A DNA stretch of 64,000 nucleotides from NCBI RefSeq assembly GCF_026109735.1, contig NZ_CP069620.1, positions 2,294,001 through 2,358,000 of the forward strand. The letters are read 5' to 3'. Below, in pieces: positions 1 to 64,000 of this stretch. Under the pieces are notes generated by a model. That model saw nothing but the letters and a program-made list of their open reading frames with translations, did no database searches and had not been told where the DNA came from. The translations under genes were made by a program, and so were the position numbers. Source of the DNA: Salinimicrobium tongyeongense. Its GTDB lineage: Bacteria; Bacteroidota; Bacteroidia; Flavobacteriales; Flavobacteriaceae. Positions within the stretch are counted from its first letter, which is position 1. Every line of letters starts with the position of its first letter.

Positions 1-151
1 TATTGAGAACGGATTGGCTGGAAAAAACGAGTTGGTTAAGATATTAGGAAGAGGTGAATTAAAAGCTAAGTTGAAAATATCTGTTCATAAATTTACTGCC
101 TCAGCAAAGCAGGCTATTGAAGCTGCTGGTGGTGAAGCTGTTACTTTATAA
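1..151 (+). CDS. rplO: 50S ribosomal protein L15, C-terminal end (partial)
   Basis: The last 49 codons of a gene cut by the window start. The readable end ([20 protein letters not shown], then a basic stretch and [10 protein letters not shown]) is the conserved L15 C-terminus. L15 is a late-assembling large-subunit protein. It lies 9 bases upstream of secY, the usual rplO-secY order of the spc operon, which supports the identity. Confidence 0.93.
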
Positions 152-160
152 TAGATAACA

Positions 161-1498
161 ATGAAATTCATCAATACATTAAAGAATATCTGGAAAATCG
201 AGGAGCTAAAAAACAGAATTTTAGTGACCCTCGGTTTGTTGCTGGTGTATCGCTTTGGAGCACAGGTGGTGCTTCCTGGAATTGATGCGTCTCAATTAGC
301 GAACCTCGCTACTCAAACTGATGGTGGTCTATTAGGGCTGCTTAACGCCTTTACAGGTGGTGCATTTTCTAATGCTTCTGTATTTGCTTTAGGTATTATG
401 CCCTATATATCGGCATCTATTGTAGTGCAATTGATGGGAATTGCTGTTCCTTATCTTCAAAAACTTCAGAAGGAAGGAGAAAGTGGTCGTAGAAGGATCA
501 ACCAGATCACAAGATGGTTAACCATTGCTATTACCCTTGTTCAGGGACCAGGTTATATTTATAACCTTTTTGCCACCTTGCCTTCAGGTGCCTTTTTGCT
601 TGGAAGTACAGTGACCTTTGTTGCTTCTTCGGTAATTATCCTTACTACAGGAACTATTTTTGCAATGTGGCTTGGAGAGAAGATCACAGATAAAGGTATT
701 GGTAACGGTATCTCCCTTCTTATTATGGTGGGTATTATCGCTACATTGCCACAGGCTTTTATCCAGGAATTCGCTTCCAGAGTATTCGAATCCAATGGAG
801 GAATGGTTATGATCCTTATTGAACTTGTAATATGGTTCGTGATTATTCTTGCCAGTGTAATGTTGGTGATGGCTGTTAGACAAATCCCCGTGCAGTATGC
901 AAGAAGAACTGCTACCGGAGGATACGAGAAAAATGTTTTTGGTTCTAGACAATACATTCCATTGAAGCTTAATGCTTCTGGGGTTATGCCAATTATCTTC
1001 GCTCAGGCAATTATGTTCATTCCTGCAGCTGTTGCCGGACTTTCACAGTCTGAAACCGCCCAGGGAGTGACAGCCGCATTTAGCGATATCTTTGGCTTTT
1101 GGTACAATCTTGTGTTCGCGTTGTTAATTATAATTTTTACGTACTTTTACACCGCGATTACGGTACCTACCAATAAAATGGCAGACGATCTTAAAAGAAG
1201 TGGTGGTTTCATACCGGGGATAAGACCTGGAACAGAAACTGCAGAATTTTTAGATCGCATCATGTCGCAAATCACCCTGCCGGGTTCTGTTTTCTTAGCG
1301 CTTATCGCAGTGTTCCCTGCAATTATCGTTTCCCTTTTGGGAGTTCAGGCCGGATGGGCATTGTTCTTTGGAGGAACATCATTGTTAATTATGGTAGGAG
1401 TTGCAATTGATACCATGCAGCAGGTAAATTCATACTTGTTGAACAGGCACTATGATGGTCTTATGAAAACCGGTAAAAACAGAAAAGCAGTAGCATAA
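161..1498 (+). CDS. secY: Protein translocase subunit SecY
   Basis: Central channel subunit of the SecYEG translocon in the inner membrane. At 445 residues it has the usual length, with about ten hydrophobic helices. The SecY signature [15 protein letters not shown] follows the fourth-fifth helix region, and the cytoplasmic loop region has basic residues before [13 protein letters not shown]. It follows rplO, and its stop overlaps the infA start by one base (TAATG), so the two are translationally coupled. Unlike the E. coli or B. subtilis order, no adk or map lies between secY and infA here. Confidence 0.97.
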
Positions 1499-1713
1499 TG
1501 GCAAAACAATCGGCGATAGAACAAGACGGAACGATCATTGAAGCATTGTCAAATGCAATGTTCCGGGTGGAGTTAGAGAACGGTCATGTTGTGACCGCGC
1601 ATATTTCAGGTAAAATGCGAATGCATTACATCAAATTATTGCCTGGTGACAAAGTGAAATTAGAAATGAGCCCGTACGATTTATCTAAGGCTCGAATAAC
1701 TTACAGATACTAA
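1498..1713 (+). CDS. infA: Translation initiation factor IF-1
   Basis: A 71-residue S1/OB-fold protein that occupies the ribosomal A site during initiation. The family hallmarks [31 protein letters not shown] and [15 protein letters not shown] are all present, and the C-terminal RITYRY is typical. The ATG shares its A with the secY stop codon. It is followed after 5 bases by rpmJ, as in most spc/alpha operon junctions. Confidence 0.97.
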
Positions 1714-1718
1714 TAACT

Positions 1719-1835
1719 ATGAAAGTTAGAGCATCAATTAAAAAAAGAAGTGCCGAGTGCAAGATTGTGCGAAGAAAAGGCAGACTATACGTGATTAACA
1801 AAAAGAATCCAAAATTTAAACAAAGACAAGGGTAG
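1719..1835 (+). CDS. rpmJ: 50S ribosomal protein L36 (zinc-free type)
   Basis: A 38-residue protein beginning [20 protein letters not shown] and ending [11 protein letters not shown], the exact L36 length and frame. It sits between infA and rpsM with 5-base and 2-base spacers, its normal position. Canonical L36 binds zinc through three cysteines and one histidine. Here only one cysteine remains (position 14) and the histidine position is Phe, so this is a C-minus paralogue-type L36 unlikely to hold zinc. Function in the large subunit is inferred to be retained. Confidence 0.96.
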
Positions 1836-1837
1836 TT

Positions 1838-2212
1838 ATGGCTAGAATTGCAGGTGTTGATATACCAAAACAAAAGCGAGGCGTTATAGCATTGACCTAT
1901 ATCTTCGGAATTGGAAAGAGCAGAGCTCAGGAAATTCTCAAAGAGGCCAACGTAGATGAAAGTAAAAAAGTTTCCGATTGGAATGATGACGAAATCGGAA
2001 GAATTCGTGAGGCCGTTGGATCTTTTAAAATTGAAGGTGAATTGCGTTCAGAAATCCAGTTGAGCATCAAACGCTTAATGGATATTGGAAGTTATAGAGG
2101 AATTCGTCACAGAGCGGGACTTCCGTTAAGAGGACAAAGAACCAAGAATAACTCCAGAACCAGAAAAGGAAGAAGAAAAACAGTTGCCAACAAAAAGAAA
2201 GCAACTAAATAA
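1838..2212 (+). CDS. rpsM: 30S ribosomal protein S13
   Basis: A 124-residue small-subunit head protein that contacts tRNA and the B1 bridges. It starts [20 protein letters not shown] and carries the conserved GIGKSRA helix-two-turn region, the [19 protein letters not shown] motif and the basic tail [14 protein letters not shown]. It is first in the S13-S11-S4-alpha-L17 segment of the alpha operon. The start lies 2 bases after the rpmJ stop. Confidence 0.97.
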
Positions 2213-2220
2213 TAAGTAGG

Positions 2221-2610
2221 ATGGCAAAAGCAAAAGCAACTCAAAAGAAACGTAAAGTAAATGTTGAGTCTATTGGAGAGGCGCATGTTACTGCTTCTTT
2301 TAACAACATTATCATTTCTTTGACTAATAAAAAAGGAGATGTGATTTCCTGGTCGTCTGCCGGTAAAATGGGCTTTAGAGGATCTAAGAAAAACACTCCT
2401 TATGCTGCACAATTGGCAGCAGAAGACGCATCAAAAGTAGCTCACGAGGCAGGTCTTCGTAAAGTGAAAGTATTTGTGAAAGGACCGGGTAACGGTAGAG
2501 AATCTGCGATTCGTTCCCTTCACAATGCAGGGATTGAAGTAACCGAGATCATTGATGTTACTCCACTTCCACACAACGGATGTCGTCCTCCAAAAAGACG
2601 TAGAGTTTAA
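2221..2610 (+). CDS. rpsK: 30S ribosomal protein S11
   Basis: A 129-residue platform protein of the small subunit near the mRNA exit. Hallmarks are [43 protein letters not shown] and the C-terminal [16 protein letters not shown]. It follows rpsM after 8 bases. An 88-base spacer with possible secondary structure separates it from rpsD. Confidence 0.97.
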
Positions 2611-2698
2611 TTAACAAGTATAACAAAAGTAAGCAAAGAGATCTGCGAAGGACAGTGACCTTAATTCCACGATCGCTTGCTTTATAATCAAATTTTCA
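2611..2698 (+). promoter_or_regulatory. Structured spacer before rpsD (possible S4 leader)
   Basis: This 88-base gap interrupts an otherwise tightly packed ribosomal operon. AAGCAA (2631-2636) can pair with TTGCTT (2677-2682), and GATC (2640-2643) with GATC (2671-2674), giving a two-part stem with a small internal loop immediately upstream of the rpsD start. S4 is the autoregulator of its own operon in E. coli and of rpsD in B. subtilis. A similar role here is inference only. Confidence 0.35.
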
Positions 2699-3304
2699 AT
2701 GGCAAGATATACTGGTCCAAAGACTAAAATCGCCCGTAAATTCGGGGAAGCTATTTTCGGAGATGACAAATCATTCGAAAAAAGGAATTATCCTCCGGGA
2801 CAACACGGTAACAACCGTCGTCGCGGTAAAAAATCTGAATATGCTGTCCAGTTAATGGAGAAGCAAAAAGCAAAGTATACCTATGGTATTCTTGAGCGTC
2901 AATTCAGGAACATGTTTGAAAAAGCTACCCGCGCCCAGGGAATTACCGGGGAGGTGCTTTTGCAATTATGTGAGTCTCGTTTAGATAACGTGGTTTATAG
3001 AATGGGTATTGCCCCATCAAGACGTGCTGCAAGACAATTGGTTTCTCACAGGCATATCACTGTAAATGGAGAGTTAGTAAACATTCCATCTTACCAGTTA
3101 AAAGCAGGAGATGTTGTAGGAGTAAGAGAGAAATCCAAATCCTTAACTGCCATCCAGGATTCATTAGCTAATTCCAGCAGTGTTTACGAATGGATCACAT
3201 TTAATAATCAGACCAAACAGGGAACTTATGTTTCTGTTCCGGGAAGAGTACAAATTCCCGAAAATATAAATGAACAATTCATCGTCGAATTATATTCGAA
3301 ATAA
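2699..3304 (+). CDS. rpsD: 30S ribosomal protein S4
   Basis: A 201-residue primary 16S rRNA-binding assembly protein. The N-terminal [20 protein letters not shown], the PPGQHG motif and the S4 RNA-binding domain ([40 protein letters not shown]) are all present. It lacks the N-terminal zinc cysteines of some S4 versions. It is the third gene of the rpsM-rpsK-rpsD-rpoA-rplQ set, 20 bases before rpoA. Confidence 0.97.
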
Positions 3305-3324
3305 TAATTCACAGAAGTCGTAAT

Positions 3325-4317
3325 ATGGCAATATTAAATTTTCAGAAGCCCGATAAAGTTATAATGATTGATTCAACCGATTTCGAAGGGAAATTTGAAT
3401 TTCGCCCTTTGGAACCAGGTTATGGATTGACTGTTGGTAACGCTCTAAGAAGAGTTCTCTTATCTTCACTTGAAGGGTTCGCTATTACTTCGGTTCGCAT
3501 CGAAGGAGTAGAGCACGAATTCTCAACTATCCCCGGGGTAGTGGAAGACGTAACCGAAATAATCTTGAATCTTAAACAGATCAGGTTTAAAAGGCAAATT
3601 GATGAAATAGACAATGAAGCCGTTACCATTTCTGTATCCGGTCAGGAGCAATTAACTGCAGGACACTTCCAAAAATTCATCTCAGGTTTCCAAATCCTTA
3701 ACCCGGAGCTGGTGATCTGCAATATGGATAAGAAAGTTAACCTTAACATGGAGGTTACTGTAGAAAAGGGTAGAGGATACGTTCCTGCTGAAGAGAATAA
3801 AAAGCCAAACGCACCCATCGGTACCATCTATACAGATTCTATTTACACTCCTGTAAAGAATGTAAAATACAGCATCGAAAACTATAGGGTTGAGCAAAAA
3901 ACCGATTATGAAAAATTGGTTTTTGAAATCTCTACAGATGGTTCTATTCATCCTAAAGAGGCACTTACCGAAGCTGCCAAAACCTTGATCCACCACTTTA
4001 TGCTGTTCTCTGATGAGCGCATTACTTTGGAGGCCGATGAGATTGCACAGACTGAAACTTACGATGAAGAGTCACTTCATATGCGTCAGTTACTAAAAAC
4101 CAAGTTGGTAGATATGGACCTTTCAGTTAGGGCATTGAACTGTCTTAAAGCTGCAGAAGTTGACACCCTTGGAGACCTAGTATCTTACAACAAGAACGAT
4201 CTTATGAAGTTCAGAAACTTTGGTAAAAAATCGCTTACCGAACTTGAAGAGTTGGTAAACAACAAAGGTTTGAACTTTGGGATGGATCTATCAAAATACA
4301 AATTAGATAAAGACTAG
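3325..4317 (+). CDS. rpoA: DNA-directed RNA polymerase subunit alpha
   Basis: A 330-residue assembly platform of RNA polymerase. The N-terminal dimerisation domain shows [20 protein letters not shown] and [10 protein letters not shown]. The C-terminal domain, from about residue 250, shows [20 protein letters not shown] and [16 protein letters not shown], which contacts DNA and regulators. Gene position between rpsD and rplQ is canonical. The C-terminal domain is complete. Confidence 0.97.
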
Positions 4318-4412
4318 TAGCGTATACTGCGCAACGGTCAAAACAATAACAATAACCATCATAATTTGCTCCTCAAAATGGGTCGCAGCAAGATGATGAA
4401 ACAAAAAACGTC

Positions 4413-4907
4413 ATGAGACACGGAAAAAAGACAAATCACCTCGGAAGACAAACTGCCCATCGTAAGGCGATGCTTGCAAATATGGCTTGTTCTCTAATCG
4501 AGCACAAACGTATTAACACTACTGTGGCAAAAGCAAAAGCTTTGAAGCAATTTGTTGAGCCTTTGGTAACCAAGTCTAAAGAAGATACTACCCACAACAG
4601 GAGACTGGTATTCAGCAAACTTCGCGATAAGAATGCAATTTCAGAATTGTTCCGTGAAGTAGCTCCTAAAGTAGGTGATCGTCCGGGAGGATACACCAGG
4701 ATCATTAAACTTGGAAACAGGTTAGGTGATAATGCAGATATGGCACTTATTGAACTTGTAGATTACAACGAAACCTACAACGTCAACAAGCCAGAGAAGA
4801 AGAAATCTACCCGTAGAGCTGGTAGAAGTAAAAAATCTTCTGATGCTGCACAGGCAAAACCCGAGGCTTCTGCTGAAGATAAAAAAGACGAAGGAAACAA
4901 GGAATAA
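4413..4907 (+). CDS. rplQ: 50S ribosomal protein L17 with charged tail
   Basis: The L17 core ([59 protein letters not shown]) covers about 120 residues. A Lys/Ala/Glu-rich tail of about 40 residues, typical of Bacteroidota L17 and probably disordered, follows. It ends the alpha operon. A 95-base untranslated spacer separates it from rpoA, and a strong hairpin terminator follows the stop. Confidence 0.97.
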
Positions 4908-4933
4908 ATATGATTCTTGATTCTTAAATTCTT

Positions 4934-4968
4934 AAAAAGGATAAGCCGTTAAAGCTTATCCTTTTTTT
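4934..4968 (+). terminator. Intrinsic terminator of the ribosomal operon
   Basis: AAGGATAAGC and GCTTATCCTT form a perfect stem around a 7-base loop, followed by a run of T. It lies 27 bases after the rplQ stop and ends the spc/alpha transcription unit. Confidence 0.9.
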
Positions 4969-5044
4969 ATACCCAAACCCCAGGGTGCCAAAAAAGTTAC
5001 TTTGAAACCGAATTTTAAAATCAACAAATCCTCTCAAAAAACAA

Positions 5045-5052
5045 TATTTTTG
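5045..5052 (+). promoter_or_regulatory. Promoter -7 box of carA
   Basis: TATTTTTG matches the Bacteroidetes sigma-ABfr -7 consensus TAnnTTTG, 22 bases before the carA ATG. No clear -33 TTG is visible at the usual distance. Confidence 0.6.
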
Positions 5053-5074
5053 TAGAGGATAAAGACGAGCAATC

Positions 5075-6196
5075 ATGAAATACCAAACTAGAAAAAAAGC
5101 CATTTTACTACTCGAAGACGGTACCATCTTTCACGGCAAAGCAGTGGGGGATAAAGACGGAAAAGCCTTTGGCGAGGTCTGTTTCAATACGGGAATGACC
5201 GGGTACCAGGAAATTTTTACCGATCCGTCTTACTTCGGACAAATTATGGTCACCACCAATGCCCATATTGGGAATTACGGTGCTAACGAAGATGAAAAGG
5301 AAGCCGAAAAGGCACAAATCTCAGGTTTGGTGTGCAAAAATTTCAGTTATCACCAATCCCGTCCCGCAGCCGATGAAACCCTCAAGCAATTCCTTGACCG
5401 AAGTGAGCTTTTTGCCATTTCCGATATCGATACCCGTGCGCTGGTAACTTACATTAGGGAAAATGGCGCCATGAACGCCGTCTTGACCACTCAGTTTGAA
5501 GACTTAGACGCCCTGAAACAGGAACTTGCCAATGTGCCCGATATGAATGGTCTCGAACTGGCTTCAAAAGTGTCGACCAAAGAACCTTATTTCTTCGGAA
5601 GTGAATCTGCTCGTTTTAAAGTCGCCGTACTCGATGTGGGGGTCAAAAAGAGCATTTTAAAGCACCTTGCCTCGCGAGATGTATACTGCAAGGTCTTTCC
5701 TTACGATACCACTTATGCCGAAATGAAGGCTTGGGAACCTCACGGCTACCTGCTTTCCAACGGCCCCGGTGATCCCCAGCCTCTCAAAAATGCCATTCAG
5801 GTCGCTAAAGATATTATTGCTGAAGATAAACCGCTTTTCGGGATTTGCCTTGGTCACCAGATCATCGCCCTGGCAAACGGCATTTCTACCTATAAAATGC
5901 ACCATGGCCACAGGGGGATAAACCATCCAATTCTTAACCTGGAGACCGGGAAAGGGGAAATTACCTCTCAAAATCATGGTTTTTCGGTAAGTAAAGAAGA
6001 AACTGAAAGTCATCCCGATGTAGTTATTACCCACACTCACCTCAATGACCAGACCGTGGCGGGAATAAGGATGAAAAATAAGAATTGCTTCTCGGTTCAA
6101 TACCACCCCGAGGCCAGTCCAGGGCCAAACGATGCTCATTATCTGTTCGATGAGTTTATTCACAACCTGATAGGCGAAGAAATCACAGCTGAATAA
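5075..6196 (+). CDS. carA: Carbamoyl-phosphate synthase small subunit
   Basis: The glutamine-hydrolysing subunit (373 residues) delivers ammonia to CarB for carbamoyl phosphate, feeding arginine and pyrimidine synthesis. The N-terminal CPSase domain has FGEVCFNTGMTGYQEIFTDP. The class I glutamine amidotransferase domain carries the nucleophile in FGICLGHQ (Cys258) and the His344/Glu346 pair in YHPEASPGP. The partner carB is not in this window. It is a monocistronic gene with its own -7 box upstream and a hairpin terminator downstream. Confidence 0.97.
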   Translation: MKYQTRKKAILLLEDGTIFHGKAVGDKDGKAFGEVCFNTGMTGYQEIFTDPSYFGQIMVTTNAHIGNYGANEDEKEAEKAQISGLVCKNFSYHQSRPAADETLKQFLDRSELFAISDIDTRALVTYIRENGAMNAVLTTQFEDLDALKQELANVPDMNGLELASKVSTKEPYFFGSESARFKVAVLDVGVKKSILKHLASRDVYCKVFPYDTTYAEMKAWEPHGYLLSNGPGDPQPLKNAIQVAKDIIAEDKPLFGICLGHQIIALANGISTYKMHHGHRGINHPILNLETGKGEITSQNHGFSVSKEETESHPDVVITHTHLNDQTVAGIRMKNKNCFSVQYHPEASPGPNDAHYLFDEFIHNLIGEEITAE

Positions 6197-7886
<1,690 letters not shown>

Positions 7887-7908
7887 TAGCTGCTAAAGCT
7901 GTTTTTAT

Positions 7909-7943
7909 AAGCCTTTCCGGATCTCGGAAAGGCTTTTTCTTTT
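7909..7943 (+). terminator. Intrinsic terminator of eno
   Basis: AAGCCTTTCCG pairs perfectly with CGGAAAGGCTT around a 5-base loop and is followed by a T-rich tract, 22 bases after the eno stop. Confidence 0.9.
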
Positions 7944-8163
7944 ATAACATGACATTCGTCATGCCTTTTAAATTTTGGTCTTCCTATTTTTAAGAGAGTT
8001 CAAAATTAGAGAGATAACTGCTCTTTCCCCTGTTTGTAGTTTCTTTCAGGCTTGTTTTCAGCGTTTAATAGATTGAGGAAAAGCCGCGCTCAGCCATAAA
8101 TTAAGGTAGAATTTTGTAAATTAGCAATCCTGAAAATAAATCATAAGAAAATCCATAACAAAT

Positions 8164-9453
8164 ATGTCAAAAGTAGCTACTTTAAAAATAGATGGAAAGA
8201 CCTATGACCTGCCAATGGTTGTAGGCACAGAGAAAGAAGTTGCCCTGGATATTACGCAGTTGCGAGGGCAGAGTGGAGCAATAACCTTAGATCCCGGGTA
8301 CAAGAATACCGGGGCCTGCGAGAGTGCAATTACTTTTCTTGATGGCGAAGAGGGGATCTTAAGGTACCGGGGATATTCCATAGAAGAACTGGCTGAAAAA
8401 GCCGATTTTCTAGAAGTAGCTTATCTTTTAATTTTTGGGGAATTACCAACCGAAAGTCAGTTGCAGAAGTTCAATACCGATATTCTCGATCAAAGCATTG
8501 TGAATGAGGATATGAAAACTGTGCTTAAAGGTTTTCCTCAATCGGCACACCCAATGGGAGTGCTGGCTTCGCTTACCAGTGCCCTTACCGCTTTCAACCC
8601 AAAGTCGGTTAACGTGGAGTCTGAAGAAGATATGTACCGGGCCATTGTGAAGATCCTTGCAAAATTCCCTGTGCTTGCTGCATGGACCCTTCGCAAGAAG
8701 AAAGACCAGTTGCTTTACAATAAGGATACCAACATTGGGTATGTTGAGAGCTTCCTGAAAATGATGTTCCAGGATGATAATCCCAAGAAAAACTACAAGC
8801 AGAACAAAGTAGTGGTAAACGCACTTGATAAGTTGCTTATCCTTCATGCAGATCACGAGCAAAACTGTTCTACATCAACTGTGAGAATTGTGGGTTCTTC
8901 CCATGCCGGGTTATTTGCTTCAATTTCAGCAGGAGTTTCTGCGCTATGGGGGCCACTTCACGGTGGGGCCAACCAGGCGGTGATCGAAATGCTTGAAGAG
9001 ATCAAAGCCGACGGTGGAGATACTTCAAAATTCATCGCAAAAGCCAAAGATAAAGATGACCCCTTCAGGCTAATGGGCTTTGGTCACAGGGTTTATAAGA
9101 ACTTTGATCCAAGAGCCAGGATCATCAAAAAAGCAGCCGATGAAGTACTGGGCCAGCTTGGGGTAGAAGATCCAATCTTAGAAATCGCCAAAGGTCTTGA
9201 AAAAGCAGCTTTGGAAGATCCGTACTTTGTTGAAAGAAAACTTTATCCAAACGTAGATTTCTATTCGGGTATCATTTATCGTGCTATGGGCATCCCAACC
9301 GAAATGTTCACCGTAATGTTTGCAGTTGGTCGTCTTCCGGGATGGATCGCCCAATGGAGGGAAATGAGACTTAGAAAAGAACCAATTGGTCGTCCAAGAC
9401 AGGTATATATTGGGGAGACTAAACGTTCTTTTAAAGATATCAGTAAAAGATAG
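8164..9453 (+). CDS. gltA: Citrate synthase
   Basis: Condenses oxaloacetate and acetyl-CoA at the entry of the TCA cycle (429 residues, type I/hexameric-like length). The catalytic set is visible: HADHEQNCSTSTVR, GPLHGGANQAV (His), GFGHRVYKNFDPRA (His) and YPNVDFYSG (Asp). The N-terminal domain begins MSKVATLKIDGKTYDLP, as in the GltA branch with the NADH-responsive N-terminal extension. Single gene, followed by a terminator. Confidence 0.97.
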   Translation: MSKVATLKIDGKTYDLPMVVGTEKEVALDITQLRGQSGAITLDPGYKNTGACESAITFLDGEEGILRYRGYSIEELAEKADFLEVAYLLIFGELPTESQLQKFNTDILDQSIVNEDMKTVLKGFPQSAHPMGVLASLTSALTAFNPKSVNVESEEDMYRAIVKILAKFPVLAAWTLRKKKDQLLYNKDTNIGYVESFLKMMFQDDNPKKNYKQNKVVVNALDKLLILHADHEQNCSTSTVRIVGSSHAGLFASISAGVSALWGPLHGGANQAVIEMLEEIKADGGDTSKFIAKAKDKDDPFRLMGFGHRVYKNFDPRARIIKKAADEVLGQLGVEDPILEIAKGLEKAALEDPYFVERKLYPNVDFYSGIIYRAMGIPTEMFTVMFAVGRLPGWIAQWREMRLRKEPIGRPRQVYIGETKRSFKDISKR

Positions 9454-9476
9454 TATGCTTAATTAGTTATTGTCTT

Positions 9477-9507
9477 AAAAACTCCACATTTCGTGGAGTT
9501 TTTTTGT
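9477..9507 (+). terminator. Intrinsic terminator of gltA
   Basis: AAAAACTCCAC pairs with GTGGAGTTTTT around the short loop ATTTC, followed by a run of T. Confidence 0.9.
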
Positions 9508-9618
9508 TTCAGGAAATGACTATTTAATGCGGAGCTTTAAATTTTCCGCAGGAAAAAACATTTAAAAAATGAGCTGTAATTAAAGGTTTTATGTATTTAT
9601 GAGGATTATTCCTTTTCT

Positions 9619-9626
9619 TATATTTG
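9619..9626 (+). promoter_or_regulatory. Promoter -7 box of the amidinotransferase pair
   Basis: TATATTTG is an exact TAnnTTTG match, ending 21 bases before the chosen ATG. It overlaps an upstream in-frame TTG, which argues that translation starts at the later ATG pair. Confidence 0.65.
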
Positions 9627-9647
9627 CAGCAAAATTGGGGGTTTATG

Positions 9648-10559
9648 ATGAAACTGAATATAAAAAATGAGACTTCCCGTCTTAGAGCTGTAATCCTTGG
9701 AACGGCCGAAAGCCCCGGTCCAACACCTGAGTATGAACATGCCTACGACCCGAAGTCGGCCGAGCATATCAAGGCCGGGACCTACCCCGTTGAGGAAGAC
9801 ATGGTGAAGGAAATGGAAGCCGTGCGGGAGGTACTTGAGAAATACGAGGTAAAGGTTTACAGGCCCAACCTGGTAAAAGACCTGAACCAGATCTTTACCC
9901 GCGACATAGCTTTTGTGATCGATGATAAATTCATAAAGGCCAATATATTGCCCGACCGGGAAGAAGAGATTGAAGCCATTCAGTATGTTATCGATCAAAT
10001 GGATCCCAAAAAGGTCATAGAGCTGCCCGAAGATGTGCACGTGGAAGGTGGCGATGTGATGCTCTATGAAGATTACCTGTTTGTGGGCGCTTACTACGGC
10101 GAAGATTATTCCCAGTACATCACTGCGCGAACCAATCTCAAGGGGGTGGAGCACCTCAAAAATATGTTCCCTAATAAAAAGGTGCGGTCTTTTAACCTGA
10201 GAAAATCCAATACCGAGGCAAGGGATAATGCGCTGCACCTTGATTGCTGTTTTCAGCCGGTAGGAAGGGGCAAAGCAATATTATATCCCGCCGGATTTTT
10301 AAATCAGGATGAATATCAATGGCTGGTAAATTTCTTCGGAAAAGAAAATATTTTTGAAGTTACGCGCCAGGAAATGTATGATATGAACTCCAATGTCTTT
10401 TCTATTTCTGAAGACGTGGTGATTTCAGAGAGAAACTTCACCCGACTCAACACCTGGCTTAGGGAAAACGGACTTACCGTTGAAGAAGTGCCTTACGCCG
10501 AAATTGCAAAACAGGAAGGATTGTTGCGCTGTTCAACCCTTCCCCTTATAAGAGATTAA
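9648..10559 (+). CDS. Dimethylarginine dimethylaminohydrolase/arginine deiminase family protein
   Basis: An amidinotransferase-fold hydrolase (303 residues from the ATG at 9648; another ATG lies one codon earlier). Such enzymes cleave guanidino groups of arginine or its derivatives through a covalent cysteine intermediate. Visible are TRDIAFV, VEGGDVMLYEDYLFVG, the His region NALHLDCCFQPVG and the probable nucleophile in LLRCSTLPLIRD near the C-terminus. It is followed after 6 bases by CtlX, so the two are co-transcribed. The true substrate cannot be read from sequence. Confidence 0.85.
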   Translation: MKLNIKNETSRLRAVILGTAESPGPTPEYEHAYDPKSAEHIKAGTYPVEEDMVKEMEAVREVLEKYEVKVYRPNLVKDLNQIFTRDIAFVIDDKFIKANILPDREEEIEAIQYVIDQMDPKKVIELPEDVHVEGGDVMLYEDYLFVGAYYGEDYSQYITARTNLKGVEHLKNMFPNKKVRSFNLRKSNTEARDNALHLDCCFQPVGRGKAILYPAGFLNQDEYQWLVNFFGKENIFEVTRQEMYDMNSNVFSISEDVVISERNFTRLNTWLRENGLTVEEVPYAEIAKQEGLLRCSTLPLIRD

Positions 10560-10565
10560 TTGTAC

Positions 10566-11498
10566 ATGAAACAAATTACAGATACTGTACTAATGGTGCG
10601 GCCGGTGGCTTTCAGGATGAATGAGCAAACCGCCGTGAATAACTATTTCCAGGAAGGTCTGCACCTGGACAAGGAAGAGATCAATAAAAAAGCCCAGCAA
10701 GAATTCGATGCTTTCGTGGAAAAACTCCGGAATGTTGGTGTGAATGTAATCGTGGTAGATGACGATGAAAAACTCGACACGCCCGATTCAATTTTTCCAA
10801 ACAACTGGGTCACTTTTCACGAAGATGCAACTGCAGCCATCTATCCGCTTTTTGCTGAAAACCGAAGACGCGAACGTCGCGCCGAAGTATTTGACAAGAT
10901 TGAAGCAGCCGGTTATCTCATCAAGGATGTGATTGACTATACCAGCGCCGAGGAGGAAGAGCTTTTTCTTGAATCTACCGGCGTGCTTATTTTAGACAGG
11001 CCCAATGAAAAAGCCTACTGTGCGCTTTCCCCGCGAGCCAGTGAAGAATTATTGATAGAATTCTGCGAAGATTTTGAGCTTACCCCGGTGATCTTTAATG
11101 CATACCAGGATGTTGACGGGCGCAGAATGCCCATTTACCACACCAACGTGATGATGTGCCTGGCCGAAAATTTTGCGGTTATTTGCCTTGACAGCATAGA
11201 CGATGCAAAAGAGCGCAAAAATGTCATAAAACATCTAAAGTCTGACGGCAAGGAGATCATAGAAATTTCTGAAGCCCAGTTGCACCACTATGCAGGTAAT
11301 ATGCTGCAGGTACAGGGTAGCAATGGAAAAAAATACCTGGTAATGAGCGAGGCAGCGAGAAAAAGTCTGCTTCCGGTTCAAATTGCAGCCATTGAGATGC
11401 ATTGCGAGATCTTAAGCAGTGACCTCACCACCATAGAAACCTGTGGGGGCGGCAGTGCCCGCTGCATGCTGGCCGAAATTTTCCTTCCGAAGAAGTAA
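10566..11498 (+). CDS. ctlX: Citrulline utilization hydrolase CtlX-type amidinotransferase
   Basis: A 310-residue arginine-deiminase-related enzyme of the CtlX group, associated in Bacteroidota with citrulline/arginine use. Motifs are SIFPNNWVTFHE, HTNVMMCLAENFAVICL (His) and the C-terminal nucleophile region ETCGGGSARCMLAEIF. The ATG at 10566 (MKQITDTVLMVRP) was preferred over the TTG abutting the previous stop. It forms an operon with the upstream DDAH-family gene and ends at a hairpin terminator. Two enzymes of the same fold in tandem suggest sequential steps on guanidino or ureido substrates (inference). Confidence 0.83.
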   Translation: MKQITDTVLMVRPVAFRMNEQTAVNNYFQEGLHLDKEEINKKAQQEFDAFVEKLRNVGVNVIVVDDDEKLDTPDSIFPNNWVTFHEDATAAIYPLFAENRRRERRAEVFDKIEAAGYLIKDVIDYTSAEEEELFLESTGVLILDRPNEKAYCALSPRASEELLIEFCEDFELTPVIFNAYQDVDGRRMPIYHTNVMMCLAENFAVICLDSIDDAKERKNVIKHLKSDGKEIIEISEAQLHHYAGNMLQVQGSNGKKYLVMSEAARKSLLPVQIAAIEMHCEILSSDLTTIETCGGGSARCMLAEIFLPKK

Positions 11499-11514
11499 GA
11501 AAAAAGTAAAATTC

Positions 11515-11539
11515 AAGCCCTTTCAAAAAGGGCTTTTTT
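11515..11539. terminator. Terminator of ctlX, probably bidirectional
   Basis: AAGCCCTTT pairs with AAAGGGCTT around a short CAA-type loop, with T-rich sequence on the plus strand. It sits between the convergent ctlX stop and the minus-strand gene ending at 11546. Confidence 0.85.
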
Positions 11540-11545
11540 GGTGCC

Positions 11546-11986
11546 TCATTCCTGGTCTTCAATTCTTGGCAAAGCCTTATCGGCCTTGTAGTGGCGTAGT
11601 TTTTTAATGAAGCTGTGTACTTCAGCCTGCCCGGCACCGGCATGGACTTTTATAAAATACTGGTCTTTGTAAAATGAATATTCTTCTGCACGGCCTTTGT
11701 AAATTTTCAGCTTATAAAAAGGGATCACGAGCGAATAAGTTTCACCGGCAGCCCTAAAGCTTATCAAAACACCTTTTGGGCGCATCTCAATATTGCAGTG
11801 CTTCTGGGCCTGCCCCTCGTTTAGAACGAGCAGGTTGTAAATTTCTATGCTGGCGGCGGTGACGGGAAGTTCGTGAATGCTGGTCTTTTGTAGCTCCTGT
11901 CTTTCTTCCAGGTTAAAGGGTTTGCCTACCAGCTCGTTTATTTCCTCTCTTTTATCGCTAAAATCCTGTGAAATATTCAGTAGCAT
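11546..11986 (-). CDS. Hypothetical protein (flavobacterial)
   Basis: An unrecognised 146-residue protein. The start at 11986 (MLLNISQDFSDKREEINELV) was chosen because the longer frame would run across the argS promoter and start. It looks soluble, with an N-terminal helical part and a beta-rich second half (PKGVLISFRAAGETYSLVIP, YKLKIYKGRAEEYSFYKDQY) suggestive of a PH-like or sheet fold. No signal peptide or membrane segment. Divergent from argS and convergent with ctlX. No function is assigned. Confidence 0.7.
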   Translation of the reverse strand: MLLNISQDFSDKREEINELVGKPFNLEERQELQKTSIHELPVTAASIEIYNLLVLNEGQAQKHCNIEMRPKGVLISFRAAGETYSLVIPFYKLKIYKGRAEEYSFYKDQYFIKVHAGAGQAEVHSFIKKLRHYKADKALPRIEDQE

Positions 11987-12048
11987 TTTCTTTTTTTCTA
12001 AAGGTAAGCATTTGCGCTCAAACCCTTTATACAACCTCAAAATTCTGT

Positions 12049-12056
12049 TATCTTTG
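12049..12056 (+). promoter_or_regulatory. Promoter -7 box of argS
   Basis: TATCTTTG, an exact TAnnTTTG match, lies 32 bases before the argS ATG, in the gap shared with the divergent hypothetical gene. Confidence 0.6.
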
Positions 12057-12088
12057 CCACTTCCTGTAGAAGCCTGCAGGTAAAAAAA

Positions 12089-13867
12089 ATGAAAAACATG
12101 AATGTTCAGGATGTACTCGCCGCACAGGTAAAGGAAGCGGTTAATAATATATTTGGCGTTGAGCTCGAAACGGTGGAATTTCAACCCACCCGAAAGGATT
12201 TTGAAGGGGATATTACCCTTGTCACTTTTCCTATGTTAAGGCAAATCAAGACGAGTCCTGTAAAATTGGGCGAGGCCATTGGGGACTACCTGGTGGCGCA
12301 CAACAAAGAGATCGAAAAGTTCAATGTGGTTCAGGGGTTTTTGAATATTGTTCTGGCCGATGCTTACTATCTCAATTTCTTCGGAGAGATCAAAGATGAC
12401 GCTAACTTCGGAAGAACTCCCGTGGGTGAGAAATCTGTTATGGTAGAATATTCTTCGCCAAACACGAATAAACCGCTGCATTTAGGGCACATCAGAAATA
12501 ACCTTTTAGGATATTCTGTTTCCGAAATCCTGAAGGCTTCAGGAAAAAAGGTGTACAAAACCCAGATCATCAATGACCGCGGAATTCATATCTGCAAATC
12601 CATGCTCGCGTGGCAAAGGTTCGGAAATGAAGAAACTCCTGAAACTTCCGGCTTAAAAGGCGATAAGCTGGTGGGGAACTACTACGTAAAGTTCGACAAG
12701 GCTTACAAAGAGGAGGTTTCATACCTGCTGGCCCAGGGAAAGACCGAAGAGGAAGCAAAAGCTGAAGCCCCTATTTTAAAGGATGCACAGGAAATGTTGC
12801 GTAAATGGGAAGCCGGTGACCCCAAAGTTGTTGAGCTCTGGAAAACCATGAACCAGTGGGTGTACGACGGTTTTGAGGAAACTTACGCAAAACTGGGAGT
12901 TGATTTTGACAAGAATTACTACGAAAGCAACACCTACCTGCTCGGGAAAAACGTAGTTGCCGAAGGTCTTGAAAAAGGCATTTTTTACCGCAAGGACGAC
13001 GGCAGCGTGTGGATAGACCTTACCGATGAAGGCCTCGATGAAAAGATCGTACTGCGAAGTGACGGTACAGCCGTGTACATGACGCAGGATATTGGCACCG
13101 CCATTCAGCGGGTCGAGGATTTCCACATCAACGGGATGGTTTATACCGTGGGGAACGAGCAGGATTATCACTTCAAAGTGCTCTTTTTGATCCTGAAAAA
13201 GCTGGGTTACGAATGGGCCGAAAATCTTTACCACTTGAGCTACGGAATGGTGGATCTTCCCAGCGGAAAAATGAAAAGCCGCGAAGGCACCGTGGTAGAC
13301 GCCGATGATCTTATTGATGAAATGACCGCCACCGCTAAAAATATTTCTGAAGAGCTAGGGAAACTGGACGGTTATTCTGAAGCTGAAAAGGAGGAGCTGT
13401 ATAAGATCATAGGTCTTGGTGCTTTAAAATATTACATCCTGAAGGTAGATCCGCGGAAACGGATTCTTTTCAATCCTGAGGAATCGGTAGATTTCCAGGG
13501 GAATACAGGTCCGTTTATTCAGTACACCTACGCCCGAATCCAGTCAATTCTTCGAAAAGCAGAATTTGATTACTCAAATCCTATTTTTGACTACAACCTG
13601 AACGATAAGGAGAAAGAACTTATAAAACAGCTTCAGCTTTACCCTGAAACCGTTCAGCTTGCAGCCGAAAATCACAGTCCGGCGCTTATAGCCAATTACA
13701 CCTACGAGCTGGTAAAGGAATTCAACAGTTTTTACCAGAATGTCACCATTTTAGGCACCGAAGATGAAACTGAGAAGAAGTTCAGGGTGCAGTTGTCAAA
13801 AGCTGTGGGCGATGTGATCAAATCTTCATTTGAACTTCTGGGAATTCAGGTGCCGGAGAGAATGTAG
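12089..13867 (+). CDS. argS: Arginyl-tRNA synthetase
   Basis: Class I aminoacyl-tRNA synthetase (592 residues). The N-terminal Arg-tRNA synthetase additional domain covers about residues 1-110. The ATP site HIGH motif appears as HLGH in SSPNTNKPLHLGHIRNNLLG, and the KMSKS equivalent as KMKSREGTVVDADDL, the usual ArgRS variant. The C-terminal DALR anticodon-binding domain ends SSFELLGIQVPERM. It follows two arginine-modifying enzymes, so this stretch is arginine-themed, though transcription units are separate. Confidence 0.97.
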   Translation: MKNMNVQDVLAAQVKEAVNNIFGVELETVEFQPTRKDFEGDITLVTFPMLRQIKTSPVKLGEAIGDYLVAHNKEIEKFNVVQGFLNIVLADAYYLNFFGEIKDDANFGRTPVGEKSVMVEYSSPNTNKPLHLGHIRNNLLGYSVSEILKASGKKVYKTQIINDRGIHICKSMLAWQRFGNEETPETSGLKGDKLVGNYYVKFDKAYKEEVSYLLAQGKTEEEAKAEAPILKDAQEMLRKWEAGDPKVVELWKTMNQWVYDGFEETYAKLGVDFDKNYYESNTYLLGKNVVAEGLEKGIFYRKDDGSVWIDLTDEGLDEKIVLRSDGTAVYMTQDIGTAIQRVEDFHINGMVYTVGNEQDYHFKVLFLILKKLGYEWAENLYHLSYGMVDLPSGKMKSREGTVVDADDLIDEMTATAKNISEELGKLDGYSEAEKEELYKIIGLGALKYYILKVDPRKRILFNPEESVDFQGNTGPFIQYTYARIQSILRKAEFDYSNPIFDYNLNDKEKELIKQLQLYPETVQLAAENHSPALIANYTYELVKEFNSFYQNVTILGTEDETEKKFRVQLSKAVGDVIKSSFELLGIQVPERM

Positions 13868-13872
13868 ATCGA

Positions 13873-13910
13873 AGGACGAAGTTAGAAATATGAAGGTAGA
13901 AGTAGGGAAA
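13873..13910. repeat. Degenerate TTAGAA/GTAGAAG-type repeat tract
   Basis: Words GAAGTTAGAA, GAAGGTAGA and AGAAGTAGG follow one another. The reverse complement of a tract at 44655-44712 carries the same vocabulary (AGAAGTTAGA, TTAGAAGTGAGA). Possibly remnants of the same kind of dispersed element; no gene is associated at either site. Confidence 0.35.
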
Positions 13911-14013
13911 TGAAAAATGCCGTGACTTCGAGTGGATTTTGACTAGCGGAAGCTGGGGGAAATTTGTATCGAGAAGTCAGGCAGAGAAAGTAGAAACCAG
14001 ATGTAAAAAAAAT

Positions 14014-14048
14014 AAGAGGTGTCAAAAATGGCATTTTTGACACCTCTT
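14014..14048. repeat. Perfect 35-bp palindrome, AAAAATGGCATTTTT family
   Basis: Arms AAGAGGTGTCAAAAATG and its exact complement flank a single central base at 14031. The core AAAAATGGCATTTTT is the recurring intergenic motif. It lies 146 bases after argS and is not followed by a T run, so it is not an ordinary terminator on this strand. Confidence 0.85.
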
Positions 14049-14138
14049 CAGGAAAATTATTTTTAAATAATTTTCCGAAAAAATATCAATTTTGTAGCAG
14101 ATGTGAAGTTCAAAGTTTTCACTTCAGCCTCAAATCAT

Positions 14139-14146
14139 TAAATTTG
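14139..14146 (+). promoter_or_regulatory. Promoter -7 box of ffh
   Basis: TAAATTTG matches TAnnTTTG. TTTTC at 14116-14120, 18 bases upstream, resembles the -33 TTTTG. The 5' leader can form a small hairpin (ACTGCC 14149-14154 with GGCAGT 14165-14170). Confidence 0.65.
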
Positions 14147-14188
14147 CAACTGCCTGTAAAAGCCGGCAGTATTTAAATCTGAGAGATT

Positions 14189-15517
14189 ATGTTCGAAAGT
14201 TTAAGCGATAAGTTAGATAATGCCTTACACGTCCTGAAAGGACACGGGCAAATTACCGAAGTTAACGTTGCCGAAACTCTGAAAGAGGTGAGGCGGGCCC
14301 TGGTTGATGCCGATGTCAATTATAAAATTGCCAAAGAATTTACTAGCAAAGTAAAGGAAAAGGCACTGGGGCAGGACGTGCTTACCGCTTTAAAGCCGGG
14401 GCAAATGATGGTGAAGCTGGTGAAAGACGAGCTTACCACGCTTATGGGAGGAGATGCCGAAGGGATCAATCTTTCAGGTAACCCGTCTGTGATCCTTATG
14501 TCGGGGCTTCAGGGAAGTGGTAAAACTACTTTTTCGGGAAAACTGGCGAATTACTTAAAAACAAAGAAGACAAAAAAACCACTTTTGGTGGCCTGTGATG
14601 TTTACCGTCCTGCAGCAATCAATCAGCTGCACGTGGTAGGAGACCAGGTTGGGGTTGAGGTTTTTAGTGATGAAGGCAACCAGGATCCGGTAGCGATTTC
14701 GAAAGCTGCTATTGCACATGCAAAAGCAAACGGACATAATGTGGTAATTATAGATACGGCCGGGCGTCTTGCTGTTGATGAAGCGATGATGACCGAAATT
14801 GCCAATATTCACAGTGCCATCCAGCCGCAGGAAACACTTTTCGTGGTAGATTCCATGACAGGGCAGGATGCTGTGAATACAGCCAAGGCTTTCAACGACC
14901 GACTCAATTTCGACGGGGTGATCCTCACAAAACTCGACGGGGATACCCGTGGTGGAGCTGCGATCTCCATTAAATCTGTTGTTAACAAGCCAATCAAATT
15001 TATTGGTACGGGTGAGAAGATGGATGCGATTGATGTTTTCTATCCTTCCCGTATGGCCGATCGTATTCTTGGCATGGGAGACGTGGTGTCTCTTGTTGAA
15101 AGGGCGCAGGAGCAGTATGATGAAGAGGAAGCGAGAAAACTTCAGAAGAAGATCGCCAAAAATGAATTTGGATTTGATGACTTTTTGAACCAGCTTCAGC
15201 AAATCAAGAAGATGGGATCGATGAAAGACCTTATGGGAATGATCCCCGGGGCGGGAAAAATGCTGAAGGATGTGGAGATCGATGACGATGCTTTCAAACC
15301 TATTGAAGCCATTATTCACTCCATGACCCCTGAAGAACGTTCAAAACCATCAATCATAAATGCATCCCGTAAGAAAAGAATCGGAAAAGGATCGGGAACC
15401 TCGGTACAACAGGTAAACCAGCTTTTAAAGCAGTTTAGCCAGATGAGCAAAATGATGAAAATGATGCAGGGCGGCGGCGGAAGAAAGATGATGCAGATGA
15501 TGAAGGGAATGAAGTAA
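14189..15517 (+). CDS. ffh: Signal recognition particle protein Ffh
   Basis: SRP GTPase (442 residues) binds signal sequences and 4.5S RNA and delivers ribosomes to FtsY. The N domain begins MFESLSDKLDNALHVLKGHG. The G domain shows GLQGSGKTTFSGKLA, CDVYRPAAINQL, DTAGRLAVDEAMM and TKLDGDTRGGAA. The M domain is methionine-rich and ends MMKMMQGGGGRKMMQMMKGM. The stop is only 4 bases before an inverted repeat that bounds the following small gene, and no terminator intervenes. Confidence 0.97.
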   Translation: MFESLSDKLDNALHVLKGHGQITEVNVAETLKEVRRALVDADVNYKIAKEFTSKVKEKALGQDVLTALKPGQMMVKLVKDELTTLMGGDAEGINLSGNPSVILMSGLQGSGKTTFSGKLANYLKTKKTKKPLLVACDVYRPAAINQLHVVGDQVGVEVFSDEGNQDPVAISKAAIAHAKANGHNVVIIDTAGRLAVDEAMMTEIANIHSAIQPQETLFVVDSMTGQDAVNTAKAFNDRLNFDGVILTKLDGDTRGGAAISIKSVVNKPIKFIGTGEKMDAIDVFYPSRMADRILGMGDVVSLVERAQEQYDEEEARKLQKKIAKNEFGFDDFLNQLQQIKKMGSMKDLMGMIPGAGKMLKDVEIDDDAFKPIEAIIHSMTPEERSKPSIINASRKKRIGKGSGTSVQQVNQLLKQFSQMSKMMKMMQGGGGRKMMQMMKGMK

Positions 15518-15521
15518 GTGG

Positions 15522-15537
15522 TCAGTGTTCAGTGATC
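15522..15537. repeat. Left terminal inverted repeat
   Basis: TCAGTGTTCAGTGATC, exact reverse complement of 15976-15991. It starts 5 bases after the last base of the ffh stop codon. Confidence 0.85.
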
Positions 15538-15576
15538 GGTGTTCAGTGAGCAGCGAACATGATCTAAAACAGTATT

Positions 15577-15951
15577 ATGAGATTTCAGGAGTTGTTTGCT
15601 TATCAAAAGTCCATTGAACTTTCAATGCAGATTTTTGAGGTTTCAAAATCTTTTCCAAAAGAAGAAACTTATTCCCTCACTGATCAAATAAGGAGATCTT
15701 CCCGGAGTGTATCTGCTGCTATTGCTGAAGCTTATAGAAAACGAGATTATCCAAGACATTTCACGAGTAAACTGACAGATGGAGATGCCGAAAACTCTGA
15801 AACTCAAGTATGGCTTGAATACGCCTATAGATGTTCCTACCTTCCTAAGATTGATTATCAAAGACTGGTTGGTGAGAGTGAGGAGGTTGGAAAACTAATA
15901 AATTACATGATCCTAAATCCAGGAAAATTTGGGGTGAAGAAGGCAGAATAA
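15577..15951 (+). CDS. Four-helix-bundle protein, 23S rRNA intervening sequence (IVP/S23) family
   Basis: A 124-residue helical protein of the family (PF05635/TIGR02436 type) encoded in intervening sequences of 23S rRNA in Leptospira and Coxiella and as stand-alone genes elsewhere. The related Avd protein assists diversity-generating retroelements. Family features are the N-terminal FQELFAYQKSIELSMQIFEV, the basic LTDQIRRSSRSVSAAIAEAY and the second half with DAENSETQVWLEYAYRCSYL. The gene lies inside an inverted-repeat pair between ffh and folD. Its molecular role is unknown; RNA binding is plausible from the family. Confidence 0.88.
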   Translation: MRFQELFAYQKSIELSMQIFEVSKSFPKEETYSLTDQIRRSSRSVSAAIAEAYRKRDYPRHFTSKLTDGDAENSETQVWLEYAYRCSYLPKIDYQRLVGESEEVGKLINYMILNPGKFGVKKAE

Positions 15952-15975
15952 ATTACATATTTTAAACTGATCACT

Positions 15976-15991
15976 GATCACTGAACACTGA
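15976..15991. repeat. Right terminal inverted repeat
   Basis: GATCACTGAACACTGA, exact reverse complement of 15522-15537. With a 4-base gap the match extends further (GAACACTGA then TTAC against the complement of GTAAGTGG before the left copy). Confidence 0.85.
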
Positions 15992-16017
15992 TTACTAATA
16001 ACTGCATACTTATAAAC

Positions 16018-16917
16018 ATGGAGCTCCTCGACGGAAAAAAATTAAGCAACGACATTCAGGATGAAATTGCCCTGGAAGTTCAAAAAATGAAAGAACGCGG
16101 GGAGAAGGTCCCGCATTTAGCCGCTATTATTGTTGGTAGCGACGGTGCCAGCTTAACTTACGTGAATGCCAAGGTGAATGCCTGTAAGCGCGTGGGTTTT
16201 GAATCTTCAGAATACCGCATGTCTTCAAACACCAGTGAACTTGAACTCCTGGCAAAGATCGAAGAACTGAACAACAATGACGATATTGATGGCTTTATAG
16301 TGCAGTTGCCGCTTCCGCCGCAAATCAATACTCAAAAAGTGCTGTTGGCAGTGAACCCCGATAAGGATGTGGATGGATTTCACCCTACCAACTTTGGGAA
16401 GATGTCTCTTGATATGACTTCCTTTATTCCGGCGACTCCTTTCGGGATCCTGGAAATGCTGGAGCGGTACAACATTCCCACAAAAGGAAAACACACCTGT
16501 GTGATTGGACGTAGCTACATTGTGGGTCGGCCAATGAGTATCCTGATGGGAAGACAGGGGTTTCCCGGCAACTCTACAGTAACCCTTACGCACGAATTCA
16601 CTAAAAATATTACCCAGATCACTTCTCAGGCTGATATTATTATCATTGCTGTAGGAATTCCAAATTTCCTTAAAGCTGAAATGATTAAAGATGATGCTGT
16701 AGTAATTGATGTGGGAATCACCCGCGTTCCCGATGAAGCCAAATCCAAAGGCTACAGGATAGTAGGGGATGTAGATTTCGAAAATGTTTCAAAAAAGGCA
16801 AGTTACATCACTCCTGTTCCCGGCGGAGTAGGGCCCATGACCATTGCCATGCTGCTTAAAAATACCCTGCTGGCCCGGGAGGCGCACCGTGCAAGGAGAA
16901 AAAGCGTCAAAAGCTAA
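16018..16917 (+). CDS. folD: Bifunctional methylenetetrahydrofolate dehydrogenase/cyclohydrolase FolD
   Basis: Interconverts 5,10-methylene- and 10-formyl-tetrahydrofolate using NADP in one-carbon metabolism (299 residues). The catalytic Lys lies in LTYVNAKVNACKRVG. VQLPLPPQINTQKVL, DKDVDGFHPTNFGKM, the Rossmann loop VIGRSYIVGRPMSILM and PVPGGVGPMTIAMLLKNT are all family signatures. Other folate genes in the window are folE (36034) and folP (48633). It converges with the DUF1232 gene, leaving only 10 bases. Confidence 0.97.
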   Translation: MELLDGKKLSNDIQDEIALEVQKMKERGEKVPHLAAIIVGSDGASLTYVNAKVNACKRVGFESSEYRMSSNTSELELLAKIEELNNNDDIDGFIVQLPLPPQINTQKVLLAVNPDKDVDGFHPTNFGKMSLDMTSFIPATPFGILEMLERYNIPTKGKHTCVIGRSYIVGRPMSILMGRQGFPGNSTVTLTHEFTKNITQITSQADIIIIAVGIPNFLKAEMIKDDAVVIDVGITRVPDEAKSKGYRIVGDVDFENVSKKASYITPVPGGVGPMTIAMLLKNTLLAREAHRARRKSVKS

Positions 16918-16927
16918 ATCTTGCTAA

Positions 16928-17335
16928 TTACGAATTTAGCAGCCTGGCTTCATCGATCTTCCAGTCGAGATAAGCGTGTAGATCAGATTCAATGAACCGA
17001 ACGGCAACTGTGAAAAGTGCAAAATCGTCTACATAGCCTACTCCCGGAAGAAAGTCGGGCAGCATATCCATAGGATTGAAAACATAGAGCAGGGTCAATC
17101 CAATTGCGGCAATAGTAAACCACGGCATTTGGGTGTATTTTCCTTTTCTGTAATCTTTAAGCATTCCGAACATGAGTTTTCCAAGTTCGGAATACTTTTT
17201 CATGCCCGAACTGTTTAACTTTTTGTCAATGGCCTCTTTATTGTTCATGACCATTTCAAGATCCCCATCATCAACTTTGGAAATTTCGGTCTCGAGGTAA
17301 TCTTTGTTGAACTTCTTTTTTACATTCTCCAGCAT
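16928..17335 (-). CDS. YkvA family (DUF1232) membrane protein
   Basis: A 135-residue protein with a charged helical N-terminus and one clear hydrophobic segment (WFTIAAIGLTLLYVFNPMDM). The DUF1232 core follows, reading NPMDMLPDFLPGVGYVDDFA. Family function is unknown; it is a small membrane-associated domain. It is the last gene of a minus-strand run behind the AI-2E family exporter, 17 bases away. Confidence 0.88.
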   Translation of the reverse strand: MLENVKKKFNKDYLETEISKVDDGDLEMVMNNKEAIDKKLNSSGMKKYSELGKLMFGMLKDYRKGKYTQMPWFTIAAIGLTLLYVFNPMDMLPDFLPGVGYVDDFALFTVAVRFIESDLHAYLDWKIDEARLLNS

Positions 17336-17352
17336 AGCATTTTGTTTTTTAA

Positions 17353-18372
17353 TTAAAGTTTGTTTTCTGTTTTTCCGTATTCATGCTTATATATCTTTAA
17401 GATAAGCAAAAACAGGGATACGAGCAAAGGCCCGAAAATAAGTCCTATAAATCCGAACAGCGGCACCCCAACCACAACCCCAAAAAGGGTGATAAGAGGG
17501 TGCACACTGGCGAGGCGGTTCAGGATGTAAAGGCGTAGGATGTTATCGGTAATCCCTACGATCACAAAGCCGTAAATGACAATGAATACCGCCTGCCACT
17601 CCATGCCCATGGAATATAACAGGATGGTGACGGGCACAATGCCTATGGCTGTTCCAATGAAAGGCACCATGGCGCCAATGGCAGTGATCACAAACCAGAA
17701 TAAAGGATCGGGCACCCCTACGATGAGATAGCCAATCAAGGCGACTATTCCCTGGAAAAATGCCACCAGCGGAATTCCAAGGGCATTAGATTTTACCATT
17801 TCGTCGCCCTCCTGGCCAATAACCTCAAGATTTTCTTCGCCTAAAGGAATATATGAGATCACCATGTCTTTTAGTTTTTCCCGGTTCATCAACATGTAAT
17901 AGAGCAAAAAATACATGATGCCTATGGCTATAAAAGCGTTGAAGGTTCCGGCACCAAGAGACTGAAGGTTGTTCGAGAGCCAGTTGGCTACCCGGGCCGA
18001 ATCAATACTCTGGCTCAGGTCATAACCTATGTAGATCTCGGCTTCATTGATCTGGTTTTTTACTGCCTGCAGTACCATTTCTGAATTTGCCACCGCTTTG
18101 CCGATTTTTGAGGTAAGCATAATGGCAGTGAGGGTGATGGGCACAAGAATTCCCACAAAAGACAGGAACATGAGCAAAGCTGCTGCCAGTACAGGCTGCC
18201 AGCTTCTTTCTACCAGCCAGGTCATGGGCTTCCTAAGCACAACATACAGGGTAATGGCGCCAAGAACTCCGGAGAGATACGGCAAAATCTCCCGAAAGAT
18301 CAAAACCAGCATGAATAAAATGAGAAGCAGTACGAACAACTGTCGTACTAAAGATGGTTTTAATCTGTTCAT
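17353..18372 (-). CDS. AI-2E family transporter (PerM-type permease)
   Basis: A 339-residue polytopic protein with about eight membrane segments. The family motif region PLGEENLEVIGQEGDEMV precedes the conserved ATGAMVPFIGTAIGI-type segment (here FVITAIGAMVPFIGTAIGIV), and the C-terminal half contains VHPLITLFGVVVGVPLFGFI. Named after E. coli TqsA, but members export or exchange varied substrates, including Na+/H+ in some. The substrate here cannot be inferred. Confidence 0.9.
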   Translation of the reverse strand: MNRLKPSLVRQLFVLLLILFMLVLIFREILPYLSGVLGAITLYVVLRKPMTWLVERSWQPVLAAALLMFLSFVGILVPITLTAIMLTSKIGKAVANSEMVLQAVKNQINEAEIYIGYDLSQSIDSARVANWLSNNLQSLGAGTFNAFIAIGIMYFLLYYMLMNREKLKDMVISYIPLGEENLEVIGQEGDEMVKSNALGIPLVAFFQGIVALIGYLIVGVPDPLFWFVITAIGAMVPFIGTAIGIVPVTILLYSMGMEWQAVFIVIYGFVIVGITDNILRLYILNRLASVHPLITLFGVVVGVPLFGFIGLIFGPLLVSLFLLILKIYKHEYGKTENKL

Positions 18373-18383
18373 TTAGAAAGTAA

Positions 18384-18809
18384 TTATTTCTCGAATAACT
18401 GGTCTATGTTTTTAAAAGCCTTAAACTCCAGGGCATTTCCACAGGGATCTTTAAAAAACATCGTGGCCTGCTCCCCGGGCTGGCCCTCAAACCGGATGTA
18501 GGGTGCTATGACAAAATTGATGTTCTTATCTTTCAGTTCCTTTGAGAAAGACTGAAAGCTGTCCCATTCCAGTACCACTCCAAAATGCGGAATTGGCACC
18601 TCTTTTCCGTCTACCGGGTTACTGCCGGTATTCCTTGTTTCGGAAGCAGCTTTGTAGTGTATTACGAGTTGATGCCCAAAGAAGTTGAAATCTACCCAAT
18701 GGTCGCTGCTTCTGCCTTCTTCCAGGCCTAAAGTGTCTCTATAAAATTTCCTGGCCTTTTCCAGATTATCTACAGGAATGGCCAGGTGAAATGGCTGAAT
18801 TTTCTGCAT
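18384..18809 (-). CDS. VOC family (glyoxalase/bleomycin resistance) protein
   Basis: A 141-residue vicinal-oxygen-chelate protein with two paired beta-alpha-beta-beta-beta modules. [20 protein letters not shown] supplies the first metal-ligand His, and the C-terminal [17 protein letters not shown] supplies the Glu. The family covers dioxygenases, isomerases and resistance proteins; the specific reaction is unknown. Its ATG starts 2 bases after the stop of the upstream 79-residue gene, so they share a transcript. Confidence 0.9.
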
Positions 18810-18811
18810 TT

Positions 18812-19051
18812 TTAGTGATTGCGTAGTGCGTTGATGAGTTCTTTTTTGCTCATTTTTGAGCGGCCTTCTATCCCCACCTCTTTAGCTTTGTTGTAGAGGT
18901 CTTCTTTGCTGCGCTCTTCATATTTGTCAGCTTTACCGCCTTTTTTGCCGGTGTTTTTCGAATTTGCAATTCTGGCGGCCTTCTCTTTACTCGCTCCTTT
19001 GTCCCTTAGAGCTTCGTATTGATCTTCATTTTTGATGCGATTGTCTGGCAT
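18812..19051 (-). CDS. Small charged protein with Rho-N/SAP-like C-terminus
   Basis: A 79-residue basic protein. The N-terminal half ([20 protein letters not shown], then [19 protein letters not shown]) resembles the DUF7218 group of small stress or plasmid-type proteins. The C-terminal half [20 protein letters not shown] ending [11 protein letters not shown] has the helix-turn-helix shape of Rho-N/SAP nucleic-acid-binding motifs. Nucleic-acid binding is inferred. It heads the gene pair with the VOC protein. Confidence 0.82.
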
Positions 19052-19104
19052 AACTTTTTTCTTAAAATTAAGCAGTTATGCGCAATCATTTGCTTAATTG
19101 TGTG

Positions 19105-19959
19105 TTAAGATTCCCGGTTTCTTCGTTTGCTTCGGAAATTTTTACGGTTTTCCGGCTTTTTGCTGAAGGATTTTTTAGGAGTAGTGGGGGGTGACTTTGG
19201 CTGAGGGTTTTGCGAATTTGTCCCGGCCGAAGCATCTTCGGTTTTGCTTGAGTCGCCGGTTAAGCGGTCCAGTTCTTCCAGTTCTTTGGGGGTGATGTGG
19301 CGATATTGCCCTACAGGAACGTCCAGTTTGATGTTCATGATCCTTATTCGCTTTAGCTTTACCACTTCATAGCCTAAATATTCGCACATACGGCGTATCT
19401 GCCGGTTCAATCCCTGCGTGAGAATAATCCTGAAAACGAATTTGCTTAGTTGTTCCACCTCACAGTCACGGGTTACGGTGTCTAAAATGGGAATTCCTGA
19501 AGACATTCTTTTTATGAAATCAGGAGTGATCAACCGGTCTACAGTGACTATATATTCTTTTTCGTGGTTGTTCCTCGCCCTAAGGATCTTGTTCACAATG
19601 TCGCCATCATCGGTGAGCAAAATGAGGCCTTCACTGGGTTTGTCTAGGCGGCCAATGGGAAAGATACGCGTGGGAAAATTGATGTAGTCAATGATATTTT
19701 TCTTTTCGGCCGGGTTGGTGGTGCAAACAATGCCAATAGGTTTATTGAAAGCCAGGTAAACATTTTCCTTTTTTGGAGGAACTATGAGTTCGCCGTTCAC
19801 TCGTACTTCATCTTCAGGGCTCACTTTGGTGCCCATTTCGGGAACTTCGCCATTAATGGTTACCCGTCCCTGTTCAATGAGCGCATCGGCTTTTCGGCGC
19901 GAGCAATAGCCCACTTCACTTAAATATTTATTTAAACGGGTAAGATTTTCAGAAGACAT
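19105..19959 (-). CDS. rluF: 23S rRNA pseudouridine synthase RluF-type
   Basis: A 284-residue pseudouridine synthase of the RsuA/RluB/E/F group. The N-terminal S4-like RNA-binding domain (TRLNKYLSEVGYCSRRKADA) is followed by the catalytic domain with the Asp in FPIGRLDKPSEGLILLTDDG and the QGLNRQIRRMCEYLGYEVVK signature. RluF modifies U2604 of 23S rRNA in E. coli. The C-terminal 45 residues are Ser/Pro/Lys-rich and end FRSKRRNRES, a disordered basic tail common in Bacteroidota. Confidence 0.9.
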   Translation of the reverse strand: MSSENLTRLNKYLSEVGYCSRRKADALIEQGRVTINGEVPEMGTKVSPEDEVRVNGELIVPPKKENVYLAFNKPIGIVCTTNPAEKKNIIDYINFPTRIFPIGRLDKPSEGLILLTDDGDIVNKILRARNNHEKEYIVTVDRLITPDFIKRMSSGIPILDTVTRDCEVEQLSKFVFRIILTQGLNRQIRRMCEYLGYEVVKLKRIRIMNIKLDVPVGQYRHITPKELEELDRLTGDSSKTEDASAGTNSQNPQPKSPPTTPKKSFSKKPENRKNFRSKRRNRES

Positions 19960-19976
19960 TCAGAAGGTTTAAAAGG

Positions 19977-20534
19977 TTAATCCCAGTCTACCATAAAGTA
20001 TTTGATCTTGGCATCATCGGGAATTTGTGAAGCCTGTATACGGGTTTGGGTGTCGTAGCGCAATTCTACCGGCAGCTGTTTTTTGTCAATGGTCACATAT
20101 ACATTGAGTTCATCAATAAAAATAACGGCTGCGCTAAGGGTGTTCTCTATTCTTGAAATATCGTAGTTCTGTACAATATCCTGAAAAGTGCTTTCTTTCC
20201 CCAAACCTTTTGCTGTTTTATAACGCGGGTCGAGTACCTGAATAAACCCTATAGTGCTTGTGGAATCAAATGCCTGTACGGGTTCTATCAACAGGAGTTT
20301 ATTGCCCTGGTTGTCGTAAACTTCAATTTCGTTGCTTTTTCTGTAAAGTTCGCTGTTGTTCACCTGCTTTACGAGAGAATCTTCAGCAAAGATAGAATCG
20401 AGCTGATTAATTTTAATATCACTGGTTAATCGCCCTATACTATTCGAGGTAATGAGAAAAGGATCCTGTTCTTTTTCGCAGGAAATAAAAAAACCGGCAG
20501 TGACAAAAAGTAGAAGTAAAAGACTTTTTCGCAT
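19977..20534 (-). CDS. Hypothetical lipoprotein
   Basis: A 185-residue protein from the ATG at 20534, chosen because it opens a classic lipoprotein signal (MRKSLLLLLFVTAGFFISCE) with the lipobox Cys at about residue 19. The mature part is a mixed, beta-leaning domain with no family I recognise. It is 17 bases upstream of rluF and likely co-transcribed. Localisation to the periplasmic side of a membrane is inferred; function unknown. Confidence 0.8.
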   Translation of the reverse strand: MRKSLLLLLFVTAGFFISCEKEQDPFLITSNSIGRLTSDIKINQLDSIFAEDSLVKQVNNSELYRKSNEIEVYDNQGNKLLLIEPVQAFDSTSTIGFIQVLDPRYKTAKGLGKESTFQDIVQNYDISRIENTLSAAVIFIDELNVYVTIDKKQLPVELRYDTQTRIQASQIPDDAKIKYFMVDWD

Positions 20535-20880
20535 GATGTTTGGGTGAGTTTTAGATTTTAATTTGTCTGTCAGCCCTTCTGAAGGCATGATAGGAGGTTT
20601 TATATTCAGGTATTTCATAAGTAGTTTGAGCTACTTGTGTCATTTTCCCTAATGTTATTCTTATTTTTGGCTCCTGCTTCCCCGTATTTTCCTTTACATG
20701 AAGAGCTTTTGTCTGTTTTAATAATCTGCAGTTCCATAATGATCTTTCAGTAAACGCAAACTTCTTCAATTTAATATGCTGAAGAAATTATCTTCTGAAA
20801 ATGCCATTTTTGGAAGCCTTTTAAATTTTTTATAAAAGTAAGAATTGTACGGGATTGGCGGACTTTCTTACGGGCTTAAA
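20535..20880. other. Intergenic region (346 bases) upstream of the lipoprotein gene
   Basis: Contains a small inverted repeat AAGTAG/CTACTT (20619-20636) about 85 bases upstream of the lipoprotein start, and a diverged copy of the palindrome family (20792-20816). No convincing gene. Confidence 0.55.
20792..20816. repeat. Palindrome family copy, diverged left arm
   Basis: CTTCTGAAAATGCCATTTTTGGAAG: pairs throughout if two G-T wobbles are allowed. It lies downstream of the LD-carboxypeptidase gene (minus strand, ending at 20881) and may serve as its terminator. Confidence 0.6.
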
Positions 20881-21936
20881 TTATCTAACTGCCGGATTTA
20901 AGAGGCTGAAGGTTCCGAGGGTTGCGTTCATTTTAGCCTGTATCCCGTTGGGAATAGTGAAGTTATCGCTAATGTGGCCAATCATACTGCCCGAAAATGC
21001 CGGAATATTTAATGGCTTCAAATAGTGGTCCAGAACTTCTTCTAGGGTCAGGGAGCCGTAACCTCCGGCGCCGCCGGGATCGCAATCGCTACATTTTCCG
21101 AAGATAAACCCGCTTACCTGCTCCAAAACTCCTCCCAGTTGCAACTGCGACATCATCCTGTCTACGGCGTAAATTTGTTCCCCCACATCTTCAAGATACA
21201 GGATCTTGTTTTTCCAGTTGGTGGGAAAATAGGGAGTGCCCATAAGGTTGGTAAGCACCGAGAGGTTACCGCCCAAAAGTTCGCCGGTTGCAGTGCCTGG
21301 GGTAATAGTCCGTATGCGGTTGCGGGTTTGGGCGAGCAACCCGTTCTTGTCTATAGGGTTAGAATATGCGATGGCTTCAGCATTAAAGAGCAGGTCTTTA
21401 AAATGATTTGCGGCAAAAGAATTCCAGGTGGAGGTGGCCAGGGGCCCATGAAAGGTGACGAGTCCTGTTTTTTCATAGATGGCCAGGTGCAATGCGGTAA
21501 TATCGCTGTAACCAATGAATATCTTCGGATTTTTTTTGATTTCCTCATAATCGAGCAGTGGCAGGATTCTCGCTGCCCCCGAGCCACCCCTAAGGCAAAT
21601 AATGGCATCAACTTCGGGGTCCCGCCACATGTCATTAAACTCGGAAGCCCTTTGTTCATCGGTACCTGCGAGGTGGCCGTGCCTGGTGCGCACAAATTCT
21701 CCCAGCTTCACCTTTAAGCCCAGTGCCTGCATAGATTCCACAGCAATTTCATAAGGTTCAGATTCATATATGGCCCCCGCAGGGCTCACTATACCTATGG
21801 TGTCACCTGTTGAGAGGCGTTTGGGTTTGGTGATATCCTGAAAAGCTGCCGCAACCGGAACTGAACTGGCTAAACTGTGAAAGGGAATTGCAAGGCTGCC
21901 AAGGCCCAGGTTGCGAAGGAAATTTCGTCTTTGCAT
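20881..21936 (-). CDS. LD-carboxypeptidase (peptidase S66) with Tat-like signal
   Basis: A 351-residue serine peptidase that removes the terminal D-Ala from muropeptide tetrapeptides during peptidoglycan recycling. The N-terminus MQRRNFLRNLGLGSLAIPF carries the twin-arginine motif RRNFLR, so Tat export is likely. The triad is visible: Ser in FIGYSDITALHLAIY, Glu in LYLEDVGEQIYAVDRMM, His in GSMIGHISDNFTIPNG. The S66 motif TGDTIGIVSPAG follows the signal. Downstream on the same strand of dacB, another wall enzyme. Confidence 0.9.
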   Translation of the reverse strand: MQRRNFLRNLGLGSLAIPFHSLASSVPVAAAFQDITKPKRLSTGDTIGIVSPAGAIYESEPYEIAVESMQALGLKVKLGEFVRTRHGHLAGTDEQRASEFNDMWRDPEVDAIICLRGGSGAARILPLLDYEEIKKNPKIFIGYSDITALHLAIYEKTGLVTFHGPLATSTWNSFAANHFKDLLFNAEAIAYSNPIDKNGLLAQTRNRIRTITPGTATGELLGGNLSVLTNLMGTPYFPTNWKNKILYLEDVGEQIYAVDRMMSQLQLGGVLEQVSGFIFGKCSDCDPGGAGGYGSLTLEEVLDHYLKPLNIPAFSGSMIGHISDNFTIPNGIQAKMNATLGTFSLLNPAVR

Positions 21937-21945
21937 GAAATATGT

Positions 21946-21966
21946 TTTAAAAATGGCATTTTTGAG
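21946..21966. repeat. Palindrome family copy between dacB and LD-carboxypeptidase genes
   Basis: Core AAAAATGGCATTTTT at 21949-21963 in a 41-base gap. On the minus strand its left arm reads GGAGGCTC before the core, identical to the arm of the copy at 51214-51232. Confidence 0.75.
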
Positions 21967-21977
21967 CCTCCATAAAA

Positions 21978-23306
21978 CTAATAATTTAAATGAATATTCC
22001 GCAGAATCATCTCCATGCCTGCTTTTATTTCTGCGGAAGGAACCATGTAATTATTGTTCATAAAGCTGAAGATGAGCACCTTCCCGCTTTTGGTTTTTAA
22101 GTAGCCGCTTAAAGCATGAACATTGCTGATTGTGCCGGTTTTAGCATAAATGTATGGTTCTTCGGCTTTGTAGAAGTTCCTGATGGTGCCAGATTCACCT
22201 CCGGCAGGGAGCAGCTCAAAAAGCCTTTTTTGAGGCACCTCTTTAGAGATCTTTTCCAGGAGCTCTACCACTGTTTTAGGAGTGAATTTATTGTAGATGG
22301 ACAAACCAGAGCCATCTACCCACTTTATCTCCTGAGAAAGGTCCTGCAGGTGATTTTTCATTATATAATCAATGGCAATATCGGTTTTAAGCGTATCAGA
22401 TATTTCCCTGGAACCCATAAGCAGCAGCTGCTCGGCTATAAAGTTGTCGCTAACCTGGAGCATCCGCTTGTACAGGCTATCTGTAGGAATGCTGTAGAGA
22501 ATTTTACTATTTCTGAAATCGGCTTTTTGGGCCTCCAGCAGTTTAACCGGTTTTTTTAGAGTGTCGCTCAGTAACTGCGTTAGCAGCTGGGGCGAAGGAA
22601 TAAAAGGAACAATTCGGCTTCGGTTTTCCGCTGTTTCGGGAGCATGGTATCGAAAAATATTCTGATTTCTATCGCGCAGCACCCCGAAACTGCCTCCCGT
22701 AGCCAGTGAATCCTTCCGAAGTAATTCTTCAAAATATAATGGTTTGGCAACCGGGATTTCTCCCTGTGGATTAGAGGTGAACCTGGCGTAATTTCCGTAG
22801 ATGGGCATGGCAGAGCGTTCTACCGAATAGTAGTAATTGTAATCATCCCATGACCAGCCGGGGCCAAAATGCTTTTCTTCCACTATGGGCGGTGCGTAAA
22901 ACAGGCTTTCATCTCTTTCCTTCAGAAAGTCATAAACAACGGCTGTTGAGTCGAGCTTGTCGTATAAAAAAGAAGGTTCGCCCGTCCCTCTAAAGATCAG
23001 GGAATCACCCTTGATCACGTACTCAAGACCTGCAGCAGAATCACCCAGGGTTTTTAAGCCTGCATAAAAGGTAAATAATTTGGTGTTTGAGGCCGGAGTA
23101 AAATATTTTCCAGAATTATGTTCAAAAACCACTTTTTTGGAAGCCGGGTCGTAGATATAGACTCCGGAAAATCCTGTTTTAAAAGCTGGGTATTCTTCTA
23201 AGGTGCTTTGTGCTTCCATAGTGAGCTTACGCGAGGAGGAGCAGGAGCTGAAGAGAAAAAGAAGCAGAATTAATTGAATTGCAAAGATTTTATTTGTTCG
23301 GTACAA
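21978..23306 (-). CDS. dacB: D-alanyl-D-alanine carboxypeptidase/endopeptidase (PBP4, S13)
   Basis: A 442-residue penicillin-binding protein trimming or cleaving peptidoglycan cross-links. The lipoprotein signal ends LLFLFSSCSSSR. The three active-site motifs are SNTK (TPASNTKLFTFYAG, near residue 78), SDN (LQVSDNFIAEQLLL) and KTG (YAKTGTISNVHALSGYL). It is followed, after one palindrome copy, by the LD-carboxypeptidase gene, forming a wall-remodelling pair on the minus strand. Confidence 0.93.
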   Translation of the reverse strand: MYRTNKIFAIQLILLLFLFSSCSSSRKLTMEAQSTLEEYPAFKTGFSGVYIYDPASKKVVFEHNSGKYFTPASNTKLFTFYAGLKTLGDSAAGLEYVIKGDSLIFRGTGEPSFLYDKLDSTAVVYDFLKERDESLFYAPPIVEEKHFGPGWSWDDYNYYYSVERSAMPIYGNYARFTSNPQGEIPVAKPLYFEELLRKDSLATGGSFGVLRDRNQNIFRYHAPETAENRSRIVPFIPSPQLLTQLLSDTLKKPVKLLEAQKADFRNSKILYSIPTDSLYKRMLQVSDNFIAEQLLLMGSREISDTLKTDIAIDYIMKNHLQDLSQEIKWVDGSGLSIYNKFTPKTVVELLEKISKEVPQKRLFELLPAGGESGTIRNFYKAEEPYIYAKTGTISNVHALSGYLKTKSGKVLIFSFMNNNYMVPSAEIKAGMEMILRNIHLNY

Positions 23307-23461
23307 GGGGTGACTTATTTTTTGTATTGATAGATTGGGTTAATGTAAGAAACTTTCACAGTAGTACGATAAAAAAATCCATCTGGAAAGAGCACTTAAA
23401 AACACCTTTTTTGGGAGGTATGCTTTTGCTGGTATAAGAGCAATGAGTTCGGGTTTTTATG

Positions 23462-23469
23462 TACCTTTG
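23462..23469 (+). promoter_or_regulatory. Promoter -7 box of queE
   Basis: TACCTTTG matches TAnnTTTG and ends 6 bases before the ATG at 23476. If used, transcription would begin at or next to that ATG, giving a leaderless or near-leaderless mRNA. Confidence 0.5.
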
Positions 23470-23475
23470 CCGCTT

Positions 23476-24108
23476 ATGAAAGAACAGGAAATGAACGAGC
23501 TGGTGGAGCAGGGAAGGATGCTGCCGCTAATGGAAGAATTCTATACCATTCAGGGGGAAGGTTTTCACAAGGGTACTGCTGCTTACTTTATCAGGGTGGG
23601 TGGCTGTGACGTAGGTTGTCACTGGTGTGATGTCAAGGAAAGCTGGAATGCCAAACTACACCCTCCTACAGGGGTTGATACTATTGTTGAAAATGCTGTA
23701 AAATACAGCAATACGATCGTGGTGACTGGAGGTGAACCTCTTACCTGGAATATGGAGCCGCTTACCAGTGGTTTAAAGGCAAAAGGGGCGAAAATACACA
23801 TTGAAACTTCGGGGGCTTACCCCGTGACAGGAACCTGGGACTGGATTTGCCTTTCTCCAAAGAAGATCAAGCTTCCCACACCCGAGATTTATGAAATCGC
23901 CCATGAGCTAAAGGTGATTGTTTTTAATAAGCACGACTTTCAGTTTGCAGAGGAGCAGGCGGCCAAAGTGAATGAGAACTGCATCCTTTACCTGCAACCG
24001 GAATGGAGCAACCGTGAAAAAATGATGCCTCTTATTGTAGATTACGTCATGCAGCACCCAAAATGGAAAGTCTCGCTGCAAACGCACAAGTATCTTAATA
24101 TCCCATAA
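23476..24108 (+). CDS. queE: 7-carboxy-7-deazaguanine synthase (radical SAM)
   Basis: Radical SAM enzyme (210 residues) forming 7-carboxy-7-deazaguanine in preQ0/queuosine synthesis. The iron-sulfur motif CxxxCxxC is in GGCDVGCHWCDVKESWN, after FYTIQGEGFHKGTAAYFIR. VVTGGEPLTW and HIETSGAYPVTG follow. An in-frame ATG at 23443 would add 11 residues, but a -7 box overlaps that stretch, so 23476 (MKEQEMNELVEQG) is preferred. Single gene with a strong terminator. Confidence 0.93.
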   Translation: MKEQEMNELVEQGRMLPLMEEFYTIQGEGFHKGTAAYFIRVGGCDVGCHWCDVKESWNAKLHPPTGVDTIVENAVKYSNTIVVTGGEPLTWNMEPLTSGLKAKGAKIHIETSGAYPVTGTWDWICLSPKKIKLPTPEIYEIAHELKVIVFNKHDFQFAEEQAAKVNENCILYLQPEWSNREKMMPLIVDYVMQHPKWKVSLQTHKYLNIP

Positions 24109-24109
24109 A

Positions 24110-24137
24110 AAAACGCCCTTCAAAAAGGGCGTTTTTT
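24110..24137 (+). terminator. Intrinsic terminator of queE
   Basis: AAAACGCCCTT pairs with AAGGGCGTTTT around CAAA, followed by T residues, immediately after the stop. It also lies at the end of the convergent DUF2911 gene. Confidence 0.92.
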
Positions 24138-24157
24138 GTTCAGGTTATCTTTAATAA

Positions 24158-24733
24158 TTACCGGGTTGTTTTAAATGAGATTTTTACATACCTGTCATCC
24201 CAGCCAATAAAGAGGTTTGCGCCTTCATTAGATTCAGCAAAACTCATTGACAAAGCTTCGATGGGTACAGGTGACTTTCTCACGGGTACGGTGATACGGG
24301 CAACATCTTTTTCAACATGATAGTCATATGCCCCCCAAATATTTGTGCTGTTATTTAATATGATTGTCCATTCTTTTTCCTTCGGAATGGTAAAAAGCGT
24401 GTAAGTTCCTTTTTTGATGGTTTTATCTCCTACCATCAGGTCCTGGTAGAGAGTGATCTCTGTGGCTTCATTGGCCCCCGTTCTCCACACTTCGCCGTAA
24501 GGCACAAGTTTTCCGAAGACTTCGCGATCGCGGGTTTGTGGCCGGCTGTACAATACCCTGGCCATAGGTTCATTGTTTTCGCCCCTAAAAAGAGCGACAT
24601 CCATAGGGCTTACGTCAAGTTTTGAAAAATTTGGCCCGTCATTATCTTTTAAAGTTTCAGTGGTGTCCTGGGCGTGTAGCTGTGTGGTAAATGACCCGGC
24701 CATTACTGCAAACATTATAAAATATTTCTTCAT
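24158..24733 (-). CDS. DUF2911 domain-containing secreted protein
   Basis: A 191-residue protein with a cleavable signal (MKKYFIMFAVMAGSFTTQLH, then AQD). The DUF2911 domain has YSRPQTRDREVFGKLVPYGE, WRTGANEATEI and GTYTLFTIPKEKEWTIILN. Members are widespread in Bacteroidota, beta-rich and exported; no activity is established that I can state. It converges with queE and is divergent from gyrB across a long gap. Confidence 0.9.
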   Translation of the reverse strand: MKKYFIMFAVMAGSFTTQLHAQDTTETLKDNDGPNFSKLDVSPMDVALFRGENNEPMARVLYSRPQTRDREVFGKLVPYGEVWRTGANEATEITLYQDLMVGDKTIKKGTYTLFTIPKEKEWTIILNNSTNIWGAYDYHVEKDVARITVPVRKSPVPIEALSMSFAESNEGANLFIGWDDRYVKISFKTTR

Positions 24734-27079
<2,346 letters not shown>

Positions 27080-27098
27080 ACAAATTTTAAATAACCTG

Positions 27099-27127
27099 AA
27101 AAACCCTGCTGAAAAGCGGGGTTTTTT
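27099..27127 (+). terminator. Intrinsic terminator of gyrB
   Basis: AAAACCCTGCT and AGCGGGGTTTT pair (one T-G wobble) around GAAA, followed by T. Confidence 0.88.
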
Positions 27128-27197
27128 GTTTGCCCTAATCTGCTGAAGAAGCTATGCTTTTTTTGCTATTTTTACTCAACTACAAAACCTGAATATT

Positions 27198-28193
27198 GTG
27201 AAAAAATTATTTTATCTGTCCCTTGTTTTTCTTCTGCCCTCTGGCCTGGTTGCCCAAACTGGAGATAATTCTCAACTTTTCATTAACGATATGCTTGTGC
27301 TGGCCAAAAACTTTGCACAACCTGCTGCCGATGGGGCTTCTTATCAGGCTAGTGCCGGCTGGTTTAGTTCGGCTACCGCCCTGGAGAAATGGGATCTTAG
27401 AATTGCAGTGCATGGAAATGCCCTTTTTGTGCCCAACGATAAAAAATCCTTTAACCTGAGTAACAGCGATCTTGAATTGCTTGAAATGGAGGGAGTGACA
27501 TCTGCTTCTTTTCCTACAGCTTTTGGGGCTAGCACTTCAGATTATTTTGTTGGGGATGTGACTTTTGAAAATCCCCTCACCGGCGGGGTACTCACTGAGT
27601 CTGTGCGCTTTAAAGGGATTGACGGAATCAACAGGGATTATGTGCCTCATGCTTTTGTTCAGGCTTCGGTGGGGGTATCTGCAGGTACAGAAATTACTGT
27701 ACGTGCAATGCCCGAAGTTGCCATAGACGGTGTTACCGCCAGTACATATGGTATAGGGGCAAAACACAGCCTAAGCCAGTATTTCAATAATGTTTATCCC
27801 GAAGATTTTCAGCTTGCCTTTGGGGCTGCATACAGTGTGCTGAATGTAGATTACGAATTTGAACCTATTTCGGTTCAAAATTTTTTGACGATGAATCATA
27901 TTGTTGTAGATGCAAATCTTTTCCTGGCTGAAATTATAGGTTCTAAAAGATGGAGTTACTTTGAGGTTTTTGCCGCTGCAGGAATCATGAACTCCAGCTT
28001 TGATTACGAAATGGGGGGAGATGGCATTGCCTTACCTCGTGTGAACGAAGAACTTGGGGAAATTGAAGGTGGGCAAACCCAATTTAAAGGAGACCTGGGG
28101 TTGAACCTGTATTTTAGCCGATTTAGGCTTAACGCGATGTTGTCGGCAGGCGATTTTTTCAATGCCAATATCGGTCTTGCGGTGGGCATATAA
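27198..28193 (+). CDS. DUF6588 family outer-membrane-type beta protein
   Basis: A 331-residue exported protein with a signal peptide (KKLFYLSLVFLLPSGLVAQ) and alternating beta-strand sequence ending in an aromatic/hydrophobic strand (FNANIGLAVGI), consistent with an outer-membrane barrel. It resembles the Bacteroidota DUF6588 family. The start is GTG at 27198. It lies between gyrB and mdh, neither of which suggests a function. Confidence 0.82.
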   Translation: MKKLFYLSLVFLLPSGLVAQTGDNSQLFINDMLVLAKNFAQPAADGASYQASAGWFSSATALEKWDLRIAVHGNALFVPNDKKSFNLSNSDLELLEMEGVTSASFPTAFGASTSDYFVGDVTFENPLTGGVLTESVRFKGIDGINRDYVPHAFVQASVGVSAGTEITVRAMPEVAIDGVTASTYGIGAKHSLSQYFNNVYPEDFQLAFGAAYSVLNVDYEFEPISVQNFLTMNHIVVDANLFLAEIIGSKRWSYFEVFAAAGIMNSSFDYEMGGDGIALPRVNEELGEIEGGQTQFKGDLGLNLYFSRFRLNAMLSAGDFFNANIGLAVGI

Positions 28194-28276
28194 TCTGTGC
28201 TTTTTACGGCTTTTTTTGAGAGAAAAATCCTCTGAAATTCGTACTTTAGCGAGACTATTAATCAAACTAACTCACA

Positions 28277-29209
28277 ATGAAAGTTACTATAGTAGGTGCC
28301 GGAGCTGTTGGAGCCAGCTGCGCGGAATATATCGCCATTAAAAATTTTGCTTCCGAAGTAGTTCTTATTGATATTAAAGAGGATTATGCCGAAGGTAAGG
28401 CCATGGATCTCATGCAAACTGCTTCGCTTTTAGGATTCGATACGAAAATTACCGGAAGTACAAATGATTACTCTAAAACAGCAAATTCAGACATTGCTGT
28501 TATTACCAGTGGGGTGCCACGTAAGCCGGGTATGACCCGCGAAGAATTGATTGGGATCAATGCCGATATCGTAAAATCGGTTTCTGAGAGCCTTCTGGAG
28601 CATTCTCCCAATGCAACCCTTATCGTGGTAAGTAACCCAATGGATACCATGACTTACCTGGTGCATAAAACTACTAACCTTCCGAAGAATAAAATTATAG
28701 GAATGGGTGGAGCTTTAGACAGCGCCCGTTTTAAATACAGAATTAGTGAAGCCCTTGAGTGCCCGGCATCAGATGTTGACGGGATGGTGATAGGTGGCCA
28801 CAGTGATACAGGAATGGTGCCTTTAACCAGGCTGGCCACCCGTAACTCTGTGCCTGTTTCCAAATTCCTTTCTGAAGATCGCATCAGCCAGATTTCTGAA
28901 GATACCAAGGTAGGAGGGGCAACCCTTACCAAGATGCTTGGTACCAGTGCATGGTATGCCCCTGGAGCAGCTGTTTCTTCTTTAGTGCAGGCCATTGCAT
29001 GTGACCAGAAGAAAATGTTCCCATGTTCTGCCCTTTTAGAAGGGGAATACGGGCTTAACGACCTTTGTATTGGTGTGCCGGTGATCCTTGGAAAAGACGG
29101 GATCGAGAAAATTGTTGAGATAGAACTTGACGATGCCGAAAAAGCCAAGCTTAAGGAAAGTGCTTCAGGAGTTTCCAAAACAAACGATCTTCTGGAAGTA
29201 AAGAAATAA
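28277..29209 (+). CDS. mdh: Malate dehydrogenase
   Basis: NAD-dependent oxidation of malate to oxaloacetate in the TCA cycle (310 residues, LDH-like MDH subgroup). The Rossmann motif is MKVTIVGAGAVGASCAEYIA. The substrate arginines are in SGVPRKPGMTREELIG, the Asp/His pair around GGALDSARFKYRI and IGGHSDTGMVPLTR. Oxaloacetate from this step feeds the citrate synthase encoded at 8164. Confidence 0.96.
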   Translation: MKVTIVGAGAVGASCAEYIAIKNFASEVVLIDIKEDYAEGKAMDLMQTASLLGFDTKITGSTNDYSKTANSDIAVITSGVPRKPGMTREELIGINADIVKSVSESLLEHSPNATLIVVSNPMDTMTYLVHKTTNLPKNKIIGMGGALDSARFKYRISEALECPASDVDGMVIGGHSDTGMVPLTRLATRNSVPVSKFLSEDRISQISEDTKVGGATLTKMLGTSAWYAPGAAVSSLVQAIACDQKKMFPCSALLEGEYGLNDLCIGVPVILGKDGIEKIVEIELDDAEKAKLKESASGVSKTNDLLEVKK

Positions 29210-29236
29210 CAGCGATTACATATTAACTTAAAGAAG

Positions 29237-29263
29237 CTTCTCAAAAGTGCCATTTTTGAGGGG
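29237..29263. repeat. Palindrome family copy downstream of mdh
   Basis: CTTCTCAAAAGTGCCATTTT then TGAGGGG: pairs across its length with G-T wobbles, core altered to AAAAGTGCCATTTTT. It lies 28 bases after the mdh stop and may end that transcript, though no T run follows. Confidence 0.65.
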
Positions 29264-29370
29264 AATTTCCGGCCCGAGAATTCATCGGTATTTACGGGAA
29301 CCCACATTTAAGGTGCTCTTGGCGAGCTTCTTTTTTTGGTTTTAAAAGTTAATTTTTTCAAAAAATATAA

Positions 29371-29401
29371 TTGGGATTTCTATCTTGAAAACCTATATTT
29401 G
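29371..29401 (+). promoter_or_regulatory. Promoter of secDF
   Basis: TTG (29371-29373), 20-base spacer, TATATTTG (29394-29401): a good match to the Bacteroidetes -33/-7 consensus, 35 bases before the ATG. Confidence 0.7.
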
Positions 29402-29436
29402 TCCGTTTTTAAAAAATGAACATAAATTAAAGAATA

Positions 29437-32427
29437 ATGCAGAACAAGGGAATAATCAAGGTATTTGCAATTTTGTTTGCCCTGGTATGTATCTACCAGT
29501 TGTCTTTCACCTTTATTGCTGGCAATATTGAGGGAGATGCCGCAGAATTTGCACAGCAGGAAGTCCCCGAGAGTGTTGATGGTTACATTACAGCCAGGGA
29601 ACGAGCAGAACAGAGGTATCTTGATTCCATTGGGAATGAAGAGGTGTTTCTTGGAATCACCTACAATTCGGCTAAAGAAAAAGAGCTTAACAAAGGGCTA
29701 GACCTTAAAGGAGGGATTAACGTAATTCTCCAGATTTCGGTTAAAGATATCCTTAGGGAACTCGCTAATAACAGTAAAGATCCTGCTTTTAACCAGGCGC
29801 TGTTAAAAGCAGACGAAGCACAAAAAACAAGTCAGGAGAACTATCTTGACCTCTTCTTTGAAGCTTTTGAAGAAATTCCGGATGCCCGCCTTGCTTCTCC
29901 CGATATTTTTGCAAACAGAAACCTTAGCGATGAGATCAATTTTGAAATGACTAATGAGGAGGTAAAGCCTATCATTAGGAGAAAAATTGACGAGTCTATA
30001 GTTTCGGCCTTTGAAGTACTTAGAAAACGTATCGATAAATTTGGGGTAACCCAACCAAACATTCAGCGCCTTGGTTCTTCAGGAAGGATTCTTGTTGAAT
30101 TACCGGGAGCTAAAGAAATTGAGCGTGTAAAAGACCTTTTACAGAGTACAGCTCAGTTGGAGTTCTGGCATGTATACAAGAGCAATGAATTCCAGAACTT
30201 CTTTGTGCAGGCCAACAACCTGCTTAAGCAAATGGAGCTGGAAAAAACCGCAGAGGCCGATGTAGATACTACCGGGGCCGGGCAGGATGAGATCGATGCT
30301 CTTTTAGAGTCGGCCAGTGATACTGCACAGGTCGCAGAACAAAACAATCCTTTGTTTGACCTTATGGCTTCTCCGGGTTTCCAGGGAGGGCCGGTTCTTG
30401 CAACATTTAATATTGAAGATACTGCCCGGGTAAGGGAATATCTTAATATGTCTCAGGTGCGCAACCTGCTTCAAGGGGAACAGCGCTACGCTAAGTTCGT
30501 TTGGGGTATTACAGAGGAAGATGATGCTGTTGCTCCCCTATACGCCCTAAGAGGTAACAGGCAAAATGAACCGCCGCTTTCAGGAAGTGTGATCACCGAT
30601 GCCACCCAGGCTTACGACCAGGTTGGTAGAGTTGCGGTAACTATGCAAATGAACGGAAAAGGAGCAAAGACCTGGGAAGAGATGACTGCTCTTGCTGCTG
30701 AAAACCAAAGCCAGATCGCTATTGTTCTAGACAACGTGGTTTATTCTGCGCCAGGTGTATCTCAGGCAGGAGGAATTTCAGGTGGTAGAAGTGAGATCAC
30801 AGGAGATTTTACTATCACCGAAGGTCAGGATTTAGCTAACGTATTACGTGCAGGTAAACTTCCTGCTTCCGCAGATATCGTGCAGAGTGAGATCGTTGGC
30901 CCTTCCCTTGGGCAGGAAGCTATAGATAGCGGTATCATGTCTTTCGCCATTGCGTTGATCCTGGTATTGCTCTGGATGATCTTTTACTACGGAAAAGCCG
31001 GTGTTTTTGCCGATATCGCCCTTGTTGTAAACATCCTTTTCATCTTTGGGGTGCTGGCCGGCCTTGGTGCAGTGCTTACTTTACCTGGTATTGCGGGTAT
31101 CGTACTTACCATTGGTATGTCGGTAGATGCGAACGTGCTTATATTTGAGCGTATCAGGGAAGAATATTCTAAAGGAAAGGTGCAGAAAGATGCAATTAGA
31201 GATGGTTTCAGCAACGCACTTTCTTCCATTCTTGATGCCAACATTACTACCGGTCTTACCGCGTTGATCCTTTTGGTTCTTGGAACAGGGCCTATTAAAG
31301 GCTTTGCCACCACTTTGTTAATTGGTATTGCAACGTCGCTTTTCACCGCAATCTTTATCACAAGATTGTTTATAGACAACTATGCAAAGAACCCTAACAA
31401 GAGCCTGGACTTCTCTACAGGAATGACCAAAAACTTATTCTCGGGTCTCAATATCCAGTTCCTTGAAAAGAGAAAGACTTTTTACGTGGTGTCGGGGATA
31501 TTCCTGCTGGTGAGCTTAGGTTCATTGTTCACCCAGGGCTTAAACCAGGGAGTGGATTTTGTAGGAGGAAGAAGCTATACCGTTAGATTCGACCAGGCCG
31601 TGAACCCTACCGAACTTGAAGATAACCTGGTTGCCGAATTTGGTAGTGCCAGTGCCAAAACCTTTGGAGCTGCAAACCAGATCAAGGTTACAACCAAATA
31701 TAAAGTGGAAGAAGAGGGTAGCGAAGTAGATGAGGAGATCTCCCAAAAGCTTTACAGTGCGGTACAATCTTATCTTCCCGAAGGTACTACTTATGAAGAT
31801 TTCACTGTAGGAGCCGAAGGGGAAAGAGAGATTGGAATTATGCAATCTATCAAAGTAGGCCCTTCTATAGCCGATGATATCAAGCAGGCTTCTATTTGGG
31901 CGGTACTTGGTTCCCTTTTGGTGATCTTCCTTTACATCCTGTTGAGGTTTAGAAAGTATCAGTTCTCATTGGGTGCTGTAGTAGCCGTAATCCACGACGT
32001 GCTCATCGTACTCGGGGTTTTCTCCCTAACCTACAAGTTCATGCCTTTCAACATGGAGATCGATCAGGCCTTTATCGCTGCGATCCTTACCGTGGTGGGG
32101 TATTCGCTTAACGATACCGTGGTTATTTTCGACAGGATCAGGGAATTTTTTAACGAGCACCCGTCCTGGACCAGAAAAGATGCCATCAATGCAGCTATCA
32201 ACAGTACGGTTAGCCGTACGGTGAACACCTCTTTAACTACCCTTGTGGTACTTCTTGCCATCTTCATTTTTGGAGGCGAAAGCATTAGAGGCTTCATGTT
32301 TGCACTTATCGTGGGGGTTATTGTAGGTACTTATTCTTCTATCTTTATTGCGACGCCAGTTACTTACGATACCTTCAATAAAGAGACTAAAAGAAGAAAG
32401 CTGAAGCAAAAAGAAACTGTGGCTTAA
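29437..32427 (+). CDS. secDF: Protein translocase subunit SecDF (fusion)
   Basis: A 996-residue fusion of SecD and SecF that uses the proton gradient to pull preproteins through SecYEG. The SecD half contains the P1 periplasmic domain (LDLKGGINVILQI, VLRKRIDKFGVTQPNIQRLG) and membrane segments with GMSVDANVLIFERIREE. The SecF half repeats the pattern (GVDFVGGRSYTVRF, VVGYSLNDTVVIFDRIREF). About twelve membrane helices. Fusion is normal in this phylum. It has its own promoter and terminator. Confidence 0.96.
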   Translation: MQNKGIIKVFAILFALVCIYQLSFTFIAGNIEGDAAEFAQQEVPESVDGYITARERAEQRYLDSIGNEEVFLGITYNSAKEKELNKGLDLKGGINVILQISVKDILRELANNSKDPAFNQALLKADEAQKTSQENYLDLFFEAFEEIPDARLASPDIFANRNLSDEINFEMTNEEVKPIIRRKIDESIVSAFEVLRKRIDKFGVTQPNIQRLGSSGRILVELPGAKEIERVKDLLQSTAQLEFWHVYKSNEFQNFFVQANNLLKQMELEKTAEADVDTTGAGQDEIDALLESASDTAQVAEQNNPLFDLMASPGFQGGPVLATFNIEDTARVREYLNMSQVRNLLQGEQRYAKFVWGITEEDDAVAPLYALRGNRQNEPPLSGSVITDATQAYDQVGRVAVTMQMNGKGAKTWEEMTALAAENQSQIAIVLDNVVYSAPGVSQAGGISGGRSEITGDFTITEGQDLANVLRAGKLPASADIVQSEIVGPSLGQEAIDSGIMSFAIALILVLLWMIFYYGKAGVFADIALVVNILFIFGVLAGLGAVLTLPGIAGIVLTIGMSVDANVLIFERIREEYSKGKVQKDAIRDGFSNALSSILDANITTGLTALILLVLGTGPIKGFATTLLIGIATSLFTAIFITRLFIDNYAKNPNKSLDFSTGMTKNLFSGLNIQFLEKRKTFYVVSGIFLLVSLGSLFTQGLNQGVDFVGGRSYTVRFDQAVNPTELEDNLVAEFGSASAKTFGAANQIKVTTKYKVEEEGSEVDEEISQKLYSAVQSYLPEGTTYEDFTVGAEGEREIGIMQSIKVGPSIADDIKQASIWAVLGSLLVIFLYILLRFRKYQFSLGAVVAVIHDVLIVLGVFSLTYKFMPFNMEIDQAFIAAILTVVGYSLNDTVVIFDRIREFFNEHPSWTRKDAINAAINSTVSRTVNTSLTTLVVLLAIFIFGGESIRGFMFALIVGVIVGTYSSIFIATPVTYDTFNKETKRRKLKQKETVA

Positions 32428-32450
32428 GCCCGGAGCATATAATTATATTT

Positions 32451-32483
32451 AGAGAGCCTTTCTTCGGAAAGGCTCTTTTTTTT
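32451..32483 (+). terminator. Intrinsic terminator of secDF
   Basis: AGAGCCTTTC pairs with GAAAGGCTCT around TTCG, followed by a run of T, 25 bases after the stop. Confidence 0.92.
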
Positions 32484-32743
32484 GCCCTTTTTGAGAGGTA
32501 TGTAAGGCTCTTGTTTAGGGAGTACAATAATTTCTGCGGAAATCTTTTCTTCGGAAGTGCAGTCAGTCAATTTGGACTAGCTGAAGCAGTAAATCCAGTA
32601 TTACACTAGTTGTTTCTTTGCCCACTTCTTCGGAAGGTAAACCTGAAGGTTCTCCTTTTCTTATACTGAAAATATTTCCGAAGTGATCATTTTACTCCTG
32701 AGATAAAACGTAAAACTGGAGCAGATTCTTTTATAAACACCCC

Positions 32744-32762
32744 TCAAAAATGGCATTTTTGG
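32744..32762. repeat. Palindrome family copy with short arms
   Basis: Core AAAAATGGCATTTTT at 32746-32760. Only two flanking pairs extend it, so the outer arms are lost or were never present. Confidence 0.7.
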
Positions 32763-32866
32763 CTTCCGATAAAACCAGGAATAAATTGGTGCTGCTTTTT
32801 GTATTGAGATTAACTCTTAAAAAAAGAGGCTAAAGAATTGAGCCGGGAACAGGAAAGGCCAGAAAG

Positions 32867-32905
32867 AAAATACTCTTCAAAAATGGCATTTTTGAAGAGT
32901 ATTTT
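32867..32905 (-). terminator. Perfect 39-bp palindrome, terminator of the folE-DUF192 operon
   Basis: Arms of 19 bases (AAAATACTCTTCAAAAATG and its exact complement) around one central base at 32886. It begins 5 bases past the DUF192 stop on the minus strand and is followed there by a T-rich tract. The core is the recurring AAAAATGGCATTTTT. Confidence 0.88.
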
Positions 32906-32909
32906 GAAA

Positions 32910-33401
32910 TTATTTTCGGTTCAAAATAAGGCTGTCTCCCACAGCAAGCTTCCATTTATCTGAAAGTCCTGCGTTGATTTCCAGTACGTATTGAGCCGGC
33001 TTTTCCGAAGGGATTGTCTCAAGGCTCTTCGGTTTCGCATTCTTCTGGATGCTTACAATCTTATTGTTTGCACCAAGAAAGATGAGGTCGAGCGGAATAT
33101 TAGTGTTTTTCATGTAAAATCCGCGGGGTGCTTCATTTTCAAAAATAAACAGCATTCCCTGGGAATCTTCCATAGTTGTGCGGTACATCAGGCCTGTTTC
33201 GCGCTGATAATCGTCATCGGCTATTTCCAATTGCAGGTGCTTGATGGTGTCACCAGTTTCTTTTGTTAGGTAAGCCTCGGCTTCTTTCGTAAAAGTAATA
33301 GGTTCGGCGATATCCTGCTGTACAGTTTCTTTGTTATCCTTGCAGCTCAGCAGCACGCTTGCAGCGAGAAAAATGCTGTAAAAAGTGCTTTTTCTTATCA
33401 T
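32910..33401 (-). CDS. DUF192 family lipoprotein
   Basis: A 163-residue exported protein with lipobox signal (FYSIFLAASVLLSCKD). The DUF192 domain has LEIADDDYQRETGLMYR, MLFIFENEAPRGFYMKNTNI and PLDLIFLGANNKIVSI. The family has a beta-barrel-like fold of unknown function, often in halophiles and marine bacteria. Its ATG overlaps the lgt stop by four bases (ATGA), so it is translationally coupled to a lipoprotein maturation enzyme and ends the operon. Confidence 0.9.
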   Translation of the reverse strand: MIRKSTFYSIFLAASVLLSCKDNKETVQQDIAEPITFTKEAEAYLTKETGDTIKHLQLEIADDDYQRETGLMYRTTMEDSQGMLFIFENEAPRGFYMKNTNIPLDLIFLGANNKIVSIQKNAKPKSLETIPSEKPAQYVLEINAGLSDKWKLAVGDSLILNRK

Positions 33402-34222
33402 TTTACGCGACTTTTAGTCGATGGCCTGTACATGAAGTAGAAACCGGCAATGATAAACGGAATACTCAGCCATTGACCTGTATTCAATACCCAGTTCACC
33501 CTTTCGCCTACCTGTGGCTCCTTGACAAATTCCACGAAAAAGCGTATAGACCAAAGCAGCACGAGAAAAAGCCCGAAAATATAACCCAGTTTTTCCCTTT
33601 TTAAGGTTTTCCAGTAGGTGAACCAAAGGATTAGAAATACCACCAGGTAGCAGGCTGCTTCATACAGCTGGGCCGGATGTCTTGCAAAATCTTCTCCCAG
33701 TTTGGTGAAGACTACCCCAAAGTCGCTGTTTGTAGGTTTTCCTATGATTTCAGAATTCATGAAGTTCCCGATGCGTACAAAAATCCCGCCGCAGGCTACG
33801 GGAATAACGATCCTGTCTAAAATCCACAGTACGGGTTTGTGCAGTACGTTGCGGCAGTACAGGTACATGGCGGTAATAATTCCAATTGCGGCACCGTGGC
33901 TGGCAAGACCTCTAAAACCGGTGAATTCAAACTCGGGTTCGAACCTTACGGGCAGGAAAATTTCGAGCAGGTGGTTTTGAAAATAATCCCAGTCGTAAAA
34001 GATAACGTGCCCAAGCCGGGCGCCAATCAGGGTGGCCAAAACGGTATAAATGAACAGGGAATCAAGTTTTTCGAGGGCAATCCCTTCCCTTTCGTAAATG
34101 CTCTTCATAAGGTACCAGCCTATAGTGAAGGCAACAACGAACATTAAACTATAGTAGTGGATGACGAAAAATCCCAGATCAATTCCTTCGGAAGGATTCC
34201 AGTAGATTTTATTGAAAAGCAT
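33398..34222 (-). CDS. lgt: Prolipoprotein diacylglyceryl transferase
   Basis: Inner-membrane enzyme (274 residues, about seven helices) that attaches diacylglycerol to the lipobox cysteine. GARLGHVIFYDWDYFQ, the HGAAIGIITAMY region and the signature RIGNFMNSEIIGKPTNS are characteristic. Many lipoproteins in this window (for example at 32910, 38408, 19977) would be its substrates. Sits in the folE-cysS-yidD-lgt-DUF192 run. Confidence 0.95.
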   Translation of the reverse strand: MLFNKIYWNPSEGIDLGFFVIHYYSLMFVVAFTIGWYLMKSIYEREGIALEKLDSLFIYTVLATLIGARLGHVIFYDWDYFQNHLLEIFLPVRFEPEFEFTGFRGLASHGAAIGIITAMYLYCRNVLHKPVLWILDRIVIPVACGGIFVRIGNFMNSEIIGKPTNSDFGVVFTKLGEDFARHPAQLYEAACYLVVFLILWFTYWKTLKREKLGYIFGLFLVLLWSIRFFVEFVKEPQVGERVNWVLNTGQWLSIPFIIAGFYFMYRPSTKSRVK

Positions 34223-34274
34223 GAAGTGGTTTTATTGTTGGAAGGTAAAGATACATATTTGGCGCCTTTCCTGA

Positions 34275-34517
34275 TTATTTTTCCTCCTGAAGTTTCTTGG
34301 GAACAGGGTCATATCCCTGTCCGCCCCACGGATTGCAGCTGGCAATTCGTTTTACGGAAAGCCAGCCTCCTTTAAAAAGGCCGTGTGTTTGAAGGGCTTC
34401 AACAGTGTATTGAGAGCAGGTAGGCGTGTAGCGGCAGGTGGCCGGTGTGAGTGGCGAAATAAACCTCTGGTAAATTCTTACCAATCCTATAAGTGGATAT
34501 GTAAGCCACTTTCTCAC
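34275..34517 (-). CDS. yidD: Membrane protein insertion efficiency factor YidD
   Basis: An 80-residue protein with the diagnostic cysteine-rich core [19 protein letters not shown] and [17 protein letters not shown], preceded by a short amphipathic/hydrophobic segment ([19 protein letters not shown]). YidD assists YidC-dependent membrane insertion. In many bacteria it lies in rpmH-rnpA-yidD-yidC; here it is detached and placed between cysS (13 bases) and lgt (52 bases). Confidence 0.95.
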
Positions 34518-34530
34518 GTCATGGTTTTTA

Positions 34531-36018
34531 TTATTCTATAGAGAAGCTGGTGCTGTCTTTGCCATCCTTCAGCTGAATGCCCATTTGCGACAGCTCATCC
34601 CTTATCTTGTCGCTGGTGGCAAAATCTTTATTGGCCCTGGCTTCTGCCCTTAACTTGATGAGCAGTTCTACAGTGCCCGAAAGTTTATTTCCGAAGTCAT
34701 TATTGCCGGCTTCAGAAGTATCTATGAGCCCCAATACGTCAAAAATAAAGTCGGACATTGTCTTTTTCAGCAATTCGAGGTCTTCGGCTTTAATTTTGGC
34801 CTTTCCGTCTTTAATGATGTTGATCTGCTTTACGGCTTCAAAAAGTTGCGCAATGAGGATGGGGCTGTTAAAATCATCGTTCATGGCGTCATAGCATTTC
34901 TGCCTCCATTCAACTACATCAAAATCGGATGTTGCAGCAGTTTCAAGATGATCAAGCGCGTGATAGGCATCCATTAACCGCTGAAAACCTTTTTCGCTGG
35001 CCAGTAGTGCCTCGTTTGAAAAGTCGAGGATGCTCCTGTAGTTGGCCTGCAACATAAAGAACCTTGCAACTGTAGGTGCAAATCCTTTTTCGAGATTAGG
35101 GTTGTCTCCTGTAAAGATCTCGTTGGGCAGGATGTTATTGCCGGTGCTTTTTGCCATTTTCTTGCCGTTAAGGGTAAGCATATTGGCATGCATCCAGTAA
35201 TTTACCGGTGTTTTACCGGTAGCGGCTTCGCCCTGGGCGATCTCACACTCGTGATGCGGGAATTTTAGGTCCATACCGCCGCCGTGAATATCAAATTCTT
35301 CCCCCAAATACTTTGAGCTCATCACGGTGCATTCAAGGTGCCAGCCTGGAAAACCGTCGCTCCAGGGGGAAGGCCAGCGCATAATGTGCTGCGGTTCGGC
35401 TTTTTTCCAGAGTGCAAAATCCTGCGGATTCTTCTTGTCGCTTTGGGCTGTGAGCTCCCTGGTGTTGGGAATCATATCTTCCAGCTTCCTTCCGCTTAAC
35501 TTTCCGTAGTCATGAGATTCGTTGAACCTGATCACGTCAAAATAGACAGAGCCGTTAGCTTCATAAGCATAACCTTTCTCAAGGATTTCTTTGATAACTT
35601 CTATCTGTTCAACGATATGACCGGTTGCGGTAGGCTCAATGGAGGGAGGAAGGTTGTTGAACTTCTGCAGAATATTGTGAAAATCTACAGTGTATCGCTG
35701 TACAACTTCCATAGGCTCAATTTGCTCGAGCCTTGCTTTTTTGGCGATCCTGTCTTCGCCTGAATCTGCATCATTTTCTAAATGTCCGGCATCTGTAATG
35801 TTGCGAACATACCGCACTTTATAGCCCAGGTGTTTTAAGTATCTAAAAACGAGGTCAAAGGAGATGAATGTGCGGCAATTGCCAAGGTGCACATTACTGT
35901 AAACTGTGGGGCCACAAACGTACATGCCCACGGTCCCTTCGTTGATAGGTTTAAAAATTTCCTTTTCGCCCGAGATCGAGTTGTAGATCTTTAATTCCTG
36001 TTGCTGGTAGAGTGCCAT
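34531..36018 (-). CDS. cysS: Cysteinyl-tRNA synthetase
   Basis: Class I synthetase (495 residues) charging tRNA-Cys. The N-terminal [20 protein letters not shown] combines a zinc cysteine with the HIGH-type HLGN motif. Further zinc ligands are in WHLECTVMS and [13 protein letters not shown], and the KMSKS loop is [11 protein letters not shown]. The C-terminal DALR/anticodon part ends [17 protein letters not shown]. 15 bases downstream of folE on the minus strand. Confidence 0.97.
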
Positions 36019-36033
36019 AAAAAATGAACAGAT

Positions 36034-36711
36034 TTAGAATTCGGTTTCCAGATTGATGTAGTCTAAAAAGTCGCGTCTTGCCTCAGGATCTTTAAATCTT
36101 CCGCCGTATTCGCTGGTCACGGTGCTGCTTTCAATATCCCTTATTCCGCGGCTGTTCACGCACAGGTGCTTGGCGTCAATTACGCAGGCAACATCTTCGG
36201 TACCCAGTACCTCCTGTAGTTCCTTCACAATCTGCATGGTTAGCCTTTCCTGTACCTGTGGGCGTTTGGCGTAGTAATCTACGATCCGGTTCATTTTTGA
36301 AAGTCCTACTACGGTACCGTTAGAAATGTAGCCTACATGCGCTCTTCCTACTATTGGCAGCAGGTGGTGTTCACAGGTAGAGTAGAGGGTAATGTTTTTT
36401 TCTACCAGCATTTCCCCGTACTTATACTTGTTCTGGAAAGTAGAGGCCTTTGGTTTTAACTGAGGGTGAAGGCCGCCAAAGATCTCTTTGACAAACATTT
36501 TGGCTACGCGCTTTGGTGTTCCCTTTAGGCTGTCATCAGTCAGGTCAAGGCCAAGGGTATCCATGATGTTTTTTACATCTTTTTGTATGCGCTCAATCTT
36601 TTCTTCATCACTTATGTCGAATGCATCTTTACGCATGGGAGTTTCTGTGTTTGGGCTAACAAAAGCATCTCCCATTTCATCAATAGCCTCGTCTATGTTG
36701 TCTTTTTTCAT
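36034..36711 (-). CDS. folE: GTP cyclohydrolase I
   Basis: Makes 7,8-dihydroneopterin triphosphate from GTP, the first step of folate synthesis and, via QueD, of queuosine (225 residues). Zinc ligands are in STCEHHLLPIVGRAHVGYI and KHLCVNSRGIRD; KMNRIVDYYAKRPQVQERL is the family signature. The N-terminal 45 residues are acidic and variable. First gene of a five-gene minus-strand operon. Related genes in the window are folD, folP and queE. Confidence 0.96.
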   Translation of the reverse strand: MKKDNIDEAIDEMGDAFVSPNTETPMRKDAFDISDEEKIERIQKDVKNIMDTLGLDLTDDSLKGTPKRVAKMFVKEIFGGLHPQLKPKASTFQNKYKYGEMLVEKNITLYSTCEHHLLPIVGRAHVGYISNGTVVGLSKMNRIVDYYAKRPQVQERLTMQIVKELQEVLGTEDVACVIDAKHLCVNSRGIRDIESSTVTSEYGGRFKDPEARRDFLDYINLETEF

Positions 36712-36756
36712 AATTCTATATAAAGTAGAGTCTAAAACACTAGGTAATTAAGCTTG

Positions 36757-36764
36757 CAAAGATA
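36757..36764 (-). promoter_or_regulatory. Promoter -7 box of the folE operon
   Basis: CAAAGATA on the plus strand reads TATCTTTG on the minus strand, an exact TAnnTTTG match 45 bases before the folE ATG. Confidence 0.6.
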
Positions 36765-36829
36765 CATATTTTAACCCTTTTCTGGAAGTCTGTTGCGGCA
36801 AGATCAATGCCCAAAATGTCTATAAAAAA

Positions 36830-36855
36830 TAAAAACAGCCCGAAGGCTGTTTTTG
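36830..36855 (-). terminator. Terminator of the FadL-like porin gene
   Basis: AAAAACAGCC and GGCTGTTTTT form a perfect stem with a short CGAA-type loop, 19 bases past the porin stop on the minus strand. A-rich sequence on the plus strand provides the T tract. Confidence 0.88.
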
Positions 36856-36873
36856 GTGTCAGATAGTCCGGCC

Positions 36874-38385
36874 TTACAGGCCAAAACCTATTGTGAGCAC
36901 ATAATTTGAATTGTTCCCAGAGATGCCCATGCGATCTGTTAATCCGGTTTGATATAACTGCGGATTTGTTTCCCGGGTAGAATGATCGTAAGCGAAGTCA
37001 ATTTTGATACTTCCAAAGCTGTATCCTATTCCGGCAGAATAGCCCTCGAGGTCTCCCATAGGCAGTTCATCTTTGTACGGAGTTTCCTCAAATCTGTATC
37101 CCCCTCTTAAGCTCCAGTTCTGAATGCGGTATTCCCCTCCAAACCTGAATTTAGATGCACCGCCCAGTTCATTGGAGATTATGTTGTTCTGTTGCATGAA
37201 GGCAGGATCATCTGTAGGCTTAAATTTTGTAGTTGAATAATCTTTGTAAGTATAATCAAAGCTTAAAAGTGCCGATGAGCCAAAGAGGTAGGCTAAACTT
37301 CCGGTATAGCTGGCGGGAGTCTGCAGCTTATAATCGGGATATATATTTACAATATTCGGTTCTACATAATCAATGTCGGTCTCTATATACTGGTTTGTCT
37401 CTTCAGATATGGTGTACCAGGTTGGGGATTCATATGCTAAACCTGCCCTTACATTTGATCCTATTTTGGCGAGAGCCCCAAGTTGAAGGCTAAAGCCTGA
37501 TCCCAGGGTGGTTAACTGATCTTCAAAATACACGTATTCATCTGGTGCCTGTAAATTTTCCTCATCAATAGAAGTCATTCTTTCATAGTTGATGAAATGG
37601 GAGTTCAGGTTGATTCCCAGGTAAAGGAAGTCCTGATATTGGGAAGCGAAATTGAAGCTTAGTTTTCCGTTTAATCCGGTAGAGGTATAGGTGTAAATTT
37701 GATCGTATGTGCCCGGAGATAAGATGCTGCTATACGAATCGAGTTCCAGGAAAGCCGGGTCATTTTCAGGGAGGTTATTCGGGTTGTCTACTCCAATCAC
37801 ACCGCCCCATAATCCCAAATATGCCTGTTGAGCTCCAAACCCCAAAGTCTCTCCCAGGCGGGCGTATGCCTCTCCGTCAGTTTCATTCCTGTAAGGAATG
37901 AGGTTATCAACAGCAATGCCGTTGGCATAAGCAAGAAAATACTGATCTATGGAATTAGGGTTGTTTCCCCTGGCCGAGTAGGAATTATTAAAACTTGAAG
38001 ATTTATTAAAGTTGAACCCCAAAGAAAACTTCTTCCAGTTTGCGTTTTCGTTAAAATTATTAAAGATAAAAACAGCTCCTGCCTGGCCCAGATCAACATT
38101 AGAATCTGAGGTGCTGTTATAGCCGTTCATAAAACTTACATCCTTATTGCTGTTCTCCACATTTAAGCTAAGGGAGGCAAAACTTGAGAGAAAGACGGCT
38201 GAACCTGCAGGGTTCACGTTGAGGGAAGAAAGATCTCCTCCCAAAGCACCAAAAGCACCACTCATAGCACGATATCGTGCTGTTCCGTTAAGGTCGGTTG
38301 TAGAATACCTTACGGCATCTGTTATATTTTGAGCCTCCACAGTCATGGAGATCATGGCTGTGAAGGCAAAAATTAATCTTTTCAT
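36874..38385 (-). CDS. OmpP1/FadL-type outer membrane transport protein
   Basis: A 503-residue predicted 14-strand barrel for hydrophobic compounds. The signal peptide (MKRLIFAFTAMISMTVEAQN) is followed by a FadL-like hatch region with RAMSGAFGALGGDLSSLNVN and PAGSAVF, matching the NPAG motif. The protein ends in a beta strand with terminal hydrophobic residue (NSNYVLTIGFGL). Long-chain lipid uptake is the family role; the actual ligand is unknown. It is 22 bases downstream of the tyrosine-rich lipoprotein gene. Confidence 0.88.
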   Translation of the reverse strand: MKRLIFAFTAMISMTVEAQNITDAVRYSTTDLNGTARYRAMSGAFGALGGDLSSLNVNPAGSAVFLSSFASLSLNVENSNKDVSFMNGYNSTSDSNVDLGQAGAVFIFNNFNENANWKKFSLGFNFNKSSSFNNSYSARGNNPNSIDQYFLAYANGIAVDNLIPYRNETDGEAYARLGETLGFGAQQAYLGLWGGVIGVDNPNNLPENDPAFLELDSYSSILSPGTYDQIYTYTSTGLNGKLSFNFASQYQDFLYLGINLNSHFINYERMTSIDEENLQAPDEYVYFEDQLTTLGSGFSLQLGALAKIGSNVRAGLAYESPTWYTISEETNQYIETDIDYVEPNIVNIYPDYKLQTPASYTGSLAYLFGSSALLSFDYTYKDYSTTKFKPTDDPAFMQQNNIISNELGGASKFRFGGEYRIQNWSLRGGYRFEETPYKDELPMGDLEGYSAGIGYSFGSIKIDFAYDHSTRETNPQLYQTGLTDRMGISGNNSNYVLTIGFGL

Positions 38386-38407
38386 TTATGAAGTTGTTTT
38401 AGGGGAA

Positions 38408-39493
38408 TTATCTACCGCCGCCACGTGACCTAGTTGATGATGAACTGGTTCGAGGTGCCGAAGAGGATCTAACTGTTGAAGAAGATCTTACTGATGGCGT
38501 AGAAGACCGGTAAGAACTGTTGTTGCTTCTTGAAGAACGACTTGTTCTCACTGCAGGTCTTGAGTCTGATGAAGTGCTACTTCTTACGGCAGGTGTAGCC
38601 CTGCGTTGGGTTGCACTTCTGTAACTTCTTTCATAAGAATCGCTGCTGCGGTTCACTGAAGATCTTGTTGTTCTGGTAGAACGGGTTTGATAGGTTCTCT
38701 CGTTATTAGATCGTGTTGCCGCTGCTCTTACGTTGCGGGTATTTGAATAACCCTGGATCCTTGAAACGCGGCTTTCAGAAGCCTCTGTGTCACGGTAGCG
38801 GTTAGAGTAGCTGTCTCTACGCCCGGAGTTATAAGCCACTTGTCGCGTGTTGTTCGAATAGTGGTTGTAATATCCGCCGTAAGGATAGTAAGGAGAGTAT
38901 CTATGTCCGTAGCCGTAATATCCGCCCCAGCCGTAACCCCAGCCAATATTCCATCTCCACGATGGATATGCGTAAGGATGACCGAAGTAATATGGATCAT
39001 AAAAGCCGTAGCGATAGTAGCGGGGCCCCCAGAATGGATCATAAAACCCGGCGTAATAAGGATAACTAAATCCGTAACCATAATGATATGGGCTGTAGAA
39101 GGGATAGTTGTTGTAAATGTTTACTGCGATCTCATCGGGGTCTGTTCCCCAGACCGCACGGCCGGGTTCGTATTCCAAACCTTCGGCTCCAAACATGTTT
39201 TCGTCGTATTGTCCAGACGAGTAAGTCTCGATATCAGTAAAAATTGCTCCATTTTCAGGAACAGCTCCAAACTGTTCGGCTTTTTCTCCAAAGAGGTTTT
39301 TATAATAAAGGGCGTCTTCATAAGATTCCTCGTAATCATTAGCAGTATACGCCTCTCCATTATCTGAGGAGTTGTAAATTCCGTCGTTGTCATAGCCGGC
39401 ATACTGGTAAGAACTACAGGAAGCTAATAAAAACAGAGAGCCAAGTGCTGTAAAAAGGCTTCTCACGTTTAAAAGCTTGTAGTATCGTTTCAT
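38408..39493 (-). CDS. Tyrosine/glycine-rich lipoprotein with Ser/Arg-rich tail
   Basis: A 361-residue protein I cannot assign to a family. The lipoprotein signal ends LFLLASCSSYQYAG. Residues about 125-215 are dominated by Tyr, Gly, Pro and Trp (for example YGYGFSYPYYAGFYDPFWGP). From about 220 to the end the chain is Ser/Arg/Thr repeats ending SSSSTRSRGGGR. It should be exported and largely disordered. It is upstream of the FadL-like porin on the same strand and divergent from proS. Confidence 0.82.
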   Translation of the reverse strand: MKRYYKLLNVRSLFTALGSLFLLASCSSYQYAGYDNDGIYNSSDNGEAYTANDYEESYEDALYYKNLFGEKAEQFGAVPENGAIFTDIETYSSGQYDENMFGAEGLEYEPGRAVWGTDPDEIAVNIYNNYPFYSPYHYGYGFSYPYYAGFYDPFWGPRYYRYGFYDPYYFGHPYAYPSWRWNIGWGYGWGGYYGYGHRYSPYYPYGGYYNHYSNNTRQVAYNSGRRDSYSNRYRDTEASESRVSRIQGYSNTRNVRAAATRSNNERTYQTRSTRTTRSSVNRSSDSYERSYRSATQRRATPAVRSSTSSDSRPAVRTSRSSRSNNSSYRSSTPSVRSSSTVRSSSAPRTSSSSTRSRGGGR

Positions 39494-39509
39494 GACGTTG
39501 AATTATTTA

Positions 39510-39538
39510 TTGAACAAAGATAAAAATAGTTAGTTTTG
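39510..39538 (+). promoter_or_regulatory. Promoter of proS
   Basis: TTG (39510-39512), 18-base spacer, TAGTTTTG (39531-39538): matches the Bacteroidetes consensus, 53 bases before the ATG. Confidence 0.7.
39515..39522 (-). promoter_or_regulatory. Promoter -7 box of the tyrosine-rich lipoprotein gene
   Basis: CAAAGATA reads TATCTTTG on the minus strand, an exact -7 box 21 bases upstream of the lipoprotein ATG. It lies between the -33 and -7 of the divergent proS promoter, so the two promoters physically overlap. Confidence 0.55.
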
Positions 39539-39590
39539 CGCTAACTTTATTTCACTAACAAGGTACAACATTTGTGCCAAAAGACAGGAG

Positions 39591-41069
39591 ATGGCAAAGA
39601 ACCTAACTACTCGAAAAGAAGATTACTCAAAATGGTATAATGAACTGGTTGTGAAGGCCGATCTGGCTGAAAACTCTGCCGTAAGAGGCTGTATGGTAAT
39701 TAAACCCTACGGCTATGCAATTTGGGAAAAGATGCAGGCGCAGCTTGATAAAATGTTCAAGGAAACCGGGCACCAAAATGCCTATTTTCCGCTCTTTGTT
39801 CCAAAAAGCCTTTTTGAAGCTGAAGAAAAGAATGCCGAAGGTTTTGCAAAAGAATGCGCCATTGTCACTCATTACAGATTAAAGAACGACCCCGATAATG
39901 CGGGGAAACTGATAGTAGATCCTGATGCGAAGCTGGAAGAAGAGCTGGTGGTAAGGCCTACCTCTGAAGCTATTATCTGGAACACCTACAAAGGCTGGAT
40001 ACAATCTTACCGCGATTTGCCAATCCTGGTAAACCAGTGGGCCAACGTAGTGCGTTGGGAAATGAGAACCAGATTGTTCCTGCGAACCGCCGAGTTTCTT
40101 TGGCAGGAAGGGCATACGGCTCATGCCACTAAAGCTGAAGCTTTGGCTGAAACAGAGCAAATGAACAATATCTATGCTGAATTTGCGGAAGAATTTATGG
40201 CTATTCCGGTAATTAAAGGAAGAAAAACAGAGACCGAGCGCTTTGCGGGGGCCGAAGAAACTTATTGTATAGAAGCCTTGATGCAGGATGGTAAAGCCTT
40301 ACAGGCGGGAACTTCCCACTTCTTGGGGCAAAATTTTGCAAAAGCCTTCGATGTGAAATTTGCTACAAAAGAAGGCGGTCTTGAGCATGTTTGGGCTACT
40401 TCCTGGGGAGTATCTACAAGATTAATGGGGGCATTGATCATGACACATAGTGACGATAATGGCCTGGTGCTGCCACCCAACCTGGCACCAATACAGGTTG
40501 TTATTGTTCCTATTTATAAAGGGCAGGAACAACTGGACCAGATTTCGGAAGTGGCCAATAAGCTTACTGCCGATTTAAGAGCTCAGGGAATTTCGGTGAA
40601 GTATGACGATCGCGATACTCAAAAACCAGGTTGGAAGTTTGCCCAGTATGAACTACAGGGGGTGCCTGTGAGAATTGCCATTGGCCCCAAAGATCTTGAA
40701 AAAGGTTCAGTAGAACTTGCAAGAAGAGATACGCTGAGTAAAGAATTTGTACAGCAAAATGAGGTGGTGGAGCAGGTTAAAGGGCTTATGACCGAAATTC
40801 AGGAGAACCTTCACAATAAAGCCAGGGCATTCCGCGATGAACATATCACTCCTGTTGAGGATTTTGAAGAATTTAAAAAAGTACTCAAGGGAAAAGGAGG
40901 GTTTATTTCAGCTCATTGGGATGGAACTGCAGAGACCGAAAACAAGATCAAAGAGCTCACAAAAGCTACGATTCGTTTAATCCCCTTTGATGCCGAAAAA
41001 GAGGAAGGAGTATGTGTTTTCACAGGTAGGCCATCTGTAGGCAGGGTGCTGTTTGCAAAGGCTTATTAA
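39591..41069 (+). CDS. proS: Prolyl-tRNA synthetase (eukaryote/archaea-like type)
   Basis: Class II synthetase (492 residues) of the short type without the bacterial editing insertion. Motif 1-3 elements are [58 protein letters not shown] and [20 protein letters not shown]. The anticodon-binding domain is followed by the C-terminal domain ending [13 protein letters not shown]. This type is usual in Bacteroidota. Followed by the tRNA-Glu pair. Confidence 0.97.
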
Positions 41070-41093
41070 TTTTAAAAAAAAAATTACTCAACA

Positions 41094-41124
41094 TTTGCGG
41101 CATTCAAAAATAGTTGTATTTTTG
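41094..41124 (+). promoter_or_regulatory. Promoter of the tRNA-Glu pair
   Basis: TTTG (41094-41097), 19-base spacer, TATTTTTG (41117-41124): the cleanest -33/-7 pair in the window, 22 bases before the first tRNA. Confidence 0.8.
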
Positions 41125-41145
41125 CATCCGCATTTGAAAATAAAT

Positions 41146-41217
41146 GGTCCGTTCGTCTAGGGGTTAGGACGCCAGGTTTTCATCCTGGTAACAGGGGTTC
41201 GATTCCCCTACGGACTA
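41146..41217 (+). tRNA. tRNA-Glu (UUC)
   Basis: 72 bases with GGTCCGT/ACGGACT acceptor (terminal G-U), D arm, anticodon arm CCAGG-TTTTCAT-CCTGG giving anticodon TTC, and T arm AGGGG-TTCGATT-CCCCT. CCA is not encoded. Identical to the second copy. Confidence 0.96.
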
Positions 41218-41260
41218 CAAAGGTTTGCAAGTCGTGTAAACCAGCTTTGAAATAATAAAT

Positions 41261-41332
41261 GGTCCGTTCGTCTAGGGGTTAGGACGCCAGGTTTTCATCC
41301 TGGTAACAGGGGTTCGATTCCCCTACGGACTA
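41261..41332 (+). tRNA. tRNA-Glu (UUC), second identical copy
   Basis: Exact duplicate of 41146-41217, 115 bases downstream, preceded by a similar AAATAAAT-like leader. It lies 30 bases upstream of rpsT, so tRNA and rpsT may share a transcript. Confidence 0.96.
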
Positions 41333-41362
41333 CTGAAAAAGAATTAATTTAATAAAAGTGTA

Positions 41363-41611
41363 ATGGCAAATCATAAGTCATCGTTAAAGAGGATACGTAG
41401 CAACGAGACAAAGCGTCTTAGAAACCGCTACCAGCATAAAACTACCAGGAATGCCATCAAAAAGTTACGTGAGGCAGGAAAAGAGGAGGCAGAGACTTTG
41501 TATCCTACTGTAGCTTCTATGATTGACAAATTAGCGAAGAAAAACATTATTCATCACAATAAAGCCTCTAATCTTAAATCCAGATTAGCCAAGCACGTAG
41601 CTGCGCTTTAA
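41363..41611 (+). CDS. rpsT: 30S ribosomal protein S20
   Basis: An 82-residue helical protein of the small-subunit body. [40 protein letters not shown] and the C-terminal [20 protein letters not shown] are standard S20. Follows the tRNA-Glu pair without a visible promoter of its own and is closed by a terminator. Confidence 0.96.
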
Positions 41612-41633
41612 TTAAGATAGTGTTCAATTTATA

Positions 41634-41669
41634 AAAAATGCCTTTCGTGTAAAACGGAAGGCATTTTTT
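41634..41669 (+). terminator. Intrinsic terminator of the tRNA-Glu/rpsT unit
   Basis: AATGCCTTTCGT pairs with ACGGAAGGCATT (one wobble) with T-rich sequence after, 25 bases past the rpsT stop. Confidence 0.9.
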
Positions 41670-41768
41670 ATTGAAGAATATGAAATGGATGTTGTTAATG
41701 ATATTCTGGATCAGGAGCAAGTGTCGAGGGGAAATGAACTGATAGTCGAGCTTATTCAGAATTCATCA

Positions 41769-41794
41769 GTAAAATGCCATTTTTGACACCTCTT
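41769..41794. repeat. Half-decayed palindrome family copy
   Basis: The segment AAAATGCCATTTTTGACACC followed by TCTT is identical over 24 bases to one side of the perfect copy at 14014-14048 (read on the minus strand). Its other arm no longer pairs. Confidence 0.7.
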
Positions 41795-42056
41795 GTGTTA
41801 GCTGTATTATGGTTAATCTGAAGTGGAAAGAATTCGGTTCTTTTCTTCTCTAAAATGGCGTCTTAAGGCTTTTATTTTTTCATCATAAAAGATTCCGCAG
41901 AAGCTGCTATGTTTTTGCGTTGTTGAGATATAATAAAAGCATTTCTGAAAATTAATTGAGCCGCTGGCGTCCATTTGCAATCTGTACCGGGAAGTAGAGA
42001 TTGATATTGATTGAAGCTGATCTGAAATCTAAAATAACCGTCGGAAAAATAATATA

Positions 42057-42092
42057 AAAAAAATCCGGAGCATCAAAAGATGTCCGGATTTT
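42057..42092 (-). terminator. Intrinsic terminator of rho
   Basis: AAATCCGG and CCGGATTT with inner GCATC/GATGT pairs form a stem with one bulge. On the minus strand it is followed by a run of T, 25 bases past the rho stop. Confidence 0.85.
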
Positions 42093-42116
42093 GTCATTTT
42101 TGAAAGCTGGCTGTAA

Positions 42117-43859
42117 TTAGCCGTTCATGGAGATCAGGAATTCTTCATTGTTCTTGGTCTGTGTAATGCGTCCATTAATGAATTCCATGGCTTCTACGGG
42201 GTTCATGTCGGCCAAATACTTGCGCATCACCCACATTCTTTGAAGGGTGTTCTCATCAAGTAAAATATCGTCACGGCGTGTACTGGAAGAAGTAAGGTCA
42301 ATAGCAGGGAAAATCCTCCTGTTGGCGATTTTTCTATCCAGTTGAAGTTCCATGTTACCTGTTCCCTTAAATTCTTCAAAGATCACCTCGTCCATTTTAG
42401 AACCTGTCTCGGTAAGAGCGGTTGCGATTATAGAAAGAGATCCTCCGCCTTCAATGTTACGGGCAGCCCCAAAGAACCTTTTTGGTTTGTGCAGTGCATT
42501 GGCATCTACCCCGCCAGAAAGTACTTTTCCACTGGCAGGCTGTACCGTGTTATAAGCTCGGGCCAGGCGGGTAATAGAATCTAAAAGAATCACCACGTCA
42601 TGTCCACACTCCACCATTCTTTTAGCTTTTTCAAGTACGATGTTGGCAACGCGAACGTGCTCATGTGCTTCTTTGTCAAAAGTAGAGGCGATCACTTCTC
42701 CTTTTACATTGCGCTGCATATCGGTCACCTCTTCCGGGCGTTCGTCAATAAGCAGGATTATTTGGTATACTTCAGGATGGTTTGCCGCAATGGCATTTGC
42801 GATATCCTTAAGTAGCATTGTTTTTCCGGTTTTTGGCTGCGAAACGATCATTCCTCTTTGTCCTTTTCCAATAGGGGAAAAAAGATCAATGACCCGGGTT
42901 GAAACCGTACTTTGCCTTTCAGCAATATTGAATTTTTCCTGGGGGAAAAGTGGGGTAAGGTGTTCAAAAGAAACCCTGTCTCTCACTACCTGTGGATCAA
43001 GCCCGTTGATCTTGCTGATCTTGATAAGCGGAAAATATTTTTCTCCCTCCTTTGGAGGTCTAACCTGGCCAAGAACCGTATCTCCGGTTTTAAGGCCAAA
43101 CAACCTGATTTGTGACTGGGAAACGTAAATATCATCTGGAGAAGAAAGGTACATGTAGTCTGAAGATCTCAGGAAGCCATAGCCGTCCTGCATGATATCA
43201 AGTACTCCTTCGCTTTCTATAATTGCGTCAAACTCATAGTCGGGTTCTTTGTAGCGGTTGCGGTTATCTCGGTTGCCAGTGTCTCTGTTGCCGCTGTCGC
43301 GGTTGCTGGTATTGTCCCTGTTGCCGTTGTTATCGCGGTTTCCGCTGTCGCGGGTGTTGTCGCGATTAGTCTGGCTGCGGTTGTTATCACGCGATTCTTT
43401 ATGCCTGGAATCCTTACGCTCTTTTTGCTGATTTCTGGTAGAGGAATCTTTAGGGGCCTGCTGGCGGGAAGAATCTTCTTTTTTGCCTTTTTTCTCACTC
43501 CTGTTTTCAGGTGCAGCTTTTGTTTCCTGCAGGTTTTCTTTTTGCTCCCCTTTTTGTTCTGCTTTTTTCTCAGAAGACTGTCGCTGGTCTGCAGAGATTT
43601 TTGCAGGGCTGGATTTTTCTTTTCTTGGGCGGGTTTTTCGCTGTTTCCTGGCAGAATTCTGGTCTTCCTGGGGTTGAGGTTTGCCCTCTTCATCTGTTAG
43701 TGCCTCCTGAACTTTTTGCGGATTTGCCGCCTGATAATCAAGGATTTTGTATACCAGGTCAAGCTTTTTTTGCGTACGGTATTTAGGTACCTGTAGCGTT
43801 TTGGCTATTTCCTGAAGTTCAGGCAGCTTCTTAGCCTTTAATTCTGAAATTTCAAACAT
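42117..43859 (-). CDS. rho: Transcription termination factor Rho with long Asn/Arg/Asp-rich insert
   Basis: Hexameric RNA helicase that ends transcription (580 residues, against about 420 in E. coli). The Rho-N domain is [20 protein letters not shown] disordered insert of roughly 150 residues follows, first Lys/Glu/Gln-rich, then repeated NRDN/SGNRD units. The CSD RNA-binding domain has [18 protein letters not shown] and the ATPase has [31 protein letters not shown] and [20 protein letters not shown]. Such inserts are known in Bacteroidota Rho. Single gene with its own terminator. Confidence 0.96.
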
Positions 43860-44024
43860 GAATGTTCTTAAATAAAATTGGTCTTTGGTTTAATTAACCT
43901 TCTCGAGGAAGAATCGAAAAAATTTTGGAGTCTAAGTAACCTTTATTGAATTGGTTACGAATTGATACTGCAATTATACGATATTATTTTCAGATTATAA
44001 ATATGGTTTCTAAAAAGAATCTTT

Positions 44025-44032
44025 TATTTTTG
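44025..44032 (+). promoter_or_regulatory. Promoter -7 box of the DUF4293 gene
   Basis: TATTTTTG, exact TAnnTTTG, 18 bases before the ATG at 44051. Confidence 0.6.
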
Positions 44033-44050
44033 TGCCTCTATTGAAGGTAA

Positions 44051-44461
44051 ATGCTACAAAGAATCCAGACAGTTTATTTATTAATTGCGGCCCTGTTTAA
44101 TGCAGGATTTATTTTTATATTTAAACTGTGGAATGATTTTGCGGGGAATGCGGTGTATATCGAAGATGTTTTTTCAGCTTTGGGGTTAACGCTCGTTTCA
44201 GCTTTACTTTCAGTAATTACGATCTTTTTGTTTAGAAATAGAAAGCTTCAGTTTGTGCTGGGGCGTGTCAATATCTTATTAAACTTAATTTTACTAGGAT
44301 TATTTGTCTATTGGTCCCTAACTGTATCTGGAGAAACTTCGGTTTCAGAGAAAGGTATTGGGATGCTGACTCCTGTATTTTCTATCGTTTTTTTAGTGCT
44401 GGCCAATAAGGCTATAAAAAAGGATGAAGATCTTGTAAAATCTGTGGACCGACTGCGATAA
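44051..44461 (+). CDS. DUF4293 family membrane protein
   Basis: A 136-residue protein with four hydrophobic segments. It starts MLQRIQTVYLLIAALFNAGF, the family signature, and continues with FLFRNRKLQFVLGRVNILLN. DUF4293 is restricted to Bacteroidota and of unknown function. It is divergent from rho across 191 bases, a frequent neighbour arrangement in this group as I recall it. Confidence 0.9.
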   Translation: MLQRIQTVYLLIAALFNAGFIFIFKLWNDFAGNAVYIEDVFSALGLTLVSALLSVITIFLFRNRKLQFVLGRVNILLNLILLGLFVYWSLTVSGETSVSEKGIGMLTPVFSIVFLVLANKAIKKDEDLVKSVDRLR

Positions 44462-44490
44462 ACCTTTCATCTTAGTAGTATTAGTGCGTA

Positions 44491-44521
44491 AAAACCCGGA
44501 GTGAAAACTTCGGGTTTTTTA
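44491..44521 (+). terminator. Terminator of the DUF4293 gene
   Basis: AAAACCCGGAGT pairs with AACTTCGGGTTTT (one wobble) and runs into T. Confidence 0.88.
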
Positions 44522-44570
44522 GTTCCTGAAAGTTCAAAGTTTAACGTTCAAGGTTTAAAAATTAAGGGTA

Positions 44571-44595
44571 GCCAAAAATGCCTTTTTAAGAAGGT
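44571..44595. repeat. Palindrome family copy with a core deletion
   Basis: AAAAATGCCTTTTT (44574-44587) lacks the A of the core ATTTTT; the outer arms do not pair well. It lies 110 bases after the DUF4293 gene. Confidence 0.45.
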
Positions 44596-44654
44596 TTTCA
44601 AAAAAGCTTTTTTTATAAAGTTTTTTGTGAAGTGAAGCATTTAAAATTCTAGTT

Positions 44655-44712
44655 GCCAATTTCTAACATCTAATTTCTAAGATCTAAGATCTCACTTCTA
44701 AAATCTAACTTC
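44655..44712. repeat. Degenerate TTCTAA/ATCTAA repeat tract
   Basis: Successive words ATTTCTAACATCTAA, TTTCTAAGATCTAAGATCT and CACTTCTAAAATCTAACTTC make a short imperfect tandem array directly before the phosphodiesterase stop. Its complement shares vocabulary with 13873-13910. Confidence 0.4.
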
Positions 44713-45206
44713 TATTTTTTCCCCAGTTCAATCACCTCCAGGTCTTTAATTTCTTCCCCGTCAATTTTAAACCTCAGCATCGTCCTCATCTGGTGAAAGC
44801 CCTGTTTTCCTGCTGCGCCGGGATTCATGTGTAAAAGACCCAGTTTTTTGTCATTCATTACTTTCAGGATGTGCGAATGTCCGCTAATAAAAATTTTCGG
44901 CGGGTTGGCTTTTATTTCTTCCTTAACTGCCGGAGAGTAGCGCCCGGGATAGCCTCCAATATGGGTGATCCACACGTCTACCTCTTCGCACCTAAATCGA
45001 TTGTTGAGAGGAAATTCTTTTCTTATGCCGCCGCCATCAATATTTCCGTAAACGGCTTTTAGGGGTTTTATTTCTTTAATGGCATTGCTTACCTGCAGCG
45101 TGCCAATATCTCCTGCATGCCACACTTCATCGGCTTCAGCGGTATATTTCAGGATGCGATCATCAAGATAGCCATGGGTGTCACTAAGTAGTAATATCTT
45201 TTTCAT
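44712..45206 (-). CDS. YfcE/MJ0936-type metallophosphoesterase
   Basis: A 164-residue phosphodiesterase of the calcineurin-like superfamily. Metal-binding motifs are LLLSDTHGYLDDRI, HAGDIGTL, VYGNIDGG, THIGGYPG and ISGHSHILKV, all in order. The family hydrolyses phosphodiesters of varied type; the physiological substrate is unknown. Divergent from truA. Confidence 0.92.
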   Translation of the reverse strand: MKKILLLSDTHGYLDDRILKYTAEADEVWHAGDIGTLQVSNAIKEIKPLKAVYGNIDGGGIRKEFPLNNRFRCEEVDVWITHIGGYPGRYSPAVKEEIKANPPKIFISGHSHILKVMNDKKLGLLHMNPGAAGKQGFHQMRTMLRFKIDGEEIKDLEVIELGKK

Positions 45207-45272
45207 AGGGAATAATTATAGCAAGATTAATAATCTACCGCCGGGAAGAATGAGCAGTTGCCTTTAATGGCT

Positions 45273-45280
45273 TATCTTTG
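45273..45280 (+). promoter_or_regulatory. Promoter -7 box of truA
   Basis: TATCTTTG, exact TAnnTTTG, 31 bases before the TTG start of truA. Confidence 0.55.
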
Positions 45281-45311
45281 TTCCTTTAATTTGCAAAAGT
45301 AAAAATTTAGG

Positions 45312-46052
45312 TTGAGATATTTTTTGGAGCTGGAATTCTTCGGAAAAGCCTATCACGGCTGGCAACGACAACCTGAGGCTATAACAGTGCAGGAGGTGAT
45401 TGAAAGTTCCCTTAGCACATTGCTTCAGGAAAAAATTGAAGTCCTGGGTGCCGGAAGGACAGATGCAGGAGTGCACGCGAAGCAGATCTTTGCGCATTTT
45501 AATACCGGAATAAAACTGGACAGTCAGTTTATTTTCAGGATAAATTCGCTGCTGCCAAACGATATCGCTGTTAAAGATCTTGCTGCCGTACACCCCGAAG
45601 CTCATGCCCGTTTTGATGCTGTAGCCCGTTCCTACGAATATCACATCACTACAAGGAAGAACGTGTTTCAACGTGAAACGGCATATTACTTACAGAGAGA
45701 GCTCGATGTGGAAAAGATGAATGCAGCTGCAAAGATCCTGATGGATTACACCAGCTTTAAATGTTTTTCCCGGTCCAGGACCGATGTACATACTTACAAC
45801 TGCACAATAACAAGGGCAGAATGGGAACAACGCGATAACCTGCTTATCTTTCACATTACGGCCGATCGCTTTTTGCGGAATATGGTGCGGGCCATTGTGG
45901 GTACATTAGTGGAGATAGGCTTGGGAAAACGCGAAATAGACAATATGCATCACGTGATTAAAAGCGGGAACAGGAGTGAAGCGGGAGCATCTGTACCTGC
46001 ACAGGGATTGTATTTAACCAGGATCTTATATCCTGAAAGTATTTTTATTTAA
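45312..46052 (+). CDS. truA: tRNA pseudouridine(38-40) synthase
   Basis: Converts uridines 38-40 of tRNA anticodon stems to pseudouridine (246 residues). It starts at a TTG (MRYFLELEFFGKAYHGWQRQ), the point where TruA homology begins. The catalytic Asp is in LGAGRTDAGVHAKQI; FRINSLLPNDIAV, ARSYEYHI and FLRNMVRAIVGTLVEIG are signatures. Its stop overlaps the ABC transporter ATG by one base (TAATG), coupling the two. Confidence 0.95.
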   Translation: MRYFLELEFFGKAYHGWQRQPEAITVQEVIESSLSTLLQEKIEVLGAGRTDAGVHAKQIFAHFNTGIKLDSQFIFRINSLLPNDIAVKDLAAVHPEAHARFDAVARSYEYHITTRKNVFQRETAYYLQRELDVEKMNAAAKILMDYTSFKCFSRSRTDVHTYNCTITRAEWEQRDNLLIFHITADRFLRNMVRAIVGTLVEIGLGKREIDNMHHVIKSGNRSEAGASVPAQGLYLTRILYPESIFI

Positions 46053-47824
46053 TGGCAGCAACAACAGGAAATGCTTTTGACTTCAGATTATTTAAGCGCC
46101 TGCTTAAATATGCTTTTGCCTATAAATGGGCCTTCTACTTTGTAGCCATTGCCGCTATTTTGCTATCCTTCCTGGGGGTAATGCGCCCTTATTTACTGCA
46201 GCTCACTATTGATAACTCTATAGTGCCGCAAAATAATGATGAGCTTGTTTTTTACATAAGCCTCATGTTAGGGGTGCTGGTGCTGGAGGTGCTTTTTCAG
46301 TTTTGTTTTATTTATTTCGCCAACTGGCTGGGGCAGGAGGTAATTAGAGATTTAAGGGTCAACCTCTTTAAACACATGCTTCAGTTTAAAATGAAGTATT
46401 TTGACAACTCTGCTGTAGGCCGGCTGGTAACCCGGGCAGTAAGTGATATCGAGACCATAGCGAGTATCTTCAGCGAAGGCTTGTTCATGATCATAAGTGA
46501 CCTTTTAAAAATGACAGTTATCCTGGCTTTTATGTTCTATCAAAGCTGGAGGCTCACCCTATTGGTACTGGTCGTACTGCCGTTCATTCTCTATGCCACC
46601 AGGATTTTTCAGAAAAAAATGAAATTGGCTTTTGAAGAGGTGCGCACCCAGGTGGCAAACCTGAATACATTTGTGCAGGAACGTATCACCGGGATGAAGA
46701 TCGTGCAACTCTTTACCCGTGAAGAAAAAGAATACGAGAATTTTAAGGAAATTAACGATAAACACCGCAAAGGCTGGGTTAAAACGGTTTGGTACAACTC
46801 CATATTTTTCCCAATTGCCGAAATGGCTACTTCCATAACCATAGGTTTAATTGTGTGGTATGGAGGTTTACGTGTGGTTGCCGGCAGCGAAGCAATCACG
46901 CTGGGGGTAATTGTTGCCTTTGTGGAGCTGAGCCAGATGCTATTTCGGCCGTTGCGGCAAATTGCCGATAAATTCAATACGCTCCAAATGGGAATGGTGG
47001 CTGCAAACCGGGTTTTTGGAGTACTCGATACCCAATCTTCCATTCCCGACAACGGTAAAATTGAAGTAGATCACCTTAAGGGGGAAATTGAATTTAAAGA
47101 TGTGAGATTTAGCTATGTGGGTGATGAAGAGGTGCTCAAAGGAATCTCTTTTAAGGCCATGGCAGGTGAAACAGTTGCTATTGTAGGGGCTACCGGGGCC
47201 GGAAAATCCACCATAATTAATCTGCTCAATCGTTCTTACGAAATTTCAAGCGGACAAATTCTTATCGACGGCATAGACGTCAAGGACATGACCTTAAAAT
47301 CCCTGCGTGGGGAAATTGCAATCGTACTTCAGGATGTGTTCCTCTTTGCCGATACCATTCTCAACAATATTACTCTAAATGACCCTGATATCACTAAAGA
47401 AACGGTAGTGCAGGCAGCAAAAGATATTGGGGTAGATAACTTTATTGCGAGCCTGCCGGGAGCTTATGATTATAATGTGAAAGAGCGGGGGGTAATGTTG
47501 TCTTCAGGGCAGCGTCAATTAATCGCATTTTTGAGAGCTTACGTGAGCAATCCAAGCATTTTGGTGTTAGATGAGGCTACTTCTTCTGTCGATTCTTACA
47601 GTGAACAGCTCATCCAGGATGCTACGCTGAAGATCACCCAAGGCCGCACTTCCATAGTAATTGCCCACAGGCTGGCCACGGTGAAAAAAGCCGATAAGAT
47701 TTTGGTGATGGACGCAGGAAAAATAGTGGAGATGGGAACGCATTCCCAATTGCTAAAGAAAGAGAACGGCTACTATAAAAATCTGTACGAAGTGCAATTC
47801 ATGCAGGAAGAGCAAAGTCTTTAA
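46052..47824 (+). CDS. ABC transporter, fused permease-ATPase (MsbA/MdlB-like)
   Basis: A 590-residue half-transporter with six membrane helices in residues 1-320 and a C-terminal ATPase. Walker A is GATGAGKSTIIN, the signature LSSGQRQLIAF, Walker B ILVLDEATSSVD, the Q loop VLQDVFLF and the H loop IVIAHRLATV. Such exporters move lipids or drugs; the substrate is unknown. Translationally coupled to truA. Its last four bases overlap the convergent cdaA stop. Confidence 0.93.
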   Translation: MAATTGNAFDFRLFKRLLKYAFAYKWAFYFVAIAAILLSFLGVMRPYLLQLTIDNSIVPQNNDELVFYISLMLGVLVLEVLFQFCFIYFANWLGQEVIRDLRVNLFKHMLQFKMKYFDNSAVGRLVTRAVSDIETIASIFSEGLFMIISDLLKMTVILAFMFYQSWRLTLLVLVVLPFILYATRIFQKKMKLAFEEVRTQVANLNTFVQERITGMKIVQLFTREEKEYENFKEINDKHRKGWVKTVWYNSIFFPIAEMATSITIGLIVWYGGLRVVAGSEAITLGVIVAFVELSQMLFRPLRQIADKFNTLQMGMVAANRVFGVLDTQSSIPDNGKIEVDHLKGEIEFKDVRFSYVGDEEVLKGISFKAMAGETVAIVGATGAGKSTIINLLNRSYEISSGQILIDGIDVKDMTLKSLRGEIAIVLQDVFLFADTILNNITLNDPDITKETVVQAAKDIGVDNFIASLPGAYDYNVKERGVMLSSGQRQLIAFLRAYVSNPSILVLDEATSSVDSYSEQLIQDATLKITQGRTSIVIAHRLATVKKADKILVMDAGKIVEMGTHSQLLKKENGYYKNLYEVQFMQEEQSL

Positions 47825-48594
47825 ACAAGGTCTGCCTTTAATTTCTGAACCAGGTCTTCCCGGTCTTCGTACATCACAAATTCGCCGTCTTTGATGTAAG
47901 AGATCTGTCCTGTTTCTTCACTCACTACCAGGGCCAACGCATCGGTTTTTTCGGTGATCCCAACAGCTGCCCGGTGCCTTAACCCGAAGCGCAGCGGGAT
48001 GGTGCGGTCATTTGATACCGGAAGTATCACCCGTGTAGCGGTAATATAGTTGTCTTCAATGATCAAAGCCCCGTCATGCAAAATGCTATTCTTGTAAAAG
48101 ATAGATTCAATGATAGGCTGGTTCACCAAAATTTTCATGGGATCTCCGCTCTGTTTAACAAAATCGAGGCTTGTATTTCTCTGTATCACGATAAGCGCAC
48201 CGGTGTTGGTTCTTCCCATATTTTCACAGGCCTTCACAATCGCCTCCACATCATTGGGTGTTTCAAGGTCGTCTTTGATAAGCTTTAAGGTTTGTAAAAA
48301 GCGCCTTCTTCTGGCGAAATTTGTAGAACCTATCATTAGCAAAAATTTCCTGATTTCCTGCTGAAAGACCACAATGAGTGCAAACATCCCCACCCCAATG
48401 AACTCTCCCAAAACACTGCTAAGCATTTCCATGCGCAATAACTGGGTGAGTTTTCCTACAAAGTAAATAATTACAATCCCAATAAAGATATTGACGGCTA
48501 CCGTGCCTTTTACCAACTTGTAGATATAGTACAGCAGGGCTGCAATAAAGATGATATCAACAATATCCAGAATGCGTAGATCGAGAAAGTCCAA
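47821..48594 (-). CDS. cdaA: Diadenylate cyclase (CdaA/DisA_N type)
   Basis: Membrane enzyme making cyclic di-AMP from two ATP (257 residues). Three N-terminal helices (VDIIFIAALLYYIYKLV and following) precede the DAC domain with the DGA motif ILHDGALIIED and the RHR motif LRFGLRHRAAVG. The TTG at 48594 (LDFLDLRILDIVDI) was chosen because family homology starts there. An ATG at 48666 would add 24 residues inside folP. Downstream of folP on the same strand; convergent with the ABC gene. Confidence 0.92.
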   Translation of the reverse strand: MDFLDLRILDIVDIIFIAALLYYIYKLVKGTVAVNIFIGIVIIYFVGKLTQLLRMEMLSSVLGEFIGVGMFALIVVFQQEIRKFLLMIGSTNFARRRRFLQTLKLIKDDLETPNDVEAIVKACENMGRTNTGALIVIQRNTSLDFVKQSGDPMKILVNQPIIESIFYKNSILHDGALIIEDNYITATRVILPVSNDRTIPLRFGLRHRAAVGITEKTDALALVVSEETGQISYIKDGEFVMYEDREDLVQKLKADLV

Positions 48595-48632
48595 AGTGGG
48601 CGTGCGTTTTGGTAAATGTAAAAAATTATAAA

Positions 48633-49457
48633 CTAGTTTTTCAGCCGCTCCATTAATTTCACACATTCCACTGCCTCTTTTACGTCGTGAACCCGAAGAA
48701 TATGTGCTCCTTTCATTAAAGACACCGTGTTGAGAACCGTCGTGCCGTTAAGTGCCTCTTCGGGTGTGGTGTTAAAGGTTTTGTAGATGAGTGACTTCCT
48801 TGAAAGGCCAGATAATATTGGTAAATTCAGGTTGCTAAATAAATCCAGGCGAGACAGTAGTTCGAAATTCTGGTCAATATTTTTTGAGAACCCAAACCCC
48901 GGGTCTATGATAAGGTCATTGATGCCCAATGCTCTTGCCCTGTCAATTTTTTCAGAAAAATAGGTCAGCACCTCCTGGGTGAGATCTTCATACTGGTTGA
49001 GGTCCTTCATGTTTTTGGGGTTGCCCCTCATGTGCATCATGATATAAGGTACCTGCAGTTGAGCCGCTGTGTCCATCATTTTATCGTCAAGGTTTCCTGC
49101 GGAAATATCATTTATGATAGCCGCTCCTGCTTCTATACTTTGTTTTGCCACTTCACTTCGGAAGCTGTCTATGGAAATGAGGACATCCGGAAATTTTTTT
49201 ACCAAAGCTTCTACAGCCGGAAGTATGCGCTGCAGTTCTTCTTCTTCCGAAATATCTTCTGCACCGGGCCTGCTGCTGTATGAGCCTATATCTATGAAAT
49301 CGGCTCCTTCAGAGATCATTTTTTCAGCCTGGGCCAGGTGTTGTTCCAGGCTCGTGCGGCGTCCTCCATCGTAGAACGAATCGGGGGTAATGTTCAGAAT
49401 TCCCATTACTTTTGGAACAGAGAGATCTATAAGCCGGCCTTTACAATTGATATACAT
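48633..49457 (-). CDS. folP: Dihydropteroate synthase
   Basis: Condenses hydroxymethyl-dihydropterin diphosphate with p-aminobenzoate in folate synthesis; the sulfonamide target (274 residues). Signatures are MGILNITPDSFYDGG, FIDIGSYSSRPGAED, MMHMRGNPKNM, DPGFGFSKNIDQNF, LSGLSRKS and the C-terminal LRVHDVKEAVE. It precedes cdaA by 38 bases and is divergent from the DUF1599 gene. Confidence 0.96.
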   Translation of the reverse strand: MYINCKGRLIDLSVPKVMGILNITPDSFYDGGRRTSLEQHLAQAEKMISEGADFIDIGSYSSRPGAEDISEEEELQRILPAVEALVKKFPDVLISIDSFRSEVAKQSIEAGAAIINDISAGNLDDKMMDTAAQLQVPYIMMHMRGNPKNMKDLNQYEDLTQEVLTYFSEKIDRARALGINDLIIDPGFGFSKNIDQNFELLSRLDLFSNLNLPILSGLSRKSLIYKTFNTTPEEALNGTTVLNTVSLMKGAHILRVHDVKEAVECVKLMERLKN

Positions 49458-49465
49458 CTTAAAAA

Positions 49466-49497
49466 TTGCGGTTTTTTGGTTGGAAAAATTAACTTTG
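49466..49497 (+). promoter_or_regulatory. Promoter of the DUF1599 gene
   Basis: TTG (49466-49468), 21-base spacer, TAACTTTG (49490-49497), matching the Bacteroidetes consensus; 46 bases before the ATG. Confidence 0.6.
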
Positions 49498-49543
49498 ACG
49501 AAAAGAATAAAATCAGCGAAATTTACACAAATTACCCGTTTCT

Positions 49544-50101
49544 ATGAAGGATACTTCTGCCCAATATGATGCTGTGATTGACCAATGCCGCAGCCTCTTC
49601 CTCAAAAAAATGAAAGATTACGGCTGTGCATGGCGCATTTTAAGGCTTCCTTCACTTACAGATCAGATTTTTATAAAGGCACAGCGCATACGCGGTCTTG
49701 AAGAAAATGAGGTGAGAAAGGTAGATGAAGGCGAAGTGCCCGAGTTTATTGGAATCATCAACTACTCTGTAATGGCTTTAATTCAGCTTGAAAAAGGAGT
49801 GGCCCAGCAGCCCGATCTTTCCAATGAAGAGGTAGAAGAGCTTTACGTGCGCACTACCGCGCGTACCAAGCAGCTTATGGAAAATAAAAATCACGATTAT
49901 GGAGAGGCCTGGCGCGATATGAGGGTGAGCTCTTTCACAGATCTCATCCTTCAAAAAGTGCTTCGCATCAAACAAATTGAAGATAATAAAGGCAAGACCC
50001 TGGTGAGTGAAGGTATAGAGGCAAATTATGAAGACATGATCAATTATGCCGTTTTTGCCCTTATCCAGATCCAGGAAAAAAGCGAATTGAGCCAAACTTA
50101 A
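49544..50101 (+). CDS. DUF1599 protein with internal duplication
   Basis: A 185-residue soluble protein made of two homologous halves. KMKDYGCAWRILRLPSLTDQ in the first matches KNHDYGEAWRDMRVSSFTDL in the second, and IGIINYSVMALIQLEKG matches EDMINYAVFALIQIQEK. The repeated DYG.AWR and helical layout recall nucleotide-pyrophosphohydrolase-like helical bundles, but no function is established. It begins a plus-strand run with the DoxX-like gene after 11 bases. Confidence 0.9.
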   Translation: MKDTSAQYDAVIDQCRSLFLKKMKDYGCAWRILRLPSLTDQIFIKAQRIRGLEENEVRKVDEGEVPEFIGIINYSVMALIQLEKGVAQQPDLSNEEVEELYVRTTARTKQLMENKNHDYGEAWRDMRVSSFTDLILQKVLRIKQIEDNKGKTLVSEGIEANYEDMINYAVFALIQIQEKSELSQT

Positions 50102-50112
50102 GCAGTATAACT

Positions 50113-51207
50113 ATGAAAATTCTGGTCGAGGTTTCCCGTTGGATAGTCGGACTTTTGTTCATTTTTTCCGGATTTGTAAAGCTGAATGATCCGATTGGTT
50201 TTTCATTCAAACTGGAAGAATATTTTAGTCCTTCGGTACTTGATCTGGAATTTTTAGCGCCCTTTGCACTAATTATTGCCATCCTCGTAGTGGTTTTTGA
50301 ACTTGTGCTGGGCATCATGCTGCTCATTGGCTACCTGCCAAAATTCACTACCTGGGCGCTGCTGCTTATGGTGATCTTCTTCGGGTTTCTCACTTTTTAC
50401 TCCGCCTACTATAATAAGGTGACCGATTGTGGCTGCTTTGGCGATGCAATTCCTCTCACCCCCTGGCAGTCTTTTTATAAAGACATGATTTTGCTGGGGC
50501 TTATTCTCATCCTCTTTTTTAACCAAAAGTATATTACTCCCTACTTTGCCAGGGCTTCCCACAGGTGGATCGTTTTTTTAAGTTTCATGCTCTGTTTCAT
50601 TTTTGCCTATTATGTTTTGATGCACCTGCCGGTCTTCGATTTCAGGGCTTACAAAAAAGGGACAAATATTTCACAGGCCATGACCGTACCACAGGGAGCT
50701 CCCGAAGCCGTTTATGACTACAACTGGAAATTCTTGGTAAACGGCGAAGAGGAAATCTTCACCACCCGTGGGGCTTATCCCAATGTTGACGGGGAGTTTA
50801 TTGAAGTGGAAACCGAGTTGGTACAAAAAGGTTATGAGCCGCCAATTCACGATTTTTCAATAGAAAAAGACGGTGAAAATCATATTTCATCACTTCTTGC
50901 CGAAGACAAACTGCTCATGGTGGTGGCATACAGCCTTAGGCGCAGTGAAAATCCGGGTTTACAAAAGCTGGATGCCGTGATTGAACGCGCCCGCAACAAT
51001 GGCTACAGGGTAATTGGCCTTTCGGCTTCGGGAGAAGAGCTCAAGGAGCAAATTAATGAGAAATTTGGCTTCGAGCTCGACTGGTACTTTAGTGACGAGA
51101 CGGCGCTTAAAACAATCATCCGAAGTAATCCGGGTCTGGTAAAGCTTCACAAAGGAACCATTGTGGAGAAACTGCATTGGAATGATGCTGAAAAGCTTCA
51201 GTTTTAA
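50113..51207 (+). CDS. BT_3928-type DoxX/MauE membrane protein with thioredoxin-like C-terminus
   Basis: A 364-residue protein. The first half has DoxX/MauE-like helices with the conserved FSGFVKLNDPIGFSFKLEEY and a TDCGCFGDAIPLTPWQSFYK motif between helices. The second half, after about residue 200, is an extracytoplasmic thioredoxin-like domain without a CxxC pair (LLMVVAYSLRRSENPGLQKL, IGLSASG). Similar proteins are typical of Bacteroidota. A redox role is inferred from the CxC motif and MauE relationship. Confidence 0.87.
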   Translation: MKILVEVSRWIVGLLFIFSGFVKLNDPIGFSFKLEEYFSPSVLDLEFLAPFALIIAILVVVFELVLGIMLLIGYLPKFTTWALLLMVIFFGFLTFYSAYYNKVTDCGCFGDAIPLTPWQSFYKDMILLGLILILFFNQKYITPYFARASHRWIVFLSFMLCFIFAYYVLMHLPVFDFRAYKKGTNISQAMTVPQGAPEAVYDYNWKFLVNGEEEIFTTRGAYPNVDGEFIEVETELVQKGYEPPIHDFSIEKDGENHISSLLAEDKLLMVVAYSLRRSENPGLQKLDAVIERARNNGYRVIGLSASGEELKEQINEKFGFELDWYFSDETALKTIIRSNPGLVKLHKGTIVEKLHWNDAEKLQF

Positions 51208-51213
51208 GGAGGC

Positions 51214-51232
51214 TCAAAAATGGCATTTTTGA
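51214..51232. repeat. Palindrome family copy after the DoxX-like gene
   Basis: Core AAAAATGGCATTTTT at 51216-51230, 8 bases after the stop. The left side GGAGGCTC is shared with the copy at 21946-21966 read on the minus strand. The right side differs. Confidence 0.75.
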
Positions 51233-51311
51233 AGGTATTTTCTGAAGCCTTCCGCTTCTGAAGAAATTTTACACAGAATATCCCCAGGTGCTTCCGAAGA
51301 AAAATGAGATT

Positions 51312-51332
51312 GAAAAAAGCATTTTTGGAAGC
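51312..51332. repeat. Degenerate palindrome family copy
   Basis: GAAAAAAGCATTTTTGGAAGC resembles one side of the copy at 20792-20816 (GCCATTTTTGGAAGCC); the core centre is reduced. Confidence 0.35.
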
Positions 51333-51385
51333 TTATTTTTTCCGCTTTTTCTGCTTTTTCCGCAGGTTCTTAGCGGTGGCAATGT

Positions 51386-51393
51386 TATATTTG
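51386..51393 (+). promoter_or_regulatory. Promoter -7 box of tpiA
   Basis: TATATTTG, exact TAnnTTTG, implying a leader of about 70 bases before the ATG at 51471. Confidence 0.55.
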
Positions 51394-51470
51394 TAGTTTA
51401 GGCCGAAGAATAAAATAGTTTTGGCCATTCTGTTAATTACAAATACTTATATACCCCTAAAACCACCATT

Positions 51471-52223
51471 ATGAGAGACAAAATTGTAGCCGGAAACTGG
51501 AAAATGAACAATGATTTGGCTCAAACCGAAGATTTGTTGTCAAACATTAAGAAATTATACAAAGAAAATCGCGAGGTGCGCGTAATTGTGGCCCCAGCCT
51601 TCACCAATTTGCACCACGCATTCGAATCTTTGAGGGATTCGCCCATAGACGTTGCTGCACAAAACATGAACGAGCATAAAGAAGGTGCATATACCGGGGA
51701 GGTTTCTGCCCAAATGCTTAGCAGTATAGGTATAAAAATAGTGATTTTGGGACACAGTGAGCGTCGTGCCATTTTCAACGAAACAGATGCCTTACTCGCC
51801 AAAAAAGTGGATGCAGCCCTTGAAAATGACATGGAAGTGATCTTTTGCTGTGGGGAAGAATTAAGTGAACGCAAGGGAGAAAAACATTTTGAGGTAGTAA
51901 AAAGTCAGTTGGAAAATGGCCTTTTTCATGTAGCTGAAGGGCAGTGGAGCAAGATCGTGATCGCTTACGAACCGGTATGGGCTATTGGAACGGGGGAAAC
52001 AGCTTCGCCAGAACAGGCACAGGAAATGCACGCTTTTATAAGAAAAACCATTGCTGAAAAGTTTGGAAGTGAACTGGCCAACAAGGTGGCAATTCTTTAC
52101 GGTGGTAGCGTAAAGCCCGCGAATGCACAGGAGATTTTTGCTAAAGAAGATGTAGACGGCGGCCTTATTGGTGGTGCAAGTCTAAAAGCCGAAGATTTTA
52201 TCGCTATTGCAGAGGCCTTTTAA
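51471..52223 (+). CDS. tpiA: Triosephosphate isomerase
   Basis: Interconverts dihydroxyacetone phosphate and glyceraldehyde 3-phosphate (250 residues, TIM barrel). Catalytic residues are the Lys in AGNWKMNND, the His in VILGHSERRAIF and the Glu in IAYEPVWAIGTGETASPEQA; the phosphate loop is LYGGSVKP and GGASLKAEDF. It starts a tpiA-prmA-clpS run. Confidence 0.97.
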   Translation: MRDKIVAGNWKMNNDLAQTEDLLSNIKKLYKENREVRVIVAPAFTNLHHAFESLRDSPIDVAAQNMNEHKEGAYTGEVSAQMLSSIGIKIVILGHSERRAIFNETDALLAKKVDAALENDMEVIFCCGEELSERKGEKHFEVVKSQLENGLFHVAEGQWSKIVIAYEPVWAIGTGETASPEQAQEMHAFIRKTIAEKFGSELANKVAILYGGSVKPANAQEIFAKEDVDGGLIGGASLKAEDFIAIAEAF

Positions 52224-52236
52224 ATACCTGAAGAAT

Positions 52237-53064
52237 ATGAATTACCTGGAGTTTAAATTTTTGATTGAACCTCTGCAACCGGCATCAGAGATCCTTATTG
52301 CCGAACTCGGCATGGCGGGTTTTGAAAGTTTTGTAGAGCATGAAGACGGGATAACCGCGTATATTCCGCAAGAGGAATACGACGCAGAGGCAATGGCGGG
52401 AATACATATACTCCAGTCTGATGAATTTGATATTTCCTATACCCAAAACGAAATTGAACAGGTAAACTGGAATATTGAGTGGGAAAAGAACTTTCACCCC
52501 ATTATTGTCAACGATCAATGTGGGGTGAGAGCTCCTTTTCATCCCAGGCCCGATGTAAAATACGATATCGTGATCGAGCCAAAAATGTCATTTGGAACCG
52601 GGCATCACGCCACGACCCACATGATGATAGAATTTCTTTTGGAGCAGGACCTGCAGGGAAAAAAAGTGCTGGATATGGGCTGTGGCACAGGAGTATTGGC
52701 TATAGTTGCCGAAAAAAGAGGTGCCTCACAACTGGATGCCATTGATATTGACAACTGGTGCTATCAAAATACCCTTGAAAATGTAGAGAGAAATAACTGC
52801 CACTATATCGAAACTTTTGAAGGCGGGGCAGAGTTGCTTGAAGGCCGGCACTATGACGTGATCATTGCCAACATCAACAGGAATATCCTCCTTGAAGATA
52901 TGCAAACTTATAACAACAGCCTTAACGAAGGCGGTGAGCTTTACCTTAGCGGATTTTATTCTGCCGATATTCCTGTGATTCGGCAGGAATGCGAAAAGTA
53001 TGGGTTAAAATATCACAGTAATAAAGAACGGGAAGACTGGGTGGCTTTAAAATTCACAAAGTAA
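52237..53064 (+). CDS. prmA: Ribosomal protein L11 methyltransferase
   Basis: SAM-dependent trimethylation of L11 (275 residues from ATG 52237, MNYLEFKFLIEPLQ). An earlier in-frame start would lie within tpiA. The N-terminal substrate-binding domain is followed by the Rossmann fold with FGTGHHATTHMMIEFLLEQD, VLDMGCGTGVLAIVAEKRGA, DAIDIDNWC and the active-site region VIIANINRNILLED. 13 bases after tpiA. Confidence 0.93.
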   Translation: MNYLEFKFLIEPLQPASEILIAELGMAGFESFVEHEDGITAYIPQEEYDAEAMAGIHILQSDEFDISYTQNEIEQVNWNIEWEKNFHPIIVNDQCGVRAPFHPRPDVKYDIVIEPKMSFGTGHHATTHMMIEFLLEQDLQGKKVLDMGCGTGVLAIVAEKRGASQLDAIDIDNWCYQNTLENVERNNCHYIETFEGGAELLEGRHYDVIIANINRNILLEDMQTYNNSLNEGGELYLSGFYSADIPVIRQECEKYGLKYHSNKEREDWVALKFTK

Positions 53065-53123
53065 TAGTATTGAGAAGAAATTCTTATATTTAAGCCTGTT
53101 TTTCCAAATGAAAATGTCTGATT

Positions 53124-53399
53124 ATGAGCACACAAGAAGAAGTTCTTGAAAAGAAGAAAGTAGAAACAAAAGAATCAAAACTTCACGAGATCGTATTGTA
53201 TAATGATGATTATAACACTTTTGATCACGTGATAGAGACCCTTATTATTGCCTGCGATCATACTCCCGAACAGGCCGAGCAATGTTCTCTCCTGGTGCAT
53301 TACAAAGGTAAATGCACGGTAAAAACCGGAACTTATAAAGATTTGGAACCACGCTGCGGAAAACTTCTTGAAGAGGGCTTAACAGCAGAAATTGTGTAA
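53124..53399 (+). CDS. clpS: ATP-dependent Clp protease adaptor ClpS
   Basis: A 91-residue adaptor that delivers N-degron substrates to ClpA-type unfoldases. HEIVLYNDDYNTFDHVIETL carries the residues contacting N-terminal hydrophobic residues, and QCSLLVHYKGKCTVKTG the second half. A flexible Lys/Glu N-terminal tail precedes the fold. It is followed by a long hairpin terminator. Confidence 0.94.
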   Translation: MSTQEEVLEKKKVETKESKLHEIVLYNDDYNTFDHVIETLIIACDHTPEQAEQCSLLVHYKGKCTVKTGTYKDLEPRCGKLLEEGLTAEIV

Positions 53400-53420
53400 C
53401 ATTCTTATTTATAAATCATA

Positions 53421-53459
53421 TTAAAAAGGGCATGTTTAGTAAAATCATGCCCTTTTTAA
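53421..53459 (+). terminator. Terminator of the tpiA-prmA-clpS unit
   Basis: TTAAAAAGGGCATG pairs perfectly with CATGCCCTTTTTAA around an 11-base loop; 21 bases past the clpS stop. It is symmetrical enough to act in both directions. Confidence 0.88.
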
Positions 53460-53551
53460 TTCCTGGAATTTAACCGATTGGCCTCAGCAAAAAATTACCG
53501 GCTAGTAATAAAGTTTGACCTGGCTGCTCCCTGGCTTAATGGGCTAATTCT

Positions 53552-53719
53552 TTATCCTTCTTTATTAGATTCAGCTTTTTTACGAGAGTCACGCTGCATC
53601 ATCCGGCGATATTGATCTGTATATCCCCAGTCTTTTCGCTGTACTTCGTTGTGGGTAATCCTGCTTTTCTTGAACCTGGTCGATACTTCTTTCGCTCCCA
53701 ATTTTTCTTCTGAGTTCAT
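53552..53719 (-). CDS. Small basic hypothetical protein (55 residues)
   Basis: A 55-residue frame starting MNSEEKLGAKEVSTRFKKSR, then ITHNEVQRKDWGYTDQYRRM, ending SRKKAESNKEG. Codon use is like neighbouring genes, the composition is strongly charged with Trp/Tyr in the middle, and there is no signal peptide. No family is recognised. It fills an otherwise empty 597-base gap between clpS and the sensor kinase. No -7 box was found on the minus strand. Confidence 0.6.
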   Translation of the reverse strand: MNSEEKLGAKEVSTRFKKSRITHNEVQRKDWGYTDQYRRMMQRDSRKKAESNKEG

Positions 53720-53984
53720 GATAATAAGTTTTAGTTTTTTAATGTTTAGTGTTGCTATAAGTTTTCGTGCTATAGTGCTATTTATCCCCCAAGACCTGGT
53801 AGCTGTTCTTAAAATTATAAATCCTTTTTAACTTTACTGTACAATTTGTGCTATTTAACGAGATCTTTAAGATGAGATATCAGAATATTTAGTTTTTCAG
53901 GATTTACAAAAATAAAATAGAGGAAATTGGGGATTTTTAGAATTATTCCGAAGTAAGTCTTAAATATCTGTTAATGTTTTTTGC

Positions 53985-53992
53985 TATGTTTG
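53985..53992 (+). promoter_or_regulatory. Promoter -7 box of the TPR sensor kinase
   Basis: TATGTTTG, exact TAnnTTTG, ends only 4 bases before the ATG at 53997, so the transcript would start at or next to the start codon. Confidence 0.5.
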
Positions 53993-53996
53993 TATT

Positions 53997-55922
53997 ATGA
54001 AATGTGCCCGGATATTAAATTTTTTTGTAGTCTTTTGTCTTGCAGCCCTAAGTGCCTGCGAGAGTAAAGACAGCAATAAAGAGCAAGCTCAGCCTGCACC
54101 GGGCACGCCAGGTCAATACTACCTGCTGGGTCTGGATACTTCAGATCCTCCAAAAAAACTTGAACTTTACAATAAAGGCCTCAATGCTGTTACAGATAAA
54201 AGAGACACCTCCCTGGTAGCATTACTGGATGGAAAAATCTATGCTCTTCAACGCTTAGGCCAGGTAGACAGCCTTCCATTCTGGATTGACAGCCTTATTA
54301 TTACGGCGCGTTTACAGGGAGATTTGTTTTATGAAGCCAAGGGATTTCTTCGCAAGTCGGAGATCATGCGGAACAAAAACCCCGAAGAACAATTTAAGAA
54401 TGCTTTTTATTCCCGAAACCTCTATCTGAAGTACGGCGATACTGCCATGGCGGGGAGAAGATCTCTCGATATGGCCAACGCCCAACTCGGCTTAGGTGAT
54501 ATAGTAGGAAGCCAGGAAAGTGCTACCGAAGCTATAAAGTATTTAGATCATACCAGAGATGCTAAATATGTGAGTTCTGCATATAATGTGCTGGGGCTTT
54601 CATACAGCGGGCAAAAACTGTTTTCGGAAGCTTTTAAAGAATATGAACAGGCCCTAAAATACGCGGTAAGCCGGGAAGACAGCATTAGCTACCTTCACAA
54701 TATAGCCCTGCTGCACAAGAGTCAGGAAAATTATTCCGAAGCTCTTAAAACTTTCGGGGAAATATTAAAATCTGACGTAATTGATGAATCGTCGCGCCTC
54801 AGGTACCGCGAGAACTATGCCTTTACCAAATGGTTGCAGGACTCCACTACCAGGGCCGGAGATGTGCTTTTGGAAGTGATGCGGAAAAGGCGGGAGATGG
54901 ACGATCAATCGGGACTTATAGCAAGTTATTTCCATCTTACAGATTATTTCAGGAAGATTGATATAAACAAATCAAAACACTACGCCGAAAAATACTATGA
55001 ACAGGCAAAACTGCTTTCCTATCCCACCGCACAGGCCGAAGCCTTAAGAAGGCTTATTTCACTTAGTGAGGGAAATACAAGAGAGAAATACATAGAGCGT
55101 TTTTTATTGCTAAGTGACAGCCTTGAAGAAGCCGATACGAGGCTGAGGTACCAATTTGCCAAAATAAGGTTTGATGAAGAAAAAAAGGAGCAGCAAATAG
55201 ACCTTTTGCAGGCCGAAAATACCACTCAGCACTTAAGAACAGAGAAACTGCGCACCAGGAATATCATCATTTCCCTTGCCGCGCTTATCATCCTGGTTAT
55301 TTCAGGCGCATTTTTTTATTCTGTGCGGCAACGGGGCAAACGTGAAAAAATCAAGCAAATCTACCTTACCGAAAGAAGGATCTCAAAAAGGATCCACGAT
55401 GAACTTGCAAATGACATCTACCACGTCATGAGTTCTATTGAGCCTGTGGCCCCGGCAATGGTAGTAGACCGGCTGGAGAATATTTACCAGCGCACCCGCG
55501 ATTTTTCCCGGGAGAACAGTGAGATTGCTACGGGAGAAGATTATCTGTCGGGACTTCTTAACATGCTTTCGGGGGCTGTGCCATCGGGAATGCGACTTAT
55601 AGTTCGCGGTGAGACCGGCGTGAACTGGGGCAAAATGAGCAGGGAAAACAAAATTGTGGTGTACAGGGTTCTCCAGGAAATGATGGTGAATATGAGAAAG
55701 CACAGCGAAGCCAAACTCGTAGCCCTTATTTTTTCTACGGAAGAAAAGTACTTAAAGATCAGCTATTCCGATAACGGGATAGGGGTTGATGAAGCTGTAC
55801 TACAATGTGGAAATGGCGTTCAAAACCTGAAGGCGCGGCTAAAAACCATCAAAGGGAATGTCATTTTTGACACTTCAGGAAAAGGGCTTAAGGCAGAGTT
55901 CTTTGTTCCATTCAATTCTTAA
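53997..55922 (+). CDS. TPR-containing sensor histidine kinase (NarL-class partner type)
   Basis: A 641-residue protein. The signal ends FCLAALSACESK (lipobox-like). Tetratricopeptide-like repeats span about residues 60-370 (SSAYNVLGLSYSGQKLFSEA, ALLHKSQENYSEALKTFGEI). A coiled coil precedes one membrane helix (IIISLAALIILVISGAFFYS). The kinase has the H box ERRISKRIHDELANDIYHVM, the N box LQEMMVNMRKHSEAK, SDNGIGV and GNGVQNLKARL. This class normally partners with LuxR-type regulators, but none is adjacent: the next gene is on the other strand. Confidence 0.9.
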   Translation: MKCARILNFFVVFCLAALSACESKDSNKEQAQPAPGTPGQYYLLGLDTSDPPKKLELYNKGLNAVTDKRDTSLVALLDGKIYALQRLGQVDSLPFWIDSLIITARLQGDLFYEAKGFLRKSEIMRNKNPEEQFKNAFYSRNLYLKYGDTAMAGRRSLDMANAQLGLGDIVGSQESATEAIKYLDHTRDAKYVSSAYNVLGLSYSGQKLFSEAFKEYEQALKYAVSREDSISYLHNIALLHKSQENYSEALKTFGEILKSDVIDESSRLRYRENYAFTKWLQDSTTRAGDVLLEVMRKRREMDDQSGLIASYFHLTDYFRKIDINKSKHYAEKYYEQAKLLSYPTAQAEALRRLISLSEGNTREKYIERFLLLSDSLEEADTRLRYQFAKIRFDEEKKEQQIDLLQAENTTQHLRTEKLRTRNIIISLAALIILVISGAFFYSVRQRGKREKIKQIYLTERRISKRIHDELANDIYHVMSSIEPVAPAMVVDRLENIYQRTRDFSRENSEIATGEDYLSGLLNMLSGAVPSGMRLIVRGETGVNWGKMSRENKIVVYRVLQEMMVNMRKHSEAKLVALIFSTEEKYLKISYSDNGIGVDEAVLQCGNGVQNLKARLKTIKGNVIFDTSGKGLKAEFFVPFNS

Positions 55923-55961
55923 ACCCTCTTTTTATTTTTTGACGCGTTTATTGGCAGGATC

Positions 55962-56561
55962 TTACTGCTGTTTATCATCTTTTGGCGGCGGGGTGTACTT
56001 TAAAAAGTACATTTTATCGCCACTGGGATGATCCCACTCATTGAACAGTTCAAAACCATACCGGCGGTAGGCAAGGCTTACGCGTCTTATTCGGGTTTCG
56101 GCATAAATAGGGAGTTGCAAGTCTCTGGCAATGGCATAAAATTTATTTTTCATGTCATAAGCAATTTTTGCATCATCGCTGCCGCGCGCATCACTTAAAA
56201 TTCCCCAGAACCAGCAGTAAAGGTAATCTCCTTCTTTTGGTCGCTGAGCTTTTACGTACTTCTGAACTTTCATTGCGGCCAGCCCTTTTTTGATCCCGGT
56301 CACATTAAGGGCCAGCTTGAGGTCCATGATAAGATCTTTCCAAAAATTCCTGTCCTTGCTATTTGTCTTAAACAGTATAGCTATTCCTTTTTCATCGGGG
56401 GAAGTAATAAGGGCATCTTTTTCAATAGCCTTTTCTACCATATAAGTGGCCAGGTATTGAAATCTCTTTTCGCGTTTGTGATCATCTTTAACGATCTCCA
56501 TGGAGGTAGGCACTTCCTGTAAAAGAGTAGAGACGTTGTCTATTATATTCTGCTTGTTCAA
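55962..56561 (-). CDS. GNAT-like acetyltransferase domain protein
   Basis: A 199-residue soluble protein. The C-terminal third ARDLQLPIYAETRIRRVSLA then YRRYGFELFNEWDHPSG resembles the last strand-helix unit of GNAT acetyltransferases of a Bacteroidota group. The middle has CWFWGILSDARGSDDAKIA. A clear acetyl-CoA loop (Q/RxxGxG/A) is not obvious, so enzymatic activity is uncertain. Convergent with the sensor kinase gene and divergent from the M28 peptidase. Confidence 0.6.
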   Translation of the reverse strand: MNKQNIIDNVSTLLQEVPTSMEIVKDDHKREKRFQYLATYMVEKAIEKDALITSPDEKGIAILFKTNSKDRNFWKDLIMDLKLALNVTGIKKGLAAMKVQKYVKAQRPKEGDYLYCWFWGILSDARGSDDAKIAYDMKNKFYAIARDLQLPIYAETRIRRVSLAYRRYGFELFNEWDHPSGDKMYFLKYTPPPKDDKQQ

Positions 56562-56701
56562 GGAGCTTAAATTTTTCCGAAAGATAGAAAAATGACCCGA
56601 GTTTGGCTTCTTCCGAAGAATAAAATTCAGAAGCTACAAAACGGCTTCAGAGATAAAACCGAATTATTTTTTCATTTTACAGCTGTTTTGGAATGGTTTT
56701 T

Positions 56702-56709
56702 TACATTTG
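56702..56709 (+). promoter_or_regulatory. Promoter -7 box of the M28 peptidase gene
   Basis: TACATTTG, exact TAnnTTTG, 22 bases before the signal-peptide ATG at 56732. It overlaps an upstream in-frame extension, supporting the later start. Confidence 0.55.
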
Positions 56710-56731
56710 TTTTTTGATCAGTAAAAATCTT

Positions 56732-58147
56732 ATGAAAAAACTCTCATTTTTCCTATTTCTCCTTCTCACTTTAAACGCAGGAGCGCAGTCTAACTCTGAA
56801 GAAGATTCTCTTAATATTCGCAAACTTTATGATGTGGCCCTGCTTCAGGGACAGGGGTATGCCTGGCTTGATCACCTTTCGAACAAGATAGGGGGGCGGC
56901 TATCGGGATCTGTGAATGCACAGCGTGCCGTAGATTACACCAAAGCCGAACTTGAAAAACTGGGCCTTGACCGGGTATGGTTACAGCCGGTTATGGTGCC
57001 TAAATGGACGCGCGGAAATCCCGAATATGCTTATATTCAGTCTCCGGGAGCACCATCAACTACAGTGAACATTCTTGCTTTAGGCGGTTCTGTAGCTACT
57101 CCCGATACGGGGATTAGGGCAAAGGTAATCGAGGTGCAGGGTATTGAAGATCTTGAGAGGTATGGAAGGGAGCAAATTGAAGGGAAAGTGGTGTTCTTTA
57201 ACCGCCCAATGAGGGCCGATCTTATCCACACTTTTGAAGCCTATGGCGGTTGTGTAGATCAACGCTACTCGGGTGCGGCCGAAGCTGCAAAATTTGGTGC
57301 CGTGGGAGTGATCGTGCGATCGCTGTCTCATAAAATTGACGATTACCCTCATACAGGCTCCATGAGCTATGGTGACCTTCCCAACAGTAAAAGGATTCCT
57401 GCTGCGGCCATTAGCACCAAAGATGCCGAGTACCTTAGCAGTATGCTCAAGCTTAACAACGACCTCGATTTTTACTATAAAATGAACTGCCGCAACTATG
57501 AAGATGTAGAATCTTATAACGTGATTGGGGAGCTAAAAGGGAGTGAGCGCCCTAATGAGTATATTGTGGTTGGCGGGCATCTCGATTCGTGGGATGTGGG
57601 TGACGGGGCTCACGATGATGGCGCCGGAGTGGTACAATCCATGGAAGTGCTTAGGCTTTTCAAGGAATCGGGGATCCGCCCTAAGAGAACTATCCGGGTG
57701 GTGCTGTTTATGAATGAAGAAAATGGACTTAGAGGTGGAAATAAATATGCTGAAGTAGCCAGAAAGAACGGCGAGAACCACATTTTTGCTCTTGAAAGCG
57801 ACTCTGGCGGATTCACGCCACGCGGATTTTCCTTTGATGCAAGGGAATCTCAGTTTGCAAAAATCGAATCCTGGAAGCCCCTTTTTGAGCCTTACCTCAT
57901 TCATTACTTTTCCAGGGGAGGCAGCGGTGCCGATATTGGTCCGCTTGAAAACGGAAGCACCGTGCTCGCCGGCTTAAGACCCGATTCTCAAAGGTACTTT
58001 GATCACCACCACGCAGCTACCGATACTTTTGATGCGGTAAATAAACGTGAACTTGAACTTGGAGCTGCTACTATGGCTTCCCTGGTTTACCTGGTAGATA
58101 AATACGGATTTGACGATATTAAGAACGAGCCCGAAATCCTGAAATAA
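56732..58147 (+). CDS. M28 family zinc aminopeptidase with PA domain, secreted
   Basis: A 471-residue exported peptidase. The signal is MKKLSFFLFLLLTLNAGAQ. A PA-type inserted domain spans about residues 120-250. The two-zinc site is in VVGGHLDSWDVGDGAHDDGA (His, Asp), FMNEENGLRGG (Glu pair), LESDSGG (Asp) and HHHAATDTFDAV (His). It resembles plasma glutamate carboxypeptidase-like M28 members. Periplasmic or cell-surface peptide trimming is inferred. Single gene. Confidence 0.92.
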   Translation: MKKLSFFLFLLLTLNAGAQSNSEEDSLNIRKLYDVALLQGQGYAWLDHLSNKIGGRLSGSVNAQRAVDYTKAELEKLGLDRVWLQPVMVPKWTRGNPEYAYIQSPGAPSTTVNILALGGSVATPDTGIRAKVIEVQGIEDLERYGREQIEGKVVFFNRPMRADLIHTFEAYGGCVDQRYSGAAEAAKFGAVGVIVRSLSHKIDDYPHTGSMSYGDLPNSKRIPAAAISTKDAEYLSSMLKLNNDLDFYYKMNCRNYEDVESYNVIGELKGSERPNEYIVVGGHLDSWDVGDGAHDDGAGVVQSMEVLRLFKESGIRPKRTIRVVLFMNEENGLRGGNKYAEVARKNGENHIFALESDSGGFTPRGFSFDARESQFAKIESWKPLFEPYLIHYFSRGGSGADIGPLENGSTVLAGLRPDSQRYFDHHHAATDTFDAVNKRELELGAATMASLVYLVDKYGFDDIKNEPEILK

Positions 58148-58185
58148 AAGAATGCCGGCTTAGTGTGTTCGGCAATTAAACTTTC

Positions 58186-58193
58186 TATCTTTG
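58186..58193 (+). promoter_or_regulatory. Promoter -7 box of the MATE operon
   Basis: TATCTTTG, exact TAnnTTTG, 18 bases before the GTG start at 58212. Confidence 0.55.
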
Positions 58194-58211
58194 AAGCCTT
58201 AAACTACAAAG

Positions 58212-59588
58212 GTGCATCTTACTGCCTACACAAAAGAATTTGGAAAGAACCTGAATATTGCATACCCCGTAATGTTGGGCCAGTTAGGGCACGTGCTGGT
58301 AGGGCTGGCCGATAATATTATGGTGGGCCGCCTTGGTGCCGCACCTCTCGCAGCCGTTTCCCTGGGCAATAGCCTGGTTTTTATTGCGCTTTCCCTCGGA
58401 ATCGGATTCTCTTTTGCCATCACGCCGCTTATTGCTGAAGCCGATGGCTCGGACGATATTGATGCCGGAAAAAGCTATTTTCACCACGGAATTATCATGT
58501 GCGGAATAAACGGGATTTTTCTTTTTATTCTGCTGCTACTGGCAAAACCACTTCTTTACAGGCTAAATCAGCCGCCTGAAGTAGTAGACCTGGCAATCCC
58601 ATACCTTGAGATCGTTGCTTTTTCGATGATCCCGCTTATGCTGTTCCAGGCTTACAAACAATTTGCCGACGGGCTTTCCCAAACGCGCTACGCCATGTAT
58701 GCTACTTTAATTGCCAACGTGGTGAATGTGCTGTTCAATTATCTGCTCATTTACGGAGTCTGGATCTTTCCACGGCTCGAACTGGAAGGCGCTGCCCTGG
58801 GAACTTTAATTTCCAGGTTTTTCATGATCTGGTTTATCTGGGAGATCTTAAGGCGAAAAAAGAAGTTCAGCCAATATTTCGTCTGGTCCCGGAAAGACCT
58901 GCTCAAAATTGACATTTTTAAGAGGTTATTCGCGCTTGGGTTTCCCACTGCCCTGCAAATGCTGTTTGAGGTAGCAATATTTACAGCCACTGTTTTTCTT
59001 GCCGGTACGCTGGGTACCAATCCGCAGGCGGCAAATCAAATTGCGCTCAACCTCGCGTCCATGACTTTTATGGTAGCAGTGGGGCTGGGAGTAACGGCCA
59101 CAATCAGGGTGGGAAATCAAAAGGGAAAAGCAAATTATTACGACCTTCGGCGTATAGCATTATCTACATTTTTACTGGTATTTATCATTGAAGCAGTATT
59201 TGCTGTAGGTTTTATCCTTCTAAAAGACTGGCTGCCCACGCTGTACATAGATAATTCCGAAGTAATTTTACTGGCGGCACAGCTGTTGATTGTGGCAGCA
59301 TTATTTCAGCTAAGCGATGGCTTACAGGTGGTGATCCTGGGAGCTTTAAGAGGTTTGCAAGACGTGAAATTCCCCACAGTTATCTGCTTTATTGCCTATT
59401 GGATCATAGGTTTCCCGGTGTCCTGGTACCTTGGTAAGCAAACCAGCCTTGGCAGTATGGGAATTTGGTTTGGATTACTCGCCGGCCTTAGCGCATCTGC
59501 TTTTATGTTGTATCTTCGGTTTAATTCTTTGAGCAAAAAATTACTTCTATCGGCTGTAAATGATGAGCCACAGAAACAAATCATATAA
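58212..59588 (+). CDS. MATE family multidrug/cation exporter (NorM-like)
   Basis: A 458-residue transporter with twelve helices in two homologous halves. It begins at GTG (MHLTAYTKEFGKNLNIAYPV) and carries the N-lobe motif PVMLGQLGHVLVGLADNIMV and the C-lobe FPTALQMLFEVAIFTATVFL. MATE proteins export cationic compounds in exchange for Na+ or H+. First gene of a plus-strand trio with the 75-residue protein (9 bases) and PAP2 phosphatase (3 bases). Confidence 0.93.
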   Translation: MHLTAYTKEFGKNLNIAYPVMLGQLGHVLVGLADNIMVGRLGAAPLAAVSLGNSLVFIALSLGIGFSFAITPLIAEADGSDDIDAGKSYFHHGIIMCGINGIFLFILLLLAKPLLYRLNQPPEVVDLAIPYLEIVAFSMIPLMLFQAYKQFADGLSQTRYAMYATLIANVVNVLFNYLLIYGVWIFPRLELEGAALGTLISRFFMIWFIWEILRRKKKFSQYFVWSRKDLLKIDIFKRLFALGFPTALQMLFEVAIFTATVFLAGTLGTNPQAANQIALNLASMTFMVAVGLGVTATIRVGNQKGKANYYDLRRIALSTFLLVFIIEAVFAVGFILLKDWLPTLYIDNSEVILLAAQLLIVAALFQLSDGLQVVILGALRGLQDVKFPTVICFIAYWIIGFPVSWYLGKQTSLGSMGIWFGLLAGLSASAFMLYLRFNSLSKKLLLSAVNDEPQKQII

Positions 59589-59597
59589 AAACTGACT

Positions 59598-59825
59598 ATG
59601 GATTTCCCAAAATTCCTTTTAGGTGATAATACCGATTATCCCAACGCCATTTTTATAATTCATACTGAATTTCCGCGTTTTATATTAAATCTTGAAGACG
59701 ATGAAGTAGAGTGGCTGGAAGATTTTGATGCCGCCGATGAAAAGGAACTTGCTTCTGAAGCCGAAGGTCTTATTCAACAGGCTAACGACTTTTATGATCG
59801 TGAAATTTCGAGATATGATGAATAG
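59598..59825 (+). CDS. Conserved small acidic protein (flavobacterial, unknown)
   Basis: A 75-residue protein, MDFPKFLLGDNTDYPNAIFI then HTEFPRFILNLEDDEVEWLE, with an acidic helical C-terminus ending DFYDREISRYDE. No signal or membrane segment. I do not recognise a named family. It is sandwiched between MATE and PAP2 genes in an operon. Confidence 0.8.
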   Translation: MDFPKFLLGDNTDYPNAIFIIHTEFPRFILNLEDDEVEWLEDFDAADEKELASEAEGLIQQANDFYDREISRYDE

Positions 59826-59828
59826 CCT

Positions 59829-60416
59829 ATGGAACAATTGGTAGAACTAGATCACGAACTTTTCCTTTTTCTCAACAACCTTGGGGATCCTGCCTGGGAT
59901 AATTTCTGGAATTTTATTACCAATAAATGGGCTTCCATTCCGTTTTATGCGCTGCTGGTGTTTTTTCTCTACAAGGCGTTGGGGTGGAAGAAGACGCTGC
60001 TTTCCCTTGTGCTTGTTGCGTTAGTGATCACCTGTACAGACCAGCTTGCAAACCTTTTTAAACATTATTTTGAACGCCCCCGGCCCTGCAGGCAGGAAGG
60101 TATCATGGAATATTCACGTTTTGTTGCTGTGCGGTGTGGCAGGTTTGGGTATTTTTCTGCGCATGCGGCAAGTTCGGCAGCCCTGGTGGTTTATCTGGGG
60201 ATGATCCTAAAAAGGTATTGGAAACACATCTTTCCGGTGCTCATTTTCTGGGGCTTACTCGTTTCCTACAGCCGCATTTACCTTGGGGTACATTATCCCG
60301 GCGATGTACTTACCGGCTGGTTCTTCGGGATTGTGATTGGATATGTTTTTTATCGTTTGTTCCTGTTCCTGGGGCGCAGGTTTTTTACTTCCGGCGACTT
60401 TCGGGCAGAATTCTAA
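59829..60416 (+). CDS. PAP2 family membrane phosphatase
   Basis: A 195-residue integral membrane phosphatase with about five helices. The three acid-phosphatase motifs are KHYFERPRPC (KxxxxxxRP), YFSAHAASSAAL (the usual SGH is SAH here) and SRIYLGVHYPGDVLTGWFFG. Such enzymes dephosphorylate undecaprenyl pyrophosphate or phosphatidate-type lipids; which one is not clear. Last gene of the MATE trio. Confidence 0.92.
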   Translation: MEQLVELDHELFLFLNNLGDPAWDNFWNFITNKWASIPFYALLVFFLYKALGWKKTLLSLVLVALVITCTDQLANLFKHYFERPRPCRQEGIMEYSRFVAVRCGRFGYFSAHAASSAALVVYLGMILKRYWKHIFPVLIFWGLLVSYSRIYLGVHYPGDVLTGWFFGIVIGYVFYRLFLFLGRRFFTSGDFRAEF

Positions 60417-60525
60417 CAGGTCACGCCTGCCCGGTCATGGTAAAATCAGCGGTTTAGCAAATTACGTGGCAGGCTTTATTTTATTCTCGCTAAAGAAATT
60501 CGGCTGGTTTTTTCAGAAGTAGTTC

Positions 60526-61602
60526 TTACAAAAGCCGGTACTTTTCTAATAGGAATGCAGCCGCTTCAAAAGGCGTGGTTTCATTTTTTTCGAGGGCTTC
60601 GAGCTGCTGCTTCAAAAGTATTTTGATTTCCGGCTGATTGTAAAACCTGCTTTTTAAATGTTCATTGATGGTTTGTAGCAGCCAGAATTTATTCTGTTCG
60701 TGGCGTTTTCGGCTGAAGTCGCCACTTTCCTTCATCTTCTGCTCATATTCGGCTACCAGATCCCAGATCTCGGTTATGCCTTCTTTGTAATAAGCACTAC
60801 ACAACAGCACTTTTGGTTGCCAGCCACTTTCTTTTGCAGGGTAGAGGTGAAGCGCTCGTTTAAATTCAGACCGGGCTCTTTCAGCAGGCTTCCGGTTTTC
60901 ACCATCGGCTTTGTTGATCACAATGGCATCGGCCATTTCCATGATCCCGCGTTTAATTCCCTGCAGTTCATCACCTGCCCCTGCCAGCTTCAGCAGTAAA
61001 AAGAAATCGGTCATGCTGTGAACAGTGGTTTCACTTTGTCCCACCCCAACGGTTTCTATGAGTAGCGTGTCAAAGCCTGCAGCCTCACATAAAATAATGG
61101 TCTCCCGTGTCTTTTTTGCCACCCCGCCCAGTGAATCTCCCGAAGGAGAAGGCCTGATGAAAGCATTTTGGTGGTTTACAAGTGTTTCCATCCGGGTTTT
61201 ATCCCCAAGTATGCTGCCTCCCGAAATTGTGCTGCTGGGATCTACTGCCAGAACCGCAACTTTTTTCCCCGAGTCGGCCAAATGAACCCCCAAAGCTTCT
61301 ATAAAAGTACTTTTGCCTACTCCGGGTACGCCGGTAATTCCAATCCTGATGGAATTATTGGCATATGCCAGGCACTTTTCTATAAGCTGGGCCGCTTTTT
61401 CCTGTTGTTTTGGCTGGTTGGTCTCCACCAGGGTGATTCCCTGGCTTAGTGCCGACTTATCGCCGGCCCGAAGACGGTTAAAGATTTCTTCAACCGGGGT
61501 TTCCTTTCTTCGGGAATCCCTGATTTTCCTGGCCATTACGGCATTAATTTCTGAAGAAGGGCGGGTTCCCTCCGATTCGTGTAGGGCCGATTGATTTTTC
61601 AA
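60526..61602 (-). CDS. meaB: Methylmalonyl-CoA mutase-associated GTPase MeaB
   Basis: A 358-residue G3E-type GTPase chaperone that protects adenosylcobalamin-dependent methylmalonyl-CoA mutase. The P loop is GITGVPGVGKSTFIEAL. VDPSSTISGGSILGDKTRM, IETVGVGQSE and VINKADGENR follow. The C-terminal dimerisation helices are present. The mutase subunits are not in this window. Divergent from ohr across 73 bases. Confidence 0.95.
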   Translation of the reverse strand: MKNQSALHESEGTRPSSEINAVMARKIRDSRRKETPVEEIFNRLRAGDKSALSQGITLVETNQPKQQEKAAQLIEKCLAYANNSIRIGITGVPGVGKSTFIEALGVHLADSGKKVAVLAVDPSSTISGGSILGDKTRMETLVNHQNAFIRPSPSGDSLGGVAKKTRETIILCEAAGFDTLLIETVGVGQSETTVHSMTDFFLLLKLAGAGDELQGIKRGIMEMADAIVINKADGENRKPAERARSEFKRALHLYPAKESGWQPKVLLCSAYYKEGITEIWDLVAEYEQKMKESGDFSRKRHEQNKFWLLQTINEHLKSRFYNQPEIKILLKQQLEALEKNETTPFEAAAFLLEKYRLL

Positions 61603-61675
61603 ACTGGGAATTAATTTTTAGGTGGAGATCTTCTTTGTATATTGAACTACTAAAATAACAAAATAAAAGATCATT

Positions 61676-62107
61676 ATGAAGACATTGTATACTGGTGTTG
61701 CCACCACAACAGGCGGAAGGGAAGGAAATGTAAGAAGTGACGACGGAATTCTTGATCTCGACCTGAGTATGCCCAAAGCCATGGGAGGGAAAGGTGCCGA
61801 AAAGACCAACCCCGAACAACTTTTTGCAGCCGGATATTCGGCCTGTTACGGCAGTGCCCTTCAGGTTGTTGCAAAGAAACACAAGGTAGACCTGGGAGAT
61901 TTTTCGGTCACTGCTTCCGTAGAACTGGGTACAACCGAAGAAGGCGACCTTCAGCTTTCGGTGGTGCTCGATTCGTATATTCCGGGAGTAGATGTTGAAA
62001 CAGGAGAGAAACTGGTCAACGAAGCTCATGAGATTTGTCCTTACTCAAGAGCTACGCGAGATAATATTGATGTTACCCTCAACCTCATGCTTGATGAGGA
62101 TGAATAG
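61676..62107 (+). CDS. ohr: Organic hydroperoxide resistance protein (Ohr/OsmC)
   Basis: A 143-residue thiol peroxidase reducing organic hydroperoxides. The two catalytic cysteines are in GYSACYGSALQVVAKK and HEICPYSRATRDNIDV. The N-terminal LYTGVATTTGGREGNVRSDD is typical of Ohr rather than OsmC. No MarR-type OhrR regulator is adjacent in the window. It converges with the antiporter gene over a shared terminator. Confidence 0.94.
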   Translation: MKTLYTGVATTTGGREGNVRSDDGILDLDLSMPKAMGGKGAEKTNPEQLFAAGYSACYGSALQVVAKKHKVDLGDFSVTASVELGTTEEGDLQLSVVLDSYIPGVDVETGEKLVNEAHEICPYSRATRDNIDVTLNLMLDEDE

Positions 62108-62126
62108 ACCATCATCCTAAACATTC

Positions 62127-62162
62127 AAAAAGGGCATTTTTAATGCTCTTTTTTTATGCCCT
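62127..62162. terminator. Two-way terminator between ohr and the antiporter gene
   Basis: AGGGCAT (62131-62137) can pair with ATGCTCT (62143-62149), followed by a T run that would stop ohr. Alternatively it pairs with ATGCCCT (62156-62162), which on the minus strand precedes five T and would stop the antiporter transcript. One arm is shared by both stems. Confidence 0.8.
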
Positions 62163-62176
62163 AAAGTGAGTAAACA

Positions 62177-63673
62177 CTATAAATTGTTGTCGTCTTCTGT
62201 ATCGGGGTTATAGGCCAGGTGCAGGCTGTTGTAAACGGCCTCAATATTGCGTTGGTTTTCCATGAGCACAATCAGGGTGTCGTCTTCCTCAATTTGAGTG
62301 GCCCCGTTGGGCGTGAGGAATTTTCCGTCACGGGAAATCATTGCAATAATGGCATTTCGAGGGAAATGAAGGTCTACAATTCTTTTTCCTACTGAAAAAT
62401 TTTCTGAAGGGATGGTGATCTCTCTTATTAGAGATTTAGTTCCGTCTGCAAGAAAAGCATCAACAGGAGAGATCCTTTTTGCCTTTTTTGGAAGGGCAAC
62501 ATGTAGCCAGTGGGCCACTTTTGAAAGGGTGGTTCCCTGTACCAAGACTGAAGTGAGGGAAACGAAGAACACAATGTTAAAGATCATGTGCGCTTTTTCA
62601 ATTCCGGCCAGAAGCGGGTAGGTGGCAAAAACAATTGGTACCGCTCCCCGTAGCCCAACCCACGAAATGTACCAGCGGCGGCGCATCTTCATCTTAAAAG
62701 GTGCAAGGCTAAGCATTACTCCTATGGGGCGCGCAATAAAAATGAGAAATACCGAAACCAGGATTCCCAGGCCAATAATGGGCACTATGTCACTTGGATA
62801 TACAAGCAGCCCCAGGGTAAGGAAAAGCACAATCTGCATAAGCCAGGCTACCCCGTCAAAAAAACGCATAATGGTGCGCTTGTGGATGAGATCCTGGTTC
62901 CCCAGGTAAACCCCGGCCAGGTATACGGCAAGAAATCCGTTCCCGCCCAGCCTGTCTGTAGCCGAAAACACCAGGAACATGAGTGCCACGGCCAGTACAG
63001 GATAAAGGCCTTCAAAATCTAGCGTGATTTTATTGATGATGATTTTACTGAGCTTTCCGAAGAGAAAACCAAGCGCGGCACCTATTAAAATTTGCTGAAG
63101 GAAAAGTGGAATTATGGAAAGCAGACTTTGGTCCTGGTTCACTACCAGGCCTAAAAAGGCGATGGTGAGAAAATAGGCCATTGGGTCGTTACTACCGCTC
63201 TCCAGCTCCAATGTGGGTCTAAGGTTGGCTTTTAAAGCCATATTTTTTGACCTGAGGATAGAGAAAACGGCTGCCGCATCTGTAGAAGATACAATGGCCC
63301 CCAATAACAGGCCTTCATAAATAGTGAAATCTGTAATGGCCCACACAAAGGTGCCAAGGGAGAGGGCAGTGAATAAAACGCCCAGTGTAGAAAGGGAGAT
63401 CCCGTGCCAGAGAATAGGCTTAATACTGCGCCAGTTGGTGTCCAGCCCCCCCGAAAAAAGGATGAAATTGAGGGAAACTATACCAATAAACTGGGCGAGT
63501 TGAGGATCATCAAATTCAATTTTCCCGATTCCTTCTGAACCTGCCAATATACCCACCGAAAGGAAAAGTATAAGCGTGGGCACCCCAAATTTATAGGAAG
63601 TCTTTCCCGCCAGTATGCTTATGAGAAGTAAAAGTGAACCAATTAAAAGTACATTCTCTGTGGTAATATCCAT
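62177..63673 (-). CDS. Potassium/proton antiporter (CPA1, NhaP2/CvrA-type)
   Basis: A 498-residue cation-proton antiporter. About twelve helices carry the CPA motif region GAIVSSTDAAAVFSILRSKN and LELESGSNDPMAYFLTIAFL. The C-terminal 90 residues form a TrkA-C (RCK-C) domain (EITIPSENFSVGKRIVDLHF, GATQIEEDDTLIVLM). The layout matches K+/H+ antiporters of the NhaP2 type. Such RCK-C domains bind c-di-AMP in some Gram-positive transporters, and a diadenylate cyclase is encoded at 47821 (link is inference). Confidence 0.92.
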   Translation of the reverse strand: MDITTENVLLIGSLLLLISILAGKTSYKFGVPTLILFLSVGILAGSEGIGKIEFDDPQLAQFIGIVSLNFILFSGGLDTNWRSIKPILWHGISLSTLGVLFTALSLGTFVWAITDFTIYEGLLLGAIVSSTDAAAVFSILRSKNMALKANLRPTLELESGSNDPMAYFLTIAFLGLVVNQDQSLLSIIPLFLQQILIGAALGFLFGKLSKIIINKITLDFEGLYPVLAVALMFLVFSATDRLGGNGFLAVYLAGVYLGNQDLIHKRTIMRFFDGVAWLMQIVLFLTLGLLVYPSDIVPIIGLGILVSVFLIFIARPIGVMLSLAPFKMKMRRRWYISWVGLRGAVPIVFATYPLLAGIEKAHMIFNIVFFVSLTSVLVQGTTLSKVAHWLHVALPKKAKRISPVDAFLADGTKSLIREITIPSENFSVGKRIVDLHFPRNAIIAMISRDGKFLTPNGATQIEEDDTLIVLMENQRNIEAVYNSLHLAYNPDTEDDNNL

Positions 63674-63708
63674 TTATAGCAGGCTTGTTCCGTTGGTATA
63701 AAGAAAAG

Positions 63709-63716
63709 CAAAAATA
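63709..63716 (-). promoter_or_regulatory. Promoter -7 box of the antiporter gene
   Basis: CAAAAATA reads TATTTTTG on the minus strand, an exact TAnnTTTG match 35 bases before the ATG. Confidence 0.55.
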
Positions 63717-63731
63717 AACTTTTTTGAAGTT

Positions 63732-64000
63732 TTATTCGGATTGGTTCTCCTTTAGTAACTCCGGAAATTTTGCTTTGAACCTGTTCATGCGGGGCACAGA
63801 AACCTGCCGGATATATGGATCGTTGGGATGCTGTTTTTTATAATCCTGGTGGTAATCTTCAGCCTTCCAGAACTTTTGAAAAGGCAGTACCTCTACGGCA
63901 ATGGCTTTTTCATACTGCCCGGCCAGGGCTTTTATCTTTTGTTCAATGATCTTTTTTTGTTCCTGGTTCTGGTAAAAAATTATGGAGCGGTACTGCGAAC
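63732..64000 (-). CDS. msrA: Peptide-methionine (S)-S-oxide reductase MsrA, C-terminal part (partial)
   Basis: The last 88 residues of a gene that runs off the window end. SQYRSIIFYQNQEQKKIIEQ, the metal-free active-site neighbour VEVLPFQKFWKAEDYHQDY and NDPYIRQVSVPRMNRFKAKF are typical of MsrA C-termini. The enzyme repairs oxidised methionine. The catalytic GCFWG motif lies outside the window. Confidence 0.9.
   Translation of the reverse strand, partial: SQYRSIIFYQNQEQKKIIEQKIKALAGQYEKAIAVEVLPFQKFWKAEDYHQDYKKQHPNDPYIRQVSVPRMNRFKAKFPELLKENQSE

Follow-up and report, generated by a model that had tools for sequence, protein, structure and literature searches.

Proteins of the S23, or intervening-sequence protein (IVP), family have been annotated for decades with their function unassigned (PMC4990558). 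In Coxiella, the S23 ORF lies in the loop of an intervening sequence (IVS) of 428–444 nt, which has a 28-bp terminal stem and is associated with RNase III (PMC4990558). Homology of the Avd/bAvd proteins to the IVP/S23 family has also been described (PMC10053308). TAACTGA heptamer repeats form 7-nt intergenic tandem arrays near start codons and were reported in Beggiatoaceae, Cyanobacteria, and five Bacteroidetes (MacGregor 2015, PMC4679880). These arrays, described in the same phyla and with no protein partner, are the nearest prior work; because the main text of that report contains no S23, intervening-sequence or four-helix terms, no link between TAACTGA repeats and the IVP family is drawn (PMC4679880). 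In a literature search, with most subscription journals outside its scope, the pairing of an IVP gene with a repeat of its own was not found among the top matches listed.

In this study, an IVP gene located between ffh and folD of Salinimicrobium tongyeongense was analysed together with its flanking repeats; the window is the whole 64,000-nt stretch of DNA under analysis. The genome is 3.51 Mb in one contig and contains 11 PF05635 genes as found by profile search. The gene (15577..15951, plus strand, 124 aa), identified by hits to PF05635 and TIGR02436 (four-helix bundle, 23S rRNA IVP, S23), is the only one between the repeat arms and has co-directional neighbours, ffh (SRP54; 14189..15517, plus strand) upstream and folD (16018..16917, plus strand) downstream. 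Exact word matching placed one copy of a perfect 16-bp inverted repeat at 15522..15537 (plus strand), 4 nt behind the ffh stop ending at 15517 and 39 nt ahead of the IVP gene, and the other at 15976..15991 (minus strand), 24 nt past the gene. In 3000 shuffles of the two spacers, the longest perfect inverted repeat was 12 bp (mean 5.9), which bears out the repeat reported in the initial annotation. With up to 2 mismatches, the 16-bp word occurred 4 times in the window, all within the two arms (0.02 expected).

The 16-bp repeat is the central part of a larger structure: from the end of ffh to the beginning of folD, a 7-nt word, AGTGNTC, is arrayed on both sides of the IVP gene in inverted orientation. 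The upstream arm (15518..15559, plus strand) carries six AGTGNTC-like heptads on the sense strand, as indicated by a lag-7 array at 15513–15549, a longer call and the inverted match to the other arm; the downstream arm (15961..16003, minus strand), detected as a lag-7 array and by its inverted match, carries the word on the opposite strand. Together they form an imperfect inverted repeat of 45 nt per arm with 76% identity. The sub-repeats noted earlier at both ends are real, but are in fact a 7-nt tandem array in each arm. The nearest named locus, in S. profundisediminis, has a protein of 92% identity and identical neighbours. An Rfam search over 14000–17000 gave nothing above gathering score and two chance-level hits. 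A scan with CAAATTCCAAATTCCA was uninformative because the backward control gave more matches (29 vs 23).

The family assignment made from the initial reading was upheld, the protein scoring 100.5 bits against PF05635 (cut-off 33.8) and 94.1 against TIGR02436 (cut-off 24). Matches were also found to bAvd (40.2 bits, cut-off 40) and PHROG 3206 Avd (E 6e-10), with DivGenRetAVD at 25.9, under its cut-off of 80. Relatives with solved structures were 2rld (E 3.4e-9) and 2gsc (E 1.2e-7) by sequence, with five chains per entry. No transposase, nuclease or polymerase domain was found in the protein with Pfam and NCBIfam profiles.

An empty ffh-folD junction in close relatives, proposed as a check on mobility, was found within the genus Salinimicrobium. 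The gene was present in 9 of 12 genomes, and the three empty spacers (L207, L241, and L245) were 50–114 nt long with zero words. Rather than a gene present in all relatives with the repeats absent, which the initial annotation had named as evidence against its proposal, 7 of the 9 filled sites had arms matching with a score of 15 or more. The other two, L243 and L244, had arm scores of 8.0 each; in L243 the word was changed and the protein only 59.5% identical, and in L244 the gene was broken. Outside the genus, 6 of the 28 loci viewed were filled and 22 were empty (18–100 nt), the empty ones having no words; the ffh-folD comparison drew on loci from 30 of the 60 genomes found. Truncated IVP frames occurred at this junction in L236, L244, L213, and L217, and the IVP gene of L031 had two stops. 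In L213, L216, and L227, also at ffh-folD, the word had in part contracted to a 6-nt unit, TCAGTC.

The own-genome copy L009 lies at hisH-hisA. Of 12 loci compared at this junction, 6 were filled (L261 with an early stop) and 6 were without the gene. By eye, an array built of a different word preceded hisA in four of the gene-less six; L268 had two facing arms enclosing no gene, and L269 was blank. The words at hisH-hisA differed between species within one genus. Empty and filled spacers, compared by eye at ffh-folD and hisH-hisA to look for a target-site duplication, were too different to align. In L259 and L262, an inverted pair of heptads lay around hisH itself, TATGAGTATTGAG ahead of it and CTCAATACTCAC behind it, without an IVP gene.

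The clade of the window protein was defined as the best 80 of 505 loci, taking one genome per species (68–92% identity). At least 2 sense words upstream and at least 2 antisense words downstream within 150 nt were present at 64 of these 80 loci; 12 had them downstream only, 2 upstream only, and 2 on neither side. Polarity over the 80 loci was 285 sense to 17 antisense words upstream and 420 antisense to 53 sense words downstream. A single word is retained across the 8 genomic sites of the clade, which were defined by common flanking genes (32, 16, 15, 5, 4, 4, 2, and 2 loci). On the protein tree, the site label needed 14 changes, with 7 as the minimum for 8 sites; this tree was built from few columns and leaves many forks open, and its well-supported branches force one change per site only. 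Losses and the transfer of whole operon pieces may be among the site changes. When loci from different sites were compared, the DNA of the 25 best pairs was alike over the gene with up to 100 nt upstream and up to 112 nt downstream, a similarity confined to the gene and its arms. Both neighbours were co-directional at 70 of 77 clade loci (drawn from the 8 sites only), compared with 104 of 178 control triplets, and at 60 of 66 loci from a diverse set (57 of 67 when genes were called by a different program). The units being placed in the direction of transcription, some tie to transcription is indicated.

The layout at ffh-folD is not a unique oddity and recurs around many PF05635 genes. To score a flank pair, the 200 nt ahead of the gene were matched to the 200 nt behind it in reverse complement. 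In the S. tongyeongense genome, the own flank pairs of the 11 genes scored 10 to 21 (mispaired mean 8.55), and the own partner was the best of its row for 8 of the 11, with three scoring 11.5 or less; no clear heptad pair was seen near L004 and L010, and by eye the words vary between the IVP genes of this genome. Other IVP genes with ends of like design and solo repeats, both suggested as targets of a search, were found in the same genome. For a wider survey, 110 loci were assembled: the own 11, 29 taken from a sample of 41 family genomes, another 40 copies in those genomes, and 30 from a phylum sample in which 90 of 118 genomes had a PF05635 match. Removal of L130 (contig end) and of L010 and L110 (short frames) left 107.

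In these 107 diverse genes, the mean inverted score of own flanks was 14.7 compared with 8.65 for re-paired flanks, and none of 20000 permutations was as high. A score of at least 11.5 was reached by 73 IVP genes (34 being below it) and by 5.4% of 74 neighbouring ORFs, and a score of at least 14.5 by 48 and 1.4%, respectively. Position-to-position matching in both flanks peaked at lags 7, 14, and 21 (0.34–0.38 vs 0.29 in shuffled sequence), with other lags at most 0.305. A fixed detector found 70 lag-7 arrays, plus a few with lag 8, across 32,100 nt of sequence flanking IVP genes. In IVP-rich genomes, 400,000 nt taken where no IVP gene is listed yielded 4, and an equal length from IVP-free genomes yielded 0. 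Arrays were about 218-fold denser per nt beside IVP genes, relative to stretches that are mostly coding and not restricted to intergenic DNA; for this reason, the neighbouring ORFs are the fairer control. A strict array call was obtained upstream of 58 genes and downstream of 59, on both sides in only 41 of the 107, the called arms having medians of 4.6 and 4.7 words. Because the genes are related and some are also in the 80-locus clade set, these counts are not independent.

Two further expectations were examined in the survey and rejected. Over the whole family, word similarity did not follow protein relationship (Spearman 0.03, 10754 pairs), the score rising only above 50–60% identity; in looser clades the mean cross-site score was 8.5 to 11.8 vs 8.6, the largest (32 genes) showing none. 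A word that follows the protein clade is clear in the window clade (68% identity or more) and appears weak beyond it. Compensatory change at orthologous sites gave an own-pair excess in 2 of 3 site groups, where 114 and 253 of 20000 permutations reached the observed value; the third group had no excess (12964 of 20000). The result was too weak, with relatedness uncorrected.

Arrays also occur without an IVP gene. Two such solo heptad arrays lie in the window, strand unassigned: one of a TAACTTC-type word at 44661..44699, similar by eye to the word before hisA at L009, and one of a GTTCAAG/GTTTAA-type word at 44527..44558, found by array detection. An array of the window word was present in 5 of 15 family genomes with the clade protein (at least 60% identity) and in 4 of 85 without it (p 0.003; 0.013 with the own genome excluded). 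With the cut at 53% identity, the figures were 5 of 20 and 4 of 80 (p 0.015; 0.042 with the own genome excluded). Since arrays are also present in genomes without the clade protein, solo words are not strictly tied to a present protein. That solo arrays are dense in IVP-rich genomes was considered and rejected: the counts (4 vs 0 per 400 kb, or 12 vs 6 at a looser threshold) were too few, G+C differed (0.37 in IVP-rich and 0.47 in IVP-free genomes), and other lags were as common there. Away from IVP genes, lag 7 was no commoner than other lags.

Several solo arrays of the own genome had particular surroundings. Three rRNA operons have an AGTGNTC array between their 23S and 5S genes (L015, L022, and L026, each at 1501–1516; Rfam placement), with no IVP match listed there. 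Solo arrays at L016, L024, and L025 adjoin what is apparently a single repeated IS-like sequence, its marker words having the same spacing in each copy, as if the arrays were landing sites. Mosaic sites, with AGTGNTC beside CAAATTC- or TTCAAGA-type words in one spacer, were seen at L018, L019, and L020.

In tblastn searches, the protein matched 18 plasmid records, all cyanobacterial, and no phage record. Among 12 of the 18 examined, 9 had strong inverted arms (16 to 32). The period in this group differs, with peaks at lags 8 and 16 and words of the GCAGGGGA/GCAGAGGA type. Because most plasmid copies have one common word, high scores were also obtained from mispaired plasmid flanks (mean 13.1, 95th percentile 21.7, the latter passed by 5 of 12). 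The two flanking arrays of L253 pointed the same way, L254 had an upstream array only, and L255 had little. At 5 of the 12 (L246, L250, L251, L254, and L257), the IVP gene adjoins a gene for a tyrosine recombinase, integrase or DDE transposase.

Recurrence of the layout around this family, in many relatives and on cyanobacterial plasmids, gives the gene and its repeats the appearance of a single unit that moves slowly. We give a probability of roughly 0.5 to the reading that the gene and two inverted heptad arrays form one rarely moving unit of about 500 bp whose protein recognises its own word. Comparison of sequences argues for it through the layout, the period, the polarity, the one word at several sites of the window clade, the empty sites, and the decayed copies; binding of the word by the protein, the nucleic acid bound, and the act of insertion are what we infer. 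The IVP protein would most likely recognise its own word, and each word might conceivably be read by one subunit, given a median of about 4.7 words in an arm and structures of five chains, although this is a suggestion only. The arrays would be the ends of the unit, whose rare insertions would follow the direction of transcription and fall between co-directional genes. The unit would persist long by descent and then decay in place, leaving broken genes and solo arrays. Insertion would need a host enzyme, as the unit encodes none. A reverse transcriptase was considered as a movement helper and rejected; the only one found in the genome by PF00078 is a Drt6/Drt4-like defence type (L270, 646–2421, at about 2.93 Mb), about 0.6 Mb away. 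The minimal mobile element suggested in the initial annotation is accordingly favoured by relocation, empty sites, decayed copies, and solo arrays, all of it support by comparison.

The same annotation had also offered an RNA unit cut out of the ffh transcript or formed by its folding. On this reading, the arms would pair as a stem around the IVP frame, and RNase III or the IVP protein would act on that stem in the operon mRNA. The layout is like that of the Coxiella IVS (PMC4990558), the units are in sense orientation between co-directional genes, and in the predicted fold of the sense transcript the arms pair with each other (z −2.7), but the antisense fold is almost as good (z −2.6). Selection for pairing should favour G-U mismatches in the sense strand; A-C mismatches were commoner instead, with 112 G-U vs 154 A-C in the 107 genes and 119 vs 157 in the clade of 80. 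Duplex energies in sense and antisense were equal (−42.6 and −42.3; −49.2 and −49.2). Both tests, applied to the 107 genes and the 80-locus clade, were negative for RNA-level selection on the arms, and with no strand asymmetry the arms read as two copies of a DNA word and not as a selected RNA stem. Moreover, pairing demands neither a 7-nt period nor a kept word, so that a stem does not account for the word structure, and none of the genome's 11 IVP loci lies in rRNA. An RNA unit is therefore rather doubtful.

TRAP, which binds spaced triplets, is the model for another explanation, according to which the sense upstream array is an autoregulatory RNA site for the oligomeric protein, the complementary downstream array competes with that site, and solo arrays mark more regulated operons. 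The repeated spaced words (median 4.6–4.7 units per arm), the strict polarity, the position of the arrays between a stop and the next start, and an excess of G over C in the upstream arms of 50 genes vs 5 would suit such a site, although the wider upstream region leans likewise to a lesser degree. The arms are, however, equally complementary in antisense; relocation, empty sites, and decay suit a selfish unit at least as well, and words that vary between congeneric species at hisH-hisA are odd for a regulon. We regard this explanation as unlikely. Ordinary tandem-repeat growth in spacers, with the IVP gene as a passenger, agrees with perfect expansions at L054, L153, and G019 and with the 6-nt variant in L213, L216, and L227, but is very improbable given the array excess beside IVP genes (even against mostly coding stretches), the matched inverted words on both sides relative to neighbouring-ORF controls, and the fixed polarity and period.

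If the gene and its arrays are a rarely moving unit, a wider generalisation is possible, although we lean against it: widespread minimal mobile units would carry a four-helix-bundle oligomer that reads a 7-nt word in Bacteroidota or an 8-nt word in Cyanobacteria, one per subunit, with the arrays serving as binding sites and ends and the word code shifting between protein clades. Intervening sequences in rRNA would then be members that landed in 23S rRNA. A protein family travelling with its own repeat word offers a direct and cheap test of what S23/IVP proteins bind. It also joins two orphan observations, IVP genes and the intergenic 7-nt and 8-nt repeats of Bacteroidota and Cyanobacteria, and IVP units may account for part of the mosaic spacers in these genomes.

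Several known systems resemble the unit in part. In contrast to an insertion sequence or transposon, the sole gene between the arms has no transposase or recombinase domain hit. Diversity-generating retroelements have an accessory protein, Avd/bAvd, related to the IVP protein by profile, but no reverse transcriptase of its own lies beside the IVP gene. TAACTGA repeats are different in that they consist of one word and are nearly all direct repeats (PMC4679880). The 23S rRNA IVS has the same protein family within terminal inverted repeats of similar length (PMC4990558); the unit described here lies between protein genes, with no rRNA hit at the 11 IVP loci of the genome, and its ends are heptad arrays with gene-specific words and no sign of RNA-pairing selection. 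In REP/RAYT systems (REPtron, REPIN), a protein gene is likewise framed by inverted copies of its own repeat, with solo copies dispersed, whereas the protein enclosed here has no Y1 HUH transposase as judged by Pfam and NCBIfam, and the repeats are 7-nt or 8-nt tandem arrays with many different words per genome. The unit thus falls outside REP/RAYT by the missing Y1 transposase and outside the rRNA intervening sequences by location. In parts it is closest to the rRNA intervening sequence, and in layout it is closest to REP/RAYT, having a REP/RAYT-like arrangement without a recognisable transposase.
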